Of a DNA stretch of 64,000 nt, positions 1-64,000 are shown in pieces; position 1 is the stretch's first letter; every line of letters starts with the position of its first letter. Below the pieces are notes generated by a model that ran no database searches, was not told the origin of the DNA, and worked only from the letters and a program-made list of their open reading frames with translations. Source of the stretch: Cytophagales bacterium (GTDB lineage Bacteria > Bacteroidota > Bacteroidia > Cytophagales > Cyclobacteriaceae); the NCBI GenBank assembly GCA_020402945.1, contig JADBYQ010000013.1:62001-126000 (forward strand). Reading direction: 5' to 3'. The position numbers and the translations under genes are program-made.

Positions 1-1131
1 GACAACGCTGCTACCACGCCACTCGATCCAGAAGTATTTGAGACCATGAAACCTTTCATGCTGGAAGATTTTGGTAATCCTTCTTCCACTCACGCTCATG
101 GACGCAAGGTGCGCGCAGCTATTGAATCAGCTAGAAAAAAAGTAGCTGAACTACTTAACTGTACGCCCGGTGAAATCATTTTTACCTCTGGAGGCACGGA
201 GGCAGACAACACACTCATTCGATGTAGCATCAATACGTACCAGCTTGAACATGCTATTTCTACTCCCATTGAGCATCATGCCGTAACTCACACACTTGAA
301 ACCTTAGAAAAGGAAGGTAAAATAAAATTGCATTTTGTAAAACTGGATGAAAAAGGCCATGTTGACTATATTCATCTGGAAGAATTACTAAAGGCTCACC
401 CCAAAGCAATTGTGTCGCTCATGCATGCCAATAATGAAATTGGCAACATCCTAGACTTAGAAAAAGTGGGCGAGCTGTGTAACCGTTACAAAGCTTACTT
501 TCAATCCGACACAGTGCAAACGATGGGGCATTATCGCCATGACATGAAGAAACTGAAAGTACACGGCTTAACGGCAGCCGCACATAAGTTTCATGGGCCA
601 AAAGGTGTGGGCTTCATGTACATCAACAAAGACAAAAAAATCCATCAACTCATTCACGGTGGCGCGCAAGAACGAAACATGCGCGGTGGCACTGAGAATG
701 TTTATGGAATTATTGGTTTAGCAAAAGCCCTTGAAATTTGCTATCGCGAAATGGAAGAGCACGAAAGTCAAATCAAGAAACTAAAATCGTACATGATCGA
801 AAAGTTGAGAACATCCATTCCGGGTGTAGACTTTCATGGTGATTCAGCAAATTTAGAGAGAAGTCTGTATACTGTTCTTAATGTGTGCTTGCCTGAATCA
901 GAGGAAAATGAAATGTTGCTTTTCAATTTAGACATGCAAGGGATTTCCGCATCCGGTGGTAGTGCCTGTTCTAGTGGTGCTTCTACCGGTTCGCATGTCT
1001 TGGGCGCATTATACCCAGAATCAAAACGGGGAGCCATTCGTTTTTCGTTTAGCAAATACAATACCCCTGAAGAGATTGATTTTGTTGTGAATAAATTAAC
1101 TGAAATCTGTCGAGCTACGGTAAATAGCTAA
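1..1131 (+). CDS. cysteine desulfurase, NifS/IscS family (5' end outside window)
   Basis: PLP enzyme that takes sulfur from L-cysteine, leaving alanine and an enzyme persulfide for Fe-S cluster and thiocofactor synthesis. The frame is open from base 1 and its first codons read DNAATTPLD, the conserved N-terminal motif of the family, so only a few codons are missing; the ATG at 46 is internal. The PLP lysine is in AAHKFHGPKG (codon 586-588) and the catalytic cysteine in SACSSG (codon 967-969). The protein ends at the normal family length. No iscU or suf gene follows; the next gene is convergent. Family certain; the SGGSACSSG loop favours the IscS-like over the SufS-like class. Confidence 0.93.
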   Translation, partial: DNAATTPLDPEVFETMKPFMLEDFGNPSSTHAHGRKVRAAIESARKKVAELLNCTPGEIIFTSGGTEADNTLIRCSINTYQLEHAISTPIEHHAVTHTLETLEKEGKIKLHFVKLDEKGHVDYIHLEELLKAHPKAIVSLMHANNEIGNILDLEKVGELCNRYKAYFQSDTVQTMGHYRHDMKKLKVHGLTAAAHKFHGPKGVGFMYINKDKKIHQLIHGGAQERNMRGGTENVYGIIGLAKALEICYREMEEHESQIKKLKSYMIEKLRTSIPGVDFHGDSANLERSLYTVLNVCLPESEENEMLLFNLDMQGISASGGSACSSGASTGSHVLGALYPESKRGAIRFSFSKYNTPEEIDFVVNKLTEICRATVNS

Positions 1132-1176
1132 TCGTCCGAAAACCGAATCATTCGCCTGAACGGTGCAAGGTGACCA

Positions 1177-2469
1177 TTAGTGTACTGGGTGCATCCTGGT
1201 GCCAAATCGCTTAACGATTATTTTTTCTAAACTTTCTCTATGATTGGGATGAGAAACCTTTAAAATCTCATAAGCTCGCTGACGCAAATTTTTTCCATAT
1301 AAATAAGCCGTCCCAAATTCAGTGACCAAGTAATGCATGTGGGCCCGGGTTGTGACAACACCAGCCCCTGATTTTATCTCGGGTACAATTTTCGAAACGC
1401 CCTTCTTTGTAGCCGAAACTAGCGCAATAATTGGTTTTCCTCCATCAGACAAAGCTGCCCCGCGTATAAAATCCATTTGTCCGCCCACGCCAGAATATTG
1501 ATACGTACCAATTGAGTCTGCACACACCTGGCCTGTAATGTCTACTTCAATGGCGCTATTAATGGCAACCACTTTCGAGTTTGCACGAATCACTCGCGTA
1601 TCATTTACGTAGCTCGCTTCCAAAAAGGCAAACTGCGGATTATCATCCAAAAAGGCATACAATTCTTTTGAACCAATAGTAAAACCAGAAACCACTTTGC
1701 CAGGATGCTTCTTTTTGTACGCATTGGTGACCACGCCTTGTTTGATCAGATCCATAACGCCATCTGAAAACATTTCCGTGTGAATGCCAAGATCTTTGCA
1801 ATGCCCCATGGCTTTTAAGGCTGCGTCCGGAATGGATCCAATCCCTAATTGAAGTGTAGAGCGATCTTCCACCAATGAGGCAATGTTTCTTCCAATTGTT
1901 AGATCTTCTTCTGTCAGTTGACTGGAATAGGAGACTTCAGGAAGCGAATCGGTGCATTCCACCAGCGCATCAAATCGGCTCACATGGATAAAACCATCCC
2001 CATGTGTACGAGGCATGTTGGGGTTAACCTGAGCGATCAGCTTTTTGGCATATTTGGCCGCAGACTTAACTACATCAACAGACACGCCCATCGAACAAAA
2101 GCCATGTTTATCCGGTGCCGAAACGTGGATCAGTGCCACATCGAGCGGCAATAGCTTCTTTTCAAATAGTCTGGAAATCTCACTTAGGAATATGGGAATG
2201 TAATCACCTCGTCCATCACTTACAGCTTCGCGAATTGTGGCGGAAACAAAAAGAGAATTAAAATAAAAGCTTTCACGATATATTGGCTTGGCAATTTCCT
2301 GATTTCCCAACATGCTGATGGCAACCAACTCGACCTCCCTCAACTCAGGTGACCGCTTAGCCAGCGCATCTAACAATAAGGATGGCGTGGCAGCGCTGCC
2401 ATGAACAAATACCCTGTCGCCTGATCGGATTAATTTTACGGCTTCGTCCGCTGAAACAAACTGACTCAT
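1177..2469 (-). CDS. acetyl-CoA hydrolase/transferase family CoA-transferase
   Basis: Transfers CoA between acyl-CoA and a free acid such as acetate, or hydrolyses acyl-CoA, through a glutamyl-CoA thioester. Visible family marks are the N-terminal VHGSAATPSLLLDAL, the glycine-rich LGIGSIPDAAL, HTEMFSDGVMDL, INSAIEVDITGQV with the likely catalytic glutamate, and SGVGGQMDFIRGA. I chose the ATG at 2469 (MSQFVSADEAV) because the family begins there; the frame stays open to 2532, but those 21 codons look non-coding. Length 430 residues fits the 4-hydroxybutyrate/succinyl-CoA:acetate CoA-transferase group. Divergent from the DUF2520 gene. Substrate cannot be told from sequence. Confidence 0.88.
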   Translation of the reverse strand: MSQFVSADEAVKLIRSGDRVFVHGSAATPSLLLDALAKRSPELREVELVAISMLGNQEIAKPIYRESFYFNSLFVSATIREAVSDGRGDYIPIFLSEISRLFEKKLLPLDVALIHVSAPDKHGFCSMGVSVDVVKSAAKYAKKLIAQVNPNMPRTHGDGFIHVSRFDALVECTDSLPEVSYSSQLTEEDLTIGRNIASLVEDRSTLQLGIGSIPDAALKAMGHCKDLGIHTEMFSDGVMDLIKQGVVTNAYKKKHPGKVVSGFTIGSKELYAFLDDNPQFAFLEASYVNDTRVIRANSKVVAINSAIEVDITGQVCADSIGTYQYSGVGGQMDFIRGAALSDGGKPIIALVSATKKGVSKIVPEIKSGAGVVTTRAHMHYLVTEFGTAYLYGKNLRQRAYEILKVSHPNHRESLEKIIVKRFGTRMHPVH

Positions 2470-2551
2470 TTTTTTATAATTTATGACCGAAAGATAGAGG
2501 TGAATTTTATGCTCCACGCTGACTTTCATCATATTTAATTAGTTTTATTGA

Positions 2552-3337
2552 ATGAGAAGAGAAGTAACCGTTTCGTTTATTGGCTCGGGAAATTTGGCCT
2601 GGCATTTGGCTCCCGCTCTAGACAATGTTGGGTTTGTAGTAAAAGAGGTTTATAGTCGTAATCCTCGACATGCTGAACAGTTGACCTCGCGTTTATACCA
2701 AGCTGAAGTAAAAGCCTCACTTGACTTTTCAACCAGTAGCTCATCCATCTTCATTATAGCAACAAGTGATGATGTCATTAAAAGTATTGCCCAGGAAATC
2801 ATTTTACCGGAAGAGGCCATTTTAGTACATACCTCTGGCAGTCAGCCACTAAGCGAACTCGAATTTTCTGCTACTCCGAACCTGGGAGTGTTCTATCCAC
2901 TTCAATCATTTAGCAAGCAGAAGAAAGTTGACTTTAAAAGCATCCCTATTTTTATCGAAAGCCAAAATCAAGAGACGGATCAGTTCTTGCTATTGATGGC
3001 AAAAGCGATTAGTAATCAGGTAGTGAAAATCGGATCTGGCGATCGGGTCGCCTTGCATGTAGCGGCTGTGTTTGCCTCTAATTTTACAAACCATATGTTG
3101 GCCATTTCGAAGAGTATCCTTCAACAAAACAGTTTGGATTTTGAGTGGCTAAAACCACTTATTACTGAAACGGTTCAAAAAAGTTTGGCCATTGGACCCA
3201 ATAATGCCCAAACGGGCCCCGCAAGTAGAGGAGATCTGGAGATTTTGGACAAACATCTCGAGTTTTTAAATGAAGATGAATCAGTAGCTGAGCTCTACAA
3301 GATCATTAGTCAACACATAGTAGACAACTATCAATGA
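2552..3337 (+). CDS. Rossmann-fold and DUF2520 domain protein
   Basis: 261 residues. The N-terminal half is a Rossmann fold with FIGSGNLAWHLAPAL (NAD(P)-binding loop) like that of ProC or F420-dependent NADP reductases; the C-terminal half is the helical DUF2520 dimerisation domain, with GSGDRVALHVAAVFASNF and GPNNAQTGPASRGD as landmarks. This pairing is a conserved Bacteroidota protein annotated as a short-chain or ProC-like dehydrogenase; its substrate is not known. It starts 20 bases beyond the farthest possible start of the divergent CoA-transferase, so the two probably share a promoter region. Reaction is inferred from the fold only. Confidence 0.82.
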   Translation: MRREVTVSFIGSGNLAWHLAPALDNVGFVVKEVYSRNPRHAEQLTSRLYQAEVKASLDFSTSSSSIFIIATSDDVIKSIAQEIILPEEAILVHTSGSQPLSELEFSATPNLGVFYPLQSFSKQKKVDFKSIPIFIESQNQETDQFLLLMAKAISNQVVKIGSGDRVALHVAAVFASNFTNHMLAISKSILQQNSLDFEWLKPLITETVQKSLAIGPNNAQTGPASRGDLEILDKHLEFLNEDESVAELYKIISQHIVDNYQ

Positions 3338-3377
3338 TAAAAAAATCAGTATCTTTATTTATAAAATTGACACTGCC

Positions 3378-3920
3378 ATGAAAAAAATTTTTTACCTGAT
3401 CACTTGCGCTGTACTTGCCTTCGTCCACTCGTTTGCACAAAGCGTTAGGATCATCCAGCCTACTGACACTAAGAAAGAATGGAAACTTGTTAAGCCAAAA
3501 CAACTCTATGTTCTTAACGGGATAGAGCTAATAGATAGTTTAGCGCTGGTTAAGTTAGATGCCAATGATCTCGAAAAACTAGAAATATTAAACGAAGTGG
3601 ATGGTGAACGCCTTTATGGCAAAAAGGGTGCTAGTGGTGTAGTCATAGCAACAACAAAAGCAAACAAGGCAATGACCATTAATCCACCCGCCATTGCGTT
3701 AGCCAAAACGAGTCCTTTGTTTATTTTGGATAATGTAGAGATGCCTGGCATCGATTTAGATAAGGTGAAACCGGAGGATATCGAATCAATTGAAGTTCTT
3801 AAGGATAAGAAGGCAATAGAACCCTATGGCGAGAAAGGTAAAAACGGGGTGGTGATTATCAGCACAAAAAGTTTCACAAGGGACAGGCAATACCAGAAAT
3901 TGCGCTCCCAAAAGGATTAG
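3378..3920 (+). CDS. secreted protein made of two TonB-plug-like halves
   Basis: 180 residues with a signal peptide (MKKIFYLITCAVLAFVHSFA). The mature part is two homologous segments. Each has a short strand holding LYVLNGIEL or LFILDNVEM, a linker, an IEVLKD-like strand (DLEKLEILNEVDG; DIESIEVLKDKKA) and ends in a glycine loop plus strand (YGKKGASGVVIATTK; YGEKGKNGVVIISTK). The last motif is the end of the plug domain in SusC/RagA-type TonB-dependent receptors, but no beta-barrel follows. It is probably periplasmic. Stand-alone plug-like proteins occur in Bacteroidota, often near receptors or BlaR-type genes; none is adjacent here. Function unknown. Confidence 0.7.
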   Translation: MKKIFYLITCAVLAFVHSFAQSVRIIQPTDTKKEWKLVKPKQLYVLNGIELIDSLALVKLDANDLEKLEILNEVDGERLYGKKGASGVVIATTKANKAMTINPPAIALAKTSPLFILDNVEMPGIDLDKVKPEDIESIEVLKDKKAIEPYGEKGKNGVVIISTKSFTRDRQYQKLRSQKD

Positions 3921-3930
3921 CCGTTACCAA

Positions 3931-4089
3931 TCAGGCTTCCCAAACCCACATTACTGTCAAGCCCAGCTGAAATTTAGCGCCCAGCCTGGGTGTTACAAGA
4001 AAGCTACTGCGCGAATACAGAAGCTGCTGGGCGTCTATTACGGTTAGATCATCGGTGCTTTTGAAGATTTTAAGTATTAATCTGTACAT
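3931..4089 (-). other. short unexplained minus-strand reading frame, possible barrel-protein remnant
   Basis: A 52-residue frame from an ATG at 4089 to a TGA at 3931. Its C-terminal part (SSFLVTPRLGAKFQLGL) alternates hydrophobic and polar residues like a transmembrane beta-strand of an outer-membrane protein. There is no signal peptide and nothing upstream continues it. It may be chance or the 3' remnant of a barrel gene. No other feature is visible in 3921-4119. Confidence 0.2.
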
Positions 4090-4119
4090 TGCTGGTATCA
4101 AATTTAAAATCAGGTAATT

Positions 4120-4251
4120 ATGAGAATGCTACCGGTTAAATTCTACTACCAGAGGGCGCGTATTCTTGGATACTTACTTAGCGCTTGCCTGCTGGTTTAC
4201 TTAATCTCCCTGTTGTTCCCCGACAGTATTTTCTCGAACTTCTTAAAATGA
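4120..4251 (+). CDS. small single-pass membrane protein, first of an overlapping pair
   Basis: 43 residues: a short basic N-terminus with FYYQRARILGYLL followed by a hydrophobic helix (about residues 17-35) and a short tail. It is recognisable as a gene because the next tiny frame, which overlaps its stop codon as ATGA, encodes a second protein with the same N-terminal pattern (YYxRxRxxGYLL) although the codons differ. Matching protein sequence with different codons in two adjacent frames is hard to get by chance. Predicted to insert in the inner membrane with the basic end in the cytoplasm. Function unknown; possible roles are a regulator of a larger membrane complex or a toxin-like peptide. 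Confidence 0.5.
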   Translation: MRMLPVKFYYQRARILGYLLSACLLVYLISLLFPDSIFSNFLK

Positions 4252-4355
4252 ATGTAAAAGGATACTACAACCGCGGCCGTGTTTTTGGATACCTGCTCAT
4301 AGCGGCAGCTATAAGTTTTGCCCTTTACTATTTGTATACAGTCGCTACAAACTAG
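4248..4355 (+). CDS. small single-pass membrane protein, second of an overlapping pair
   Basis: 35 residues. It begins MNVKGYYNRGRVFGYLL, continues as one hydrophobic helix (about residues 13-31) and ends VATN. The ATG lies inside the stop region of the preceding frame (ATGA, 4248-4251), the usual sign of translational coupling. The shared YYxRxRxxGYLL segment marks the two as tandem paralogues. Too short for normal gene finding and not recognised as a known family. Confidence 0.5.
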   Translation: MNVKGYYNRGRVFGYLLIAAAISFALYYLYTVATN

Positions 4356-4472
4356 GTGATTGTTTTGCCAGAAGGTCAGAAGTAGATTAAAACCAGCCCA
4401 CGTAAGGTTGTGGCTCATTTATGTCAATTACGGCTTACGATTTTTCTACTTTTACAGACTCAATTCATAGCT

Positions 4473-7400
4473 ATGCGTTTCCTCTTCGTTTTCATATCGC
4501 TATTGCCCTTTTTATCAATCGCACAGAACCAAGATTCTTTACAGCAGGTGTTTTACAAAACCGCCCTGGAGAATTTAAAAAAAGGGAATTATCAGGAGGC
4601 CTCCGTTCAATTTTCACAGTTAATTACAACCGGTTTTAGCAATAAAGAAGTGTTTGCTAAACGGGGAATTGCACACTTCCAATTGGGTGAATTCGAAACC
4701 GCGAAGACAGATTTTGACGAAGCCGTAAAACTGCGGGTCAACACCGGAGAAGTTTTTCAGTTTCGCGGAAATACGAGATACAAACTGGAAGATTTCCAGG
4801 GGTGCATTTCAGATTTAGAAAAAGCGATTCAACTAGGTGTTAACCAGTTCGAGACATTTGCCAACCTCGGCAATGCTAAGTTTCGTGTTGAAAACTATAA
4901 AGAAGCGATTATCAACTACGACAAAGCCTTTGCCACCGGCAAAAAAGATTATGTGCTTTTTAACAATAGAGGAAAAGCAAAAGTCACATTAAAAGATTTC
5001 TCTGGTGCGCTGGGCGATTTTGATGAAGCGCTGAAATTAAAACCAGACTACGACAAAGCACTGGAAAACCGTGCCCATACAAGATTCGAACTGAAGGACT
5101 GGAAAGGAGCAATTGCTGATTTTGAGAGAATTATTTCCGCGGGCCGCAGCGATGAAAGTATCTTTCAGCAAGTTGGAACTGCCAAATTCAACATTGGCGA
5201 TTTCAAAGGGTGTGCTGAAGCTCTTAACAAAGTTGTATCGAAAGGAGTCAAGGACAAAGAGGTATTTCGCAAATTAGGCATTAGCTTAGGAAAGCTAAAG
5301 GACTATCAAGGAAGTGCCAATGCCTTGGCTGCGGCAGTTTCATTAGGAGTAAGTGACAAAGAAGTATTCGAACAACTGGGTACGGCACAATACTTCACAA
5401 AAGATGACAAAGGTGCTATTGAATCCTTAAGTCGTGCAATTGGTTTGGGTGTGGCTACCAAAGAAGCCTATCTCTACAAAGGCAATTCAGAATTCAACTT
5501 GAAGGCTGTTGACAATGCCATAGTCGATTTAGAAAAAGCCATCGCATTAGGTGCCATCGATTTTGATGCATTTAAAAACGTTGCTGATGCCAAATTCTTA
5601 AAGAATGATTTCGCAAACGCTATTAAGTTTTACGACAAGGCTGCAACATTCCCCGTTGCAGATGCAGTCGTTTTTAACAACCGTGGAAAAGCGAAGTTTA
5701 ACCTCGGTGATGTGAAGGGCTCGCTGCCTGATTTCGACAAAGCGATCTCACTTAAAGCTGATTACACAAAGGCTTTGTTAAATCGTGGAACTGTTAGATT
5801 CAATCTGGCAAATTATCAGGGAGCGGTAGAGGATCTTGAAAAAGCAAAGAGTAGCGGAGATGCATCCGCTGAACTTCAGAAAATGCTGGGCATTTCAAAA
5901 TATATTCTCAACGATAAGGCTGGTGCAAAAACGTCACTAGAAAGTGCCGTAAAATCTGGATTGAAAGACGGAAAAGTAAATCTTTATCTAGGTTACCTGC
6001 AATACGATGCTAAAGAGTGGAAGCCTGCTATTGACGCGCTAACAGCAGCGGAAGCCAGTGGTGAAAAAGAAATAGGTCTTTATGAAAAAAGAGGGAAGGC
6101 AAATTTCCAGACGCAAGACTTTACAAGCTCGATCACTGATTTAGAAAAGGTAGCGCAAAAGGGTGCGCCCGATGTTGCCACACTGGAGTTTTTAGGTCTT
6201 GCTTACATGCAACAACAAAAGAACACAGAAGGGTTACTCAATCTTGAAAAAGCTTCGATTGCTGGAAGCAAAAACAAGGATGTGTATTTCCAAGTTGGCA
6301 ATGGACGTTTCAAGGAGAAAAACTATAGAGGTGCGATAGATGCCTACGACAAAGCCATTTCCTTTGGCGCTTCCGATGAGATCGTGTTCAACAACCGTGG
6401 CAAAGCCAAACTAAATTTAAATTTAGTCAACGAGTCGCTAGCTGATTTTGACAAATCCCTTCAAATCAAAGCAAACTATTCCCAAGCATTGAAAAACAGA
6501 GCGGCTGTAAACTTTCAATTGAAAGATTGGGCCAAGGTGGTTGCCGATCTTACCATTGTGGCAACCGCAGGTGCTGCGAATGCTGATGACTTCGCACTTT
6601 TAGGACTTGCACGGTTTGAGCAAAAAGAGTACAAAGCTGCCATCGATGATTTATCGAAATCCTTTGAAGGTCGCGAAAACGACCAATCCACCAATCCAAT
6701 TGTCAAGCAAGCCTATTCGGCTCGCGGAGTTTGCTTTTTTGAAACCCAGGACTTTGTCAAAGCAGTTGTTGATTTTACAAAGGCTATTGAGCTTGGTGAA
6801 ACTTCTGCCGACATCTTCTTTAGGCGTGGCGCGTGTCGTTTCAATGCGAAGGAGTATACTGCTGCTCTACCTGATCTGGAAAAAGCAATTGCTGGAGGAT
6901 ATCAGGAGGGGACAGTATTTGATATGCGAGGTGTGTGCAAACTCAGTAACAAAGATGTAAGTGGTTCTTTATCGGATTTTAATGCAGCGCTCGAGAAAAA
7001 TCCAAAATTGATGGCCGCCTACTACCACCGCGGTGACGCCAAATTCTTAACCAATGATTTTGCGGGTGCTATAGAAGATTATTCACAAGCCATTCGTAGC
7101 GGAATCACCGATGAAGTGATTTTTAATAATCGTGGAAAAGCCTATTTCAATATTGAAAAATATGAGGACGCAATAGCAGATTTCGGCACAGCAATTGGAA
7201 AGAAAAGTGATTATGCGAAAGCGCACGACAACAGAGCTGCCGCCTATTTGAAACTTAAGAAATACGATGAAGCAATAAAAGATCTTCGCTTACTTGAAAA
7301 ACTAACTGAAAAACCAGACGGGAATTTCTACCAAAAGCTTGGAGAAGCATATTTCGAAATGAAGAACTACGTCCTGGCACAGGAATACCTGGAAAAAGCC

Positions 7401-7970
7401 ATCGCTGGAGGGAATCGCAGCAAAGAGGTATTGTTCAAAAAAGGCAAGTCGCTGCTAGAGCAACAGGAGTTTCAATTGTCTGTTCGAGATTTTGACGAAG
7501 CGCTGAAGGCAGGCGAAAATACCATTGCGCTTTTTCAAGAGCGGGCAAACGCTTATCTTGGATTAGGGAATCGAAAAGGCGCGTTAGATAATATTGCCAA
7601 AGCGATTGCGCTTGATCCAAACAACGCTGATTTGTATTACAATAGCGGTCTGATAAAAGAGGAAAATGGAGAATTTGAGTCGGCAAAAACGGATTATGAT
7701 AAAGCCATCAAATTAAACCCAAAAGATGCCTCTGCCTTTTATGGCAGAGCTGCCTGTAAAGCAGAATTAGGGGATTATGGCGCGGGAATTTCCGATTTAG
7801 ATGATGCCATTGCCATCAAGCCTAAAGATGCTTCCTACCACAAGCAAAGAGGTAATTTCAATTATCAATTGGGTAACAAGAATGAGGCGTGCGCGGACTG
7901 GAAAAAGGCACTCGAACTGGGGGATACAAAAGTTAAGTTCTCGATCGATCAGTATTGCAATAAAAAATAA
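4473..7970 (+). CDS. giant secreted/periplasmic TPR protein with a seven-TPR super-repeat
   Basis: 1165 residues from the ATG at 4473, chosen because it opens a signal peptide (MRFLFVFISLLPFLSIAQ); the frame is open from 4410. The rest is a continuous array of about 32 tetratricopeptide repeats with the usual A/G-x3-F/Y-x2-A-I-x-D-[LF]-x-K-A-I pattern, forming a long solenoid for protein binding. A higher-order repeat is visible: the segment FNNRGKAK recurs with its phenylalanine codon at 4959, 5673, 6387 and 7122 (spacings 714, 714 and 735 bases, i.e. 238, 238 and 245 residues, seven TPRs each). The extra seven residues in the third unit come from an insertion near GRENDQSTN. No enzymatic domain. 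Likely a periplasmic or surface scaffold; partner unknown. Confidence 0.85.
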   Translation: MRFLFVFISLLPFLSIAQNQDSLQQVFYKTALENLKKGNYQEASVQFSQLITTGFSNKEVFAKRGIAHFQLGEFETAKTDFDEAVKLRVNTGEVFQFRGNTRYKLEDFQGCISDLEKAIQLGVNQFETFANLGNAKFRVENYKEAIINYDKAFATGKKDYVLFNNRGKAKVTLKDFSGALGDFDEALKLKPDYDKALENRAHTRFELKDWKGAIADFERIISAGRSDESIFQQVGTAKFNIGDFKGCAEALNKVVSKGVKDKEVFRKLGISLGKLKDYQGSANALAAAVSLGVSDKEVFEQLGTAQYFTKDDKGAIESLSRAIGLGVATKEAYLYKGNSEFNLKAVDNAIVDLEKAIALGAIDFDAFKNVADAKFLKNDFANAIKFYDKAATFPVADAVVFNNRGKAKFNLGDVKGSLPDFDKAISLKADYTKALLNRGTVRFNLANYQGAVEDLEKAKSSGDASAELQKMLGISKYILNDKAGAKTSLESAVKSGLKDGKVNLYLGYLQYDAKEWKPAIDALTAAEASGEKEIGLYEKRGKANFQTQDFTSSITDLEKVAQKGAPDVATLEFLGLAYMQQQKNTEGLLNLEKASIAGSKNKDVYFQVGNGRFKEKNYRGAIDAYDKAISFGASDEIVFNNRGKAKLNLNLVNESLADFDKSLQIKANYSQALKNRAAVNFQLKDWAKVVADLTIVATAGAANADDFALLGLARFEQKEYKAAIDDLSKSFEGRENDQSTNPIVKQAYSARGVCFFETQDFVKAVVDFTKAIELGETSADIFFRRGACRFNAKEYTAALPDLEKAIAGGYQEGTVFDMRGVCKLSNKDVSGSLSDFNAALEKNPKLMAAYYHRGDAKFLTNDFAGAIEDYSQAIRSGITDEVIFNNRGKAYFNIEKYEDAIADFGTAIGKKSDYAKAHDNRAAAYLKLKKYDEAIKDLRLLEKLTEKPDGNFYQKLGEAYFEMKNYVLAQEYLEKAIAGGNRSKEVLFKKGKSLLEQQEFQLSVRDFDEALKAGENTIALFQERANAYLGLGNRKGALDNIAKAIALDPNNADLYYNSGLIKEENGEFESAKTDYDKAIKLNPKDASAFYGRAACKAELGDYGAGISDLDDAIAIKPKDASYHKQRGNFNYQLGNKNEACADWKKALELGDTKVKFSIDQYCNKK

Positions 7971-8094
7971 TTCCAATTTGGGATTTCTTTTCCCATCCAT
8001 TGGTATAAAGTCACCTGATTTTATCGAAACAGTACTTCCATTATTTTGGGTTGCATAAAGGCGTTGAACTTTTATTGCCAAATAAAGCTCAAAA

Positions 8095-8199
8095 CTAAAC
8101 ACGAGCACCAAATCCAATCTTCAATCTTACGTCTGTCAGCAAAGGGTAGTTTTGGTCGGTGAATTGTAGGTTACGGTCATAATCTTTACTGCATGAATA
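8095..8199 (-). pseudogene. possible 3' remnant of an outer-membrane barrel protein
   Basis: On the minus strand 34 codons are open and end LLTDVRLKIGFGARV before TAG, resembling the last strand of a beta-barrel protein of the porin/TonB-receptor kind. A stop lies immediately upstream, so at most a fragment remains. It lies in the 222-base gap between the TPR gene and the nuclease-like gene. Weak evidence. Confidence 0.25.
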
Positions 8200-8705
8200 C
8201 TAAAACCAAAATGAATATGAAAAGCGTGGCGATCGGGATTTTAGGTTTACTGCTGCCAGTTTGTTTGTTGGCAACTGACGTGATCTCAGGAAAGGTGATC
8301 ACGGTGATCGATGGGAATACACTGGAAGTATTTACAGGTGAAAATGAAACCTACAAAATTTTCTTGTTTGGAATTGACTCCCCAGAACTAGAGCAAGAAT
8401 ACGGTGACAAAGCCAAGCGTTTACTTGAGAAATTGATTCTTGATAAAAATGTTGAGGTACAAATACAGGGAAAAGATCGTCTGGGCAATCGCCTCGGGAT
8501 CATTTTAGTCGATGGGGAAGACCCTCGTGAAAAATTGTTGGAAGAAGGACTAGCCTGGACATCTGAAAAAAATCCCATTGAGTCCCTAGAAACAATAAAA
8601 GAAAAATCGAAAGAAAAGCGAAAAGGACTTTGGAAAGAAAGCGAACCTACGCCTCCCTGGATTTTTCGCAGACAGCAAACGCTGTTGCAGTTCAAAACGA
8701 GTTAA
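8193..8705 (+). CDS. secreted staphylococcal-nuclease-fold protein with altered active site
   Basis: 170 residues; signal peptide (MKSVAIGILGLLLPVCLLA) then an SNase (OB-fold) domain with VIDGNTLEV, FGIDSPE, KNVEVQIQGKDRLGN and EEGLAW. Compared with S. aureus nuclease, Asp40 and Glu43 are kept (D62, E65 here), but calcium ligand Asp21 is Asn (N42), Arg35 is Phe (F57) and Arg87 is Asn (N99, followed by R100). Those three are needed for phosphodiester cleavage in the known enzyme, so this copy is probably inactive or uses another chemistry. In-frame ATGs lie at 8193, 8211 and 8217; the signal peptide fits any of them. Flanked by a TPR gene and by decayed mobile DNA. Confidence 0.8.
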   Translation: MNTKTKMNMKSVAIGILGLLLPVCLLATDVISGKVITVIDGNTLEVFTGENETYKIFLFGIDSPELEQEYGDKAKRLLEKLILDKNVEVQIQGKDRLGNRLGIILVDGEDPREKLLEEGLAWTSEKNPIESLETIKEKSKEKRKGLWKESEPTPPWIFRRQQTLLQFKTS

Positions 8706-8757
8706 GTTGCCAGTCAGCGGACAGTAACAATTGGATGGGTTTTGAGTTAAGCAAAAA

Positions 8758-8822
8758 ATCCCCGCCCTTGCTAGTGTTGTGCGTGAGCAGTAGCGCGTTG
8801 GCTCACCAACAAGCGAGATGAA
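8758..8822 (+). repeat. left hairpin repeat flanking the RAYT pseudogene
   Basis: About 65 bases beginning CCCGCCCTTG and ending ACAAGCGAGATG. Internally it folds: GTGAGC pairs with GCTCAC and CTTG with CAAG. An inverted, imperfect copy lies at 9386-9450, so the transposase-like gene sits between two repeats in opposite orientation, the layout of REP sequences around REP-associated tyrosine transposases. Confidence 0.6.
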
Positions 8823-8857
8823 CTCAAATAACAGGTACTTTCGTTAATTTTGTATTG

Positions 8858-9469
8858 ATGAAACAAGAGACTATAATCTCGAAAGCACATACCGAGTTTT
8901 TGACCATCACTTGTTTGGAGTGGAAGACCGTTTTGTAAGATGACAGATTTAAGGAAATCTTCACAGAAAGCCTCACCAATCTTGCCGAATCAAACCGTGT
9001 TTATGTTTACGCGTTCGTCATTATGAGCAACCATTTCCATTTGATTTGGCAAATGATGGGCGAACACAAAAAGGCAAATGTGCAGCGAGACTTTTTGAAA
9101 TACACAAGCCAGCAGATTTTGAAAGCAATGAAAACCGAAAAATCGAAACTGCTTGACGAGCTATTGGTCAACGCAAAAGACAGGAGGTACCAAGTGTGGG
9201 AACGGAACTCGTTGGGTGTGCCGTTGTGGAAGCCTGAAGTATTTGATCAGAAACTCGATTACATACACAACAACCCAGTGAAGGCAGGCTTCTGCCAGTA
9301 CCCTGCGGATTACAAATATTCGAGCGCAAGGTTTTTTGAGAAGTACGAAAAAGATTGGGTATTTTTGACTCAACACGAAGGGAGAGAACATCACGCTTGT
9401 TGTTGCGGCCGCTCGCTTTGCCTGCGCGCAACACCAACAAGGGCGGGAGGAATATGCAGTATAAATTGA
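8858..9469 (+). pseudogene. REP-associated tyrosine transposase (IS200-like, RAYT), interrupted by an in-frame stop
   Basis: The frame from the ATG at 8858 reads through FLTITCLEWKTVL, meets TAA at 8936-8938, and continues in the same frame with DDRFKEIFTESL and YAFVIMSNHFHLIWQ. The HFH pair is the metal-binding HUH motif of Y1 transposases; KYTSQQIL holds the likely catalytic tyrosine, and YIHNNPVKAGF is typical of the RAYT family. Because homology spans the stop without a frame change, this is one gene with a nonsense mutation, or a read-through case. The intact 3' frame (from ATG 9023, 148 residues) runs out into the right-hand hairpin repeat. RAYTs mobilise or maintain REP hairpins. Confidence 0.75.
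9386..9450 (-). repeat. right hairpin repeat, inverted copy of 8758-8822
   Basis: Read on the minus strand it begins CCCGCCCTTGTTGGTGTTGC and ends ACAAGCGTGATG, matching the left repeat with scattered substitutions. CTTGTTG pairs with CAACAAG inside the element. It overlaps the 3' end of the transposase frame and abuts the truncated kinase remnant, so it may mark an insertion junction. Confidence 0.6.
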
Positions 9470-9701
9470 TTACCAAAATCAAAAAGTGGAAATTGCTGCT
9501 CATGCCCGTGAAATCGCAGATGTTTCTGGTGCAGGTGATACAGTAGTGAGTATTGCAGCGCTCTGTTTGGCGTTGAATTTATCTCCTCCATTGATTGCTT
9601 CGCATTCTAATTTAGGTGGAGGCTTGGTGTGCCAACATGTGGGGGTTGTTCCGATTGATCGGGAAGAACTCTTGTTCGAAGCAAAAAAAGAGCTAGGTTA
9701 A
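9465..9701 (+). pseudogene. 3' stump of a PfkB/RfaE1-type heptose-7-phosphate kinase
   Basis: The frame from 9465 to the TAA at 9699-9701 encodes EIAAHAREIADVSGAGDT, GGGLVCQHVGVVPID and EELLFEAKKELG. SGAGDT holds the catalytic aspartate and anion hole of PfkB-family kinases; the surrounding sequence resembles the C-terminal part of D-glycero-beta-D-manno-heptose-7-phosphate kinase (RfaE1), an LPS inner-core enzyme. The N-terminal three quarters are absent: in-frame stops and the hairpin repeat lie directly upstream. A GTG at 9486 could start a 71-residue peptide, but it would lack the substrate-binding region. Read as a gene truncated by the insertion at about 9450. Confidence 0.7.
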
Positions 9702-9705
9702 TCCA

Positions 9706-9737
9706 AAATAAAAAGGCTTTTCATTTCTGAAAAGCTT
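9706..9737 (-). terminator. intrinsic terminator downstream of the GIY-YIG gene
   Basis: On the minus strand AAAGCTTTTC pairs with GAAAAGCCTTT around an AGAAAT loop, followed by TTTTTATTTT. It can also end the plus-strand kinase remnant, though the U-run is weaker that way. Confidence 0.5.
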
Positions 9738-9742
9738 TGAAG

Positions 9743-9757
9743 GGGTGAATGACGGGG
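9743..9757 (-). repeat. copy of the tRNA-His 3' end (att-like direct repeat)
   Basis: GGGTGAATGACGGGG is identical to 10126-10140, which is the acceptor stem and part of the T arm at the 3' end of tRNA-His. The match extends upstream as GAAG with one extra G. The two copies are in the same orientation and 383 bases apart with the GIY-YIG gene between them, as expected for integration into a tRNA 3' end. Confidence 0.5.
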
Positions 9758-9804
9758 TGCCGTCCCGAAGCGGGACGAGCATGCTTGTGGCTTTGCCACG
9801 GCAC
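9757..9804. repeat. palindrome cluster able to form a three-way junction
   Basis: Outer stem GTGCCG (9757-9762) with CGGCAC (9799-9804) encloses two perfect hairpins: GTCCCG-AAG-CGGGAC (9762-9776) and GTGGC-TTT-GCCAC (9787-9799). Resembles the intergenic repeats common in Bacteroidota genomes. Not a terminator (no U-run). Confidence 0.5.
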
Positions 9805-9819
9805 TCGAATGGTGCATAG

Positions 9820-10086
9820 CTATGAAAGCGGATTCTCTCGATAGTTGTCACTAAACTCCATCATCCTTTTAGTAGACTTCAAGTTCTTGAGCTTTTTTTC
9901 CAACTTCATTGCCTCAGCACGCGAACTTACTTTGGTGTGCCAAAATAATTTCCATGGAGTTTTCTTACTGGTATATTTTTCGAAACCAGCATTGTGTCTT
10001 GTTAGTCGGTTCTCTAGATTATTAGTTTGACCGAAATAGAAAGAACCGTCTTTTTCAGTTTGAACGATGTATACGTAAAATTCCAT
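9820..10086 (-). CDS. small GIY-YIG domain protein (UPF0213/URI type)
   Basis: 88 residues from the ATG at 10086. YVYIV is the GIY-equivalent strand, FYFGQTNNLENRLTRHN carries the YIG-equivalent strand and the conserved Arg, and KLEKKLKNLKS closes the domain. This is a single-domain member of the GIY-YIG nuclease superfamily; such proteins are abundant in Bacteroidota and their role is not established. The open frame extends upstream through the tRNA-His gene, but those codons are tRNA sequence, and the tRNA terminator lies just before the chosen start. It lies between tRNA-His and a copy of the tRNA 3' end, so it may be cargo of a small integrated element. Confidence 0.75.
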   Translation of the reverse strand: MEFYVYIVQTEKDGSFYFGQTNNLENRLTRHNAGFEKYTSKKTPWKLFWHTKVSSRAEAMKLEKKLKNLKSTKRMMEFSDNYRENPLS

Positions 10087-10094
10087 TTGAATGA

Positions 10095-10120
10095 AAAAAC
10101 CCCGAGTTTCTCGGGGCTTA
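10095..10120 (-). terminator. intrinsic terminator of tRNA-His
   Basis: Minus strand CCCCGAG-AAA-CTCGGGG followed by TTTTTTC, immediately downstream of tRNA-His and just before the GIY-YIG start. Confidence 0.8.
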
Positions 10121-10126
10121 TTGAAG

Positions 10127-10201
10127 GGTGAATGACGGGGCTCGAACCCGCGACCTCCAGAATCACAATCTAGCATTCTAACCAACTGAACTACATCCAC
10201 C
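10127..10201 (-). tRNA. tRNA-His (anticodon GTG)
   Basis: On the minus strand the 75-base gene starts with the extra G(-1) of tRNA-His, then acceptor stem GTGGATG pairing with CATTCAC, discriminator C opposite G(-1), a D arm with AGTTGGTTAGAA, anticodon loop TTGTGAT (GTG) and T arm GGGTTCGAGCCC. CCA is not encoded. Confidence 0.95.
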
Positions 10202-10207
10202 GTCTTG

Positions 10208-10231
10208 CCTCCGGAGCTTTAGCGAAGGAGG
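10208..10231. repeat. short dispersed hairpin (CCTCC ... GGAGG)
   Basis: CCTCCGGAGCTTTAGCGAAG followed by GAGG folds on CCTCC/GGAGG. This type of GCTTTAGCGAAGG hairpin is a familiar repeated element of Bacteroidota genomes. Here it lies between the tRNA-His promoter and the tRNA, so it would be in the 5' leader of the transcript. Confidence 0.5.
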
Positions 10232-10262
10232 ATTGATCACCCGCGTAACTCGAAAAGGACTG

Positions 10263-10293
10263 CAAATGTAGGTAGCCAATTTCAAATCGCAAA
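10263..10293 (-). promoter_or_regulatory. predicted Bacteroidota promoter for tRNA-His
   Basis: Minus strand -33 TTTG (10290-10293), 18 bases, then -7 box TACATTTG (10263-10270), matching the TTTG/TAnnTTTG consensus. The start site would be near 10256, about 55 bases before the tRNA. Confidence 0.6.
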
Positions 10294-10474
10294 GCTAGCC
10301 TCGAAGGAAAAGCAGCCTTTCGCCCGTCCTGCCTATTTTTGAGTTCGTTATGAGTGTAATATTCATTACCTTGTAAAGATAAATGGCTTTGAGCTTTAAG
10401 CTCCGAGTTGAGAGCCGCTCAAAGCTCGAAATTCGGGGCTTGTGACTTGGGCTCTCACTTCCAACGCCTACTCT

Positions 10475-11719
10475 ATGAATTGGCTCGATTTTAAACTGAA
10501 TAAACAACTACTAGATGCGGTAGTAGATGCGGGCTTTGCGAATCCCACAGAAGTTCAGGAAAAGTGTATTCCACTTATTTTAGGCGGACAGCAGGTAATT
10601 GGCATTGCGCAGACCGGTACCGGTAAAACAGCCGCATACCTACTGCCTGTTTTAATGAAAGCTAAATTTGCACAGGGAACTGATCCCCGGGTATTAATCC
10701 TTGTGCCAACGAAAGAGCTGGTCGTTCAAGTTGCCGCCCAGGTTGCTGCACTTTCGAAGTACACCGACTTGAGGACAGTACATCTTTATGGAGGAGTTGG
10801 ACCTAAAACACAAATTGACAATATCAAAGCCGGAGTTGACATTGTTGTTGCCACGCCCGGAAGATTTTTGGAATTATATCAACGTAATGAACTTACGTCC
10901 AAGCAAATTAAAACGTTGGTCTTAGATGAGGCTGATCGGATGCTCGACATGGGTTTCATGCCGCAACTTCGCAGAATTTTTGAAGTGATTCCATCAAAAA
11001 GACAAAACCTATTGTTCTCCGCGACCTTTCCTCAGCGAGTTGAGCGCCTGTCACAGGAATTTTTAGAATTCCCAGTACGTGTTGAGATTACACCACCGGC
11101 AACTGTGCCTTCAAAAGTAGAGCAAGAACTGTATTGGGTGCCGAACTCTCGCACGAAGATTAATTTTTTGGAATTTGTGCTTCAGGACAAAGAAGTTTTC
11201 AATCGGGTAATGGTATTTGCTCGCACCAAAGATGCGGCCAACGATATTTTTAAATTCATAGAACGTAAAGGATATGGTCCTGCCAAGGTGGTTCATTCCA
11301 ACAAAGGTCAAAATAGTCGGATCAACGCAGTGACTGAATTTAAGGATGGCAAGCTACGAGTACTGGTTTCTACCGATGTTGCCTCACGTGGAATAGATGT
11401 TACCAATGTGTCGCATGTAATTAATTTTGATGTGCCTATTGTTTATGAGGACTATGTGCATCGTATCGGCCGCACGGGCCGTGCTTTTCAAAGTGGCAAA
11501 GCGATTACACTCGTTACTGATTCAGAGAAATACCATATCGATAAAATCGAAAAAATAATTCGAGAGAAAATTCCAATAAAAAAACTTCCTGATCAGGTTT
11601 TAATTGCTGAAACGCCTCGAGAGGAGTTGCAAGATATGGCGAGAGAAATTGATCGTCAAAAACGCTATGAAGATCCTGAATTCAAGGGTGCGTTCCACGA
11701 GAAAAAAAGAAACCTATAG
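10475..11719 (+). CDS. DEAD-box ATP-dependent RNA helicase, RhlE-like
   Basis: 414 residues from the ATG at 10475 (MNWLDFKLNKQLL); the frame opens at 10442, but that part lacks family similarity. The helicase motifs are in order: Q motif (GFANPTEVQEKCIP), I AQTGTGKT, Ia PTKELV, Ib TPGRFLE, II LDEADRMLDMGF, III SAT, IV VMVFART, V TDVASRGID and VI HRIGRTGR. Short basic C-terminal tail. DEAD-box proteins of this kind remodel rRNA or mRNA structure in the cytoplasm. The gap before it (10294-10474) holds only loose GAGCTTTAAGCTC-type palindromic sequence. Confidence 0.92.
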   Translation: MNWLDFKLNKQLLDAVVDAGFANPTEVQEKCIPLILGGQQVIGIAQTGTGKTAAYLLPVLMKAKFAQGTDPRVLILVPTKELVVQVAAQVAALSKYTDLRTVHLYGGVGPKTQIDNIKAGVDIVVATPGRFLELYQRNELTSKQIKTLVLDEADRMLDMGFMPQLRRIFEVIPSKRQNLLFSATFPQRVERLSQEFLEFPVRVEITPPATVPSKVEQELYWVPNSRTKINFLEFVLQDKEVFNRVMVFARTKDAANDIFKFIERKGYGPAKVVHSNKGQNSRINAVTEFKDGKLRVLVSTDVASRGIDVTNVSHVINFDVPIVYEDYVHRIGRTGRAFQSGKAITLVTDSEKYHIDKIEKIIREKIPIKKLPDQVLIAETPREELQDMAREIDRQKRYEDPEFKGAFHEKKRNL

Positions 11720-11812
11720 TAAACTGCAATCAGTTCGATTGGGATGCTCAACCTCATTTCAGTTTTATTTGTAAACAACTTAGCGTAGTTTGCCATACTT
11801 AATGCTTAGTGT

Positions 11813-13282
11813 ATGTCGCCAGTTTTAGTCGCCTCTATTTTAGTTGTCTATTTTTTAGCACTAATTATCATCTCCTATTTCACCTCAAAAGGTGCGGATA
11901 GTAATACCTTCTTTACCGGCAATCGTCAGTCACCTTGGTACCTTGTCGCGTTCGGTATGATCGGCTCTTCTTTGTCAGGAGTAACATTTGTCTCTGTACC
12001 GGGAAATGTGGGCAAAATTGGGTTTGGTTATTTTCAAATTGTGCTTGGATACTTAGTGGGCTACTGGGTGATTATTGGAGTGTTGATGCCTCTGTATTAT
12101 CGACTCAACGTTATCTCGATTTATACATACCTAGAGCAGCGTTTTGACAACTGGTCCTATAAAACCGGGGCGTTCTTTTTTCTGGTATCCAGAACCATTG
12201 GTTCTTCCCTTCGACTATTTTTGGCAGCTACGGTTTTACAACTCTTTTTATTTGATGCGTGGGGCGTGCCCTTCATCGTGACTGTTGCCACAACGATCGG
12301 ACTAATTTGGATTTATACTTTTAAAGGGGGCGTAAAAACAATTGTTTGGACCGACTCTTTTCAGACTCTTTTCTTGGTGACCGCAGTGGCTGTTACAGTT
12401 TGGCAAATTGCAGATAAGCTAGATTTTTCTTTTTCAAGCATGGTTGATTCCATTCAAGCCGCAGGTCTTTCCAGAATTTTTTATTTTGATGATGTTAACT
12501 CAACGTTATTTTTTCCCAAACAATTTTTGGGAGGTGCATTCATTGCTATTACAATGACCGGGATGGATCAAGAGATCATGCAAAAAAATCTAACCTGCAA
12601 AACATTAAAAGATGCTCAAAAGAATATGTTTTGGTTCAGCCTTACATTAGTTGTCGTCAATCTTTTGTTTCTAACCTTGGGGGCCTTGCTTTACTTATAT
12701 AGCAACCAAAAAGGACTATCGATACCTGCACTATCGGATGAGCTTTATCCACGACTTGCTTTTAACGAATTGGGTGGCCTAGTTGGCATTTTGTTTCTGT
12801 TGGGAATAACGGCTTCCTCTTATGCGAGCGCAGATTCTGCTTTAGCGGGATTGACTACCTCGTTTTGTATTGATTTCCTTCATTTCAAAGCGAAGCCAGA
12901 GAAAGTGAAACAGCGGCAGAAATTTATGGTTCACTTGGGCTTTTCTGTGTTGTTTCTTTTGATCATCATTATTTTCAAGGAGGTGAATGAAAAGTCAGTT
13001 ATTGATGCGGTGCTCAGCGTGGCCGCGTATACCTATGGCCCATTGTTGGGGCTTTTCTCTTTTGGGTTATTAACAAAATGGAAGATCAAAGGAGTGCTTG
13101 TTCCTTTCGTTTGTGTATTGGCGCCAGCGCTCTCCTATACATTAAGTGCCAATTCACAGAATTGGTTCGGAGGCTATAAGATTGGTATTGAGGTATTGAT
13201 TATCAATGGCATTATTACCTTTTTTGGTTTGCTTTTGATTTCCGACTTTCGAAAAAAAGCAGATTTATTACCAAGCAAGTAA
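11813..13282 (+). CDS. sodium:solute symporter (SSS family)
   Basis: 489 residues with about 13 hydrophobic segments and no signal peptide. The start region MSPVLVASILVVYFLALIIISYFTSKG, NTFFTGNRQSPWYLVAFGMIGSSLSG (transmembrane segments 1-2, with the sodium-site serines) and ITASSYASADSALAGLTTSF in the core are typical of the SSS family. Couples inward sodium flow to uptake of a small organic solute through the inner membrane. Close Bacteroidota relatives are often annotated as sialic acid, proline or myo-inositol transporters; the substrate cannot be read here, and no catabolic gene is adjacent. Confidence 0.9.
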   Translation: MSPVLVASILVVYFLALIIISYFTSKGADSNTFFTGNRQSPWYLVAFGMIGSSLSGVTFVSVPGNVGKIGFGYFQIVLGYLVGYWVIIGVLMPLYYRLNVISIYTYLEQRFDNWSYKTGAFFFLVSRTIGSSLRLFLAATVLQLFLFDAWGVPFIVTVATTIGLIWIYTFKGGVKTIVWTDSFQTLFLVTAVAVTVWQIADKLDFSFSSMVDSIQAAGLSRIFYFDDVNSTLFFPKQFLGGAFIAITMTGMDQEIMQKNLTCKTLKDAQKNMFWFSLTLVVVNLLFLTLGALLYLYSNQKGLSIPALSDELYPRLAFNELGGLVGILFLLGITASSYASADSALAGLTTSFCIDFLHFKAKPEKVKQRQKFMVHLGFSVLFLLIIIIFKEVNEKSVIDAVLSVAAYTYGPLLGLFSFGLLTKWKIKGVLVPFVCVLAPALSYTLSANSQNWFGGYKIGIEVLIINGIITFFGLLLISDFRKKADLLPSK

Positions 13283-13343
13283 AATCAAATAAACCAATAG
13301 GTTCAGCGAAGACTTGATTGCTTTCATTTTTAACAGATCTCTT

Positions 13344-13652
13344 TTATTGTTTTGTAAAACTAAATTCCTCTTGCGTGTTGCCCTTTTTTACTCGAATCAG
13401 GTAGGAGCCGCTTCTTACATTTTTGAAGTCGATAATCATCTTTCTCTTGTTTAATTTTCCAGATGTAACCAAATAGCCGGAGGATGAAAACACTTCAATT
13501 TCGGCACCTTTGAACTTTCGGGTCGCTCTCAACACCAGCAAATCCTTAGTTGTTAATGTTGTGATTTCTGGGCTGATGTGCTTTGTGGTAGCGATTGACA
13601 AGGGCCCTGTTAAAATAAGAATGGAGGTACAAATAATGATGAAAATTTTCAC
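13344..13652 (-). CDS. small secreted protein resembling a stand-alone T9SS C-terminal domain
   Basis: 102 residues: signal peptide (MKIFIIICTSILILTGPLSIA), a short linker and one beta-sandwich-like domain. AEIEVFSSSGYLVTSGKL, IIDFKNVRSGSYLIRV and the final KKGNTQEEFSFTKQ follow the pattern of T9SS type A sorting domains (strand, G-x-V, L-x-x-G-x-Y-x-[IV]-x-[VI], terminal K-rich strand). Normally this domain sits at the end of a large secreted protein; here it is almost the whole protein. Alternatively it could be a small periplasmic Ig-like protein. Opposite strand to the symporter. Confidence 0.6.
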   Translation of the reverse strand: MKIFIIICTSILILTGPLSIATTKHISPEITTLTTKDLLVLRATRKFKGAEIEVFSSSGYLVTSGKLNKRKMIIDFKNVRSGSYLIRVKKGNTQEEFSFTKQ

Positions 13653-13886
13653 GGCTGAAGGTTTCGTTGATGTTATCCAAGTTATCCAATCGCTATGCCA
13701 GTCGAAACGACCGTTTACAATGGTGCGCTTGTTGGGGATGAATGATCAACATTACTCAGAAATTCAAGGGATTAGCCACTTTTTTGAAGATATGAATTGG
13801 GTTGTCTTTCCTACAACTCAGGAGTCGGTAAATCCATTTTTGGGAAGACACCTCTCTCCTTGAGAAGCTTTCCTTTTGGTGTGTGC
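13653..13886. other. intergenic region without a supported gene
   Basis: Between the small secreted gene and the tRNA-fMet promoter. A plus-strand frame crosses it (to 13863) but overlaps the minus-strand gene, has no family resemblance and no clear start signal. I see no repeat or RNA gene. Confidence 0.4.
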
Positions 13887-13917
13887 TTGTTTATTAATCC
13901 CTTTGGTTCTACTTTTG
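13887..13917 (+). promoter_or_regulatory. predicted promoter for tRNA-fMet
   Basis: TTG at 13887-13889, 20 bases, then TACTTTTG at 13910-13917: the Bacteroidota -33/-7 pattern, 10 bases before the tRNA. Confidence 0.65.
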
Positions 13918-13927
13918 CAATCCAAAT

Positions 13928-14000
<73 letters not shown>

Positions 14001-14002
14001 CT

Positions 14003-14037
14003 AAAACCCCAGACTCTGTTTGAGTCAGGGGTTTTTT
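14003..14037 (+). terminator. intrinsic terminator of tRNA-fMet
   Basis: AAAACCCC-A-GACTC-TGTTT-GAGTC-A-GGGGTTTTTT. It ends 14 bases before the era start, so era must use another promoter or read-through. Confidence 0.85.
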
Positions 14038-14050
14038 ATTCTTAAACCGC

Positions 14051-14932
14051 ATGTCAACCCCCCATAAATCTGGTTTTGTAAGTATTGTAGGCAAGCCCAA
14101 CGTGGGTAAGTCGAGCCTAATGAACAAATTGGTTGGGGAAAACCTGTCGATCATTACCCCCAAAGCCCAAACTACCCGGCATCGAATCATGGGTATTTTA
14201 AACGGTGACGATTTTCAAATTGTCTATTCTGATACCCCGGGAATCTTAGAGCCTAAGTACGAATTGCACGAAGCAATGATGGGGTATGTAAAAGTTTCAT
14301 TGGAAGATGCTGATCTGATTTTGTTGATCGTTGAGTTGGGTGAAAAGTATGATGAGCTGCTCTTTGCCCCATTTAAAAATATTACCACGCCCATTTTACT
14401 AATTATCAATAAAGCGGATCTAGCGGTGGGCTCTCAGGTAAAAGACAAAATTGATTACTGGAGGGAATATATAAAAGCCGAAGAAATAATAGCCGTTTCA
14501 GCACTAAAAGAAATCAACCTGGAGCAACTCTTACCTACTATTAAAAAGTATTTGCCTGAACATCCAGCCTATTATCCTAAAGACGATCTCACTGATAGGA
14601 GTCAACGTTTCTTCTCAGCCGAGATGATTCGGGAAAAAATATTTATGAACTACAGCCAGGAGATTCCCTATAGTTCGGCAGTAAGTATTGAAGAATTCAA
14701 AGAAGATGAGAAAATTATTAAGATACGCGCTACTATCTACGTAGAACGGGATTCGCAAAAGGGAATTCTGATTGGAAAAGCAGGAAGTTCTTTAAAAAAA
14801 GTAGGAACCGAGGCGAGAGCTAGCATGGAAGCATTCTTTGGTAAGAAGGTGTTTTTAGAGACCCATGTAAAAGTGGCTGACAATTGGCGCAAAGAAAAGT
14901 TGAAGTTGAAACATTTTGGATACATAGAATGA
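14051..14932 (+). CDS. era: GTPase Era
   Basis: 293 residues. G1 GKPNVGKSS, G2 region TTRHRIMGI, G3 DTPG, G4 NKAD and G5 SAL(KE) give the GTPase domain (residues about 8-170). The C-terminal KH domain has GILIGKAGSSLKKVGTEAR and ends in WRKEKLKLKHFGY. Era binds 16S rRNA near its 3' end and helps 30S maturation. It is followed 87 bases later by der on the same strand, another ribosome-assembly GTPase. Length is normal. Confidence 0.97.
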   Translation: MSTPHKSGFVSIVGKPNVGKSSLMNKLVGENLSIITPKAQTTRHRIMGILNGDDFQIVYSDTPGILEPKYELHEAMMGYVKVSLEDADLILLIVELGEKYDELLFAPFKNITTPILLIINKADLAVGSQVKDKIDYWREYIKAEEIIAVSALKEINLEQLLPTIKKYLPEHPAYYPKDDLTDRSQRFFSAEMIREKIFMNYSQEIPYSSAVSIEEFKEDEKIIKIRATIYVERDSQKGILIGKAGSSLKKVGTEARASMEAFFGKKVFLETHVKVADNWRKEKLKLKHFGYIE

Positions 14933-15019
14933 TCGGGCAATGAATCGATTAGCCAATTCGTCAATGACAATTTGGATTCTAATCGGCACATTTGCCCATC
15001 GAAAATTGAGCATTAACGA

Positions 15020-16327
15020 ATGGCAAACATTGTAGCAATAGTAGGTAGACCCAATGTGGGTAAATCAACTTTTTTTAACCGCTTGGTAGAACAAAGGCAG
15101 GCTATCATGGACGACATGCCGGGTGTTACGCGCGACCGACATTATGGGTATGCACAATGGACCAACAAGTTTTTTACAGTTATCGATACAGGTGGTTACG
15201 TTACTGGCTCAGATGATAAATTTGAGTCTGCCATTCGCAGACAGGTGGAGCTAGCGCTGGAAGAATGCTCAGCCGTTATTTTCATGGTGGATTGTAAAGA
15301 TGGGTTGACAGGTTACGATAAAGAGTTTGCCAAGGTGATTCGTAAATCAAAGAAACCGGTATTTGTTGCCGCCAACAAAGTGGACACGCCTGCAAAGGCT
15401 ATCGAAGCAAACGAGTTTTACGAACTGAATTTGGGCGAGGTTTATCCCATATCTGCAGAGAATGGATCTGGCTCTGGAGAGCTATTAGATGAGCTAGTCA
15501 AAATTTTTCCTGAGGAGGGCGTGGAAGACCCTGATGCTGGTATCCCCAAAATTGCAATTGTTGGAAGACCTAATTCTGGGAAATCATCCTTGCTCAATGT
15601 GCTTTTAGGAAACGAGAGAAGTATTGTCACTGAGGAAGCGGGCACTACCCGAGATGCCATTCATTCGCGTTATAAAATGTTTGGGAATGACTTCATTCTC
15701 ATTGATACGGCTGGTATCAGAAAGAAAAGTAAAGTAACGGAAGACATTGAGTTTTATTCTGTACTTCGTTCTTTGCGTGCACTCGAAGAAAGCGATGTTT
15801 GTATAGTGGTGATTGATGCGGAACGCGGACTGGAGTCGCAGGATGTGAACATTATTGTCCTTGCCCAAAAGCAGACAAAAGGAATTGTTGTGATGATTAA
15901 CAAATGGGATCTGATCGAAAAAGATACCAAGACAGCCGATAAGTTTAAGAAAGATATTCAAGAGAAGCTGGCACCCATCGATTATCTGCCGATACTTTTT
16001 GCGTCTGCACTTACCAAACAGCGAATCTTTCAGGTAATGGAAAAAGCTGTAGAAGTTTACAGGAATAAAACCAAGCGGATTCCTACCTCAGAGCTGAATG
16101 ACGCTATGCTGCCCGAAATTGTTCATTACCCGCCTCCGGCCATAAAAGGCAAACATATTCAGATAAAATACATAACGCAGGTTACGGCTCGATCGCCATC
16201 CTTTGCTTTTTTCTGTAATCTGCCTCAATACATTCAGGAGTCTTATCAACGCTTTCTGGAAAACAGGCTACGCGAAAAATTTGGCTTTGAGGGCGTACCC
16301 ATCCGATTGTTTTTCCGAAAGAAGTAA
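15020..16327 (+). CDS. der: ribosome biogenesis GTPase Der (EngA)
   Basis: 435 residues with two tandem G domains: GRPNVGKST (residues about 8-16), DTGG and NKVD, then GRPNSGKSS, DTAGIRKKS and NKWD. The C-terminal KH-like domain ends IRLFFRKK, as usual for the family. Double-GTPase Der is needed for 50S assembly. Adjacent to era, same strand. Confidence 0.97.
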   Translation: MANIVAIVGRPNVGKSTFFNRLVEQRQAIMDDMPGVTRDRHYGYAQWTNKFFTVIDTGGYVTGSDDKFESAIRRQVELALEECSAVIFMVDCKDGLTGYDKEFAKVIRKSKKPVFVAANKVDTPAKAIEANEFYELNLGEVYPISAENGSGSGELLDELVKIFPEEGVEDPDAGIPKIAIVGRPNSGKSSLLNVLLGNERSIVTEEAGTTRDAIHSRYKMFGNDFILIDTAGIRKKSKVTEDIEFYSVLRSLRALEESDVCIVVIDAERGLESQDVNIIVLAQKQTKGIVVMINKWDLIEKDTKTADKFKKDIQEKLAPIDYLPILFASALTKQRIFQVMEKAVEVYRNKTKRIPTSELNDAMLPEIVHYPPPAIKGKHIQIKYITQVTARSPSFAFFCNLPQYIQESYQRFLENRLREKFGFEGVPIRLFFRKK

Positions 16328-16441
16328 TTCAGCAAACGATTGATTCATCCTAATGCTTGGTAGGTTGGGCATTTTTAGAGGCCATTTTTCATCAAATTGT
16401 AATATTTTCTTACTCGAAGCTTCTAATATGACGCAATTTGC

Positions 16442-16449
16442 TACCTTTG
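16442..16449 (+). promoter_or_regulatory. predicted -7 box upstream of the small lipoprotein
   Basis: TACCTTTG matches TAnnTTTG and lies 26 bases before the ATG at 16475. No clear -33 TTG at the usual distance. Confidence 0.45.
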
Positions 16450-16474
16450 CGCAAATTTTAATAACCAGTAAACT

Positions 16475-16672
16475 ATGAAAAAATTTATCGCATCTGTTAT
16501 CGTATGTGGCTTTGCAGTAGCAATGGTTGCTTGCGGTGGTGGCAAAAAAGCTGAAGAGGCTGCTGCACAAGCAAAGGCTGATTCAATCAGAACAGCCGAT
16601 TCTATCGCTGCAGCTGCTGCTGTAGTTGTTGATTCTGCTGCTGTTGCAGTTGATTCTGCTGCAGTAAAGTAA
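16475..16672 (+). CDS. small alanine-rich lipoprotein
   Basis: 65 residues. MKKFIASVIVCGFAVAMVAC is a lipoprotein signal peptide with the cysteine at about residue 20, followed by GGGKKAEEAAAQAKADSIR and repeated A/V-D-S-A units. The mature part is about 45 residues of low complexity rich in Ala, Asp and Val. Small lipoproteins of this composition are common in Bacteroidota and have no assigned role; the periodic charged/Ala pattern would suit a short helix lying on the membrane or peptidoglycan. It has its own promoter and terminator, so it is likely a monocistronic, well-expressed gene. Confidence 0.75.
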   Translation: MKKFIASVIVCGFAVAMVACGGGKKAEEAAAQAKADSIRTADSIAAAAAVVVDSAAVAVDSAAVK

Positions 16673-16700
16673 TCAATCTCACAAGATTGTTTTCCCGGGA

Positions 16701-16727
16701 AGGCTTTAGAGATAAAGCCTTTTTTTA
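16701..16727 (+). terminator. intrinsic terminator of the small lipoprotein gene
   Basis: AGGCTTTA-GAGA-TAAAGCCT followed by TTTTTTT. Confidence 0.85.
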
Positions 16728-16732
16728 TTTCC

Positions 16733-17356
16733 ATGAATTCAAAAGAGGTACGCCAAATTTTAGAAAGGCACGTCCCAACAGCTTCAGTGGACTATTCGTT
16801 TTCTCTTTGGGAGGCCTACCGATTTAATTTCAAACTCCGAAAGGCAAGGCTATCTAAGGTAGGTGATTTTTCTTATCGGCCTGGACAGACTCAGCAGATA
16901 ACGATTAATCAAGACATCCATCCCTATCTTTTTCTCACCACCTATATCCACGAGGTGGCACATCTAAAAGTTCATCTTCAATTTGGCCATCGTGTGAGCG
17001 CGCATGGAAAGGAGTGGAAAGCTGTGTTTCAGGAGTTGATGGTGCCGGTCATGGATCCAGTGATTTTTCCGTTGCCATTGCTGAAAGGTTTAAAAAAACA
17101 TATGGCCAATCCTAAAGCATCCAGTTTTTCAGATTCGGAGCTCACGGCACTTTTTCGGGCATATGACGACAAACCCAATAAGGCTGTTTTAGTTGCACAG
17201 CTACCGCAGGGAAGCATCTTTAGTTTTCATGGGAGATGGTTTAAGAAAGGCGTCACAAAAAGAACCCGTGTTCTTTGTTTGGAGTTGAAGACTAAGCGTC
17301 AATACCTGGTTCCTGGAGATGCTGAAGTGGGCAGCGCGCAACTGGCACTACTTTAG
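16733..17356 (+). CDS. SprT-like zinc metalloprotease-domain protein
   Basis: 207 residues. TYIHEVAHLKVHLQFG contains the HExxH zinc motif (HEVAH), followed by HRVSAHGKEWK with the third histidine, the SprT/YgjP-like layout. The C-terminal part has YLVPGDAEV and lacks the cysteine-rich zinc ribbon of longer SprT proteins. Cytoplasmic, no signal peptide. Family role is unclear in bacteria; the eukaryotic relative Spartan degrades DNA-protein crosslinks. Starts six bases after the preceding terminator's U-run and is convergent with the next gene, seven bases away. Confidence 0.82.
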   Translation: MNSKEVRQILERHVPTASVDYSFSLWEAYRFNFKLRKARLSKVGDFSYRPGQTQQITINQDIHPYLFLTTYIHEVAHLKVHLQFGHRVSAHGKEWKAVFQELMVPVMDPVIFPLPLLKGLKKHMANPKASSFSDSELTALFRAYDDKPNKAVLVAQLPQGSIFSFHGRWFKKGVTKRTRVLCLELKTKRQYLVPGDAEVGSAQLALL

Positions 17357-17363
17357 ACAAAAA

Positions 17364-17930
17364 CTAGTTAAGTCTTCGTTGGATTAATTGACTCACCAAT
17401 TGGTAGAATTGCAGTGGATGCAAAGTGCGCCATATTTCAATTTGCAACGTGCCACCCATATTGATATAGTTATCGATTCGGTATTTCTGCAACTCTTGCC
17501 GAATGAAATCCGGGAAACACACCGCGGCTATCCAACCGTCTTCAACGTCTTCAAACCACTCTTCGTAGTACGAGTCATCAGACCCATGAAAGTTGAGAAT
17601 GTTCTCTCCGATTAATATAAACTTGTTTATCCCCTCGTGAGCTAGCAATTCGAGAAAATTTCGCTTGAGTGTCATAATATCGTTTTCGATAGTATCATTC
17701 CATTCTCCCAGAAATTCTAACACAACAAACCCCTCATCATAATCAGCGTATAGAATTTTTAAATACAAAGTCTCTGAGCCAAAATAGTCCCAAGAAGGGT
17801 CAATGTAGTACCCATAAATAGTCTCGGAATAGACATCAAAATTGTATTCTTTTTCAAAAAATGGAGAGCGTTCATCTGTCGATGAATCGTAATATTTTAG
17901 CCAATTTTCAAAGGGCAAAATTTGATGCAC
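17364..17930 (-). CDS. conserved hypothetical acidic protein
   Basis: 188 residues, no signal peptide or membrane segment, strongly acidic and aromatic (YYDSSTDERSPFF, DDSYYEEWFEDVEDGW). The middle (LKILYADYDEGFVVLEFLG ... INKFILIGEN) alternates strands and helices like a small alpha/beta domain. I do not recognise the family. Transcribed upstream of and away from murQ's end: it ends at 17364 and the murQ stop is 37 bases from its start, so it could be the last gene of the sugar-kinase/murQ transcript. Confidence 0.65.
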   Translation of the reverse strand: MHQILPFENWLKYYDSSTDERSPFFEKEYNFDVYSETIYGYYIDPSWDYFGSETLYLKILYADYDEGFVVLEFLGEWNDTIENDIMTLKRNFLELLAHEGINKFILIGENILNFHGSDDSYYEEWFEDVEDGWIAAVCFPDFIRQELQKYRIDNYINMGGTLQIEIWRTLHPLQFYQLVSQLIQRRLN

Positions 17931-17966
17931 GTTCGTTACCGGATTGATTGTAAAGAATGATGACGT

Positions 17967-18845
17967 TTATCTTTTACTTTCAATCGCCTTGCGCACATTT
18001 CCAAAACGAGAAAGTAAGTCACTGGCTTCTTGCTCGCTTACTTTGAGTTCGTCCATGATCATTTTGACTCCTCGATTGACGAGTTTATGATTGGTCAACT
18101 GCATGTCAACCATCTTGTTTCCTTTTACTCTGCCCAATTGGATCATAGCAGCCGTGGAGATCATGTTCAAAACAAGTTTCTGGGCCGTACCCGCCTTCAT
18201 ACGGGTGCTTCCGGTAACAAACTCGGGACCCACGACTACCTCAATTGGGTAATCTACGCTGGCGGCCAATTCACTGCCAGTATTGCATGTGATACAGCCT
18301 GTAATGATTCCATTTTCTCTGGCGGCCCTAACCCCTCCAATTACATATGGCGTCCGGCCAGACGCAGCGATGCCCACCAAAACATCATTTTCACTTATAG
18401 AATGTTTTAGCAAATCTTTCCAGGCCTGAGAGGCATCATCCTCCGCATTTTCGACTGCCTCACGAATGGCCATATCCCCACCTGCGATCAACCCAATTAC
18501 TTTCCCTTGAGGCACTCCGTAGGTAGGTGGTATTTCAGAGGCATCAAGTATCCCCAATCGGCCACTCGTGCCAGCACCTATGTAGAATAGACGACCGCCC
18601 GTTTTCATTTTCTCACCAATGACTTCCACCAATGCTTGTATTTTGGGAATGATTTTCTCAACCGCTAATGGTACACCGCTGTCCTCACGGTTTATATTCG
18701 TCAGCAATTCTGACAACCCCATGTTCTCCAGTTGGTTATAATTAGAAGAAGATTCAGTAGTGCTCAAAGGTATCGGGGTTGGGTATCCAGGCGTTTTAGT
18801 TAATAATTCAAGATTCAAAGTTCGGCATTCAGAATTTAAAATCAT
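17967..18845 (-). CDS. murQ: N-acetylmuramic acid 6-phosphate etherase
   Basis: Cleaves the lactyl ether of MurNAc-6-phosphate to GlcNAc-6-phosphate and D-lactate in peptidoglycan recycling. SIS-domain motifs are clear: LFYIGAGTSGRLGILDASE, GLIAGGD, VGIAASGRTPYV and GPEFVTGSTRMKAGTAQK. The ATG at 18845 overlaps the stop of the upstream sugar kinase (ATGA). However, the conserved N-terminus (STTESSSNYNQLENM) begins with a TTG at 18767, and the 26 codons before it are encoded by a dispersed AAGATTCAAAGTTC-type repeat. So the true start may be TTG 18767 (266 residues) and the extension an accident. Confidence 0.93.
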   Translation of the reverse strand: MILNSECRTLNLELLTKTPGYPTPIPLSTTESSSNYNQLENMGLSELLTNINREDSGVPLAVEKIIPKIQALVEVIGEKMKTGGRLFYIGAGTSGRLGILDASEIPPTYGVPQGKVIGLIAGGDMAIREAVENAEDDASQAWKDLLKHSISENDVLVGIAASGRTPYVIGGVRAARENGIITGCITCNTGSELAASVDYPIEVVVGPEFVTGSTRMKAGTAQKLVLNMISTAAMIQLGRVKGNKMVDMQLTNHKLVNRGVKMIMDELKVSEQEASDLLSRFGNVRKAIESKR

Positions 18846-19684
18846 AAATCCTTTTGGTGATATAGAGTAAGACCTGCAATGGGCCCTTCTAAAATGTTTT
18901 TCACGGTAATACCTTTGTCATTGGCCACTTGCCGAAGCACATCGCTGAAGTAGAAAGCGATGGATCCAGTAAAATGGACTTTCAATTTTTTGTAATCCGG
19001 ATACTTCATTACATTATTTTCATAAAAATCTGAGAAGCTTTTGTAGACCAGTTTATAACAATAGGGTTCTTTTAGGTGCTGAAATATAAATTTCGCAAAA
19101 CTGGCCAGAAAAGCGCTTGGTTTTTCTTGCTGATACACTTTCTCCAGCACTTCTTCGCGCGTCCAGGGGAATCTCGCATGAAATTGTGTTGCTAGTGTTT
19201 CGGGCATATTTTTTCGGAAGTAGTCAAATACTATCTGCTTACCCAGGCAAGACCCTGAGCCCTCATCGGCCAGTATCCAGCCGAGATTGGCAACATTTTC
19301 TACAATTTCCTTACCATCATATTGGCAAGAATTGGAGCCTGTACCTAAGATGCAAGCTATTCCGGCCTCTTGGCCACAAAGCGCACGCGCAGCAGCCAAC
19401 AAGTCCCAGCCAATTTCAATTTTTGCCGCCCCAAAATGTTCGACAAATGCTAACTGAATCAATTGTTGATTTTTTTCTGACGATACGCCCGTGCCGTAGT
19501 AAAAAATCTTTGTGACAGGCTCATTGATTTGCGGGAGTAATGATTCTTTAATTATCTTTTTTAAATGATCAATCGGCTGGTAGTAAGGATTAAAGCCGGG
19601 GCTGTTGGCTTGTGCGATGGTTCGATCTGTTTTTAAAAAGCGCCAGTCAATTTTTGACCCACCGCTATCTGCCACTATAATCAT
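18842..19684 (-). CDS. BadF/BcrA-type amino-sugar kinase (GlcNAc or MurNAc kinase)
   Basis: 280 residues with the ASKHA ATPase fold: phosphate-1 loop VADSGGSKIDWRF at the N-terminus, phosphate-2 CILGTGSNSCQYDG and adenosine motif region GPIAGLTLY near the end. This matches N-acetylglucosamine kinases of the BadF family, which include MurK acting on both MurNAc and GlcNAc. Its stop overlaps the murQ start by ATGA, so the two are co-translated. By context it most likely makes MurNAc-6-phosphate or GlcNAc-6-phosphate for cell-wall recycling. Exact substrate is inference. Confidence 0.85.
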   Translation of the reverse strand: MIIVADSGGSKIDWRFLKTDRTIAQANSPGFNPYYQPIDHLKKIIKESLLPQINEPVTKIFYYGTGVSSEKNQQLIQLAFVEHFGAAKIEIGWDLLAAARALCGQEAGIACILGTGSNSCQYDGKEIVENVANLGWILADEGSGSCLGKQIVFDYFRKNMPETLATQFHARFPWTREEVLEKVYQQEKPSAFLASFAKFIFQHLKEPYCYKLVYKSFSDFYENNVMKYPDYKKLKVHFTGSIAFYFSDVLRQVANDKGITVKNILEGPIAGLTLYHQKDL

Positions 19685-19851
19685 AAGTAAGGATTTGTAT
19701 TTTTATATCTACCCATTAATGTGTGAACCCGAGGCACTTGTTGGATCGGCCATCATGCATTCTAATGTTTTTAATTTTGTGGCGAAGCAGAACCCCAAGT
19801 CGAATCAGGCATCAAAAATTTACTTAACTTGAAACCTTAAATCTACACACA

Positions 19852-21096
19852 ATGAAAATCAATGTCCTAATAGCTTTCTGTTTTGTTCTTACTCTTTTTG
19901 GTTGCACTGAAAAAAAGCCGGTAGATCGGATGGATGATGTGCAGTTGAGAGCGTATGCCGATGAGTTAGCTCACAAATTCATTATTACTGATGGCCATGT
20001 AGATTTACCCTATCGCTTAAAAGTAAAAAACTTCAAATTAGATCGGGAATACATGGGTATTCCTGTATCGACCACAGAAGGCGATTTTGACTACGAACGA
20101 GCAAAAAAGGGCGGGCTAGATGCGCCATTCATGTCCATTTACATTCCGTCTTCTTATCAATCGCAGCCAGATAAAGGCAAGGGATTGGCAGATTCGTTGA
20201 TCAATATGATCGATGGTATTGCTGCCCAGATTCCGGATAAATTTGCCCGTGCCAATTCACCGGCAGAGGTGCAGGCCAATTTCAAAGCTGGAAAAATTTC
20301 ATTGCCGCTGGGCATGGAAAATGGTGCACCCATCGGAGATGATTTAAAGAATGTAAAATATTTTTACGATCGAGGCATCCGCTATATTACGCTAACCCAT
20401 GGTAAGGACAATCAGATTTGCGATTCTTCTTATGACACCACAAGAACCTGGAATGGCCTAAGTCCGTTTGGAAGAGAGGTAGTTGCTGAAATGAACAAGA
20501 CAGGCATCATGGTCGACATTTCGCACGTCTCAGACAGCACGTTTTACCAAGTGATGAAACTGTCCAAGTCTCCTTGTATTGCTTCTCATTCGTCCTGCCG
20601 GATTTATACGCCTGGGTTCATTCGCAATATGAGCGATGATATGATTAAAAAGCTCGGTGAGCACAACGGGGTGATTCAAATTAATTTTGGATCCACCTTT
20701 TTGGATTCTACCGTCAGAGCAGAAAACGACATCAATCGTAAAAAGCTTACGGCATTGCTGGAAGAGAAGAAGATGAAAATGAGTGATTCATTGGCAAAGC
20801 CGGTTATTGAGGAATTTAAGAAAACAAACCCTTCACTTTTTGCAGATGTAGAGATCGTGGCCAATCACATCGATCACGTGGTGAAGGTTGCCGGTATTAA
20901 CCACGTGGGGATTGGTTCTGATTTTGATGGGGTGGGGGACAGTTTACCCACTGGGTTGAAAGACGTATCGCAATATCCGAATCTCATTTATGTACTTTTG
21001 AAACGCGGATATACAGAGGATGATATTCAGAAAATTTGTTATAAAAATGTTTGGCGAGTTTGGAACGAGGTCGGGAGAGTTGCAAAAAGCAACTGA
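19852..21096 (+). CDS. membrane dipeptidase-like lipoprotein (peptidase M19)
   Basis: 414 residues; lipoprotein signal MKINVLIAFCFVLTLFGC. Renal dipeptidase motifs: DGHVDLPYR (first zinc ligands HxD), GMENGAP (the glutamate that bridges the two zincs), DISHVSD, IASHSSCR and HVGIGSDFDGVGD with the catalytic-site aspartate. Cleaves dipeptides, including those with a D-residue at the C-terminus, outside the inner membrane. Divergent from the sugar kinase/murQ pair, so it may share a role in handling wall peptides, but that is inference. Length normal for Bacteroidota members. Confidence 0.9.
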   Translation: MKINVLIAFCFVLTLFGCTEKKPVDRMDDVQLRAYADELAHKFIITDGHVDLPYRLKVKNFKLDREYMGIPVSTTEGDFDYERAKKGGLDAPFMSIYIPSSYQSQPDKGKGLADSLINMIDGIAAQIPDKFARANSPAEVQANFKAGKISLPLGMENGAPIGDDLKNVKYFYDRGIRYITLTHGKDNQICDSSYDTTRTWNGLSPFGREVVAEMNKTGIMVDISHVSDSTFYQVMKLSKSPCIASHSSCRIYTPGFIRNMSDDMIKKLGEHNGVIQINFGSTFLDSTVRAENDINRKKLTALLEEKKMKMSDSLAKPVIEEFKKTNPSLFADVEIVANHIDHVVKVAGINHVGIGSDFDGVGDSLPTGLKDVSQYPNLIYVLLKRGYTEDDIQKICYKNVWRVWNEVGRVAKSN

Positions 21097-21102
21097 TAGA
21101 AA

Positions 21103-21578
21103 ATGTGGTTGATTCCTACCACGGGAGGCAACTATGATATCTATGCATTTTTTAATGGCTCACAAACCAAATGGAGTTTTGTAGATAGTTCAGTGCCCAA
21201 TACCTACAACTTTACAACCGTTGTCCTACATGAAATTGGCCATGGGCTGGGGTTCAAGGATTCTTTTTGATAAGGAGACGGATGGTACCGGATCTTTCGG
21301 AGTTCAGTCAAGCCCTACTCCCATTATTTTTGACGTTGGAATTGAAAATAGTGGCGGCAACCGATTGCTGAGTAAAGTTTAGTACACTGGATGATACGCC
21401 TGTACAGCTCCAATTTGTAAGTGCGCAAGGAGCCGTTCATCAAAATGTAGTTGTTCAGCCAGTTGCAAAGTCAGTTGAGAAGGAATTTTTGGTTGGTGAC
21501 CTTCCTGGTGGTCTGTATATTATTAAAGCAGAAGTAGGTGGATCAATCATCACAAAAAAGTTTATCAAATTGAATTGA
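21103..21578 (+). pseudogene. decayed zinc metalloprotease with T9SS sorting domain
   Basis: Three frames each hold part of one protein. Frame 1 (21103-21270) gives YAFFNGSQTKWSFVD and VVLHEIGHGLGFKDSF, the HExxHxxGxxH-type motif of matrixin-like proteases. After its TGA, frame 2 continues with DKETDGTGSFGVQ and FDVGIENSGGNRLLS. Frame 3 then gives a C-terminal domain (LQFVSAQGAVHQNVVV, LPGGLYIIKAEVGG, ITKKFIKLN) with the T9SS type A pattern. Two frameshifts and the missing N-terminus (no signal peptide) make it a pseudogene. It starts seven bases after the dipeptidase stop. Confidence 0.75.
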
Positions 21579-21602
21579 TTGATCGATTGCCAGCATCAAA
21601 AA

Positions 21603-21626
21603 GGGAGGCCTAGGCCTCCTTTTTTA
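21603..21626 (+). terminator. intrinsic terminator after the protease remnant
   Basis: GGAGGCCTAGGCCTCC is a perfect 16-base palindrome preceded by A's and followed by TTTTTT. Confidence 0.7.
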
Positions 21627-21686
21627 TTTCTCTAGATTTTCAAGAATATAATTTTCAAAATGAGAGGATTGGGTTCTCAAGCTTCT

Positions 21687-21694
21687 TATTTTTG
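21687..21694 (+). promoter_or_regulatory. predicted -7 box for carB
   Basis: TATTTTTG, 21 bases before the carB ATG at 21716. This supports that start over the ATG-like codon at 21692, which lies inside the box. Confidence 0.45.
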
Positions 21695-21715
21695 CTCGAT
21701 TTATCCAACCCATCC

Positions 21716-24529
21716 ATGCCAAGAGATCGCAGTATTCGTTCAGTCCTCATCATCGGAAGTGGGCCAATTATCATTGGCCAAGCATGTGAATTTGATTATG
21801 CAGGGTCGCAGGCCTCTCGTTCACTACGCGAAGAGGGCATCGAAGTAATATTAATCAACTCCAATCCGGCAACTATTATGACGGACAAGGTGACTGCCGA
21901 TCATGTCTACCTTAAACCCTTGGAGAAGAAGTACATAAAGGAAATACTGGAGAAACATCATGTAGACGCAGTTCTGCCCACCATGGGTGGTCAAACGGCA
22001 TTGAATCTTTGTATCGACTGCGATAAGGCAGGGATTTGGGAGCATTATGGTGTAAAAATAATTGGGGTTGACATCAAGGCGATCGAGACCACGGAAGACC
22101 GTGAGAAGTTTCGATTGAAGATGATTGAACTTAATGTGGGCGTTTGCAAAGGAGCAACAGCAACCTCTTTTTTGAAAGGAAAGGAAATAGCACAGGAAAT
22201 TGGATTTCCACTTGTGATCCGTCCATCTTTTACATTGGGAGGCACCGGAGGCGGTTTTGTTCAGAAGGCAGAAGATTTTGACCACGCGTTGAATAGAGGA
22301 TTGCAGGCTTCGCCTATCCATGAGGTATTGGTGGAGCAAAGCATTATGGGCTGGAAGGAGTACGAATTGGAGTTGCTGCGTGATGGAATCGGCAACGTGA
22401 TTATTATTTGTTCGATTGAGAATTTTGATCCGATGGGTATACACACAGGTGATTCCATCACGGTGGCTCCTGCCATGACTTTGCCTGACACCGTCTACCA
22501 GCGCATGCGTGATCTCGCGATAAAAATGATGAATGGCATAGGCCAATTTGCCGGAGGTTGTAACGTCCAATTTTCAGTGAATCCAGATAATGACGATATC
22601 ATTGGGATTGAGATAAACCCCCGCGTCTCTCGTTCATCTGCTCTTGCTTCGAAAGCAACAGGCTATCCGATCGCTAAAATAGCTGCTAAACTGGCAATAG
22701 GGTACAATCTAGATGAATTATCAAACGCAATTACAGGCACCACAACCGCTTACTTTGAGCCAGCTTTGGATTATGTGATCGTGAAAATTCCTCGCTGGAA
22801 TTTTGATAAGTTTCTGGGTGCAGACCGCAAGCTTGGTTTACAAATGAAATCCGTGGGCGAGGTAATGGGTATTGGTCGAAATTTTCAGGAAGCACTACAA
22901 AAAGCTTGTCAGAGTTTGGAGATCAGACGAAACGGACTCGGTGCGGATGGAAAAGAATTGACCAAGCAAGCGGATATTTTGTATAGCCTGGAGCACCCGA
23001 GTTGGAATCGTCTTTTTCACATTTACGATGCGATGAAGTTGGGAATCTCTATGAAGACAATTCAAAATCTGACAAAAATTGACAAGTGGTTTTTAGAACA
23101 GATTTGGGATTTAATTGAGCTTGAAAGCGAAATTGAAAAGCATAGCCTTGATAGCATCCCCGTAGACTTAATGCGTACGGCAAAAGAAAAAGGATATGCT
23201 GATCGCCAGCTAGCTCACCTGATGGATTGCCTCGAAAGCGAAGTCCATTTGAAGAGAAGAGAGATGGGTATTAACAGAGTGTTTAAATTGGTGGACACTT
23301 GTGCAGCTGAGTTTGAAGCCAAGACACCCTATTATTATTCTACGTTCGACACGGAAAACGAATCAATCCCAACTAATAAAAAGAAAGTAATTGTCTTAGG
23401 GTCTGGCCCCAATCGAATCGGTCAGGGAATTGAGTTTGACTACTCTTGCGTGCATGGAATACTAGCAGCCAAAGAATGTGGGTATGAAGCCATTATGATT
23501 AATTGCAATCCTGAAACGGTCTCCACCGATTTTGATATTGCCGATAAACTTTATTTTGAGCCTGTATTCTGGGAACACCTTTGGGATATTATTCAACATG
23601 AAAAGCCGGTTGGCGTTATCGTTCAATTAGGAGGGCAGACTGCGTTGAAATTGGCAGAGAAGCTGCACAAATATGGTGTGCGGATCATGGGCACATCTTA
23701 CGAAGCGCTAGATTTGGCAGAAGATCGCGGAAGTTTTTCAACCCTTTTAAAAGATCTCAATATTCCATACCCCACCTTTGGAGTTGCTACTGATGCGGAT
23801 GAAGCACTCGAAGTTTCAAAAACCATTGGCTTTCCATTATTAGTTCGCCCGTCTTATGTGCTGGGGGGTCAGAGTATGAAAATTGTGATCAACGAAACCG
23901 AACTTGAGAACCATATTCTGGATATTTGGAAACACCTTCCCGAAAACAAAGTATTGTTAGATCATTTCCTTGATGGTGCCATCGAGGCAGAGGCAGATGC
24001 GATCTGTGATGGAGAAGATGTCTACATCATTGGGATCATGCAGCACATTGAGCCTGCGGGTATTCATTCAGGTGATTCATATGCGGTGTTGCCGCCCTAC
24101 AACCTGGGCGACTTCGTCATCAAACAAATTGAGACGTATACAAAGCGTATTGCAATTGCCTTGAAAACAGTTGGATTAATCAATATTCAATTCGCTATCA
24201 AGAACGACAAAGTCTACATTATTGAAGCAAATCCGCGGGCATCCCGCACGGTTCCATTTATTTGCAAAGCATATGATGAGCCTTACGTGAATTATGCCAC
24301 CAAAGTAATGTTGGGTGAGAAGAAAGTAGCTGATTTTAATTTCAATCCAACCAAAAAAGGCTATGCGATAAAGGTTCCCGTATTCTCATTTAGCAAGTTC
24401 CCGGAAGTGAACAAAGAACTTGGCCCAGAGATGAAATCTACAGGTGAGGCGATTTATTTCATTGACGATTTGATGGATGATTACTTCTTGAACATTTACA
24501 ACGAACGGAATCTGTATTTGAGTCGATAG
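21716..24529 (+). CDS. carB: carbamoyl-phosphate synthase large subunit, without C-terminal allosteric domain
   Basis: Makes carbamoyl phosphate from bicarbonate, ATP and ammonia for arginine and pyrimidine synthesis. 937 residues from ATG 21716 (MPRDRSIRSVLIIGSGP). Two homologous ATP-grasp halves are evident: GSGPIIIGQACEFDYAGSQA with RPSFTLGGTGGG, and GSGPNRIGQGIEFDYSCVH with RPSYVLGGQSM; both end in IEINPRVSRSSALASKATGY or IEANPRASRTVPFICKAY. The protein stops just after LYLSR, where the E. coli enzyme (about 1073 residues) continues with the MGS-like regulatory domain for UMP and ornithine control. The glutaminase subunit carA is not adjacent. Confidence 0.95.
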   Translation: MPRDRSIRSVLIIGSGPIIIGQACEFDYAGSQASRSLREEGIEVILINSNPATIMTDKVTADHVYLKPLEKKYIKEILEKHHVDAVLPTMGGQTALNLCIDCDKAGIWEHYGVKIIGVDIKAIETTEDREKFRLKMIELNVGVCKGATATSFLKGKEIAQEIGFPLVIRPSFTLGGTGGGFVQKAEDFDHALNRGLQASPIHEVLVEQSIMGWKEYELELLRDGIGNVIIICSIENFDPMGIHTGDSITVAPAMTLPDTVYQRMRDLAIKMMNGIGQFAGGCNVQFSVNPDNDDIIGIEINPRVSRSSALASKATGYPIAKIAAKLAIGYNLDELSNAITGTTTAYFEPALDYVIVKIPRWNFDKFLGADRKLGLQMKSVGEVMGIGRNFQEALQKACQSLEIRRNGLGADGKELTKQADILYSLEHPSWNRLFHIYDAMKLGISMKTIQNLTKIDKWFLEQIWDLIELESEIEKHSLDSIPVDLMRTAKEKGYADRQLAHLMDCLESEVHLKRREMGINRVFKLVDTCAAEFEAKTPYYYSTFDTENESIPTNKKKVIVLGSGPNRIGQGIEFDYSCVHGILAAKECGYEAIMINCNPETVSTDFDIADKLYFEPVFWEHLWDIIQHEKPVGVIVQLGGQTALKLAEKLHKYGVRIMGTSYEALDLAEDRGSFSTLLKDLNIPYPTFGVATDADEALEVSKTIGFPLLVRPSYVLGGQSMKIVINETELENHILDIWKHLPENKVLLDHFLDGAIEAEADAICDGEDVYIIGIMQHIEPAGIHSGDSYAVLPPYNLGDFVIKQIETYTKRIAIALKTVGLINIQFAIKNDKVYIIEANPRASRTVPFICKAYDEPYVNYATKVMLGEKKVADFNFNPTKKGYAIKVPVFSFSKFPEVNKELGPEMKSTGEAIYFIDDLMDDYFLNIYNERNLYLSR

Positions 24530-24543
24530 CAGGACTGAATAAC

Positions 24544-25170
24544 CTAAAGCGTTTTGGTGTAGGCACAAACTTTTACCATCACACATTCTTCGCATTTCGG
24601 TTTTGTTGGTCTGCAGGTTTCCCGGCCTAAGAAGGATATCGCCATTCCTGCCTTTCCCCAGTCTTTTGGATCAATCTGTTCCATCAACTGCTTTTCCAAC
24701 TTCTTGGGATCCGTTCCCTGTGCAATTCCCAATCGGGGGGCAACTCGCACTACGTGAAGATCAACGATGACGCCTTCTGCTTTCAGCCCCAATTCATTCA
24801 TGATCACATTAGCAGATTTTCGACCAATGCCGGGTAATGCCGTCAACTCTTCTAAGGTTCTAGGGATGTTTTTGTTGTCTTTTAATGTCTTTGCTAACTC
24901 CAACAGCCAATTTGTTTTATTTCTAAAGTTTCGAACTTTTTTTACATACGGGTAGACGTCTTCCGCACTAACTTTTGCCAGTGCTTTCATGTCCGGGATC
25001 GCATCGAAAAGAGCAGGTGCAATTTTGTTAATGTTGCGATCAGCATCCTGAGCGGCAAGAATAAACATGACAACTAACTCAAAGGCGTTCCGATAGGCAA
25101 GTGGATGTTGCCGGCCCGCATATTTTTTGATCAATGGTTTAAGTTCTTTTTTCCAGTCAATGGAAGGCAT
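24544..25170 (-). CDS. nth: endonuclease III-like DNA glycosylase/AP lyase
   Basis: 208 residues. LPGIGRKSANVIM is the helix-hairpin-helix with the catalytic lysine, VIVDLHVVRVAPRLG holds the catalytic aspartate, and the C-terminal ETCRPTKPKCEECVMVKVC gives the C-x6-C-x2-C-x5-C ligands of the [4Fe-4S] cluster. Removes oxidised pyrimidines and cuts abasic sites. The family position with D preceded by V and followed by LHV (THV in E. coli Nth) is a small variation. Convergent with carB, 14 bases apart. Confidence 0.9.
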   Translation of the reverse strand: MPSIDWKKELKPLIKKYAGRQHPLAYRNAFELVVMFILAAQDADRNINKIAPALFDAIPDMKALAKVSAEDVYPYVKKVRNFRNKTNWLLELAKTLKDNKNIPRTLEELTALPGIGRKSANVIMNELGLKAEGVIVDLHVVRVAPRLGIAQGTDPKKLEKQLMEQIDPKDWGKAGMAISFLGRETCRPTKPKCEECVMVKVCAYTKTL

Positions 25171-25359
25171 ATTTTTTCTATTTGAAATTAAAGATAGGAA
25201 ATCAAATAGTGAATTGTCTATTGTTGAATAGGGTCGTTCAACCTTAGTTTTGGATTCTGATTATAGAAATACCTCTTTTTTAGAGGTTTCATTCTTTGGG
25301 TTTTTAGCAGTCCAAATCGAACCGGAAGAGCACTTTTTCCGTTCTTCTAATTCTATTGT
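25171..25359. other. intergenic region with a small palindrome
   Basis: Only ACCTCT-TTTTT-AGAGGT (25271-25287) stands out; it has no U-run in either direction. No gene seen. Confidence 0.4.
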
Positions 25360-25367
25360 TATTTTTG
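25360..25367 (+). promoter_or_regulatory. predicted -7 box for the DUF4834 gene
   Basis: TATTTTTG, 24 bases before ATG 25392. It overlaps an earlier in-frame start codon (25356), which argues for the later ATG. Confidence 0.45.
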
Positions 25368-25391
25368 TCTTTGCATTCAAGAAATTCGACT

Positions 25392-25598
25392 ATGTTCAAG
25401 TTCCTTCTTAGCCTCGGGATTATCGCCTATGTTTTTTATAAAATCGGAGGGTTGTTCTTTCGGGCGGGCGCGGCTTCACAGCAGTCGCGAACACAATACA
25501 GAAAACCAGAAAATACCCAATCTACCGATGCAAAGAAGGAGAAGCGAAATGGCACCATTAAGGGGGGCGATTATATCGACTATGAAGAAGTAAAGTGA
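25392..25598 (+). CDS. DUF4834 family small membrane protein
   Basis: 68 residues: MFKFLLSLGIIAYVFYKIGGLFFRAG is one membrane helix, followed by a polar, charged tail ending KGGDYIDYEEVK. The membrane helix plus the terminal GDYIDYEEV motif matches the Bacteroidota family DUF4834, of unknown function. dapF follows 69 bases later on the same strand. Confidence 0.75.
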   Translation: MFKFLLSLGIIAYVFYKIGGLFFRAGAASQQSRTQYRKPENTQSTDAKKEKRNGTIKGGDYIDYEEVK

Positions 25599-25667
25599 AT
25601 TAGATCCTTGCGGCTTTTCAATAAGATCTGATGTTGAATAGCTATTTTACAACTCCCGTTTCAACTG

Positions 25668-26441
25668 ATGAAAATACCTTTTCAAAAATACGAAGCCACC
25701 GGTAACGATTTTGTTATTATTGACAATCGGATAGGCGTGTTTTCGTTCTCGGAAGATCAAGTAAAAAGAATTTGTGATCGAAAGTTTGGGGTTGGGGCAG
25801 ACGGACTGATGCTGATCGAAAAACATCCCACGTATGATTTTAATTTGATTTATTTCAACAGCGATGGCTCACCCAGTTTGTGTGGCAATGGAAGCAGAGC
25901 TGCAGTAACGATGGCATCAGAGTTGGGAATGATAAAGAGTCACGCCAAGTTCAATGCTTACGATGGCTTGCATGAAGCGAACTTGCTTCCCAATCATATC
26001 GTCCGGCTAAAGATGAATGATGTTAAAGAGACTAGAAGTATTGGGGAAAACATTTTTATCAATACGGGATCTCCGCATCTGATACAAATTGTTGACGAAA
26101 CAAAAAATTTTCCTGTAGTGGAAGAAGGAAGGAAAATCAGATTCAGCGAACCTTTTAAGCCGGGCGGCACTAACGCGAATTTCGTGCAGCTCTTACCAAA
26201 CAACACTATTTTTGTTCGGACTTACGAAAGAGGAGTAGAGGATGAGACATTATCATGTGGAACTGGGGTGACAGCCGCGGCTTTAGCTTCATCATTTCAG
26301 GGGTACAAGTCCCCAGTCAGCATTCAGACGTTGGGCGGTGTGCTTTCTGTTGAGTTCAAATCAAGTCAGGATGGCTTGTTTACAGATGTTTATCTGATTG
26401 GGCCTGCCAAAAAGGTGTTTGAGGGCATCTTGGAACTATAA
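25668..26441 (+). CDS. dapF: diaminopimelate epimerase
   Basis: 257 residues. Converts LL- to meso-diaminopimelate for lysine and peptidoglycan synthesis. The two catalytic cysteines are in LCGNGSRA (about residue 72) and LSCGTGVTA (about residue 205). KYEATGNDFVIIDN at the N-terminus and GGTNANFVQ are conserved family segments. The lysine pathway gene lysA is about 11 kb away in the same window, same strand. Confidence 0.96.
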   Translation: MKIPFQKYEATGNDFVIIDNRIGVFSFSEDQVKRICDRKFGVGADGLMLIEKHPTYDFNLIYFNSDGSPSLCGNGSRAAVTMASELGMIKSHAKFNAYDGLHEANLLPNHIVRLKMNDVKETRSIGENIFINTGSPHLIQIVDETKNFPVVEEGRKIRFSEPFKPGGTNANFVQLLPNNTIFVRTYERGVEDETLSCGTGVTAAALASSFQGYKSPVSIQTLGGVLSVEFKSSQDGLFTDVYLIGPAKKVFEGILEL

Positions 26442-26459
26442 TTGCACCCCAAATTCCAT

Positions 26460-26467
26460 TAACTTTG
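26460..26467 (+). promoter_or_regulatory. predicted -7 box for secA
   Basis: TAACTTTG, 53 bases before the secA ATG. No clear TTG at the -33 distance. Confidence 0.4.
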
Positions 26468-26520
26468 AAGCCTTTTGCGAGGGCGAAAATTGACTATTTA
26501 CATCGACCATTGACCATTTT

Positions 26521-29500
26521 ATGTTAAAACTTATCGCCAAGCTATTTGGCACCAAGTCGGAGAAGGATATTAAGCGGATGATGCCGCTCGTAGAGGCAAC
26601 CAAACAGGAAGGCGAAAAGCTGATCTCTATCTCCCATGACGAGTTGCGGGTTCGTACCCAGGCTATCCAGGAAGAGATTAACCAAAAACTCAAATCAATC
26701 GATGATCAGATGGCAGCATTGCACAAGCAAATTGCCGATGACCCTGACAAAGATATTAGTGAGAAGGAAGCTATATTCAATCAGATTGATCAGATTGAAA
26801 AGGATCGCAACAAAGAATTAGAGAAAGTATTGGTGGAGGTTTTGCCTCGCGCTTTTGCCATTATTCGCGAAACAGCCAAAAGGTTTAAGGATAATGAATA
26901 CCTGGAAGTCACTGCCACCGAATTTGATCGGCTTATATCAGCAAAGCATGCCAATGTTAAAATAAATGGTGACAAGGCACAATGGAGCCGTCAGTGGATG
27001 GCTGCCGGAAACCTCACCACCTGGGATATGGTGCATTATGAAGTGCAGATCATCGGTGGTATTGCATTGCATGAAGGTAAGGTGGCCGAGATGGCAACCG
27101 GTGAAGGAAAGACATTAGTAGCAACATTTCCCGCATTCTTGAATGCGCTAGCCAGAAGAGGTGTTCACATCGTTACTGTCAACGATTACTTGGCGAGACG
27201 AGATAGTGAATGGATGGGGCCCATTTTTCAGTTTCATGGTTTGTCCGTGGATTGTATCGACAAACACGAACCCAACTCGATAGCCAGGCGCGATGCTTAC
27301 CGAGCAGACATTTGTTACGGAACCAACAACGAATTTGGATTTGATTATCTGCGTGATAACATGTCGCGAGAGACCGAAGAACTTGTGCAGAGAGGTCATC
27401 ATTATGCAATGGTTGATGAGGTTGACAGTGTTTTGATCGATGAGGCTCGTACGCCTCTGATTATTTCCGGTCCCGTGCCACGCGGTGACGAGCACGAGTT
27501 TTATGACCTTAAACCACGGATCAATAAACTGGTAGAAGCTCAGAAAAAGTTAGTCAATCAGTATCTCAACGATGCAAAGAAGCAGATAGCTGATGGCATG
27601 GAAAAAGAAGGAGGGTTGTCTTTGTTTAGAGCATACCGGGCGATGCCGAAATATAAGCCACTCATCAAGATGTTGAGTGAGATGGGTAACAAATCAATCT
27701 TGCAGAAAACAGAAAATTTCCATCTGCAGGATAACAAGAAGGAGATGCCAGTGGCAGATGCGCCTTTGTATTTTGTGATCGATGAGAAAGACAATAGTGT
27801 AGACCTGACTGAGAAGGGAATTGATTTAATCACGGGCGAGGGAGAAGATCCAAAGTTCTTTATCATGCCAGAAATCGGTATTGAGTTGAATAAGCTAGAG
27901 AAGGATGCGGCACTTACCGATGAACAGCGATTTCAAAAAAAGGAGGAACTCATCCGTGATTATTCTACGAAGTCGCAACGCATTCATAGTGTTAACCAAC
28001 TATTAAAAGCGTATACACTTTTTGAAAAGGATACCGAGTACATCATTGTGGATGGGAAGGTGAAAATTGTAGATGAGCAAACAGGTCGTGTACTTGACGG
28101 CAGAAGATATTCGGATGGATTGCATCAGGCCATTGAAGCAAAGGAAAATGTGAAGGTGGAGGACGCCACTCAAACTTATGCCACCATTACATTGCAAAAC
28201 TATTTCCGTATGTATCACAAGCTGGCCGGTATGACCGGAACGGCTGAAACAGAGGCGGGCGAGCTTTGGGATATCTACAAGTTGGATGTGGTTGTAATAC
28301 CAACCAATAAGCCAGCCACTCGCAAAGACCAAGACGATTTGGTTTTCAAAACCATGCGCGAAAAATTCAATGCCGTTGTGGAAGAGATTGTGAAGCTTAC
28401 GACAGCTGGCCGGCCTGTGCTAGTGGGAACTACCTCGGTCGAAATTTCAGAATTGGTGAGTCGATTGCTCACCATGAAAAAAATAAAGCACCAAGTGCTG
28501 AATGCCAAGCAACATCAGCGCGAGGCTGAGATTGTGGCAGAGGCCGGTAAGCCAGGAACAGTTACCATTGCTACCAACATGGCAGGCCGTGGTACCGACA
28601 TTAAACTCACACCGGAGTCTCGTGCCGCAGGGGGTCTTGCTATCATTGGTACTGAGCGACATGAATCACGTAGGGTGGACAGGCAGTTGAGAGGCCGGTC
28701 CGGTCGCCAAGGCGATCCTGGTTCGTCACAGTTTTACGTTTCTTTAGAAGACAATCTGATGCGTTTGTTCATGCCTGAACGCATCGCGCGTATCATGGAT
28801 CGGCTTGGTCTGAAAGAAGGGGAAGTGATTTCACATTCTATGGTCACGAGCTCCATTGAAAGAGCCCAGAAGAAAGTAGAAGAAAACAATTTCGGTATTC
28901 GTAAGCGTTTGTTGGAATATGACAACGTCATGAACTCACAACGGGAAGTTATTTATAAGAGAAGACGCAATGCTCTTTTCGGAGAACGTCTGCAACTGGA
29001 TATTCTCACCATGCTTTTTGATACCTGCGATGATGTGGTAGCCAATGGTAAAGCAGCAGAGAATATCGAGGATTTCAAAATCAATGCGCTGCGGACATTA
29101 GGTGTAGACTTCGCTATAACCGCTGATGAGTTTGCGAAGTTAGACCAAGCGGTTATCAGTGAGCGATTGTATGAAGAGGCTTTAAAGCAATACACTCACA
29201 AGAATAAAATGGCTGCTGAAAAGGCGTTGCCGTTTATCAATGACATCTACCGAACACGTGGCGCCACTATTCAGGATATTTTGATTCCATTTACAGATGG
29301 CACTAAGCAAATCGGAGTTGCTGCCAACTTGAAAAAGTGTGTGGAGACAAAGAATAGCGAACTGATCAAGGCGATGGAAAAAATGATCACGCTGGCGATT
29401 ATCGATCAGCAGTGGAAGGAACATTTACGCGATATGGATGATCTAAAGCAGTCAGTGCAAAACGCTGTCTATGAACAGAAAGATCCATTGTTAATTTATA

Positions 29501-29865
29501 AGTTCGAGGGGTTTGAGGCATTCAAACGATTTATTGCTAAGGTGAATGAAGAGACAGCCTCCTTTTTAATGAAAGGTGACATCCCAGTTCAGGATTCGGA
29601 CCAAGTTCAGGAAGCGAGGGCGCAAAAGCGCCAGCGGCTAAGTGAACAGAAAGAAGAATCACGTTCTTTACTACAAGGAGGGGGAACACAACCTCAGCAA
29701 CAAAAGACGGAGGAGAAGGTAATGCCTGTAAAGTCGGAAAAGATAGCTGGCAGAAATGATAAGGTGACAGTGCAATATCCCGATGGACGCGTGTTAAAAG
29801 ATGTGAAATACAAAAAAGTTGAAGAAGATATTCAAGCGGGGAGATGTATTGTCATTGAGCAATGA
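26521..29865 (+). CDS. secA: preprotein translocase motor SecA
   Basis: 1114 residues. Drives Sec-dependent export with ATP. MATGEGKTLVA is Walker A, VDEVDSVLIDEARTPLIISG is Walker B and its neighbour, ATNMAGRGTDIKL and GTERHESRRVDRQLRGRSGRQGDPG are the NBD2 motifs. Relative to the E. coli protein (about 900 residues) there are insertions, for example residues about 335-450 (KKQIADGMEKEGGL ... IEL), as known for Bacteroidota SecA. The C-terminus lacks the C-x-C-x8-C-H zinc motif that binds SecB and ends ... EEDIQAGRCIVIEQ. The stop overlaps the next ATG (ATGA). Confidence 0.97.
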   Translation: MLKLIAKLFGTKSEKDIKRMMPLVEATKQEGEKLISISHDELRVRTQAIQEEINQKLKSIDDQMAALHKQIADDPDKDISEKEAIFNQIDQIEKDRNKELEKVLVEVLPRAFAIIRETAKRFKDNEYLEVTATEFDRLISAKHANVKINGDKAQWSRQWMAAGNLTTWDMVHYEVQIIGGIALHEGKVAEMATGEGKTLVATFPAFLNALARRGVHIVTVNDYLARRDSEWMGPIFQFHGLSVDCIDKHEPNSIARRDAYRADICYGTNNEFGFDYLRDNMSRETEELVQRGHHYAMVDEVDSVLIDEARTPLIISGPVPRGDEHEFYDLKPRINKLVEAQKKLVNQYLNDAKKQIADGMEKEGGLSLFRAYRAMPKYKPLIKMLSEMGNKSILQKTENFHLQDNKKEMPVADAPLYFVIDEKDNSVDLTEKGIDLITGEGEDPKFFIMPEIGIELNKLEKDAALTDEQRFQKKEELIRDYSTKSQRIHSVNQLLKAYTLFEKDTEYIIVDGKVKIVDEQTGRVLDGRRYSDGLHQAIEAKENVKVEDATQTYATITLQNYFRMYHKLAGMTGTAETEAGELWDIYKLDVVVIPTNKPATRKDQDDLVFKTMREKFNAVVEEIVKLTTAGRPVLVGTTSVEISELVSRLLTMKKIKHQVLNAKQHQREAEIVAEAGKPGTVTIATNMAGRGTDIKLTPESRAAGGLAIIGTERHESRRVDRQLRGRSGRQGDPGSSQFYVSLEDNLMRLFMPERIARIMDRLGLKEGEVISHSMVTSSIERAQKKVEENNFGIRKRLLEYDNVMNSQREVIYKRRRNALFGERLQLDILTMLFDTCDDVVANGKAAENIEDFKINALRTLGVDFAITADEFAKLDQAVISERLYEEALKQYTHKNKMAAEKALPFINDIYRTRGATIQDILIPFTDGTKQIGVAANLKKCVETKNSELIKAMEKMITLAIIDQQWKEHLRDMDDLKQSVQNAVYEQKDPLLIYKFEGFEAFKRFIAKVNEETASFLMKGDIPVQDSDQVQEARAQKRQRLSEQKEESRSLLQGGGTQPQQQKTEEKVMPVKSEKIAGRNDKVTVQYPDGRVLKDVKYKKVEEDIQAGRCIVIEQ

Positions 29866-30416
29866 ACACAGGATACAGAAAAATAGAAGTCAAAAGTCAG
29901 AAGTCAGAAGTTGGAATCTCCGTTTCTGACTTCCACATTCTGACTTCTATCTTCTTTTTTTTGTGGATCACCTCTTGCCAAGCGCAGCGACCCACAAAGC
30001 CGTACTATGAAGACCTTAGCTCACTTCGGCCGAAAGTAAATGTTGAAACGATTAGTCCAAAAGATAGTCTACGAGTTAAGAGCCAGGCTCCCTCAGTGCC
30101 GGTTCAGTTCGCAGTGAACGAAAAAGTAGATGCGATATTAGATAGCATTGACAAATTCAACCTCACCAGAAAATTTGTTGATGGTCATACCATTCAAATT
30201 TATTCCGGTCAGAAGAAAGAAGAGGCATTAAACACAAAAACGAAGATGTCCGAGCTTATACCGGATTTAAAAGCCAATGTGCAATATCAGCAGCCCAAAT
30301 TTAGAGTAACGGTCGGCAAGTATTTTACCCGTTTGGAAGCGCAAAGGGATCTATATCGGCTAAAGAGGGTTTTTGCCAATGCGATATTAGTGCCGGAACG
30401 AATTATGATTAGATAG
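29862..30416 (+). CDS. SPOR-domain lipoprotein with repeat-derived N-terminus
   Basis: 184 residues. The C-terminal half (KFVDGHTIQIYSGQKKEEAL ... KFRVTVGKYFTRLEAQRDL ... NAILVPERI) has the SPOR repeat pattern that binds denuded peptidoglycan glycan strands. A membrane segment and lipobox (LWITSC) lie at about residues 30-45, unusually far from the start. The first 25 codons are encoded by an inverted AGAAGTC/GACTTCT repeat (29885-29948). The ATG overlaps the secA stop by ATGA, which suggests coupling, but the ancestral start may have been nearer the signal peptide. Confidence 0.75.
   Translation: MNTGYRKIEVKSQKSEVGISVSDFHILTSIFFFLWITSCQAQRPTKPYYEDLSSLRPKVNVETISPKDSLRVKSQAPSVPVQFAVNEKVDAILDSIDKFNLTRKFVDGHTIQIYSGQKKEEALNTKTKMSELIPDLKANVQYQQPKFRVTVGKYFTRLEAQRDLYRLKRVFANAILVPERIMIR
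29885..29948. repeat. inverted AAGTCAGAA / TTCTGACTT repeat inside a coding region
   Basis: Left arm 29885-29910 (AGAAGTCAAAAGTCAGAAGT and on) pairs imperfectly with the right arm 29924-29948 (TTCTGACTTCCACATTCTGA and on). The type is common between genes in Bacteroidota; here it supplies the first codons of the SPOR lipoprotein. Confidence 0.55.
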
Positions 30417-30441
30417 CTTTTCGTTTCTCTACTTTTGTTTT

Positions 30442-31632
30442 ATGTCCCTTCTCAAAGAAATCCAACAGTACTCTTCTGCTTATGCCAATGACGTAGTCTC
30501 TTTCAGAAGGCATTTGCACGCCCATCCTGAGCTTTCCTATCAAGAGTATAATACGGCCAAGTTTATTGCCAAGCAGCTTCTTTCTTTTGGGATACAAGCC
30601 CATGAGGGTATAGCAGGAACCGGGGTGGTAGCTATTATTGAAGGTAAAAATCCAACTAAAAAGATCATCGCGTTACGCGCGGATATTGATGCGTTACCGA
30701 TTCAGGAGATCAATTCCAAAGAGTACAAATCAACCAACAAAGGAGTCATGCATGCCTGCGGTCACGATGTGCATACTGCCTCGTTACTTGGAACAGCCAA
30801 AATATTGAATCAAATCAAAAGCCAGTTTGAAGGATCCGTCAAACTGATTTTTCAACCAGGGGAAGAAAAGAATCCAGGTGGCGCTTCTATCATGATTAAG
30901 GAGGGTGTACTGGAAAATCCCGCGCCATCAGCCATTCTTGGTCAGCATGTGTTTCCTTTACTACCGGTTGGCAAAATTGGCTTTCGCGAAGGAAAGTATA
31001 TGGCCAGCAGTGATGAGATTTATTTACGCGTGGTAGGTAAAGGAGGACATGGGGCTACACCCGAGTTAACCATCGATCCGGTAGTTATCGCGTCACACAT
31101 CATCATTGCATTGCAGCAAATCATCAGTCGAAATGCAAGCCCAAAACATCCCACCGTATTAACATTTGGAAAGATCACGGCAGACGGTGCAACTAATATC
31201 ATTCCAGATGAGGTAAACATTGCTGGAACATTCCGGGCTTTGGATGAGCGCTGGCGTGAAGAAGGTTTGCGAAAAATTAAGAAGATGGCGGAAAGCATTG
31301 CAGAAGGAATGGGCGGGAAGTGTGAGGTAGATATTCACCACGGCTATCCTTGCTTGGAAAATGACCCAATGCTAACAAGGTCAATTAAACAAGCTGCGGA
31401 AGAATATGTCGGGAAAGAAAGCGTGGTCGACATTGATCTCACATTAGGCTCGGAGGATTTTGCCTATTATTCGCAGGTTATCCCCGCTTCATTTTATCGC
31501 CTGGGCACCCGAAACGAGTCAAAGGGGATCATATCTTACGTTCACACACCTACGTTTGATATAGATGAAGATGCATTGACGCTCGCTCCTGGACTGATGG
31601 CTTGGATGGCGATCTCTCAGCTTAGAAATTAA
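30442..31632 (+). CDS. M20 family amidohydrolase (N-acyl amino acid/peptide hydrolase)
   Basis: 396 residues, no signal peptide. RRHLHAHPELSYQEY opens the family domain; ALRADIDALPIQE, MHACGHDVHTA (metal ligands), FQPGEEKNPGGA (catalytic Glu pair), GQHVFP and LGSEDFAYY complete the two-metal site. Dimerisation domain around YLRVVGKGGHG. Members cleave N-acyl or indole-conjugated amino acids, or act as carboxypeptidases; the exact substrate is unknown. A -7-like TACTTTTG ends only five bases before the ATG, so a leaderless transcript is possible. Confidence 0.9.
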   Translation: MSLLKEIQQYSSAYANDVVSFRRHLHAHPELSYQEYNTAKFIAKQLLSFGIQAHEGIAGTGVVAIIEGKNPTKKIIALRADIDALPIQEINSKEYKSTNKGVMHACGHDVHTASLLGTAKILNQIKSQFEGSVKLIFQPGEEKNPGGASIMIKEGVLENPAPSAILGQHVFPLLPVGKIGFREGKYMASSDEIYLRVVGKGGHGATPELTIDPVVIASHIIIALQQIISRNASPKHPTVLTFGKITADGATNIIPDEVNIAGTFRALDERWREEGLRKIKKMAESIAEGMGGKCEVDIHHGYPCLENDPMLTRSIKQAAEEYVGKESVVDIDLTLGSEDFAYYSQVIPASFYRLGTRNESKGIISYVHTPTFDIDEDALTLAPGLMAWMAISQLRN

Positions 31633-31689
31633 ATTAAAGTTACCAATCGAACGTATTATTCCACTACTGCTTATATTTACTCGACAAGC

Positions 31690-33312
31690 ATGGAGGAAAT
31701 CAGACCTACAGAAAGCCAAGAGCACAGGGCAATACTCCCTTGGAAAATCTACCTCCGAAACACGGCCTATATTCTTGCCGCATTGCTGGTATTCTTATTC
31801 TCGCTTGATCTGATGATTGCCTCGTTGCAGCAGTTGGGAAAGGTGGCAACAGAGACCATTTTGTTGGCAACCTCAAATCCATTTACTGGTTTGTTTATAG
31901 GGCTGCTGGTAACTGCCATTATCCAAAGCAGCTCGGCCACCACCTCGATGGTCGTGGCGTTGGTTGCATCCGGATCTATTTCACTGCAAGCAGCTATCCC
32001 GATTATCATGGGCGCCAACATTGGAACGACCATCACCAGCACCATTGTTTCTTTGGGTTTTATAACCAAGAAAAAGGAATTCAGGCGCGCAGTAGCCGCA
32101 GGGACCTACCACGATTTTTTCAACATCTTAACGACCGTAATTCTTTTTCCGCTTGAGTATTATTTTGGATTTCTATCGGGGATGTCGAAAAGTATTGCCA
32201 CTAATTTTTTCCATGAGCCTTCCGGCACCATTCATGTGAATTTTTCCTTTTTGGGCGGTCGGTTTGAGTGGATTATTTCTTTGTTGACGGAAACCATCGG
32301 CAATGGTTTTGTGCTAGGAATTTTTTCCATTGTCTTACTCTTTGGATCGATTCTTTTTTTTAGGAAAGTAATTACAAACATTTTAGGTTTTGGCTCTCCA
32401 GAAAAATTTCAACGTTTCTTTTTTAAGAATACACTGAAATCATTTACCTGGGGATTACTCACCACAGCCGCCATCAGATCTAGCACTGTCACCACCTCGT
32501 TGGTTGTTCCACTGGTTGCAAAAAAGGTAGTGAAGTTAAAGTCAGCAGTGCCGTTTATTTTAGGTGCTAATATTGGAACAACCATCACTGCGTTTATTGC
32601 GGCTACATTTAATTCCAATGCTGCAATCAGTATAGCTATTGCTCATTTCCTTTTCAACTTTATTGGCGTGCTGATTTTTCTCCCGATTCCGTACCTGAAA
32701 GATTTACCCTTGCGACTAGCCAATGGGCTTGGCAGGTTGACATTGAGGTATCGCCTCGTTGGTTTTTCTTATCTATTATTTTCATTCTTCTTTATTCCGT
32801 TTTTACTCATTTATCTCAGCAAAGGCGTGATCGGCCTTCAAGAAGCAACCTATTTGCGGGAAAGTGCCGGGGCTGCGCCAATTGAGTACTCTCTTATCGT
32901 CAAGAAGTTTACCGGAAATCAACTGAAAGGATGGGCTTCGATTGAAAACGAAAAAGAGTTAGAAGGAGCTATTAAGGTAGTTTCCATCTATCGCAAGAGA
33001 AATTTGCTCTTCATAAATAATGATTTATTCGAATTGAATAAACCGGGTTTTTGCAGGGATGGTGAAGATGAAAGAGGAAAATATCAAATGTGCATTCGTG
33101 AGATATTGCCTCGCTTGCAATTGACTTCAACCCTCTCGGTTGATTCGGTTTTTGTGTTCGAACGTCAGTTTTATGATGCCGTAGAATTTGATTCTGTGAC
33201 GACCAGGTTGTTTGTAAGCGCTACAGAAAATATTATGGTTAGAAAAGAACTGGAGAACAAACGAGGTAAGCTTGTCTGGAAAGAACAATTGATCCGGCTG
33301 CAAAGAAAATAG
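31690..33312 (+). CDS. Na/Pi cotransporter family membrane protein
   Basis: 540 residues. Two inverted-repeat signature segments occur: IQSSSATTSMVVALVASG and IRSSTVTTSLVVPLVA, each followed by PxIMGANIGTT or PFILGANIGTT. This is the QSSS/GANIGTT pattern of NptA/PNaS phosphate carriers. In the second copy QSSS is changed to RSST. Eight or more membrane helices fill residues about 20-380; the last 150 residues are a soluble domain without the usual PhoU motif that I could recognise. Likely sodium-driven phosphate transport, or a regulator of it. Confidence 0.85.
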   Translation: MEEIRPTESQEHRAILPWKIYLRNTAYILAALLVFLFSLDLMIASLQQLGKVATETILLATSNPFTGLFIGLLVTAIIQSSSATTSMVVALVASGSISLQAAIPIIMGANIGTTITSTIVSLGFITKKKEFRRAVAAGTYHDFFNILTTVILFPLEYYFGFLSGMSKSIATNFFHEPSGTIHVNFSFLGGRFEWIISLLTETIGNGFVLGIFSIVLLFGSILFFRKVITNILGFGSPEKFQRFFFKNTLKSFTWGLLTTAAIRSSTVTTSLVVPLVAKKVVKLKSAVPFILGANIGTTITAFIAATFNSNAAISIAIAHFLFNFIGVLIFLPIPYLKDLPLRLANGLGRLTLRYRLVGFSYLLFSFFFIPFLLIYLSKGVIGLQEATYLRESAGAAPIEYSLIVKKFTGNQLKGWASIENEKELEGAIKVVSIYRKRNLLFINNDLFELNKPGFCRDGEDERGKYQMCIREILPRLQLTSTLSVDSVFVFERQFYDAVEFDSVTTRLFVSATENIMVRKELENKRGKLVWKEQLIRLQRK

Positions 33313-33384
33313 TTGATTTTACCCCTCTGGGAAATTCTAAAAATCAATGCATATTTACGAGGTTTTAGCCCCTACAAAACACAA

Positions 33385-34089
33385 ATGAAATACAAACGCA
33401 TTGTTCTTAAATTGAGTGGAGAGGCCTTAATGGGCTCTAAAAACAGCAATATTGATCCAGCCGTACTCGAGCAGTATTCGGAGGAGATCAAAGCACTCAA
33501 AGATCAGGGGGTGCAAATAGCGATTGTGATAGGAGGAGGAAATATTTTCAGAGGCGGTCAGGCCGAGGCTCTTGGAATTGATAGGGTGCAAGGCGATTAC
33601 ATGGGGATGTTGGCCACAGTGATCAATGCAATGGCGTTACAGAGCGCACTGGAACGACACGGATTATATACAAGGCTGTTAGCCGGTATCAAGATGGAGC
33701 AAGTGTGCGAGCCTTTTATTAGAAGAAGGGCCATTCGTCACCTCGAGAAAAACAGAATTGTAATTTTTGGAGCGGGCATCGGCAACCCCTATTTCACTAC
33801 CGATTCAACGGCAAGCCTACGCGCGATTGAAATTCAGGCAGATGTAGTGCTGAAAGGAACAAGAGTAGATGGTGTCTACACAAAAGATCCGGAAAAATAT
33901 CCGGATGCCGTTCGTTACAAAACATTGTCATTTCAAGAAGCCTATGAAAAGAACTTGAATATCATGGATATGACAGCCTTTACGCTCTGTCAAGAAAACA
34001 AGCTTCCTATCATCGTCTTCGATATGAATAAAAAAGGAAACCTGTTAAAAATTGCCCAAGGCGAAGAAGCGGGAACACTAATTAGTTAA
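33385..34089 (+). CDS. pyrH: UMP kinase
   Basis: 234 residues from ATG 33385 ([15 protein letters not shown]); the frame is open from 33313, but the family begins here. Amino-acid-kinase fold: KLSGEAL phosphate loop, [45 protein letters not shown]. Phosphorylates UMP to UDP. Followed by frr, the same order as in many bacteria (tsf-pyrH-frr), although rpsB/tsf are not upstream here. Confidence 0.97.
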
Positions 34090-34168
34090 TTCTAAAAATC
34101 ATTGATTTGAAAATGATTAGATGACCCCACAAAATCTGAGATCGTAGTTCTTAAATCAAAAATGCAGT

Positions 34169-34723
34169 ATGGAAGAAATCGAATTATATTTGGACGAGGC
34201 CAAGGATCAAATGAACAAGGCACTCAATCACCTTTCACTCGAATTGAGTAAAATCAGAGCGGGTAAAGCAAATCCGTCAATGCTTGACGGTTTATTGGTA
34301 TCCTACTACGGTGCGATGAGTCCTCTTAGCCAGGTTTCATCTATCACCACTCCTGACGCCCGAACACTATTCATACGGCCATGGGAAAAGGGATTGATCC
34401 AGGAAATTGAGAAGGCTATCATTAATGCAAATCTGGGCCTGACCCCTCAAAATGACGGGCAGCAAGTAATTATCAATATACCCATGCTTACGGAGGAGAG
34501 ACGCAAGCAATTGGTAAAACAAGTGAGCCACGAATGCGAGCAGGGTAAAGTTAGCATTCGAAGTATCCGTAAAGAGACGAATGAAAGTTTAAAAAAGATA
34601 AAGGGGGTTTCGGAAGACGATGTAAAGAATGCAGAAGAGACGGTTCAGAAACTAACCGATGACTTCATGCTAAAGATTGATGCCTTCCTACGAAAAAAGG
34701 AAGCGGAAATAATGACCGTATAA
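34169..34723 (+). CDS. frr: ribosome recycling factor
   Basis: 184 residues. Splits the post-termination ribosome together with EF-G. Helical domain I with LSKIRAGKANPSMLDGLLV, the small domain II (GLIQEIEKAI ... GQQVIINIPMLTEERRKQL) and the return helix SIRSIRKETNESLKK are all typical. Downstream of pyrH by 79 bases. Confidence 0.97.
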   Translation: MEEIELYLDEAKDQMNKALNHLSLELSKIRAGKANPSMLDGLLVSYYGAMSPLSQVSSITTPDARTLFIRPWEKGLIQEIEKAIINANLGLTPQNDGQQVIINIPMLTEERRKQLVKQVSHECEQGKVSIRSIRKETNESLKKIKGVSEDDVKNAEETVQKLTDDFMLKIDAFLRKKEAEIMTV

Positions 34724-34757
34724 AAAAAGGGGGCTCAAATTTGAGTCCCCTTTTTTT
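34723..34757. terminator. bidirectional intrinsic terminator between frr and metK
   Basis: AAAAAAAGGGGGCTCAAATT followed by TGAGTCCCCTTTTTTT: a GGGG(A/G)CTCAAAT stem with A-run on one side and U-run on the other, serving both convergent genes. Confidence 0.85.
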
Positions 34758-34771
34758 GACAATCTAGCTTC

Positions 34772-36025
34772 CTATATTTTGAATGCCTTTTTGAGTTGCT
34801 CCACATAGTCTAACTTTTCCCAAGGGAAAAGCTCAACTTTGACACGTTTTTCACTCTTCTTGCCTTTGTTGAAAATCTTCTCAACTACTTTCGACTCACG
34901 CCCCATATGGCCATAGGCAGCAGTTTCAGAATAGATTGGAGTTCTTAACTTAAAGCGCTCTTCAATAAAGTAAGGACGCATATCAAATACCTTTTCTATT
35001 TTTTTAGCAATCTCTCCATCGGTCATATTTACCTTGGCGGTTCCATGTGTGTTTACATACAAACCTACCGGCTTTGCTACACCAATCGCATAAGCAACTT
35101 GAACTAGCACTTCATCACAAACACCTGCGGCTACTAAATTCTTAGCAATGTGGCGAGTTGCATAAGCTGCCGAACGATCGACTTTGCTCGGATCTTTTCC
35201 GGAAAATGCACCTCCACCATGAGCGCCTTTGCCTCCGTAGGTATCTACAATAATTTTTCTACCCGTTAAGCCAGTGTCTCCGTGTGGCCCGCCAATTACG
35301 AATTTTCCAGTAGGGTTAATGAAATACTTGATATCGGTGTTGAAAAGATTTTGTACGCGCTTAGGCAACTTCTTCATGATGCGCGGAGCAAGAATGTTGA
35401 TCATATCATCCTTGATCTTCTTTAACATAATCGCATCTTTCGCGAAGTCATCGTGTTGAGTAGAAATGACGATGGCATCAATACGTTGAGGCTTGTTATC
35501 ATCGCTATACTCAATGGTGACTTGCGACTTTGCATCAGGTCGTAAGTAAGTCATCACTTTCCCCTCCCTGCGAATAACAGCAAGCTCGCGCAACAATAGA
35601 TGCGCCAGTTCAAGGGGAAGCGGCATAAAGTTGTCTGTCTCGTTGGTGGCATAACCGAACATCATACCTTGGTCACCGGCACCTTGATCTTCTTTTTTCT
35701 TGCGTTCAACACCTTGGTTGATGTCGGCAGATTGTTCGTGAATGGCTGAAAAAATTCCGCAGCTGTTCGCTTCGAACATGTATTCACTCTTTGTATAACC
35801 TATTTTACGAATCACTTCGCGAGCTATGTCTTGTACATCCAGGTAGGCCTCTGACTTTACTTCGCCAGCTAATACAACCTGACCTGTGGTAACCAATGTT
35901 TCGCAGGCTACTTTGGAGTTGGCATCATAGGCAAGAAAATAGTCAATCAGCGCGTCTGAAATTTGATCAGCAACCTTGTCGGGATGCCCTTCGGAAACTG
36001 ATTCGGAAGTGAATAAATAGGCCAT
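34772..36025 (-). CDS. metK: S-adenosylmethionine synthase
   Basis: 417 residues from ATG 36025 ([20 protein letters not shown]); nine upstream codons are open but outside the family. [12 protein letters not shown] is the ATP-binding signature and [19 protein letters not shown] the second one. Makes SAM from methionine and ATP. The 417-residue length reflects an insertion around [22 protein letters not shown], common in Bacteroidota. A -7 box lies at 36050-36057; I see no SAM riboswitch in the short leader. Confidence 0.97.
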
Positions 36026-36049
36026 TTTTGTTTTGTTTTTTATGAGCCG

Positions 36050-36057
36050 CAAAAATA
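36050..36057 (-). promoter_or_regulatory. predicted -7 box for metK
   Basis: Minus strand TATTTTTG, 24 bases upstream of the ATG at 36025. The short leader leaves no room for a SAM-sensing riboswitch. Confidence 0.45.
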
Positions 36058-36093
36058 GGAATTAATTTGATTATTGAAGAGGTGACTTCTCTC

Positions 36094-36792
36094 TCAAATC
36101 GTTTGGCCAAACAAGAAAATAGATGGTGTTTTTGGCAGGACAGGCTTAAAGGCCTTCCAGTCCCGAACTGATTTAGTCCGAATATTCTCTTTGTCTCCAG
36201 CTATATCGATCGCAATCGTTAGTTGAGTGTCTGGATCAAGCGAATTCAGGAAGTGATCGAGAACTTGATTATTTCTAAAGGGCGTCTCAATGAAAATCTG
36301 CGTTTGCTGTTTTTGTTTCGATTCGCGTTCAAGGTCTTTTATTGTTTTAATGGCCTCCTTACTATCGATGGGCAAATACCCATGAAAAGCGAATTTTTGG
36401 CCGTTGAGGCCAGAAGCCATTAGCCCCAGCAAAATAGAGGACGGACCGACCAACGGTATTACTTGAATATTTCTTTGGTGTGCAAACGCGACTGCTTTTG
36501 CTCCTGGGTCTGCAACCCCGGGGCAGCCAGACTCGGAAATGATGCCCATGTAATTTCCCGACAACAATGGCTTCATCATTTCAGCCAGATCTGTTTCTTT
36601 GGTGTCTTTATTTAAAACCTCAAAATGGAGCCGGTCAATGGAGTCATAAATTTTTAGGCTGCTCAAAAATCTCCTGGCCGTGCGCACATCTTCCACTAAA
36701 AAATGGGAGATGGACTTTAGTGCCTTTATTACGTGAGCAGGAATTACTTCGAATTGTGTTCCCTCCGAGATCACATTGGGGATCAAATACAA
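36094..36792 (-). CDS. RsmI-like tetrapyrrole-methylase-fold SAM methyltransferase
   Basis: 232 residues. LYLIPN at the start, FLVEDVRTARRFLS (EDTR region), SGNYMGIISESGCPGVADPGA (the SDAGxPGxSDPG loop of RsmI), VIPLVGPSSILLGLMASGL and FIETPFRNNQVLDHF follow the RsmI (16S rRNA C1402 2'-O-methyltransferase) pattern. It is shorter than RsmI and diverges at the N-terminus, so it is probably a paralogue; the target is uncertain. No ATG fits: TTG at 36792, or an ATT two codons before it, must be the start. It lies 25 bases downstream of the alpha/beta hydrolase gene, same strand. Confidence 0.82.
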   Translation of the reverse strand: MYLIPNVISEGTQFEVIPAHVIKALKSISHFLVEDVRTARRFLSSLKIYDSIDRLHFEVLNKDTKETDLAEMMKPLLSGNYMGIISESGCPGVADPGAKAVAFAHQRNIQVIPLVGPSSILLGLMASGLNGQKFAFHGYLPIDSKEAIKTIKDLERESKQKQQTQIFIETPFRNNQVLDHFLNSLDPDTQLTIAIDIAGDKENIRTKSVRDWKAFKPVLPKTPSIFLFGQTI

Positions 36793-36817
36793 TTTGGCAA
36801 TATGGTAGGGTACGGTG

Positions 36818-37579
36818 CTAATCTTTTAGAAAGTTTAAGACGACCTGAACAAATTCTTCCGGCTTCTCCGCTTGAACCCAATGGCTGGCATCTATGGTAG
36901 CAATCTGTGCAGCAGGGAAAAGCGTTTTAACGAATACTTTATCTCCAGCCTTGAAGTAGTTTGACCTCGCCCCATTGATGAATAGGGTCGGTTTTTCAAA
37001 AACCCCCGTGTATTGCATGCCCATTCCAATTTCTTCGATATGGTTTTGAATGGATGCCAAGTTAATTTTCCATTCAAATTTACCTTCCCCATTGCGAGAT
37101 AAATTCTTGAGCAAAAATTGACGAACATCAGCCTCGGGTACGTATTCTGAAAGAATCTTGTCTGCTTCTGTCCTTGAGGCAAGAGTTGCGATGGGTATAG
37201 AAGTCAATCCTTCTAAAATATGATCATGGTGGACAGGGTATGACTTTGGTGCTATATCCACCACAATCAATTTGCCAATCGCTGCTGGGTTTTTTATTGC
37301 TAGGTTCATGGCGGTCTTACCACCCATGGAGTGCCCAATCACAATAGGGTTTTTGAGAGAATGCTTCGCTAAAAACTCTTCTAAATCTTCTGCGAGTAGC
37401 TGATAATTAAAATCTGCACTCTGCGGAGACTGGCCATGATTCCGTTGATCAATAGTGTACACACAGAAAGACTCCGCAAAAACCTTTGATAAGGAAAACC
37501 AATTGTCGGAGGAACCAAAAAGGCCATGTAAAATAACCAGAGGCTCACCAATTCCCGACTTACGAAAGAACAAATCCAT
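36818..37579 (-). CDS. alpha/beta-hydrolase (YbfF-like esterase family)
   Basis: 253 residues. ILHGLFGSSDNW is the oxyanion region, VIGHSMGGKTAM carries the nucleophile serine, and IDASHWVQAEKPEEF the catalytic histidine; the acidic residue is probably in FINGARSNYF or just before it. Cytoplasmic esterase/thioesterase of unknown substrate. Same strand as, and immediately upstream of, the RsmI-like gene; divergent from lysA. Confidence 0.88.
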   Translation of the reverse strand: MDLFFRKSGIGEPLVILHGLFGSSDNWFSLSKVFAESFCVYTIDQRNHGQSPQSADFNYQLLAEDLEEFLAKHSLKNPIVIGHSMGGKTAMNLAIKNPAAIGKLIVVDIAPKSYPVHHDHILEGLTSIPIATLASRTEADKILSEYVPEADVRQFLLKNLSRNGEGKFEWKINLASIQNHIEEIGMGMQYTGVFEKPTLFINGARSNYFKAGDKVFVKTLFPAAQIATIDASHWVQAEKPEEFVQVVLNFLKD

Positions 37580-37627
37580 GCTGCAAGATAACGCAAAAAA
37601 CGCCCCTGCTTATACAAGCAAACAGAG

Positions 37628-37635
37628 TATATTTG
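37628..37635 (+). promoter_or_regulatory. predicted -7 box for lysA
   Basis: TATATTTG, 16 bases before ATG 37652. The start site would be near 37642, giving a leader of about 10 bases and arguing against the TTG at 37646. Confidence 0.5.
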
Positions 37636-37651
37636 CGCTTTAAATTTGTGC

Positions 37652-38884
37652 ATGGAGTTAGTTAATAATCAGTATCAGATTCAGGGTCTGGACGTGTCAG
37701 AGATTTGTAAAGAGTTTGGCACTCCCTTGTACGTTTACGATGGAAAGAAGATCATACAGCAATTGCAGAGTTTAAAAAATGCATTTTCTGAAAACCAGGT
37801 AAAAGTAAAGTACGCAGCTAAGGCGCTCACGAATATTTCAATCTTGAAATTATTGAAGAAGTACGGAGCAGGCGTGGACGTAGTATCGCTTCAAGAGGCA
37901 CATATTACTTTGGGTGCTGGATTTAAGCCAGAAGAAATCATGTTTACCCCTAACTGTGTAGATTTCGAAGAGATCGTTGCGGGTGTTGACTTGGGGCTGA
38001 ATATTAATCTGGACAATCTTTCTGTCCTGGAGAAATTTGGTAGAAAATACGGGAGTACTTATCCCTGCTGTATTCGCCTGAATCCGCATATTTTAGCCGG
38101 AGGAAACTATAAGATTTCCACCGGCCATGGCAATTCAAAATTTGGGATCTCGGTTTACCAATTGCCTCAGATCATGCAGTTGGTTCAACAATATAGTATC
38201 ACCGTTAATGGCTTGCACATCCACACAGGATCAGAGATCACAGAAACAGAGGTGTTTTTGAAAATGGCCGAAATCCTTTTTGGCGTTGCACGGGATTTTT
38301 CGGCTTTAAAATTTATTGACTTTGGAAGTGGTTTTAAGGTCGCCTACAAAGAAGGAGACATGGTGACGAATGTTTACGATTTAGGGTTGAAGCTGGGAAA
38401 AGCCTTTAAAGAATTCTATCACAGTTACGGCAAGCAGCTGGAACTGTGGATCGAGCCGGGAAAATACTTAGTGAGTGAGGCGGGCTATTTAGTCGTGAAT
38501 GCCAATGTGGTAAAATCTACTCCCTCCGTTACGTTTGTAGGTGTAAACTCAGGCCTCAATCATCTCATTCGGCCGATGATGTATGAGGCTTACCATGACA
38601 TTGTAAACACTTCCAATCCCAATGGACAGCAGAAAGTGTATACTGTCGTTGGCAACATTTGTGAAACCGACACCTTTGGTGCCGATCGCAAAATGAATGA
38701 GGTGAGAGAAGGTGATTTGCTGGTGCTAAAAAATGCTGGTGCTTACGGATATTCGATGGCGTCTAACTACAATTCGCGTTTTCGACCTGCCGAAGTACTG
38801 GTATTAGAAGGCAAGGCACAGTTAATTCGGAAGAGAGACACGCTAGACGACATTCTGAGAAATCAAGTGGTGTTAGATTTTTGA
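37652..38884 (+). CDS. lysA: diaminopimelate decarboxylase
   Basis: 410 residues. Last step of lysine synthesis: meso-diaminopimelate to L-lysine and CO2. Fold-III PLP enzyme: VKYAAKALTNISIL has the PLP lysine, GLHIHTGSEI the histidine loop, FIDFGSGFKV the glycine loop, IEPGKYLV the conserved EPG, and VGNICETDTFG the cysteine of the CESxD site that completes the active site from the other subunit. GAYGYSMASNYNSRFRP closes the domain. Starts 10 bases from the predicted transcript start. Confidence 0.95.
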   Translation: MELVNNQYQIQGLDVSEICKEFGTPLYVYDGKKIIQQLQSLKNAFSENQVKVKYAAKALTNISILKLLKKYGAGVDVVSLQEAHITLGAGFKPEEIMFTPNCVDFEEIVAGVDLGLNINLDNLSVLEKFGRKYGSTYPCCIRLNPHILAGGNYKISTGHGNSKFGISVYQLPQIMQLVQQYSITVNGLHIHTGSEITETEVFLKMAEILFGVARDFSALKFIDFGSGFKVAYKEGDMVTNVYDLGLKLGKAFKEFYHSYGKQLELWIEPGKYLVSEAGYLVVNANVVKSTPSVTFVGVNSGLNHLIRPMMYEAYHDIVNTSNPNGQQKVYTVVGNICETDTFGADRKMNEVREGDLLVLKNAGAYGYSMASNYNSRFRPAEVLVLEGKAQLIRKRDTLDDILRNQVVLDF

Positions 38885-38911
38885 TAGACGACATTCGTTA
38901 ACTGCTCAAAT

Positions 38912-40147
38912 TTGTCTGATCACAAAATAGTTGATCTTATTGTAGTAGGAGGAGGAGCGGCTGGTTTCTTTGGGGCAATCAATGCAGCCCGGCAAAATCC
39001 AAAACTGAAAATCCTTATTCTAGAAAAATCCCCAAAGCTTTTATCTAAAGTAAAAATTTCAGGAGGCGGGCGTTGCAACGTTACCCAGCATTGTTTTGAA
39101 CCCACGCCTCTATCACAGCACTATCCTCGTGGGCAAAAGCAGTTGAAAAAGTTGTTCCGAACATTTGACGCAAAAAACACCGTTGATTGGTTTGAGCAGT
39201 TAGGAATTCATTTGAAAACAGAAGAGGACGGGCGAATGTTTCCTGTATCCGACAACTCTCAAACGATCATCGACTGCTTTCTTTCAGAAGTCAAGAAATT
39301 CAACATACAAATAAAAACGAATTGCGGTGTAGAAAAACTCAGTTGGGAAAACGATCACTTTTTAATTTCGGCTACGCATGATCAGATGTATCACGCTCGA
39401 AAAGTGTTAATCGCCATGGGCGGACATCCTCAGAGTTCACATTACCAATGGATTGAAAATCTAGGCCACACCATTAATCCGCTCATTCCATCGCTATTCA
39501 CGTTCAACGATACGGACAAAAAATTCACCGATCTCATGGGTATTGCAGTTGCCGATGCTGAAGTGAAGATTGCCACCACAAAACTAAGTGAGCGAGGTCC
39601 TGTATTGATTACTCATTGGGGGCTCAGCGGTCCTGCTGTTATAAAACTTTCTGCATGGGCAGCAGAATTTCTTCATCAGCAGAATTACACATTTACAGCT
39701 CTGGTCAATTGGACTGGTAAACTTGGTGAGGATGAAGTGAGAGCTATTTTTCAAACACATAAATCAGAACATGGGAAACAAAAAATTTTTACCAACCCTT
39801 TTTTTGGGCTCCCTCAACGATTGTGGGAACGTCTCGCTGAGCTATCGGAGGTTGATCAAACGAAAGTCTGGGGTGATGCCTCCAACAGGGATATCAATAA
39901 ACTGATCGAGTATTTAATTCGCTGCCCCTTTCACATTAAAGGCAAAACTACTTTTAAGGAGGAATTTGTAACGTGCGGAGGTGTCAATCTGGATGAAATA
40001 GATTTGGAAACGATGCAGAGCAAAAAAATGCCCGGACTCTACTTTGCAGGCGAAGTTTTGAACCTTGATGGAGAAACAGGGGGATTTAATTTTCAGGCAG
40101 CCTGGACAACTAGCTACATTGCAGCCTTATCAATAGCCAATGGCTAA
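38912..40147 (+). CDS. BaiN/YhiN-type NAD(P)/FAD-dependent oxidoreductase
   Basis: 411 residues from a TTG at 38912 (SDHKIVDLIVVGGGAAGFFG). VGGGAAGFFGAINAA is the FAD-binding GxGxxG, ISGGGRCNVTQ and LYFAGEVLNLDGETGGFNFQ are the YhiN/HI0933 family signatures. An FAD flavoprotein of uncertain substrate; one Clostridium relative, BaiN, reduces bile acid intermediates. Lies 27 bases after lysA on the same strand and may be co-transcribed. There is no in-frame ATG near the N-terminus, so TTG is the likely start. Confidence 0.88.
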   Translation: MSDHKIVDLIVVGGGAAGFFGAINAARQNPKLKILILEKSPKLLSKVKISGGGRCNVTQHCFEPTPLSQHYPRGQKQLKKLFRTFDAKNTVDWFEQLGIHLKTEEDGRMFPVSDNSQTIIDCFLSEVKKFNIQIKTNCGVEKLSWENDHFLISATHDQMYHARKVLIAMGGHPQSSHYQWIENLGHTINPLIPSLFTFNDTDKKFTDLMGIAVADAEVKIATTKLSERGPVLITHWGLSGPAVIKLSAWAAEFLHQQNYTFTALVNWTGKLGEDEVRAIFQTHKSEHGKQKIFTNPFFGLPQRLWERLAELSEVDQTKVWGDASNRDINKLIEYLIRCPFHIKGKTTFKEEFVTCGGVNLDEIDLETMQSKKMPGLYFAGEVLNLDGETGGFNFQAAWTTSYIAALSIANG

Positions 40148-40239
40148 TGGTCGTGTAATAAAGCTAGTGAATTAGCTTAATTTCATTGCCTTTACTACCT
40201 CTGGGTAGGAATGCGTTCTGACAACCATACGGCATCAAA

Positions 40240-40274
40240 CAAAAAATCCTGACGGGGCTTTACCTGTCAGGATT
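40240..40274 (-). terminator. intrinsic terminator of tRNA-Phe
   Basis: Minus strand AATCCTGAC pairs with GTCAGGATT across an AGGTAAAGCCCC loop, then TTTTTTG. Confidence 0.75.
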
Positions 40275-40275
40275 G

Positions 40276-40348
40276 TGGTGACGGAGGGAATTGAACCCCC
40301 GACACAAGGATTTTCAGTCCTTTGCTCTACCAACTGAGCTACGTCACC
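40276..40348 (-). tRNA. tRNA-Phe (anticodon GAA)
   Basis: Minus strand acceptor GGTGACG pairs with CGTCACC, discriminator A; D arm GCTCAGTTGGTAGAGC, anticodon loop CTGAAAA (GAA), T arm GGGGGTTCAATTCCCTC. CCA not encoded. Confidence 0.95.
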
Positions 40349-40382
40349 TTAATAATTGACCCAGTCCTTCCGTCTGGGGCGA

Positions 40383-40390
40383 CAAAAGTA
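40383..40390 (-). promoter_or_regulatory. predicted -7 box for tRNA-Phe
   Basis: Minus strand TACTTTTG about 35 bases upstream of the tRNA; a TTTT rather than TTTG sits at the -33 distance. Confidence 0.5.
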
Positions 40391-40510
40391 ATAGAATTAT
40401 GTCAATTTGAAAACCTGTCGTTTGCTTAAAAGGTTAAACAACAAAAATTATTTATCATTCTCGGTGTGGCCTAAATTGCCCTAATGAGATTGAATTCCTA
40501 AGTTTGACTC

Positions 40511-41824
40511 ATGGTAATAGCTCAACAAATTCTTTTTTTGGCTGTATTAGGTATAGCCGGATTTTTCATCCGGAAGCGAGTTCTTCGGATTCGTTCGAAC
40601 ATTGAATTGGGCAAGGAACAAAAAGTGAGCGGCCCCAATTCAGAAAGAGTAAAAAATGTTCTTTTAGTTGCTTTTGGCCAGCGGAAGATGTTCAAACGAT
40701 TGGTTCCTGCTTTTTTTCATTTTCTCATTTATGTCGGCTTTTTGATCATCAATTTGGAGGTACTCGAATTTGTTATTGACGGTATTTTCGGTACACACCG
40801 CGTTTTCGCCCCTTACTTAGGGGGGGGTTACAATGTCTTGATGAATATTTTCGAGTTTTTAGCCGTTGCTGTTTTGCTCGCCTGCGTGGTATTTCTAGTT
40901 CGAAGAAATGTCATGAAAATTGAACGTTTTCAGTCCGCTGAAATGACCCAGTGGCCGAGGTTAGATGCCAATTTGATTTTGACAATTGAGATCGTTTTAA
41001 TGGTGGCAGTACTGACCATGAATGCAACGGATCAATTACTACAAACCCGTAACGACCACTATGTTTCGACCGGCTCACTCTTTTTTAGTTCTTATTTGAT
41101 GCCTGCATTCCAAGGTTTCAATACCAAAACACTTGTTTTTATTGAGCGCTTTGCTTGGTGGTTTCACATTGTTGGCATTTTAGGGTTTACGCTGTATGTA
41201 ACCTATTCAAAACACCTTCATATTTTTTTAGCATTTGTCAATACCTACGTTGCTAAGTTGGAGCCAAAAGGTCATATCAATAATATGCCCGTTGTAACCA
41301 ACGAAGTGAAGTCAATGCTTGGTCTCATTGCGGAAGCACCACCTGCTCAAGCTACACCCGGACGATTTGGTGCCAAAGATGTGAATGATTTAACGCAACA
41401 TAATTTGATTGCCGCTTATGCCTGCACGGAGTGCGGTCGATGCACGTCAGAGTGCCCTGCAAATTTGACGGGTAAGAAGTTATCACCACGTAAAATAATG
41501 ATGGACACCCGCGATCGGATGGAAGAAGTTGGAAAGAGCATAGCAGTCGGTGGCCCGGGCTTGCAAGATGGTAAATCACTGTTGGGTGACTACATCACGA
41601 AAGAAGAAATCAATGCGTGCACGAGCTGCAATGCTTGTGTTGAAGCATGCCCCGTTTTGATTAATCCATTGGAGATTATTTTGGAGTTGAGGAGGTATGT
41701 TTCGATGGAGGAATCGGGAGCACCCGCACAGTGGAACAGTATGTTTCAAAATATTGAAACCAGTTTTGCGCCATGGAAATTTTCTCCAAGCGACCGATTC
41801 AACTGGGCGAAAGACGAAAAGTAA
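40511..41824 (+). CDS. membrane iron-sulfur protein, HdrC/cytochrome-anchor-like
   Basis: 437 residues. The first 250 residues carry five or six membrane helices resembling the heme-binding gamma subunit of nitrate/heterodisulfide reductases. The C-terminal part has two ferredoxin motifs, CTECGRCTSECPANLTGK and CTSCNACVEACPVL, each binding a [4Fe-4S] cluster. With the following CCG-domain protein it makes an HdrC/HdrB-like pair that could pass electrons between a quinone pool and a thiol/disulfide or other acceptor. Common in Bacteroidota as '(Fe-S)-binding protein'; the physiological partner is unknown. Confidence 0.85.
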   Translation: MVIAQQILFLAVLGIAGFFIRKRVLRIRSNIELGKEQKVSGPNSERVKNVLLVAFGQRKMFKRLVPAFFHFLIYVGFLIINLEVLEFVIDGIFGTHRVFAPYLGGGYNVLMNIFEFLAVAVLLACVVFLVRRNVMKIERFQSAEMTQWPRLDANLILTIEIVLMVAVLTMNATDQLLQTRNDHYVSTGSLFFSSYLMPAFQGFNTKTLVFIERFAWWFHIVGILGFTLYVTYSKHLHIFLAFVNTYVAKLEPKGHINNMPVVTNEVKSMLGLIAEAPPAQATPGRFGAKDVNDLTQHNLIAAYACTECGRCTSECPANLTGKKLSPRKIMMDTRDRMEEVGKSIAVGGPGLQDGKSLLGDYITKEEINACTSCNACVEACPVLINPLEIILELRRYVSMEESGAPAQWNSMFQNIETSFAPWKFSPSDRFNWAKDEK

Positions 41825-41870
41825 TTTGACAATTGAGAAATAAGTATTCATCACCTAATTCTACGACAGA

Positions 41871-42653
41871 ATGAATGTACCCACAATGGCCGAACTCACC
41901 GCAAAAGGCGAAAGCCCCGAAGTATTATTTTGGGTGGGCTGTGCCGGATCGTTTGACGATCGCGCCAAGCGAGTAACGAAAGCATTTGTCAAGATTTTGA
42001 ATGCAGTTGGAGTAAAGTTCGCTGTTTTAGGAACAGAAGAAACCTGCACGGGTGATCCGGCTCGTAGAGCTGGCAATGAATTCCTTTTTCAAATGCAGGC
42101 CATGAGCAATATTCAAGTGCTAAATGGATACAACGTTAAAAAAATAGTGACTGCCTGTCCGCATTGTTTTAATACCCTCAAGAATGAGTATCCCGAATTA
42201 GGAGGGAATTATGAAGTAATCCATCACTCTACTTTTTTACAACAACTAATTAACGAGGGAAAAATTAAGTTGTCAGAGGGAGGTTCGTTTAAGGGAAGAA
42301 AAATCATTTACCACGATTCTTGCTACTTGGGTAGGGCCAACGACATTTATGAAGCCCCTCGGAGTGTGCTTGAAACCCTAGATGCCGACTTAGTAGAAAT
42401 GAAGAAATGCCGCACCACGGGGTTGTGTTGTGGCGCAGGTGGAGCGCAAATGTTTAAAGAACCAGAGAAAGGGACTAAAGACATTAATATAGCACGAACT
42501 GAAGATGCATTATCTACAGGGGCGACAACAATTGCTGTTGCTTGCCCCTTTTGTATGACGATGATGACCGATGGGGTGAAGAACAAAGAAAAAGAGAGCA
42601 GCATAACCGTGAAGGATCTAGCCGAACTTATTGCAGAGGCACAGGGTTTATAA
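41871..42653 (+). CDS. CCG-domain iron-sulfur protein, HdrB/LutA-like
   Basis: 260 residues with two CCG-type cysteine domains: VGCAGSFDDRA with EETCTGDPARRAG and TACPHCFNTLKNEYP, then YHDSCYLGRAND and TTGLCCGAGGAQMF with AVACPFCMTMM. HdrB and LutA bind non-cubane clusters through such motifs. Soluble. It follows the membrane Fe-S protein by 46 bases and likely forms its cytoplasmic partner. Confidence 0.87.
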   Translation: MNVPTMAELTAKGESPEVLFWVGCAGSFDDRAKRVTKAFVKILNAVGVKFAVLGTEETCTGDPARRAGNEFLFQMQAMSNIQVLNGYNVKKIVTACPHCFNTLKNEYPELGGNYEVIHHSTFLQQLINEGKIKLSEGGSFKGRKIIYHDSCYLGRANDIYEAPRSVLETLDADLVEMKKCRTTGLCCGAGGAQMFKEPEKGTKDINIARTEDALSTGATTIAVACPFCMTMMTDGVKNKEKESSITVKDLAELIAEAQGL

Positions 42654-42669
42654 ATTATACAAACACAAG

Positions 42670-43173
42670 ATGTACGTCCCATTCCACTCACTTCCAGATC
42701 ATGCTCGAATTTGGGTCTACCAAGCCAGCCGTAAATTAACTGACGCAGAAGCTGAAGAAGTATGCAGCAGTCAACAAGCATTCTGCAAACAATGGGAAGC
42801 GCATGGACAGGCCTTACATTCTTCGTTTAAGTTCGAATACAATCAGTTCCTCATAATAGGCGTGGATGAGGGTGTGCACAGCGCCAGTGGTTGTTCGATC
42901 GATGAATCCGTGCGTATTTTGAAAGGCTATCATTCGGAATTAGGTGTTAATTTTTTGGACTCTTCCCAAGTTGCCTTGCTTTTAAATAGTGAGGTCAAGC
43001 TGTTTCCAAGATTGGAACTTAAGGGCCTTTTTGAAAGCGGTCAATTGAACGGTGCAACTAGAACCTTCAACAATTTAGTGGCTACCAAAGCAGACTTCGA
43101 AAAACAGTGGGAAATTCCGGTAGAAAAGTCATGGCTGGTAAAATATTTACCGAAATCATCGTTAACCGTATAG
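42670..43173 (+). CDS. conserved Bacteroidota protein of unknown function
   Basis: 167 residues from ATG 42670 (MYVPFHSLPDHARIWVYQAS); the frame is open from 42631 inside the preceding gene. VYQASRKLTDAEAEEV opens it, FLIIGVDEGVHSASGCSIDESV is the central motif, and it ends SWLVKYLPKS. Relatives in Bacteroidota are usually labelled 'ABC transporter ATPase', but there is no Walker motif here, so that label is not supported. Close spacing (16 bases) suggests the same transcript as the Fe-S pair. Confidence 0.72.
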   Translation: MYVPFHSLPDHARIWVYQASRKLTDAEAEEVCSSQQAFCKQWEAHGQALHSSFKFEYNQFLIIGVDEGVHSASGCSIDESVRILKGYHSELGVNFLDSSQVALLLNSEVKLFPRLELKGLFESGQLNGATRTFNNLVATKADFEKQWEIPVEKSWLVKYLPKSSLTV

Positions 43174-43222
43174 ACGTTTAATTTCGTAATTTCGTGCAGG
43201 TTTTCGTAAGCCTATATTTCAG

Positions 43223-45217
43223 ATGAAAGTAAGTTTTTGCACTGGTATTTTACTTCTGCTTCTTTTTTCTTGCAGTCCAGAGAAAAAGGTGAAGACGGCA
43301 TTCAAGTACGCCAAGTATGAAAAGGTAATTAAGTATTACAAGGGAGTGCTCGCCCGGCAGCCAAAGAATGGGAAGGCAAATTATTTTGTGGCAGAATCTT
43401 ATCGACTTTCCAATCGAATCAAAGAATCTGAACCCTATTATGCCAAGGCGGGCGGTCCGGGGATTGTGAAAGACTCGGTTCTCCTTTACTATGCGAAAGC
43501 ACTTCAGGCCAACGCAAAATACGAGGAGGCAAAAAAAACACTCGATGAATTGGAATCGTCTTCAGAAGATGAGAAAATAAAGGATCGGGCCCGCAAAGAG
43601 TTGGAAGGGTTACAATACCTCGATAAACTTTCGGAGAAGAAGAGTTATTATAGGGTAAAGGAATTGGAATCGTTGAACACCCGTTTTGCAGAATACGCAC
43701 CTGCTTATTCCAATGGCGTTTTGTACTTCGCGTCATCCCGATCAAATGCGCGTATCTACGAAGCCTCAGGCACGCCCTTCACCGACATCTATCAGGTAGA
43801 TACGAAGGGAGCTAATGTGGAGTTGAATACACTTAAGCCACTACCTAAGTTGATCAATGCGCCAGATGTAAACACAGGCTGCATAACATTTACACCAGAC
43901 GGAAAACTGATGATTTTTGCAAGAGGTAATACCGGCAAGCGAAAGGGTGCCAGTGATGTTGACCTCTATCTTTCACGTTTTCGCAACGGACAATGGGGTG
44001 AACCAGTTCCGATCAATATCAATCAGCCAAACAGCTGGGAGTCGACTCCTGCGCTAAGCCCAGATGGCCGAACGCTATATTTTTCATCTAACCGCAAAGG
44101 AGGTTATGGCGGCTTGGATATCTATTCAGCTCAAATGGATAGTCGTGGCCGTTTTGGTAAGATAAAAAATCTGGGACCCGACATTAACACTGCCGGTGAT
44201 GATACCTTCCCCTATATGGCCGATAATAGCAAACTTTATTTCTCTTCCGATGGACATCCTGGCTACGGTATGCTGGACGTCTTTGTTGTCAACCGGGCAA
44301 ATGGCAAAACACAGATAGAGAATTTGGGTCAGCCAATGAACTCGACCAGCGATGACTTTGGAATATATTTATTTAAACCCGATCGCGGGTTCTTTACATC
44401 CAACCGCGAAGGCGGCAAGGGAGATGATGATGTGTATACGTTTGTAAACGATGACCCTAATCTAAAGGTGGTTAATTACTCTTTACAAGGTATCACCTAC
44501 AACATGCGAAAGGACAGCACCCGGGAAATTTTAGCTGACACGAAAGTAAGTTTGCTAGATCAGGGGGGAGACGTGATGCAGGAATTTGTTACTGGTAACG
44601 ATGGTAAGTTTTTGTTTCGTGTGTATGAAAATGAAAACTACGTATTGTTGGGTGATCACGATGGATATATCATCAAGCGACAACCCTACACGACCATTGG
44701 TAAATCAATACCGCTTGAGTCACTCAAAGAATTAGTGACAAATGTAACGCTGGATACTCTCCTAGTCCTGGATAGGCTAGAGAAAAACAAAATCTTCGTA
44801 TTGAAGAATATTTATTTCGAATACAATATGGCCGACATCAGAACAGATGCCGCCAAAGAACTCGATAAATTGGTTGAACTTTTGAACGATAATCCAGAGA
44901 TAAAAATAGAAATGGGCTCGCACACCGACAGCGTGGCTTCAGAAGTGTACAATATTGAGTTATCACAGAGACGAGCAGAATCCACTGTGAACTACCTAAT
45001 TCGTAAAGGCATCGCTACTGAGCGATTAGTGGCGAAAGGCTATGGTGAGTCTAAACCTATTGCAAGGAACACCAACCCCGATGGTACAGACAATCCAGAA
45101 GGAAGGCAACGAAACAGAAGAACAGAATTTAAGATTTTGGAAATTGGCCCTATTATCAAAAAAGACCCCAAGGATTTTGATGAGGATAAGTATTTCAAAG
45201 ACGATGGCAATGAGTAG
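43223..45217 (+). CDS. PorE-like T9SS lipoprotein: TPR, beta-propeller, regulatory-like and OmpA domains
   Basis: 664 residues. Lipoprotein signal MKVSFCTGILLLLLFSC; TPR region (about 25-130: KYEKVIKYYKGVLARQP ...); PD40/WD40-like beta-propeller (about 150-410) with repeated YFSSNRKGGYGGLDIY and LYFSSDGHPGYGMLDVF; a carboxypeptidase-regulatory-like domain (about 420-515, ILADTKVSLLDQGGDV); and a C-terminal OmpA peptidoglycan-binding domain (NIYFEYNMADIRTDAAKEL, SHTDSVASEVYNIELSQRRA). This order is that of PorE (PG1058), an outer-membrane lipoprotein of the type IX secretion apparatus. Other OmpA/PD40 lipoproteins share parts of it, so the PorE name is likely but not proven. Confidence 0.8.
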   Translation: MKVSFCTGILLLLLFSCSPEKKVKTAFKYAKYEKVIKYYKGVLARQPKNGKANYFVAESYRLSNRIKESEPYYAKAGGPGIVKDSVLLYYAKALQANAKYEEAKKTLDELESSSEDEKIKDRARKELEGLQYLDKLSEKKSYYRVKELESLNTRFAEYAPAYSNGVLYFASSRSNARIYEASGTPFTDIYQVDTKGANVELNTLKPLPKLINAPDVNTGCITFTPDGKLMIFARGNTGKRKGASDVDLYLSRFRNGQWGEPVPININQPNSWESTPALSPDGRTLYFSSNRKGGYGGLDIYSAQMDSRGRFGKIKNLGPDINTAGDDTFPYMADNSKLYFSSDGHPGYGMLDVFVVNRANGKTQIENLGQPMNSTSDDFGIYLFKPDRGFFTSNREGGKGDDDVYTFVNDDPNLKVVNYSLQGITYNMRKDSTREILADTKVSLLDQGGDVMQEFVTGNDGKFLFRVYENENYVLLGDHDGYIIKRQPYTTIGKSIPLESLKELVTNVTLDTLLVLDRLEKNKIFVLKNIYFEYNMADIRTDAAKELDKLVELLNDNPEIKIEMGSHTDSVASEVYNIELSQRRAESTVNYLIRKGIATERLVAKGYGESKPIARNTNPDGTDNPEGRQRNRRTEFKILEIGPIIKKDPKDFDEDKYFKDDGNE

Positions 45218-45231
45218 CACCGGGATCTAGA

Positions 45232-45633
45232 ATGGAACTTACCCTCACGACCCCAGCATTACTTTTCCCAACTGTCTCGTTAGTTTTATTGGCCTACACC
45301 AATCGATTTTTGGCAGTAGCGGGCCTGATCCGAAAGCTCGCAGCACAGTACAGAGATGATCACGACAAAAGAATTGTCGATCAAATAAAAAGTCTTCGCA
45401 TTCGGGTTCACCTTATTCGCAACATGCAAATGTTCAGCATTTTTGCTTTGTTCTTGAGCGTGCTTTGTATGTTTTCGCTGTTCTATGGAGAAGTGCTAAT
45501 TGCCAAATTCATATTTAGCGGTTCGTTAATTTCACTTCTCATTTCGTTAGGAATGTCACTGCGCGAAATCTATCTATCCACCCATGCGCTGGCCATTCAA
45601 TTGAAAGATATGGACGAAGCGGTAAACAGCTAG
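45232..45633 (+). CDS. DUF2721 family membrane protein
   Basis: 133 residues, three hydrophobic segments: one at the N-terminus (LLFPTVSLVLLAYTNRFL), then two adjacent helices (FSIFALFLSVLCMFSLFYG; FIFSGSLISLLISLGMSL). LLAYTNRFLAVAGLIRKL and SLREIYLSTHALAIQL are the conserved DUF2721 segments. No known function. It starts 14 bases after the PorE-like stop. Confidence 0.8.
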   Translation: MELTLTTPALLFPTVSLVLLAYTNRFLAVAGLIRKLAAQYRDDHDKRIVDQIKSLRIRVHLIRNMQMFSIFALFLSVLCMFSLFYGEVLIAKFIFSGSLISLLISLGMSLREIYLSTHALAIQLKDMDEAVNS

Positions 45634-45660
45634 TTGTGTTCTGAATCAACTTTTTGGAGT

Positions 45661-46419
45661 TCAAACCTTTGAAGTCTTCCTGCTATCCACTATTAGCTTG
45701 CCAAACACACCGGCTAGTGTAATCGCAGCAATTCTGGCTGCATTAGAAATCAATTCATAATCGGTTTCTGCCCAGCGGCTGTAAATGCCAAAGAAGGCCC
45801 ACATTAGCACAAGGAGAAATGCCGGTTCTTTAAATGTAAAGGCGATATACAATCCCAGTAAAGTAGCGATGCAGATCATAGCAACCGTCCAGTATTCTTC
45901 TGTCAAGAATCCTCCGTGCCAATTCAAAGTGATCAATAATGTCGAGATATTGGCAATGGTGGCCACACAAATCCAGGACAGATAAAATAGAAAGGGTAGT
46001 TTTATCACTACCCATTCGGTTTTGGTAAACTCATTACTTTGTAGGAGCAGAAAAATCCGCGTCAGCGAGTACAACAAGATCAACATAAACACTACCGAAG
46101 CAGCTGTAAATAAATAATGCCACACCAAAATCCAGCTGGCATTGGCCAGGCAGGAAAGCAGAAACCAAAGCGAGAGTTCTTTGAAATACGGTTTGTCTTT
46201 GATTACAAATTGACCAACCGCAAATGCAATCAATAGTAAGTAGATAATGCTCCAGATGGAAAAAGTAAAGCCAGCCGGGGTGAATAAGCTTGGATATAAA
46301 TTGGAGATTTGACCGGTATTCATCCCGTTAATCGGCAGAATGTTGGCCAAGGCGTTAACAGTCAGCACAGCGGCTAGCGCAACGATGTTTCCGATTAGCA
46401 GAGTTTTTTGGGCTTTCAT
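45661..46419 (-). CDS. TspO/MBR-like membrane protein (tryptophan-rich, long form)
   Basis: 252 residues, seven to eight hydrophobic helices. The N-terminal PSLFTPAGFTFSIWSIIYLLL matches the P-x2-G-x3-W-x2-Y core of the TspO family, and the order of Trp- and Asn-containing helices (LSCLANASWILVWHY; FLFYLSWICVATIANIS) fits it. Five-helix TspO proteins are about 160 residues; this belongs to the longer paralogous group seen in Bacteroidota and eukaryotes. Ligand unknown. Convergent with the DUF2721 gene. Confidence 0.7.
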   Translation of the reverse strand: MKAQKTLLIGNIVALAAVLTVNALANILPINGMNTGQISNLYPSLFTPAGFTFSIWSIIYLLLIAFAVGQFVIKDKPYFKELSLWFLLSCLANASWILVWHYLFTAASVVFMLILLYSLTRIFLLLQSNEFTKTEWVVIKLPFLFYLSWICVATIANISTLLITLNWHGGFLTEEYWTVAMICIATLLGLYIAFTFKEPAFLLVLMWAFFGIYSRWAETDYELISNAARIAAITLAGVFGKLIVDSRKTSKV

Positions 46420-46499
46420 ACTTGATATTTATCATTGGTAATAAAGTCAATTGCCCGATAGCAACCAATTGTTAACTTGTAGTTTCAAAATTAAAAGCC

Positions 46500-48638
46500 A
46501 TGCATAAAATCTCCATTTTGCTCATCGCAACCGGTTTACTAGCAGGTTGTTCTTCACCCAAAGAAAAAGTTTCACTCATGAAGTATCCACCAACTGAAAA
46601 AATCAACACGATCGACACATTATTTGGGACGCCCGTCAATGATCCCTATCGGTGGTTGGAGAACGATACCGCCAAGGCGACAGGCGATTGGGTCAAAGCT
46701 CAAAACGAAATCACCTTTGGGTTTCTAGATAAGATTCCCTACCGAGCGACAATCAAAAAAAGGTTGGAGGCACTCTATAACTACGAACGACTCAGCGCGC
46801 CTTTTAAAGAAGGTGATTTCTATTACTTCTACAAGAATGACGGACTCCAAAATCAAAGTGCCTTATACCGTAAGAAGGGCGAAGACGGAACACCTGAATT
46901 ATTTTTAGACCCTAATACTTTTTCGAAAGACGGAACCACCTCGATGGCGGGAATATCTTTTTCAAAAGACGGCTCTTTAGCTGCCTACCAAATTTCGGAA
47001 GGCGGTTCTGATTGGAGAAAAGTGATCGTCATAAAGACGACCGATAAAACGGTAGTCGAAGACACCTTGCGGGATGTAAAGTTTAGCGGACTTGCCTGGA
47101 AGGGCAATGAAGGATTTTATTATAGCAGTTACGATAAGCCAAAAGGCAGCGAACTCTCTGCGAAGACACAATATCATAAATTATATTTTCATAAACTGGC
47201 CACCAAACAAAGTACCGATCAGTTGATTTTTGGTGGAGAAAAAACCCCTCGCAGGTATGTGGGAGCAGGGTTAACCGAAGATGAACGTTTTTTAATTGTG
47301 TCTGCTTCCACCAGCACAACTGGAAACGAATTATACGTTCAAGACTTAAAGGATCCTAAAGGAAAATTAGTGACCGTAGTTGGCAATTTTGACAATGATC
47401 ATAACCTGGTAGACAATGATGGTTCGCGCCTAATCATCCAGACGAATCTGAATGCCCCCAACAACAAAATTGTATCGGTTGACTTTGCAAAGCCTGGAAT
47501 AGAAAACTGGAAAGATCTGGTACCCGAAACTGACAATGCAATGCAGGGTGTAGGCACTGCGAACAAAAAAATGTTTGTGAATTATTTGAAAGATGCAAAG
47601 ACATTGATTAAGCAATTTGACTTTGCAGGAAAACTGGAAAGAGAAGTAGAATTACCGGGTATTGGAACAGCTGGAGGGTTTGGGGGTAAAGTCGCAGACA
47701 AACAGATTTACTATACCTTCACTTCGTTTACCTATCCGTCTTCGATTTTCAAATACGATATTGCATCAGGTAAGTCAACACTCTATGAAAAGCCAAAAGT
47801 TGATTTCAACCCTGAGGACTATGAGACCAAGCAAGTATTTTATACCAGCAAAGATGGAACAAAGGTGCCGATGTTTATTGTGCATAAGAAAGGGTTGGAG
47901 TTGAATGGCAAAAATCCAACAATGCTTTATGCTTACGGTGGGTTCGGCATTAGCCTTACGCCTTCTTTCAATACATCTCGTATTGTTTGGTTAGAGAACG
48001 GTGGGGTTTATGCACAGCCCAATTTGCGTGGTGGTGGCGAGTATGGAGAGAAATGGCATCTGGCCGGCACAAAAATGAGTAAGCAGAATGTGTTTGATGA
48101 CTTTATTGCAGCCGGAGAATACTTGATCGCAGAAAAATATACCTCCAATCAATATTTAGCGATTTCAGGTGGATCGAATGGAGGTCTGCTAGTTGGAGCA
48201 ACGATGGCTCAACGCCCTGATTTGATGAAAGTCGCATTACCTGCCGTGGGGGTAATGGATATGTTGCGCTATCATAAATTTACAGCTGGTGCAGGATGGG
48301 CTTATGACTACGGTACTGCTGATGATTCCAAAGAAATGTTTGAGTACTTACAAAAGTATTCACCAGTACACGCTTTAAAGCCGAATACATCTTACCCCGC
48401 TACGATGGTAACAACAGCGGATCACGATGATCGCGTTGTGCCTGCGCACTCGTTCAAGTTTGCGGCAGTATTGCAAGAAAATCATGTCGGTGATAATCCA
48501 GTACTGATCCGCATTGAAACGAAATCAGGGCACGGATCGTCCAATTTATCGAAGGCGATAGAAGGAACAGCTGATCAGTATGCTTTTACCTGGTATAACA
48601 TGGGTGTAATTCCACCACTAGCGAAGAAAGATATGTAA
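46500..48638 (+). CDS. prolyl oligopeptidase (S9A) lipoprotein
   Basis: 712 residues; lipoprotein signal MHKISILLIATGLLAGC. N-terminal YPPTEKINTIDTLFGTPVND and PYRWLENDTAKA open the S9A family; a seven-bladed propeller fills residues about 90-430; the catalytic domain has ISGGSNGGLLVG (Ser), DHDDRVVPAHSFK (Asp) and KSGHGSSNLSKA (His). Cleaves after proline in short peptides, here outside the inner membrane. Complete and normal in length. Confidence 0.94.
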   Translation: MHKISILLIATGLLAGCSSPKEKVSLMKYPPTEKINTIDTLFGTPVNDPYRWLENDTAKATGDWVKAQNEITFGFLDKIPYRATIKKRLEALYNYERLSAPFKEGDFYYFYKNDGLQNQSALYRKKGEDGTPELFLDPNTFSKDGTTSMAGISFSKDGSLAAYQISEGGSDWRKVIVIKTTDKTVVEDTLRDVKFSGLAWKGNEGFYYSSYDKPKGSELSAKTQYHKLYFHKLATKQSTDQLIFGGEKTPRRYVGAGLTEDERFLIVSASTSTTGNELYVQDLKDPKGKLVTVVGNFDNDHNLVDNDGSRLIIQTNLNAPNNKIVSVDFAKPGIENWKDLVPETDNAMQGVGTANKKMFVNYLKDAKTLIKQFDFAGKLEREVELPGIGTAGGFGGKVADKQIYYTFTSFTYPSSIFKYDIASGKSTLYEKPKVDFNPEDYETKQVFYTSKDGTKVPMFIVHKKGLELNGKNPTMLYAYGGFGISLTPSFNTSRIVWLENGGVYAQPNLRGGGEYGEKWHLAGTKMSKQNVFDDFIAAGEYLIAEKYTSNQYLAISGGSNGGLLVGATMAQRPDLMKVALPAVGVMDMLRYHKFTAGAGWAYDYGTADDSKEMFEYLQKYSPVHALKPNTSYPATMVTTADHDDRVVPAHSFKFAAVLQENHVGDNPVLIRIETKSGHGSSNLSKAIEGTADQYAFTWYNMGVIPPLAKKDM

Positions 48639-48743
48639 ACGGTTTTTCATTTTGGTTTGTAATTTTTTTTGCAGATTCGTCCCTTAAAGTGCGATTAGAT
48701 TTTTTATATTTTGAAGAGCACAGTAAATTCTAAATGTTTTACA

Positions 48744-49304
48744 GTGAAGCGGGTGTTGATATTATTCTTTCTTATAGTTGGAGTTGGGTCAGCGTGCGCT
48801 CAGAAATTTGGATTGAAAGCGGGTCTGAATTATTCATCTATATCTGGGGACGATTATTCGTACAAACCAGGGTTTCATGCAGGAATCTTTCTCCTTATTA
48901 ACTTGTCAGAAAACATTAAGCTCGCGCCAGAAGTTCTTTATTCAGCGCAAGGAGCGAAATTTAGTAGCGGGCAGGTTGATTACAATTACATCAACATACC
49001 AGTATTGGTAAATATCTATGAAACCAAAATTATCTTTTTGCAACTTGGAGCCCAACTAGGTATTATCACGTCAGCTAATTTTTCAGCAGGCGGGTCGAGC
49101 TCAAATGTTATTGCTTCACTGAACAAGACTGACTTTGGATTGGTCGGTGGATTGGGCGCAGATTTTGGAATGGTGGTTATTAACGCTCGATATAACTGGG
49201 GGCTAACGGAGATAGTAAAGTCAAATCCTTCAGCGATTGTTCAAAAATCAGACATAACTACCAATACGACTATTCAAATTTCGATTGGAATTAAAATGAA
49301 TTGA
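48744..49304 (+). CDS. small outer-membrane beta-barrel (porin/PorT-like) protein
   Basis: 186 residues from a GTG at 48744 (VKRVLILFFLIVGVGSACAQ), which starts a proper signal peptide; a TTG at 48711 is also in frame, but a TATATTTTG element there would place the transcript start downstream. FGLKAGLNYSSISGDD, GFHAGIFLLINLSENIKLAPEVLYSAQGA, NYINIPVLVNIY and LVGGLGADFGMVVINARYNWGL are the eight-stranded 'outer membrane protein beta-barrel' pattern, with glycine after each strand. Ends IQISIGIKMN. Role unknown. Confidence 0.82.
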   Translation: MKRVLILFFLIVGVGSACAQKFGLKAGLNYSSISGDDYSYKPGFHAGIFLLINLSENIKLAPEVLYSAQGAKFSSGQVDYNYINIPVLVNIYETKIIFLQLGAQLGIITSANFSAGGSSSNVIASLNKTDFGLVGGLGADFGMVVINARYNWGLTEIVKSNPSAIVQKSDITTNTTIQISIGIKMN

Positions 49305-49440
49305 TTTTAATCCACATCGCTTACTAGTTCAGTTCCGCTCTCATTGCATGTCAATGGATACAAAAGAGTGAGTTGCCGGCCGTAAGTTGTTTCCGATGCT
49401 AGACAAGTCTGTATTTCTTTACAGCACTTTGAGCAATTAC

Positions 49441-50508
49441 TCAGGGCTTCTTTGTTAACGTGGCTCGTAGCACTTTGTGATCGAAGACCACACCAACAAA
49501 GAAATCAGTCTTGTAATGAACCGCTACGCTGGATCCTGAAAGTTGCTCGCCTTCATTTAGGTAAACTTCTTCAACGATATAGTTTGTGCCATTTGTTGCG
49601 GGGATTAGTTTAAACACTTGAGACGGAGATTTATTGATTGAATCTTTAGCATGCCCAATGAATTTTAACATTTTCGGGTGAGAGGCAATCCACAGGTTAT
49701 CTTCATCATCGACATGAATATTATCAAGACCCGATTGAAGATTCAATTTGTCGATTAATTTCAATTCACCCGTTTCTTTGTTTCTACTAAAAGTGAGCAA
49801 TTCTCTTCCGGTGGTATGCGTCACGTACAATTTGCTTCCATCATTTGAAACGTTCAACCCATTTCCATACGTCAACCCTTCGTAGGCTTTCTTAAATTGT
49901 GCTCCGTCATAGTAAAGCAGATAGGACCAAGGAATTCGTAGATAATCTTCCACCATGCGCATTTTTCCTTTTTTTGTACCGTGATCATTGGTAACATAGA
50001 ACTTGTCGGTGTCTACGCCCACCACATCATTGGGGCAACACATGGAGGGATCGGAGAATGATTTTTGATGAAACAAGCTGTCATTCCTGAATTGAAAAAG
50101 CTCTACATAGTTTTCGTCATTGCTTGGATGATTTACCACGAATAAATAATCGCCACCTGCTTTTGAGAAAAATGAAATGCCATGCGGGCGGAATATACCT
50201 TTGTATGTGGTGGGCAATTTTCTGGGAACAATACCGGAATCAAGTTGTAGCAAATAGATTCCCCCTTCAACCGGGTTCCCTTTTAATTGTTCCCATCGAT
50301 CATTAGACGAAATAAACAGCAAACCTTTTTGATAATCTACATCCATGTCTTCAGTGCCGGGCATGGTGGTGTAAATGGTTTTGATGGTTCCCTGTAAATG
50401 CGGGGTAAGTGTTTTAAAGACACCCGCAGTGTATAGCATGTTCAGGACCTTTAGGGCGAGTATGGTACCCATCGCGCTAAAGAAAATGTACAGCAGTTTT
50501 CTTTTCAT
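49441..50508 (-). CDS. paraoxonase/arylesterase-like six-bladed propeller hydrolase
   Basis: 355 residues with an N-terminal membrane anchor or uncleaved signal (YIFFSAMGTILALKVL), as in PON1. Calcium-site residues match PON1: ED in GTEDMDV (E53/D54), N in CCPNDVV (N168), N in YGNGLNVS (N224) and DN in SGLDNIHV (D269/N270). The histidine pair is also present: RPHGIS (H115) and VVNHPS (H134). Paraoxonases hydrolyse lactones (including acyl-homoserine lactones) and aryl esters. Calling it a lactonase is an inference from the conserved site. Confidence 0.82.
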   Translation of the reverse strand: MKRKLLYIFFSAMGTILALKVLNMLYTAGVFKTLTPHLQGTIKTIYTTMPGTEDMDVDYQKGLLFISSNDRWEQLKGNPVEGGIYLLQLDSGIVPRKLPTTYKGIFRPHGISFFSKAGGDYLFVVNHPSNDENYVELFQFRNDSLFHQKSFSDPSMCCPNDVVGVDTDKFYVTNDHGTKKGKMRMVEDYLRIPWSYLLYYDGAQFKKAYEGLTYGNGLNVSNDGSKLYVTHTTGRELLTFSRNKETGELKLIDKLNLQSGLDNIHVDDEDNLWIASHPKMLKFIGHAKDSINKSPSQVFKLIPATNGTNYIVEEVYLNEGEQLSGSSVAVHYKTDFFVGVVFDHKVLRATLTKKP

Positions 50509-50623
50509 ATGAAGGGAATAGACTTATTGTTAAATGCTCGAAAATTTGAATAGTAGATTTAAAGGTAACATTTGCATTGCAAATAGTGGTGAAATCAAAA
50601 TTACACCCATTTTTGAAAAATTT

Positions 50624-50750
50624 CACGCGAAGGCGCAAAGACGAAAGAGAATGTAGAGAGGTTTGAGAACTTTCATGTAACGTCCACGCAAAGTCGATAA
50701 AAACTTGAAGTGAAAGGTGGCCAAACTTTGCGCCTCTGCGCCTTTGCGTG
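50624..50750. repeat. inverted CACGCxAAGGCGCA-type dispersed repeat
   Basis: Left arm 50624-50648 (CACGCGAAGGCGCAAAGACG and on) is inversely repeated at 50726-50750 (CTTTGCGCCTCTGCGCCTTT and on) with a few mismatches, about 77 bases apart. This is a repeat type found between genes in many Bacteroidota. The rest of the 266-base gap (50509-50775) holds nothing else I can support. Confidence 0.55.
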
Positions 50751-50775
50751 ACAATGCATTTTATTATATCCCCAG

Positions 50776-51561
50776 CTAATGCACACCATCAAACCAGTCT
50801 TTGAACTCGCTCACCTTTTCGCGGCTCACAATGATTTCTTTGTCCCAGGCAGGTTGCGTAGATATTTTTAAACGACTGTTTGAATACATCACCACATCTT
50901 GAATGAAGGGGATGTGCAAAATGTACGAACGGTTCACCCGAAAGAAATTTTTTGGATGCAATACTTCTTCCAGTGCCTCCAACGTAAAATCAATGATAAA
51001 TTTTCTAAGCCGAGTTGTCACCAGATAGACGTCTCTTCCATCGGCAAAGAAGAAAAGTACCTGATCAATCGTAATCGATCGAATGTGGTCGCCCACTTTT
51101 ACCATAAAACGTTCTTTGTAGGTTTTAACGGTGCTGCTTTCCGCTAACGATTTTATTTTCTCTTGTTTGGCTTCCGTAGTCGCCATCTGTGCACGAAGGT
51201 TTTCAAATTTTTGCAGGCTGGCACTGAGATCAGTGAACGTAACCGGTTTTAGCAGGTAATCAATGCTATTTACTTTAAAAGCCTCTAGTGCATATTCATT
51301 GTAGGCCGTTACAAAAATAACCGGTTTTTGAACCGCTACTTCTTTAAAGATATCGAAGCTCAAGCCATCCTTCAGTTGAATGTCCATAAAAACCAAATCG
51401 ATGGATGATTGATTTTCTTTTAGCCAAGCAATGGAATTTTCTACAGAGTCGCACACAGCCTTTACTTTAATATCCGTACTGTATCGTTGAAGATAACGCT
51501 CCAACTTTTCGGCCGCTGGGGTTTCGTCTTCTACAATCAATATGTTTAGCGACAAGCTCAT
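50776..51561 (-). CDS. LytTR-family response regulator
   Basis: 261 residues. Receiver domain (about 1-120): LIVEDE acidic pocket, phospho-acceptor D60 in VFMDIQLKDGLSF, Lys in YLLKPV. C-terminal LytTR DNA-binding domain (about 150-255): RFMVKVGDHIRSI, VLFFFADGRDVYLVT, FFRVNRSYILHI, IIVSREKVSEFKDWF. Its start overlaps the stop of the upstream pseudo-kinase gene by four bases. Likely a transcription factor driven by the adjacent histidine kinase. Confidence 0.92.
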   Translation of the reverse strand: MSLSLNILIVEDETPAAEKLERYLQRYSTDIKVKAVCDSVENSIAWLKENQSSIDLVFMDIQLKDGLSFDIFKEVAVQKPVIFVTAYNEYALEAFKVNSIDYLLKPVTFTDLSASLQKFENLRAQMATTEAKQEKIKSLAESSTVKTYKERFMVKVGDHIRSITIDQVLFFFADGRDVYLVTTRLRKFIIDFTLEALEEVLHPKNFFRVNRSYILHIPFIQDVVMYSNSRLKISTQPAWDKEIIVSREKVSEFKDWFDGVH

Positions 51562-52604
51562 GCAGGTTCAGCGATAGAATGATCTACGGTGATCATCGGA
51601 AATTTAATATAATTTTCTCGCCCCGCCTTTACTTGTACAAAAGGGCGGTCACTATAAACAGAATAGGATCTCTGCAGACGCTGAAAAGCTTCCAGGCTAT
51701 CCGGATGTAGTTGGAGTTTGTCGTTCAGTTCATGGTGTAGTACAAAATACTCTTCGTCTTCTTGTGAAAGCGTGAGTGTTAGTGGCGCATCGGATGAAAT
51801 GAGCGTATTTCGAAGCACGCTGTCTATGGCGGTAATCAATGCGCCCGGCATTAATTCAACGCGATCAGCGTTTTCCATTTTGTCGACCCAGCGAATGGCA
51901 TTTTTATGTTTTTGGTTGGCCAATCGGATTTGGTGTTGAATGGCGTGAATTTCTTCAGATAGTTTCACAAACTCTTTTTGTCGGTGAATCAATTGGTAGC
52001 GATACAGTGCTGCCAGGCTATCTATTAACTCTTCGGCTGTGTCTGTTTTTTTATGGATGCACAAAATCAATTCTTCCAAGCTATCGTATAATAGATCCGG
52101 ATTGATATCCTGACGAAACGATAAAAATTCAGACTCCAGACTTTCGCGCAATTTATGCTCTTGTTCTATTCGAAGGGTGTTTTCTAAGTGAAGGTATTGA
52201 TTACCTACGTATAGCGCATTATACAACAGAGCCGTTAGCACGAAAATAATTCCGAAGATCCACAGCTCCCGTTGGCTAATATCAAATCCAATTACCCATT
52301 GGTAATACTGCGAAATGGCCAATAGCACCATCGCCACGCTCACCAATGTAGTGGCAGCCACTTGAATGGCGATGGGGTTCGAAGCACTCTTTGAAAACCT
52401 ACTCAACAAAACAATCGTCAACCGCATGGACTCAAATGAAATCAGACTCAAGACAATGCTGACATATACCTCCTGATTGCTTGCCAACGTTGCGATTTGG
52501 GCTACGTTATTATTGATCAGAAGAATAATGAGATAGGCAAACACACCAAACACTGGAGGTGCCAGCATGCGGAAAAAGGTATTGTGAATAAATATCTTCT
52601 TCAT
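51558..52604 (-). CDS. LytS-like protein with degenerate histidine-kinase domain
   Basis: 348 residues. The N-terminus has four membrane helices (about 10-145). The cytoplasmic part follows the LytS/His_kinase layout, but the phospho-acceptor motif reads QDINPDLLYDSLEELI: the histidine of QISPHFLFNSLN is D170. The ATP N-box (PPLTLQPLVENAIKH in relatives) is MPGALITAIDSVLRN, lacking the EN pair, and no glycine-rich G-box follows. It should not be a kinase. It lies between an intact LytS-type kinase (52601-53653) and a LytTR regulator, overlapping both by four bases, so it is expressed with them and may regulate them. Confidence 0.85.
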   Translation of the reverse strand: MKKIFIHNTFFRMLAPPVFGVFAYLIILLINNNVAQIATLASNQEVYVSIVLSLISFESMRLTIVLLSRFSKSASNPIAIQVAATTLVSVAMVLLAISQYYQWVIGFDISQRELWIFGIIFVLTALLYNALYVGNQYLHLENTLRIEQEHKLRESLESEFLSFRQDINPDLLYDSLEELILCIHKKTDTAEELIDSLAALYRYQLIHRQKEFVKLSEEIHAIQHQIRLANQKHKNAIRWVDKMENADRVELMPGALITAIDSVLRNTLISSDAPLTLTLSQEDEEYFVLHHELNDKLQLHPDSLEAFQRLQRSYSVYSDRPFVQVKAGRENYIKFPMITVDHSIAEPA

Positions 52605-53653
52605 GCTTTTGCCAATTTCAGTTTTTCCTTTTTCAACACAGGCAGTTGCACCAAAAATTTGTCATCATCCCGAACAATGACTTTCTCTGTCGTAAAAAAT
52701 CGATACCGTTTGTGAATGTTCTCTAGTCCAACCCGAAAACTGGTGATGGGCTGCGCGGCCGATGTTTTGGAGTTAGAGATCAGAATATGAGTATTATCTT
52801 GTGCGCTGATGTACACAAACAAGGGTGTTTCTTTGCTGATCTTGTTATGCTTCACGGCATTTTCCACCAATAATTGTAGCGTCATTGGAGGCACCTGGCT
52901 ATCCAAAATATTTTGAGGAATGTTGATGTCGAGTCGTAAATGATACTCGTATCTCACCTGCAGTAGAAAATAATACGCCTTTACAAACTCCAGTTCTTCG
53001 CGCAGGGAAACCAGTTTTTGTTTTTGGTGCGACAGCACATAGCGAAACGTATCGGCCATTCTGCGAATAAATTCTTCCGCCACTCGTGTATCTTTAAAAA
53101 GCAGAGAAGAAACCGTGTTGAGACAGTTGAAAAGGTAATGCGGGCTGATTTGATTTTTCAACGATTCAAACTGCAACTCGAGCTGCCACCTGTCCGATTT
53201 CAGTTGCTCAGCTTGTGTGACGGCATAGTGATAGTATGAATAAAACAGTCCATAGAATATCTCGTAAATAAATACAACGAGTGTAAAGATGATGGTCAGC
53301 TTTAGTATTTCTTCGGCCGTCAGACCAAAGAAATAGTTACCTGTCAAATTGATAAAAAGACCCACCAACAAAATATTCGCCAATAAGCCGCCCATAAAGC
53401 GAACGAGAAAATTGTTCTTCCAATCAATGATATGGTTGAACAGTCGATCGATCTGAAAAATAGAAAAACCGATCGCGTTTGTGAGAGCGATGAACACCAA
53501 ATACTTCTTCCAAAGCAATCGGGCAGAAGCCAATGAACCATTTTCGCTGTAATAAATAAAGATAAAAAGCAACACGCCCAGCCCCGTACACCCAAGGGCA
53601 AGCAACCCATACTTTCTCATGACGGGCGGGATGTTATTAGTTGGAAGGCGCAT
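52601..53653 (-). CDS. LytS-type membrane sensor histidine kinase
   Basis: 350 residues; four membrane helices (about 15-140) then a His_kinase domain: LKNQISPHYLFNCLNTV with phospho-acceptor H172, and a partial HATPase with PPMTLQLLVENAVKHN (N-box). It ends VQLPVLKKEKLKLAKA. There is no separate extracytoplasmic sensor domain, so signal detection should be within the membrane part. Possible second start at ATG 53620. First of three overlapping genes with a degenerate paralogue and a LytTR regulator. Confidence 0.9.
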   Translation of the reverse strand: MRLPTNNIPPVMRKYGLLALGCTGLGVLLFIFIYYSENGSLASARLLWKKYLVFIALTNAIGFSIFQIDRLFNHIIDWKNNFLVRFMGGLLANILLVGLFINLTGNYFFGLTAEEILKLTIIFTLVVFIYEIFYGLFYSYYHYAVTQAEQLKSDRWQLELQFESLKNQISPHYLFNCLNTVSSLLFKDTRVAEEFIRRMADTFRYVLSHQKQKLVSLREELEFVKAYYFLLQVRYEYHLRLDINIPQNILDSQVPPMTLQLLVENAVKHNKISKETPLFVYISAQDNTHILISNSKTSAAQPITSFRVGLENIHKRYRFFTTEKVIVRDDDKFLVQLPVLKKEKLKLAKA

Positions 53654-53762
53654 GACGACTTGAAGATATGGATTTTCGTCATCATTGAACTAACTGAAAT
53701 CATTTTTTGAAGCAATCGCTTTGAAGACGGTGAAGATTGGGTTGAGTCTGAAAAGCAGCTGG

Positions 53763-55181
53763 TTATTCAATCGCCCGGATGATGCGTCCATAGTAAGTCT
53801 CTGATTCAACCCGCTTGGCCGCTGTGCGGTAAGCCTCCTTCAACGAAGCATCGTTCATCAATTTTATTTTGTAGGCAGCATCTGTTAACACTTCGGTGAT
53901 ATAGTGATCCGAGTCAATTTTTGAAGTGGCTTGCAATACCGATAAAATATTTTGTTTTGTTAAGTTCGGCCGCTCCAAGGCAGTTTGCAAGAACACCGAC
54001 ATATAATGGTCACTGCCATTGCCACTTACCGCCTCCGTCAACTGTTGGAATGATTCGTTTGATAGGGTTTGACGTTTTACGATTTCGTTGGCGACATTGG
54101 TGATATAGTGGCCCGACTCGATGGAAGAGATCATCGGGATCAAGTTGTTCAATGCTTCTGCTGAAAGATTTTTTTGTAGAAGGTTCGTGAGCACTTCTGC
54201 TTTGTAGTGGTCGCTCTCAATGTCTTGGATGGATTCAATAGCCTTTTGATAGGAAGCAGCAGAAAGCCCCCGCATAGCCAATGCTTTGTTAAGCACCACA
54301 CTGCGATAATGATCGGAGTCGATGGTTTTGGTGGTGTTGATCATCTCACCGACTACGCCATCTGTTAGATTCGTTTGCCTTAACAGCGAAGTCATTACTT
54401 CTGTTTTGTAATGGTCGGAGTCCATTGTGCCGGTAGTCTGCATAATGATCCGGACACTTTCCAGGGACACAGGTCTACTGTGCAATGCCTCCTTGATCAC
54501 TTCCGTTTTGTAATGGTCTGAGTCCATTCTGCGAGTAGCGGCAAACAATGCTTCAGTGGCTTCTTTGTTCTGCATGAATTTCTCCACGTTGTTTTTTAAA
54601 AACTCCGCCATGTAGTGATCTGAATCTATCGTGCCGGATATGCCATTGGCGATCATTCCATATTCTGCTACCGGCACATTTTGTTTCATTAGCAGCGAAG
54701 CATAGTGTTCCTTCACATGATCGCTTTCTAAATTTCTGATTTCGTTAACCACAGAAGTGGCGCCTCCTTGTTTGTAAAATCGATTCACGCGACTCTCGGC
54801 ACCAATGGTAGTGGTGCGCACCAACTCCAGCATAATTTCTGAGAGCCATTTGCGCCCCTCCGGTTCAAAAGCCACTTTAGAACGGCCCTCGTAGTACTCA
54901 CGCTTCAGGCCATTGCCTTCGGGCGTAATCACAATGGAGCGCCTGCTGCCGAAGACCGTTTTGGTGATCTCCAGGTATCCATCGGGCGACATGCTTTTAA
55001 TGTCTTTGTCATTGTCGGATATTTCAATCTTGCCACGCATCTCCACGTTGAAACTGGATAACCCGTTGGAATGAAAGAAGGTTGTTTTGCGATCGGTGCG
55101 GCTGGAAGAGTACACCACAACTTGCCCCCAGGAGATCGAGTTTAAAAGAATGGCGATGATAAAAATTGAGATCCTTTTCAT
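53763..55181 (-). CDS. secreted protein with ten 34-residue SDHY repeats
   Basis: 472 residues; signal peptide MKRISIFIIAILLNSISWGQ. Residues 20-140 form an N-terminal domain (YEGRSKVAFEPEGRKWLSE). From about residue 150 a repeat runs to the end, consensus I-[DE]-S-D-H-Y-[KR]-x-E-V-L-x3-L, with the S at residues 153, 187, 221, 255, 289, 323, 356, 390, 424 and 460: spacing 34, with single exceptions of 33 and 36. The pattern suggests two helices per unit (HEAT-like solenoid) with a conserved D-H-Y on one face. The repeat is visible in DNA as a 102-base period. It precedes the LytS/LytTR cassette on the same strand (110-base gap). Confidence 0.8.
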   Translation of the reverse strand: MKRISIFIIAILLNSISWGQVVVYSSSRTDRKTTFFHSNGLSSFNVEMRGKIEISDNDKDIKSMSPDGYLEITKTVFGSRRSIVITPEGNGLKREYYEGRSKVAFEPEGRKWLSEIMLELVRTTTIGAESRVNRFYKQGGATSVVNEIRNLESDHVKEHYASLLMKQNVPVAEYGMIANGISGTIDSDHYMAEFLKNNVEKFMQNKEATEALFAATRRMDSDHYKTEVIKEALHSRPVSLESVRIIMQTTGTMDSDHYKTEVMTSLLRQTNLTDGVVGEMINTTKTIDSDHYRSVVLNKALAMRGLSAASYQKAIESIQDIESDHYKAEVLTNLLQKNLSAEALNNLIPMISSIESGHYITNVANEIVKRQTLSNESFQQLTEAVSGNGSDHYMSVFLQTALERPNLTKQNILSVLQATSKIDSDHYITEVLTDAAYKIKLMNDASLKEAYRTAAKRVESETYYGRIIRAIE

Positions 55182-55328
55182 AGTCTACATGTTTTGAGGG
55201 GCTTAACGGCACAAAGGTGGGTTGGCGTTGCTCCGTGGCCAAACACATTGACATGAGTTGTAAGATGGGTGTAGTGAGTTGCAGTAGATCTGAAAATGGA
55301 AGTGGATTTGGATTTTAACTATGCGGCC

Positions 55329-55348
55329 CCATGACCGGGGCGTCATGG
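55329..55348. repeat. CCATGAC/GTCATGG hairpin
   Basis: CCATGAC (55329-55335) and GTCATGG (55342-55348) flank a CGGGGC loop. Confidence 0.45.
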
Positions 55349-55412
55349 CCGGGCTTTCGCTACTCGCCACCAATCGCACACTCCATGTCGGGCTCAAACA
55401 GGCCGCTCAATC

Positions 55413-55433
55413 CCTGCCTGTCCGGCAGGCAGG
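55413..55433. repeat. CCTGCCTG/CAGGCAGG dispersed hairpin
   Basis: CCTGCCTG (55413-55420), TCCGG, CAGGCAGG (55426-55433). This CCTGCCTGTCCGGCAGGCAG family is frequent between genes in Bacteroidota. Confidence 0.55.
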
Positions 55434-55536
55434 CCTGGCCGATGCCAGTTCGTAGTTTTACCTTGGTTACCATTGCGAATGAAAAATCCTGGCGAGCCCT
55501 CGTATCAGATGAAATCACATTGACGGCTCTAGGCGA

Positions 55537-55563
55537 AACAGCCGCAACTCTATTGCGGCTGTT
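55537..55563. repeat. AACAGCCGCAA/TTGCGGCTGTT perfect hairpin
   Basis: 11-base perfect stem (55537-55547 with 55553-55563) and a five-base CTCTA loop. No U-run, so not a terminator. Confidence 0.55.
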
Positions 55564-55577
55564 CCCTGTATTTGGTG

Positions 55578-55603
55578 TATAGTCGCAACTAGTTGCGGCT
55601 ATA
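55578..55603. repeat. 26-base near-perfect palindrome
   Basis: TATAGTCGCAACT (55578-55590) followed directly by AGTTGCGGCTATA (55591-55603); one G:T mismatch. Shares GCCGCAA/TTGCGGC with the hairpin 15 bases upstream, so the two are probably related elements. Confidence 0.5.
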
Positions 55604-56021
55604 CTAATGTTGGTAGCAATAGGGCCTGGACAAATTTGTGTTCCAAAAAAGCGGACGACATTTTACTAAAAAGGATTCTCCACTGGGACAAACGAATGGC
55701 TTCTCAAACAACTTCGACTTTTGAAAAAACTAAAACTTGGGACAGACTAAAAAATAATGCAGCCGACCTAGTATTTTTAGGAAGATTCTCCTCCGAATTC
55801 CCTCGCAATTTGGCACATGCCATAGCCGCTTAACTCCACCGCGACACCAAAGCTATGGCAAGAGCCAAATCCTCACGACCCAAGGGTCAAGATAAGACGT
55901 TGCGAACAAGAGATAATTTTCTGTATTTTAACAGATGAATATTTTTTGCTGTGGATTTAGCTGACCTTTTCAAGGACTGACACAAAAACAAGGCATTTTA
56001 GCGTAAAAATCAACTAGGACT

Positions 56022-56825
56022 ATGACTGGCGACTGTAAAATATTAAAAGACTTACCAAGTGGTGGACAAAAAAATGTTCAGTTGGCGGAACATCCTTCTG
56101 CAGGTCTTGTGGTTATTAAACGAGGGGCAATTAAGAGTTTTACATCCTTAGAAAGGATAAAAAGAGAGGTTGAACTTCTATCTGAACTAAACTCAAATTT
56201 CTATCCACATCAACACCATTTCAACATTGATGTGAAGACGAAGGAATTTGAAATAGTTGAAGACTACATTGAAGGAAAAACATTGCGTGACTGCATGACG
56301 GACTTCAAAGACCCCAAAACTATTTTCAGTTTACTTCATTCACTTGTGGAGGGTCTTTCAATTATTTGGGAAAGGAACATTGTTCATCGTGATTTAAAGC
56401 CAGAGAATATAATTATAAGACCGACAGGTGTACCCTGTATCATCGATTTGGGCATAGCTCGGTTTCTTGACCTTGAATCACTGACTAAAACAATTTCACC
56501 TATTGGCCCTTGCACACCTATTTATGCTTCACCCGAGCAATTGACAAATAACAAAAATTTGATTGACCCTAGGACAGATTTTTTTGAACTGGGTATAATT
56601 GCGCTCGAATTGTTTCTCGGTGTCCATCCTTATGACCCGAATTATGTAGGGAATCATTTCTCTATCGTAGAGAATATTATGCAAAACATCTACATCTTAG
56701 AAACGATTAACGTAAAACGTAACGATTCAATTGCAGCTTTCGCTGAGAAGACCTTACAAACACAACCATATCAAAGATTTAGAAATCACGAGATGTTAAA
56801 CAATTTCATAGCCAAACAGCTTTAA
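56022..56825 (+). CDS. Hanks-type Ser/Thr protein kinase, cytoplasmic
   Basis: 267 residues, the whole protein being a kinase domain: glycine-loop-like DLPSGGQKNVQ, VVIKRG (K33), alpha-C glutamate in KREVELLSEL (E49), HRDLKPEN (D124, K126, N129), DLG in place of DFG (D142), SPEQ for APE (170-173), and TDFFELGIIALEL (D186). Catalytic residues are all present, so it should be active. No PASTA or membrane segment, unlike PknB. First gene of a compact operon: two bases separate it from the next gene. Three 60-base samples from this operon have only 18-20 G+C each by hand count (30-33%), lower than the housekeeping genes I compared. Confidence 0.88.
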   Translation: MTGDCKILKDLPSGGQKNVQLAEHPSAGLVVIKRGAIKSFTSLERIKREVELLSELNSNFYPHQHHFNIDVKTKEFEIVEDYIEGKTLRDCMTDFKDPKTIFSLLHSLVEGLSIIWERNIVHRDLKPENIIIRPTGVPCIIDLGIARFLDLESLTKTISPIGPCTPIYASPEQLTNNKNLIDPRTDFFELGIIALELFLGVHPYDPNYVGNHFSIVENIMQNIYILETINVKRNDSIAAFAEKTLQTQPYQRFRNHEMLNNFIAKQL

Positions 56826-56827
56826 TT

Positions 56828-57991
56828 ATGAAGGTATATCACCAAACAGGATTTAGAGATAATTGGAATAGGGAATGTTATTTAAATGGCATTGGCGATG
56901 GCTTAATCTATTCACCAATTAACATAGATGCTGACAAATTATTAGCTCTCGACCCTGCATTGAAAATAGGCGGATTCCTTGACCCTCAACTTTATTTACT
57001 CAATGAAGCTAAAGGAACTCTTCACACCTACCCATACTTTCCCGGAAACATCAAACCTGACTTTTCAACTCCAGATTTAGATAACAGCCATATACAAATG
57101 GCCAAGCTTTGTGTGGATTACCAATTGAAGAACGATTTTAGTTATTTGGTGATTCCAACGAGATATTATACTGATAATCCAACCACTTACTTCGTTCAAA
57201 GCACCGACTATTTTGTTACTCCGTTTTGTGATTATGTTAGGACTAATGGCATTAAGAAAAAAATATTGCTATCCGTAATAGTTAAGTCAATTATGCTTGG
57301 TGATGAAGAAAAGCGCAATGAGGTTTTGAACTGGATAACTGGACATCAACAGATTAGCGGAGTCTATCTAATTTTTGAGGACAATTTCAACTCAAAGCAA
57401 ATAAAGGACTTTGAATACTTATTAAATGCTTTGAGATTTATTCGCATTCTAAAATCGAACCAAATGGAAGTTCATTTAGGGTATACTAGCACGGAAGGTA
57501 TTCTCTATAGCATAGCTATGCCCGATTCAGTGACAATTGGGTCTTATGAAAATCTCAGGTCATTTGGAATTAAACGCTTTCAAGACTTAGAAAATGGGCC
57601 TATGAGAGCTCCGAGAGCCAGACTATATAGTTCCAAATTATTACAATGGCTTGATTATCAATATGTGGAAGCCATGCGCAGCTTAATTCCTAATTACGAG
57701 GATTTCTTTGACGAATCTGAGTTTCGTCCACTAATGTTTAAGCCTGAGTACAATTGGCAGTTTCAAAAACCTGAACCTTATAAGCATTATTTTTATGTGT
57801 TTGACAGGCAAGTGAAAGCCTTACCTAATGGTCAGCCTGACAGAATAGAAAGTTTAAAAGGAAGCATTCGAAATGCTGTGAATTTGTTTAGAATTATAGA
57901 AAATGAAGTACTTTTGGATGATGACAGTAACGGTTCACATTTGCCCACGTGGTTTAATGTTATAAATGCTTTCCAAAAGGAAATAGTTTGA
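56828..57991 (+). CDS. unrecognised protein of a kinase/nuclease operon
   Basis: 387 residues, no signal peptide or membrane helix. Landmarks: YHQTGFRDNWNRECYLNGIGDGLIYSP at the N-terminus, PALKIGGFLDPQLYLLNE, FEDNFNSKQIKDFEYLLNAL, VTIGSYENLRSFGIKRFQDL and APRARLYSSKLLQWLD. Alternating strands and helices would suit a TIM-like barrel, but I cannot name the family. Placed between a Ser/Thr kinase (two bases upstream) and a PD-(D/E)xK-like gene (five bases downstream), so it acts with them. It could be the core effector or the sensor of a three-protein system. Confidence 0.7.
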   Translation: MKVYHQTGFRDNWNRECYLNGIGDGLIYSPINIDADKLLALDPALKIGGFLDPQLYLLNEAKGTLHTYPYFPGNIKPDFSTPDLDNSHIQMAKLCVDYQLKNDFSYLVIPTRYYTDNPTTYFVQSTDYFVTPFCDYVRTNGIKKKILLSVIVKSIMLGDEEKRNEVLNWITGHQQISGVYLIFEDNFNSKQIKDFEYLLNALRFIRILKSNQMEVHLGYTSTEGILYSIAMPDSVTIGSYENLRSFGIKRFQDLENGPMRAPRARLYSSKLLQWLDYQYVEAMRSLIPNYEDFFDESEFRPLMFKPEYNWQFQKPEPYKHYFYVFDRQVKALPNGQPDRIESLKGSIRNAVNLFRIIENEVLLDDDSNGSHLPTWFNVINAFQKEIV

Positions 57992-57996
57992 TAGCC

Positions 57997-58449
57997 ATGT
58001 TTGCTACAGAACAAGAGATGTCCAAAATGTTCGAGAAATTCCTGAAATCCAATTTCGGAAATACTTATATCAAAGAATGCCAGGGACTATTTGGAATTCC
58101 TGACTTTGTATTCTATTCAAAAGATAAAGAAGACGTTTCTGTAATTTCATTTGAATTGAAATTAAAAAACTGGAAACGCGCGGCTATGCAAGCATTTAGG
58201 TATAAAAGTTTTTCAAATATTTCTTACGTAGTCTTGTCACCTCAAAGTGCCGGTGCCGCCTTATGCAATATGGAGTTGTTCGAAAAATATAATATTGGAC
58301 TGGCTACGTTTGGTAGAAATTATGAATTCGAGATTCTATTTAAACCAAACGCAGTAAAACCTTACTCAGAAAATCTAAGTCAAAAGCTTGTTTCAAGTAT
58401 TGCCAAGAGTCGAAAGAAATCAAGAAATTTTGAAATGCTGGTTAGATAA
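57997..58449 (+). CDS. PD-(D/E)xK superfamily nuclease-like protein
   Basis: 150 residues from ATG 57997; a TTG at 57988 overlapping the previous stop is an alternative. GIPDFVFYS (D36) and ISFELKLKNWKRA (E53, K55) give the D-E-x-K catalytic set, followed by QAFRY (Q65) on the next helix, as in restriction-endonuclease-like folds. The remaining sequence (SYVVLSPQSAGAALCNMELFEKYNIGLATF) is also typical of small single-domain members. It likely cuts DNA or binds it. Third gene of the kinase operon. Confidence 0.78.
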   Translation: MFATEQEMSKMFEKFLKSNFGNTYIKECQGLFGIPDFVFYSKDKEDVSVISFELKLKNWKRAAMQAFRYKSFSNISYVVLSPQSAGAALCNMELFEKYNIGLATFGRNYEFEILFKPNAVKPYSENLSQKLVSSIAKSRKKSRNFEMLVR

Positions 58450-58796
58450 GGTTGAATAGTATCAACTAAACCGCACACACATTGTCTGGCCACACAAACC
58501 ACCCACATCCAAAGCCATTCAATAAGTGTGCTCAATTTCGTGTAAGTGGACAAAGTAGTAAATCAAAAATGCCCCCACTCGCTTGAATTATAAAGAGACG
58601 TGCAACATTAACGAGTGACGAAAGACAGGCTACGAATGAAGACTCGAGAAAGGCCCTACAGCTACCAACACAATGTTTCTTCAATGGTGGGGTGTGATCC
58701 AAAGTTTATATCTTCAATAGCCTACCTAAATAATATAGATGATCGGGAGTCTTCGGGTCGTCATTATCCGGAAGCTAGAAAAACAAACGAATAGAC
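58450..58796. other. intergenic region without recognisable features
   Basis: 347 bases. No frame, tRNA, terminator with U-run, or repeat that I can support; only an imperfect CACTCG/CGAGTG pair. Confidence 0.4.
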
Positions 58797-59053
58797 TTAT
58801 TCCGATTTTTTCTTTAACGCTTTTTTCAATTTTGTAGCCTCACCCTTGGCGGCCCTGCCGCTTGCCTTTGCCGTCTTTTTGGTTTGTTTTGCCACCTTTT
58901 TCGATTCCGTGGCCACGTCTTTACCTACTTTTTTCCGCCCTTTTTTATTTCGCTGCCTAAGGCTTTTGCTTCTTGTTTAACTTCAGATTGAGCTTTCGCG
59001 GCCATCGTAATGAAAAGTAGCATGGCAAAACTGAATAGATATTTTTTAAGCAT
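58797..59053 (-). pseudogene. secreted lysine/alanine-rich small protein, frameshifted
   Basis: From the ATG at 59053 the frame encodes a signal peptide (MLKKYLFSFAMLLFITMAAK) and KQEAKALGSEIKKGGKK, then stops at 58925-58927. Adding one base in the T6 run at 58941-58946 (A6 on the coding strand) joins it to GRKKVGKDVATESKKVAKQT and KKTAKASGRAAKGEATKLKK, ending SE before TAA at 58797. The repaired protein has about 85 residues, half of it histone-H1-like Lys/Ala sequence. Either a 1-base loss, a sequencing error in a homopolymer, or programmed slippage. Confidence 0.65.
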
Positions 59054-59185
59054 AACTGGGTTGACAAAATGTAATGGATGTTACTACCGATGACACGAAG
59101 TTAAGAGAATTTTCTTTTGTGTAGAGTCGAGCTTATTTGTGCTCGCCTATCGGTACAGTGGCTAAATGCCATGACCGATGGTTTT

Positions 59186-59314
59186 ATGTTCGTACTCAAA
59201 ACTAATCTCCCGATTGTTTTGTTGTTAGGCATAACTTTGGCAGGTTGCGGGGGAATAGAAAAATTGAAAAATGGAAATAGGAATAGACAGTTTTGCGAGC
59301 AATATGGCCAGTGA
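59186..59314 (+). CDS. possible tiny lipoprotein overlapping the LLM gene
   Basis: 42 residues: FVLKTNLPIVLLLGITLAGC is a good lipoprotein signal with lipobox LAGC, followed by a short polar tail. The last 44 bases overlap the oxidoreductase gene in another frame. It may be a real small lipoprotein, a truncated one, or chance. Confidence 0.3.
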   Translation: MFVLKTNLPIVLLLGITLAGCGGIEKLKNGNRNRQFCEQYGQ

Positions 59315-60299
59315 TGGCTCAGTGAAAACGAGCAGTGTGCAAGCCATCACAGAATTACTCGAACGCATTGAACACGCGGATCAATCGGGGCTTGATGTGT
59401 TTGGCATTGGAGAACATCATCGCAAAGAGTTTTTAGATTCTGCGCCTACCGTGATACTCGCTGCCGCTGCGGCCAGAACAAAACGTATTCGATTGACGAG
59501 TGCGGTTACCGTACTGAGTGCGGCAGACCCGGTTCGCGTTTTCCAAAACTTTGCTACGCTGGATTTAGTTTCTCAAGGTAGAGCAGAGATGGTGGTCGGA
59601 CGTGGATCTTTCATTGAGTCATTTCCATTGTTCGGGTTAAACTTGCAAGACTACGATGAGCTCTTTGCGGAGAAGCTGGAGCTTTTGCTCAACATCAGAG
59701 AAAATGAGGTTGTCAATTGGTCAGGTCAGTTTCGGCCAGCCTTAAAAAATCAATCGGTTTATCCGAGGCCGGTGCAGAAGCCATTTCCCATCTGGTTAGG
59801 TGTTGGTGGAACGCCTGAGTCTTTTGCAAGAGCCGGGATGCTTGGACTGCCGTTGATGGTCGCCATCATTGGTGGCGATACTCATCGCTTTCGCCCTTTG
59901 GTAGATTTGTATAGGCAAGCCGGAAAGAAAGCTGGGCATTCTCCGGAGAAATTAAAAGTTGGCTTGCACTCACTTGGGTATGTAGCATCCACTACTGAGC
60001 AAGCCGTTGCCGATTATTACCCCGGCTATGCAGAGATGTTTACACGAATCGGAAAAGAAAGAGGATGGCCGCCAGTAACTAAGTCAGGCTTTGAAGCACA
60101 ACGTGGTCCGCTTGGCGCCTTCTTGGTGGGCAGTGCTGAGGAAGTAGCCGAAAAAATTATCCGTCACAGCAATGCGTTGGGTGGATTGTCACGCGTATCT
60201 TTTCAAATGGACAATGCCGGATTATCGCATGCTAAACTGATGGAGGCGATACAATTGATAGGATCGAAAGTTTCTCCGTTGGTGAACAAACAAATGTAA
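59271..60299 (+). CDS. LLM class flavin-dependent oxidoreductase (luciferase-like)
   Basis: 342 residues. MEIGIDSFASN begins the TIM-barrel; GEHHRKEFLDSAPTVILAAAAA, LTSAVTVLSAADPVRVFQNFATLDLVSQGRAEMVVGRGS and PFPIWLGVGGTPESFARAG are the luciferase-like monooxygenase motifs around the flavin site. FMN or F420 could be the cofactor; the 'group 1' layout favours FMN. Substrate unknown. The 3' end is partly duplicated 140 bases downstream. Confidence 0.9.
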   Translation: MEIGIDSFASNMASDGSVKTSSVQAITELLERIEHADQSGLDVFGIGEHHRKEFLDSAPTVILAAAAARTKRIRLTSAVTVLSAADPVRVFQNFATLDLVSQGRAEMVVGRGSFIESFPLFGLNLQDYDELFAEKLELLLNIRENEVVNWSGQFRPALKNQSVYPRPVQKPFPIWLGVGGTPESFARAGMLGLPLMVAIIGGDTHRFRPLVDLYRQAGKKAGHSPEKLKVGLHSLGYVASTTEQAVADYYPGYAEMFTRIGKERGWPPVTKSGFEAQRGPLGAFLVGSAEEVAEKIIRHSNALGGLSRVSFQMDNAGLSHAKLMEAIQLIGSKVSPLVNKQM

Positions 60300-60312
60300 A
60301 GGGCACTACTTT

Positions 60313-60381
60313 TTGCCACGAATACACCAATGATCACAAATGGCGGTAAACAATTCGTGTAAATTCGTGTATTGGTGGCAA
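60313..60381. repeat. inverted TTGCCACGAATACAC-type dispersed repeat
   Basis: Arms 60313-60331 and 60363-60381 (TTGCCACGAATACACCAAT; ATTCGTGTATTGGTGGCAA) pair with two mismatches. A frequent intergenic repeat type in Bacteroidota. Confidence 0.55.
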
Positions 60382-60385
60382 CTAT

Positions 60386-60454
60386 TCTAGATTGATGGAA
60401 GCGATTAATTTGATCGGAATAAAAGTGTCTCCGCTGACAAATAAACAAATGTAA
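60386..60454 (+). pseudogene. 3' remnant of a second LLM oxidoreductase gene
   Basis: 23 codons read SRLMEAINLIGIKVSPLTNK then QM and stop, matching the end of the intact gene (AKLMEAIQLIGSKVSPLVNK) with mostly synonymous base changes. So a diverged paralogue once stood here and only its tail is left. Confidence 0.6.
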
Positions 60455-60461
60455 ATGGCAA

Positions 60462-62240
60462 CTATTCTTTTCCGTGGCCAACAATTTTCTTCGCGGCCGC
60501 TTCGCCCACCACTTCTTTCAATTCGTCAAGGGAAGCTTCTTTAATTTTTTTAAAGGACCTAAAGTGAGCCAGCAACTTGTCGGCAGTTTTTTTTCCTATT
60601 CCCGGAATACTTTCGAGCTCTGTCACAAAAGTGGAGTTGCTTCTTTTTAGTCGATGAAAGGTGATGCCAAAACGATGTGCCTCATCGCGAATGCGTTGAA
60701 TCAGTAAAAGGGCTGGTGACTTTTTACTAATGAGTAACGGCAGCGAGTCGTCAGGATAGTAAATTTCTTCCAAGCGTTTGGCAATACCCACAATCGGTAT
60801 TTTTCCATATAAGCCCAACTCTTGTAATGCCTCGCAAGCGCTACTCAGTTGGCCTTTGCCACCATCCACAATAATTAATTGGGGGTATTCGCCTTCTTCT
60901 TCCATGATACGCTTGTAACGTCTTCCCACAATTTCTTTCATAGAAGCAAAGTCATCCGGGCCCACAACTGTTTTAATATTAAAATGACGATATCCTTTTT
61001 TGTCGGGCTTGCCATCCACAAAACGAACCATGGCAGCCACGGGATTGGTGCCTTGAAAATTTGAGTTATCAAAGCACTCAATAATTTTCGGGTATTGATT
61101 GAGGCGTAGATTTTCCTGAAGGATGTGAAGCACTTCGTTCTTCTTGGTCTTGCGCTCTTCTTTGTTGATCTCGCGCTCTCGTTTTAAATACAATGCGTTC
61201 TTGAGCGATAGATCGACTAATTTTTTCTTGTCACCTATCTGTGGAACGATGTTTTCAAAGTCATCGGACTTAACTGACAATTCTTTATTGGTAAACACTT
61301 CGGGGTTATTGCTATGATGTTCGCCTCGCAATTCTTGTACAGCCATGCTCAAGATCTCTTCATCGGGTTCGTCCAATTTCTTTTTGATTTCCAGATTTTT
61401 CGAAAAGATAATGGCGCCCTCTTTGATCTGTAAGTAATTGATGAACGCATCCGTCTCGCTACTGGCAATCGTGACGACATCGATGTCGGTGAGTTTGCGG
61501 TTTACTACGAGTGACTTAGTTTGGAAATTTTCAAGTTTCTCCAGTTTGAATTTATAAAAGCCTGCTTTTTCAAATTCAAGTTGTTCAGCGGCCAACTTCA
61601 TTTGATTAGCAAAATATTCTTCCACAATACTAAGATTGCCTTTTAAAATATAGCGTGCCTGAGCTATTTCTTCATTGTACACGGATTCTTCCTGCAGTCC
61701 TTCGCAAGGGCCCTTGCAGTTACCTATGTGAAACTCGAGACACACTTTAAATTTTTTCTCTTCAATGTTCTCTTTTGAAAGAAGAAGCGAGCAGGTACGA
61801 ATGGAGTACAATTGTCTCACTAACTCCAGCACACTGTTCATGGCGCCCACACTGGAATACGGCCCAAAGTATTCGCCCTGTTTCGCGATGTATTTACGGG
61901 TAGAAATGATTCTTGGAAAACGCTCTTTTAAAATGCAGAGATAAGGAAACGTTTTATCGTCTTTGAGTAAGATGTTGTACTTCGGCTGATTTTGTTTGAT
62001 CAGATTATTTTCAAGCAGCAGCGCGTCAAACTCCGTATTCGCTAGCGTATACTCAAGTGTAACAATTTCCGAAACTAGCTTCTCGGTTTTGCGATTGTAT
62101 TGCGATTGCTTGGTGAAGTAACTGGATACGCGTTTCTTCAAGCTCTTGGCCTTTCCGACATAAATCAATAAGCCTTCTTTGTTGTAGTACCGATAAACTC
62201 CGGGAGAATCGGGAAGAGAAGCTATTTGATCTTTCAACAT
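60462..62240 (-). CDS. uvrC: excinuclease ABC subunit C
   Basis: 592 residues from ATG 62240 (MLKDQIASLPDSPGVYRYYN). N-terminal GIY-YIG nuclease (GVYRYYNKEGLLIYVGKAK, KRVSSYF), cysteine-containing and UVR motif region (LKGNLSIVEEYFANQMKLAA), the RNase-H-like C-terminal nuclease (IECFDNSNFQGTNPVAAMV, LIIVDGGKGQLSSA), and (HhH)2 (LESIPGIGKKTADKLLAHF). Makes both incisions in nucleotide excision repair with UvrAB. The seven codons beyond 62240 lie in AT-rich repeat sequence. Confidence 0.97.
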   Translation of the reverse strand: MLKDQIASLPDSPGVYRYYNKEGLLIYVGKAKSLKKRVSSYFTKQSQYNRKTEKLVSEIVTLEYTLANTEFDALLLENNLIKQNQPKYNILLKDDKTFPYLCILKERFPRIISTRKYIAKQGEYFGPYSSVGAMNSVLELVRQLYSIRTCSLLLSKENIEEKKFKVCLEFHIGNCKGPCEGLQEESVYNEEIAQARYILKGNLSIVEEYFANQMKLAAEQLEFEKAGFYKFKLEKLENFQTKSLVVNRKLTDIDVVTIASSETDAFINYLQIKEGAIIFSKNLEIKKKLDEPDEEILSMAVQELRGEHHSNNPEVFTNKELSVKSDDFENIVPQIGDKKKLVDLSLKNALYLKREREINKEERKTKKNEVLHILQENLRLNQYPKIIECFDNSNFQGTNPVAAMVRFVDGKPDKKGYRHFNIKTVVGPDDFASMKEIVGRRYKRIMEEEGEYPQLIIVDGGKGQLSSACEALQELGLYGKIPIVGIAKRLEEIYYPDDSLPLLISKKSPALLLIQRIRDEAHRFGITFHRLKRSNSTFVTELESIPGIGKKTADKLLAHFRSFKKIKEASLDELKEVVGEAAAKKIVGHGKE

Positions 62241-62245
62241 AGTTA

Positions 62246-62259
62246 AAGATTCAAAGTTC
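62246..62259. repeat. dispersed AAGATTCAAAGTTC motif
   Basis: The same 14 bases occur at 18810-18823 in the murQ 5' region. Both copies lie just at the 5' end of a minus-strand gene, near similar A/T-rich GAATCTTGAA-like sequence. Confidence 0.4.
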
Positions 62260-62302
62260 AAAATCGAAAATGAGGTGAAGGAGAGCCTTGAACCTTGAAT
62301 AA

Positions 62303-64000
62303 TTAATTTTTAATGTCCCACGGTTTCTCATCTACCTTTCGGACCGAGTCGGGCAGATCAGAATTTTTGCTGCAGTCAAACGAAACATCTACACCGCTGC
62401 TTGGTCGTTTGAAAAATCCTTTGGCAATGCCGGTCTTAGGGTCAGCATATGTTTTAACCATAAATTTATCCCAGATAGGACGTGCCGTTTTTCCACCTTG
62501 ACCAAATGCCCAGGAAGGAAACCGAATACCTCGCTCATCCCCGCCTACCCATACACCTGTCACTAAGTTATGAGTTACGCCCATATACCATCCATCAGAC
62601 GCATCATTAGTGGTTCCTGTTTTTCCTCCAATCTCATTGTCCACTCGCAAATCATAAGTAATTCCTTGCGAAGTTCCGTGTCGCTCTTCGACTCCGCCTC
62701 TTAACATGTAGATCATTTTAAAGGCAGTTTGTTCATTAATAGCTTGTTTTGTTTTAGGCACAAAATTTTCGATTACGTTTCCATTCTTATCTTCGATGCG
62801 TGTGATGAAAAAAGGCTGTGTATTAATTCCCCCATTCACAAAAGTGCTGTAGGCTCCCACCAGCTCAAACAATGAGACATCGCTTGTTCCGAGACATAGT
62901 GAAGGAACCGTGTCCAAGTCACTTTCTATCCCCACACGGTGAGCAAATTCTATCACATTTTCAATACCGAGTGCTTGCATCATCTGTGCGGTGATAGAGT
63001 TTTTTGATTGAGCCATTGCCTGACGGATTGTCATCTCTTCACCAAAACCCTTATCGCCCTCGGCATTGAATGGACTCCAATCCGGTTGGTTTACGATCTT
63101 AAACTGTGGTGAGATATCTTTCAGTTTGTAACAAGGAGAATAGTCAGATTCCATCGCGAGTCCATAGATGAAGGGCTTAAACGTAGATCCGGGTTGTCTT
63201 TTCCCTTGCTTCACGTGATCAAACTTGAAGTACTTGTGATCAATACCTCCTACCCATGCCTTGATATGACCTGAGTTGGGATCCATCGCCATCATTCCGG
63301 TCTGTAGAAAACGCATGTGATAATCCAATGAATCCATACTGCTGAATAGCGTGTCTCGATCGCCTTTCCAAGAGAACACACTCATGGGCTTTTTTAATTT
63401 TAGCATGATTTTTAGAGAGTCAGAATCTTCTCCATATTTATCTGCATAGATCGCATAGGCATCTGTCTTTTTAATTCGCTTTTTCAAAAAGTCCTTGATC
63501 TCACGACCATCTTCGTCCGACCAAGGATTGCGATTGCGCCTTTTCCATTCCTGATAAAATTGTGCCTGCAATACGGCCATATGCTCGGATACTGCTTCCT
63601 CCGCATATTTTTGTAGACGGCTGTCAATTGTTGTGTAGATTTTTAGTCCTGCGTTATACAAATCAATTCCTCTCTCATTGCAATATTGTAGGAGATAGTT
63701 ACTCAGCACCGTGCGGAAATAAGGAGCCAATCCTTCGTTTTGATTTTTAACGCTATAATTAAGTTCTAAAGGCAAACTTTTGATGGAGTCAAACTTCTCC
63801 TTCGTGTTTATTTTATAACCATGCTTGTAAACTTTATAAAGAACTTCATTTCGTTTGCGCAACGCATTGTTTGGATTGCGTTTAGGATTGTAAAACGAAG
63901 GAGCTTGTAACATGCCTACCAGAATTGCTGATTCTTGTAGATTAAGGCTATCGGGTCCCTTATCAAAATAGGTTTCTGCTGCTATCTTTATGCCAAAAGC
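62303..64000 (-). CDS. class A penicillin-binding protein 1A (5' end outside window)
   Basis: The frame runs past the window end; the first visible codons (FGIKIAAETYFDKGPDSLNL) are the end of the GT51 glycosyltransferase domain, followed by QESAILVGMLQAPSFYNP, its standard junction motif. The transpeptidase domain has QPGSTFKPF (SxxK), QSKNSIT (SxN) and GGKTGTTN (KTG). Polymerises and cross-links peptidoglycan in the periplasm. The C-terminus ends after an added tail (VDEKPWDIKN). Complete 3' end, partial 5' end. Confidence 0.95.
   Translation of the reverse strand, partial: AFGIKIAAETYFDKGPDSLNLQESAILVGMLQAPSFYNPKRNPNNALRKRNEVLYKVYKHGYKINTKEKFDSIKSLPLELNYSVKNQNEGLAPYFRTVLSNYLLQYCNERGIDLYNAGLKIYTTIDSRLQKYAEEAVSEHMAVLQAQFYQEWKRRNRNPWSDEDGREIKDFLKKRIKKTDAYAIYADKYGEDSDSLKIMLKLKKPMSVFSWKGDRDTLFSSMDSLDYHMRFLQTGMMAMDPNSGHIKAWVGGIDHKYFKFDHVKQGKRQPGSTFKPFIYGLAMESDYSPCYKLKDISPQFKIVNQPDWSPFNAEGDKGFGEEMTIRQAMAQSKNSITAQMMQALGIENVIEFAHRVGIESDLDTVPSLCLGTSDVSLFELVGAYSTFVNGGINTQPFFITRIEDKNGNVIENFVPKTKQAINEQTAFKMIYMLRGGVEERHGTSQGITYDLRVDNEIGGKTGTTNDASDGWYMGVTHNLVTGVWVGGDERGIRFPSWAFGQGGKTARPIWDKFMVKTYADPKTGIAKGFFKRPSSGVDVSFDCSKNSDLPDSVRKVDEKPWDIKN

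Follow-up and report, generated by a model that had tools for sequence, protein, structure and literature searches.

We describe a three-gene operon, K-M-N, that encodes a predicted Ser/Thr kinase (K), a protein whose model resembles tRNA-guanine transglycosylases (TGTs) (M) and a PD-(D/E)xK nuclease-like protein (N). The three genes are inherited together in bacteria and archaea, and we consider it probable at about 0.5 that they form a small mobile module acting against invaders, most likely phages. The operon is of a known kind, a multi-gene module with a kinase and a nuclease, while its core protein and the combination are new within the sources searched. It lies in a window of 64,000 nucleotides, the whole stretch of DNA analysed, with the following features.

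55537..55870, no strand: inverted repeats in the interval that separates the operon from the upstream flanking gene, a candidate operon element
56022..56825, forward strand: K, predicted soluble Hanks-type Ser/Thr kinase of 267 aa, in which no other domain was found
56828..57991, forward strand: M, predicted TIM-barrel protein of 387 aa with a helical C-terminal part and a TGT-like fold
57997..58449, forward strand: N, PD-(D/E)xK nuclease-like protein, 150 aa from the ATG

A check of the open reading frames agreed with the sequence-only reading in placing the genes on one strand, separated by 2 and 5 nt, and the motifs it had named were all present (K33, HRDLKPEN and D142 in K; PD36 and E53-x-K55 in N); an alternative TTG start of N at 57988 would give a protein of 153 aa. 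The block had been called A+T-rich, and its G+C content is indeed 35.7%, compared with a mean of 42.2% (SD 1.5) over 616 sliding windows of 2428 bases; the 567 windows clear of the block go down to 39.4% at the lowest, and no other stretch of this length in the window is as rich in A+T as K-M-N. The G+C counts quoted for 57121-57180, 57421-57480 and 56161-56220 were correct, whereas that for 48061-48120 is 26/60 rather than 27/60. Inverted repeats are present upstream, although they are few and modest for what had been termed a cluster of palindromes, with five pairs listed (arms at 55537-55547/55553-55563, 55577-55591/55590-55604 and 55808-55826/55852-55870 among them). The description "no housekeeping partners" fits the operon itself, whose two flanking genes encode a luciferase-like monooxygenase and a protein of 472 aa that matched no Pfam family above cut-off. 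The 472-aa protein (53763-55181, reverse strand) contains SDHY units repeated about every 36-40 residues, and relatives 53% identical to it occur in genomes G146 and G414.

The sequence-only reading had made its case depend on the three genes occurring together elsewhere, and they do. An alignment of M only (A1, comprising the window, G139 and Natribaculum sequences) served as query against 84,980 species genomes. All rows of this search were kept as the 24 loci; L002 and L003 repeat L024 and L025 and do not add to this number. N lies beside M in 24/24 loci and K in 22/24, and in the two loci without a visible K the contig starts at most 25 bases (L017) or about 226 bases (L023) before M. As only M was used as query, this co-occurrence was not built into the search. 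The hosts belong to several orders of Bacteroidota, to Balneolota, Chlorobiota and Ignavibacteriota, and to Smithella (Thermodesulfobacteriota), and also include two haloarchaea and one Aenigmatarchaeota MAG. The three genes have been inherited jointly: their pairwise distances agree with r of 0.97 for K-M, 0.97 for K-N and 0.93 for M-N (n=23; 0/2000 permutations as high), and with r of 0.76, 0.94 and 0.70, respectively, among the 14 closest rows. Shared species history can be another source of such correlated distances, and the single-gene trees of K, M and N contain many open forks.

Within the phylum the distribution is patchy. M was found in 2/395 genomes by sequence and 3/395 by profile, and N in 6 of 395 by profile; the profile search added one M (G255) and four further matches to N only (G255, G143, G172 and G389). 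On reading these regions, we found K beside N in G255 and G143, the former having K-M with a convergent N and the latter (L092) an N-K-M order in which M was recognised by eye only, with no HMM match. G389 has N without K or M, while G172 (L090) carries a distant M relative (M') with N and a PIN gene and no kinase, so that not every member of the wider family has K. M is absent from the same-genus genome G146, and no clean empty site was obtained by comparison with G146 and G414 because the flanking genes lie far apart in both. M of the window and of locus L004 are 90% identical, compared with only 80% for UvrC, and the L004 copy lies in a different context from that of the window. The phage and viral collections yielded no relative of M, and the plasmid collection yielded one, that of Natribaculum.

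Three layouts of the genes were observed. In layout I, K-M-N with a short N lie on one strand (the window, L004-L016, L018 and L019, and L017 as far as seen); in layout II, K-M converge with N and a PP2C phosphatase (L020-L024 and L027); and in layout III, N-K-M are followed by a calcineurin-type phosphatase (L025 and L026). A phosphatase is thus present in 8/24 loci, PP2C in six and calcineurin-type in two.

Proximity to known defence genes, which had been proposed as a check, is real in some loci: the triad lies in or against a type I restriction operon in 5/24. In L004, L010 and L014 it follows hsdR and precedes hsdS and hsdM; in L015 the end of an hsdR is visible upstream of it, and in L017 hsdS and hsdM lie downstream. 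Compared with L004, HsdR proteins are 55-79% and HsdM 79-89% identical, while HsdS are only 29-35% identical; since these genes form one related hsd family, the five cases do not represent five independent events. Other defence-type neighbours, each in a single locus, are a TIR/SIR2 protein (L009), an HNH restriction-like gene directly upstream (L021), an Eco57I/MmeI-type methylase (L003) and a type I methyltransferase (L026). By eye, the remaining loci lack an obvious defence neighbour, and the window copy has no recognised one immediately next to it. PADLOC was run on 10 neighbour ORFs picked by eye and Pfam on 10, mostly the same, from more than 200 ORFs listed, and the prophage, integrase, SUF and ArdC-like labels were read by eye from the listings; the neighbourhood is therefore an association in a minority of loci. 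The M tree joins L004 to the window (100/98) and to L005 (95/87); these three fall within a supported set of six that excludes L010, L014 and L015. This grouping makes the window copy, which lies outside any restriction-modification locus seen, nearest to a copy embedded in one.

Several further contexts were seen by eye. Downstream of the triad in L006 (9936-16916) are genes for an Hsp70-like protein of 855 aa and another kinase-like protein, of 599 aa. In two Flavobacterium species (L012 and L013) the triad lies beside SUF iron-sulphur genes, possibly a shared insertion site. In Parabacteroides gordonii (L016:310-6955) it follows phage-like structural and lysis genes and has a recombinase-like gene on its other side, and may here be prophage cargo.

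Judged by its sequence, K is a Hanks-type Ser/Thr kinase, with the HRD motif and the putative catalytic and metal-binding aspartates. It matches Pfam Pkinase at 4.5e-28 (98.8 bits, cut-off 31.7), and H122, R123, D124, K126, N129 and D142 are kept in 23/23 rows of the alignment; K33 is kept in 19/23, and the remaining four rows have R, P, P and N, possibly through misalignment. Among the best 25 of 36 PADLOC families matching K, the closest kinase models are those of PD-T4-6 (3.3e-33), and no family is named Stk2. The sequence-only reading had likened the operon to immunity systems with kinases such as Stk2 and PglW-like ones; by the tests made K is no close relative of PglW, which scored only 16.3 bits against an NCBIfam cut-off of 990, and, going by the 25 families listed, probably none of Stk2. 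Likewise, K scored 74.7 bits against the cut-off of 460 for MAD6 of MADS (NCBIfam). PD-T4-6 is a stand-alone, one-gene system. While PD-T4-6 is alone by definition, K accompanies M and N in 22/22 loci whose contig reaches K.

N belongs to the PD-(D/E)xK superfamily, its model (pLDDT 89.9) having a restriction-endonuclease fold with D...ExK, and E27, D36, E53, K55 and Q65 are present in 25/25 rows. N proteins of layouts II and III carry, between the D and ExK strands, an inserted segment resembling a winged helix, with weak profile matches (Pfam HTH_24 at 0.03 in L002, HTH_IclR at 0.0044 in L090, and HTH-bearing PADLOC models). N appears as a remote relative of sce7726, at an HHalign probability of 92% with three distant members added and 54% without them. 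Membership of sce7726 was rejected, as N of the window had no match at E 1 and that of G139 reached 20.1 bits against the NF033832 cut-off of 70, and so was sce7725 as a relative of M (HHalign 0.4%). Unlike K-M-N, the sce7726/sce7725 pairs looked at have no kinase. A small Cys-rich gene is usually the third member beside these pairs (L093-L098 and others), and L093 also has an HsdM-like gene close to its pair.

M had been described as belonging to no known family. This stands in that no Pfam, NCBIfam, PADLOC-DB 2023 or PHROGs model covers it, whereas its fold is recognisable, and the model resembles TGTs. A match of M to a metabolic enzyme family, which had been named as evidence against a defence system, was found in neither Pfam nor NCBIfam. 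By the fold of its predicted structure M belongs to the TGT superfamily, and the link to TGTs is one of predicted fold only. With the M model as query, BFVD gave three TGT/queuine transferases, two of them at ranks 4 (E 4.4e-3) and 6 (E 1.2e-2) and one at rank 27, and the best 50 Foldseek matches were mixed TIM barrels with no TGT. At the sequence level, the HHalign probability between M and the TGT profile was 0.1%, seven stretches of M compared with TGT (30 column shuffles each) scored within or below the shuffles, and there was no match to Pfam TGT, no HHalign match to phage DpdA, and in a PDB search with the M profile a single chance-level row (0.23) that was not a TGT. The HHalign test is weak, as the known relatives DpdA and TGT also fail it (0.7%). 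The TGT nucleophile motif FDCV.PTR is present in 19/20 fetched TGTs; the corresponding strand 8 of M, according to our own reading of the strand matching, has the motif G-(S/T/H)-Y-(E/Q)-N-L-R (residues 238-244), which contains no Asp in 24/24 rows. This replacement makes ordinary base exchange by M doubtful. The CxCxxC zinc-site motif occurs in 0/24 M rows, a weak test since only 8/20 fetched TGTs have it. Conserved polar residues of M cluster at predicted strand ends (H5, D52, Q54, Y56, E184, Y219 and GSYENLR), which suggests that a binding or active site has been retained.

The TGT-like fold of M, together with a restriction-like N, is also what one would expect of a Dpd-like restriction-modification system, in which M would swap host guanine for 7-deazaguanine, N would cut unmarked DNA and K would regulate. 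However, full-length QueC (236 bits or more) was found in only 6/25 host genomes, many of the hosts being incomplete MAGs; the family cut-off was passed in 20/25, 14 of these through short matches to at most 120 of 210 positions. The window's own genome, labelled 99.91% complete, gave only a 24-bit partial match, and host 7-deazaguanine synthesis, a criterion for Dpd, was thus not found there. With full-length QueC in so few hosts and not in that of the window, dependence on home-made deazaguanine is unlikely. For want of full-length QueC and of the strand-8 Asp we dropped Dpd-like marking as the main reading and regard it as quite improbable. Alternatively, the scarcity of QueC would keep self DNA free of the base, as would suit a modification-dependent (type IV-like) system, in which M would sense phage DNA with deazaguanine or another altered base through its TGT-like pocket and license N via K. 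There is a precedent in GrwAB, which is reported to sense 7-deazaguanine phage DNA (PMC12137116), although GrwAB uses DUF262 domains and not a TGT fold, and we consider this alternative rather unlikely.

Two other explanations dispense with invader sensing. A nuclease held in check by M and K might serve as a toxin-antitoxin or stress switch that stabilises mobile elements with no specific anti-phage role. The small co-inherited operon would suit such a switch, as would the places where M' occurs, next to RES-Xre modules of actinobacterial plasmids and, in L090, next to a PIN toxin-family gene; placement inside hsd operons fits it less well, and three active-looking enzymes plus a phosphatase would be elaborate for a stabilising pair, so that we likewise give it a rather low probability. 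A cellular operon for ordinary signalling or DNA repair, with no part in defence, is improbable given the patchy distribution, the low G+C content, the differing contexts in near relatives and the restriction-modification and mobile-element neighbours.

We infer that the operon has a role in defence. Since base exchange is doubtful and dependence on home-made deazaguanine unlikely, we propose that M senses, K relays the signal, N acts as effector and the phosphatase resets the system. M, with its TGT-fold barrel, would be the recognition part, its conserved pocket recognising infection through a bound nucleic acid or base (tRNA, for instance, or DNA carrying an altered guanine). Binding would lead K to phosphorylate N or M, releasing N to cut DNA, either that of the invader or the cell's own (abortive infection), and a PP2C or calcineurin-type phosphatase, where present, would reset the switch. 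Inside an hsd operon the module may be a reserve for the restriction system, comparable to PrrC in EcoprrI; the window copy may be its free-standing version. Beyond conservation and fold, we infer every step of this mechanism. It is a tentative further possibility that the module embodies a new immune principle, in which a descendant of a tRNA/DNA base-exchange enzyme serves as receptor and signals by reversible Ser/Thr phosphorylation (a kinase, with a phosphatase in some lineages) to a restriction-type nuclease, in bacteria and archaea and repeatedly as a second line inside type I restriction operons.

DpdA is a TGT homologue that marks DNA, and Dpd and BREX-related capture systems likewise place a TGT-type protein in a nuclease-containing defence setting (PMC12839542); between them and the K-M-N operon no counterpart was seen for the kinase or for DpdB/DpdC. 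The nearest working analogues are Cap10 (PMC11996544) and GrwAB (PMC12137116) and, for location, PrrC (PMC12707154). Cap10 of type IV CBASS, a TGT family member, binds the N-terminus of the CD-NTase, the acceptor being an N-terminal glycine (PMC13279940); by contrast, most hosts here are without full-length QueC, and Gly at position 2 occurs in no K or M row and among N rows only in that of L026. PrrC in EcoprrI and free-standing RloC are effector genes found in a type I restriction locus with free copies elsewhere (PMC12707154), comparable to the 5/24 loci here, although the proteins differ, PrrC being an anticodon nuclease and N having a DNA-nuclease-type fold. In the open-access literature searched we found no description of the K-M-N operon; the published work closest to it deals with TGT in Dpd and BREX-related systems (PMC12839542) and with PP2C-kinase-vWA sets.

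If the preferred reading, a mobile anti-invader module, is true, K-M-N would be a defence module built around a protein family, in bacteria and archaea, that Pfam, NCBIfam, PADLOC-DB 2023 and PHROGs do not model, and would join TGT-like proteins in immunity (Dpd, Cap10) with phage-defence kinases, which have so far stood apart. Its small size, clear catalytic residues and several natural layouts make the module readily testable. In the wider M-like family (L109, L110, L111 and L112, all from actinobacterial plasmids, and L090:3028-4227), M-like "hypothetical proteins" adjoin genes for RES NAD+ phosphorylase and Xre/MbcA/ParS antitoxins on plasmids of Rhodococcus, Mycolicibacterium and Gordonia, with only the antitoxin annotated near the M-like gene in L109. 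A TGT-like third partner of RES-Xre modules would be unexpected.
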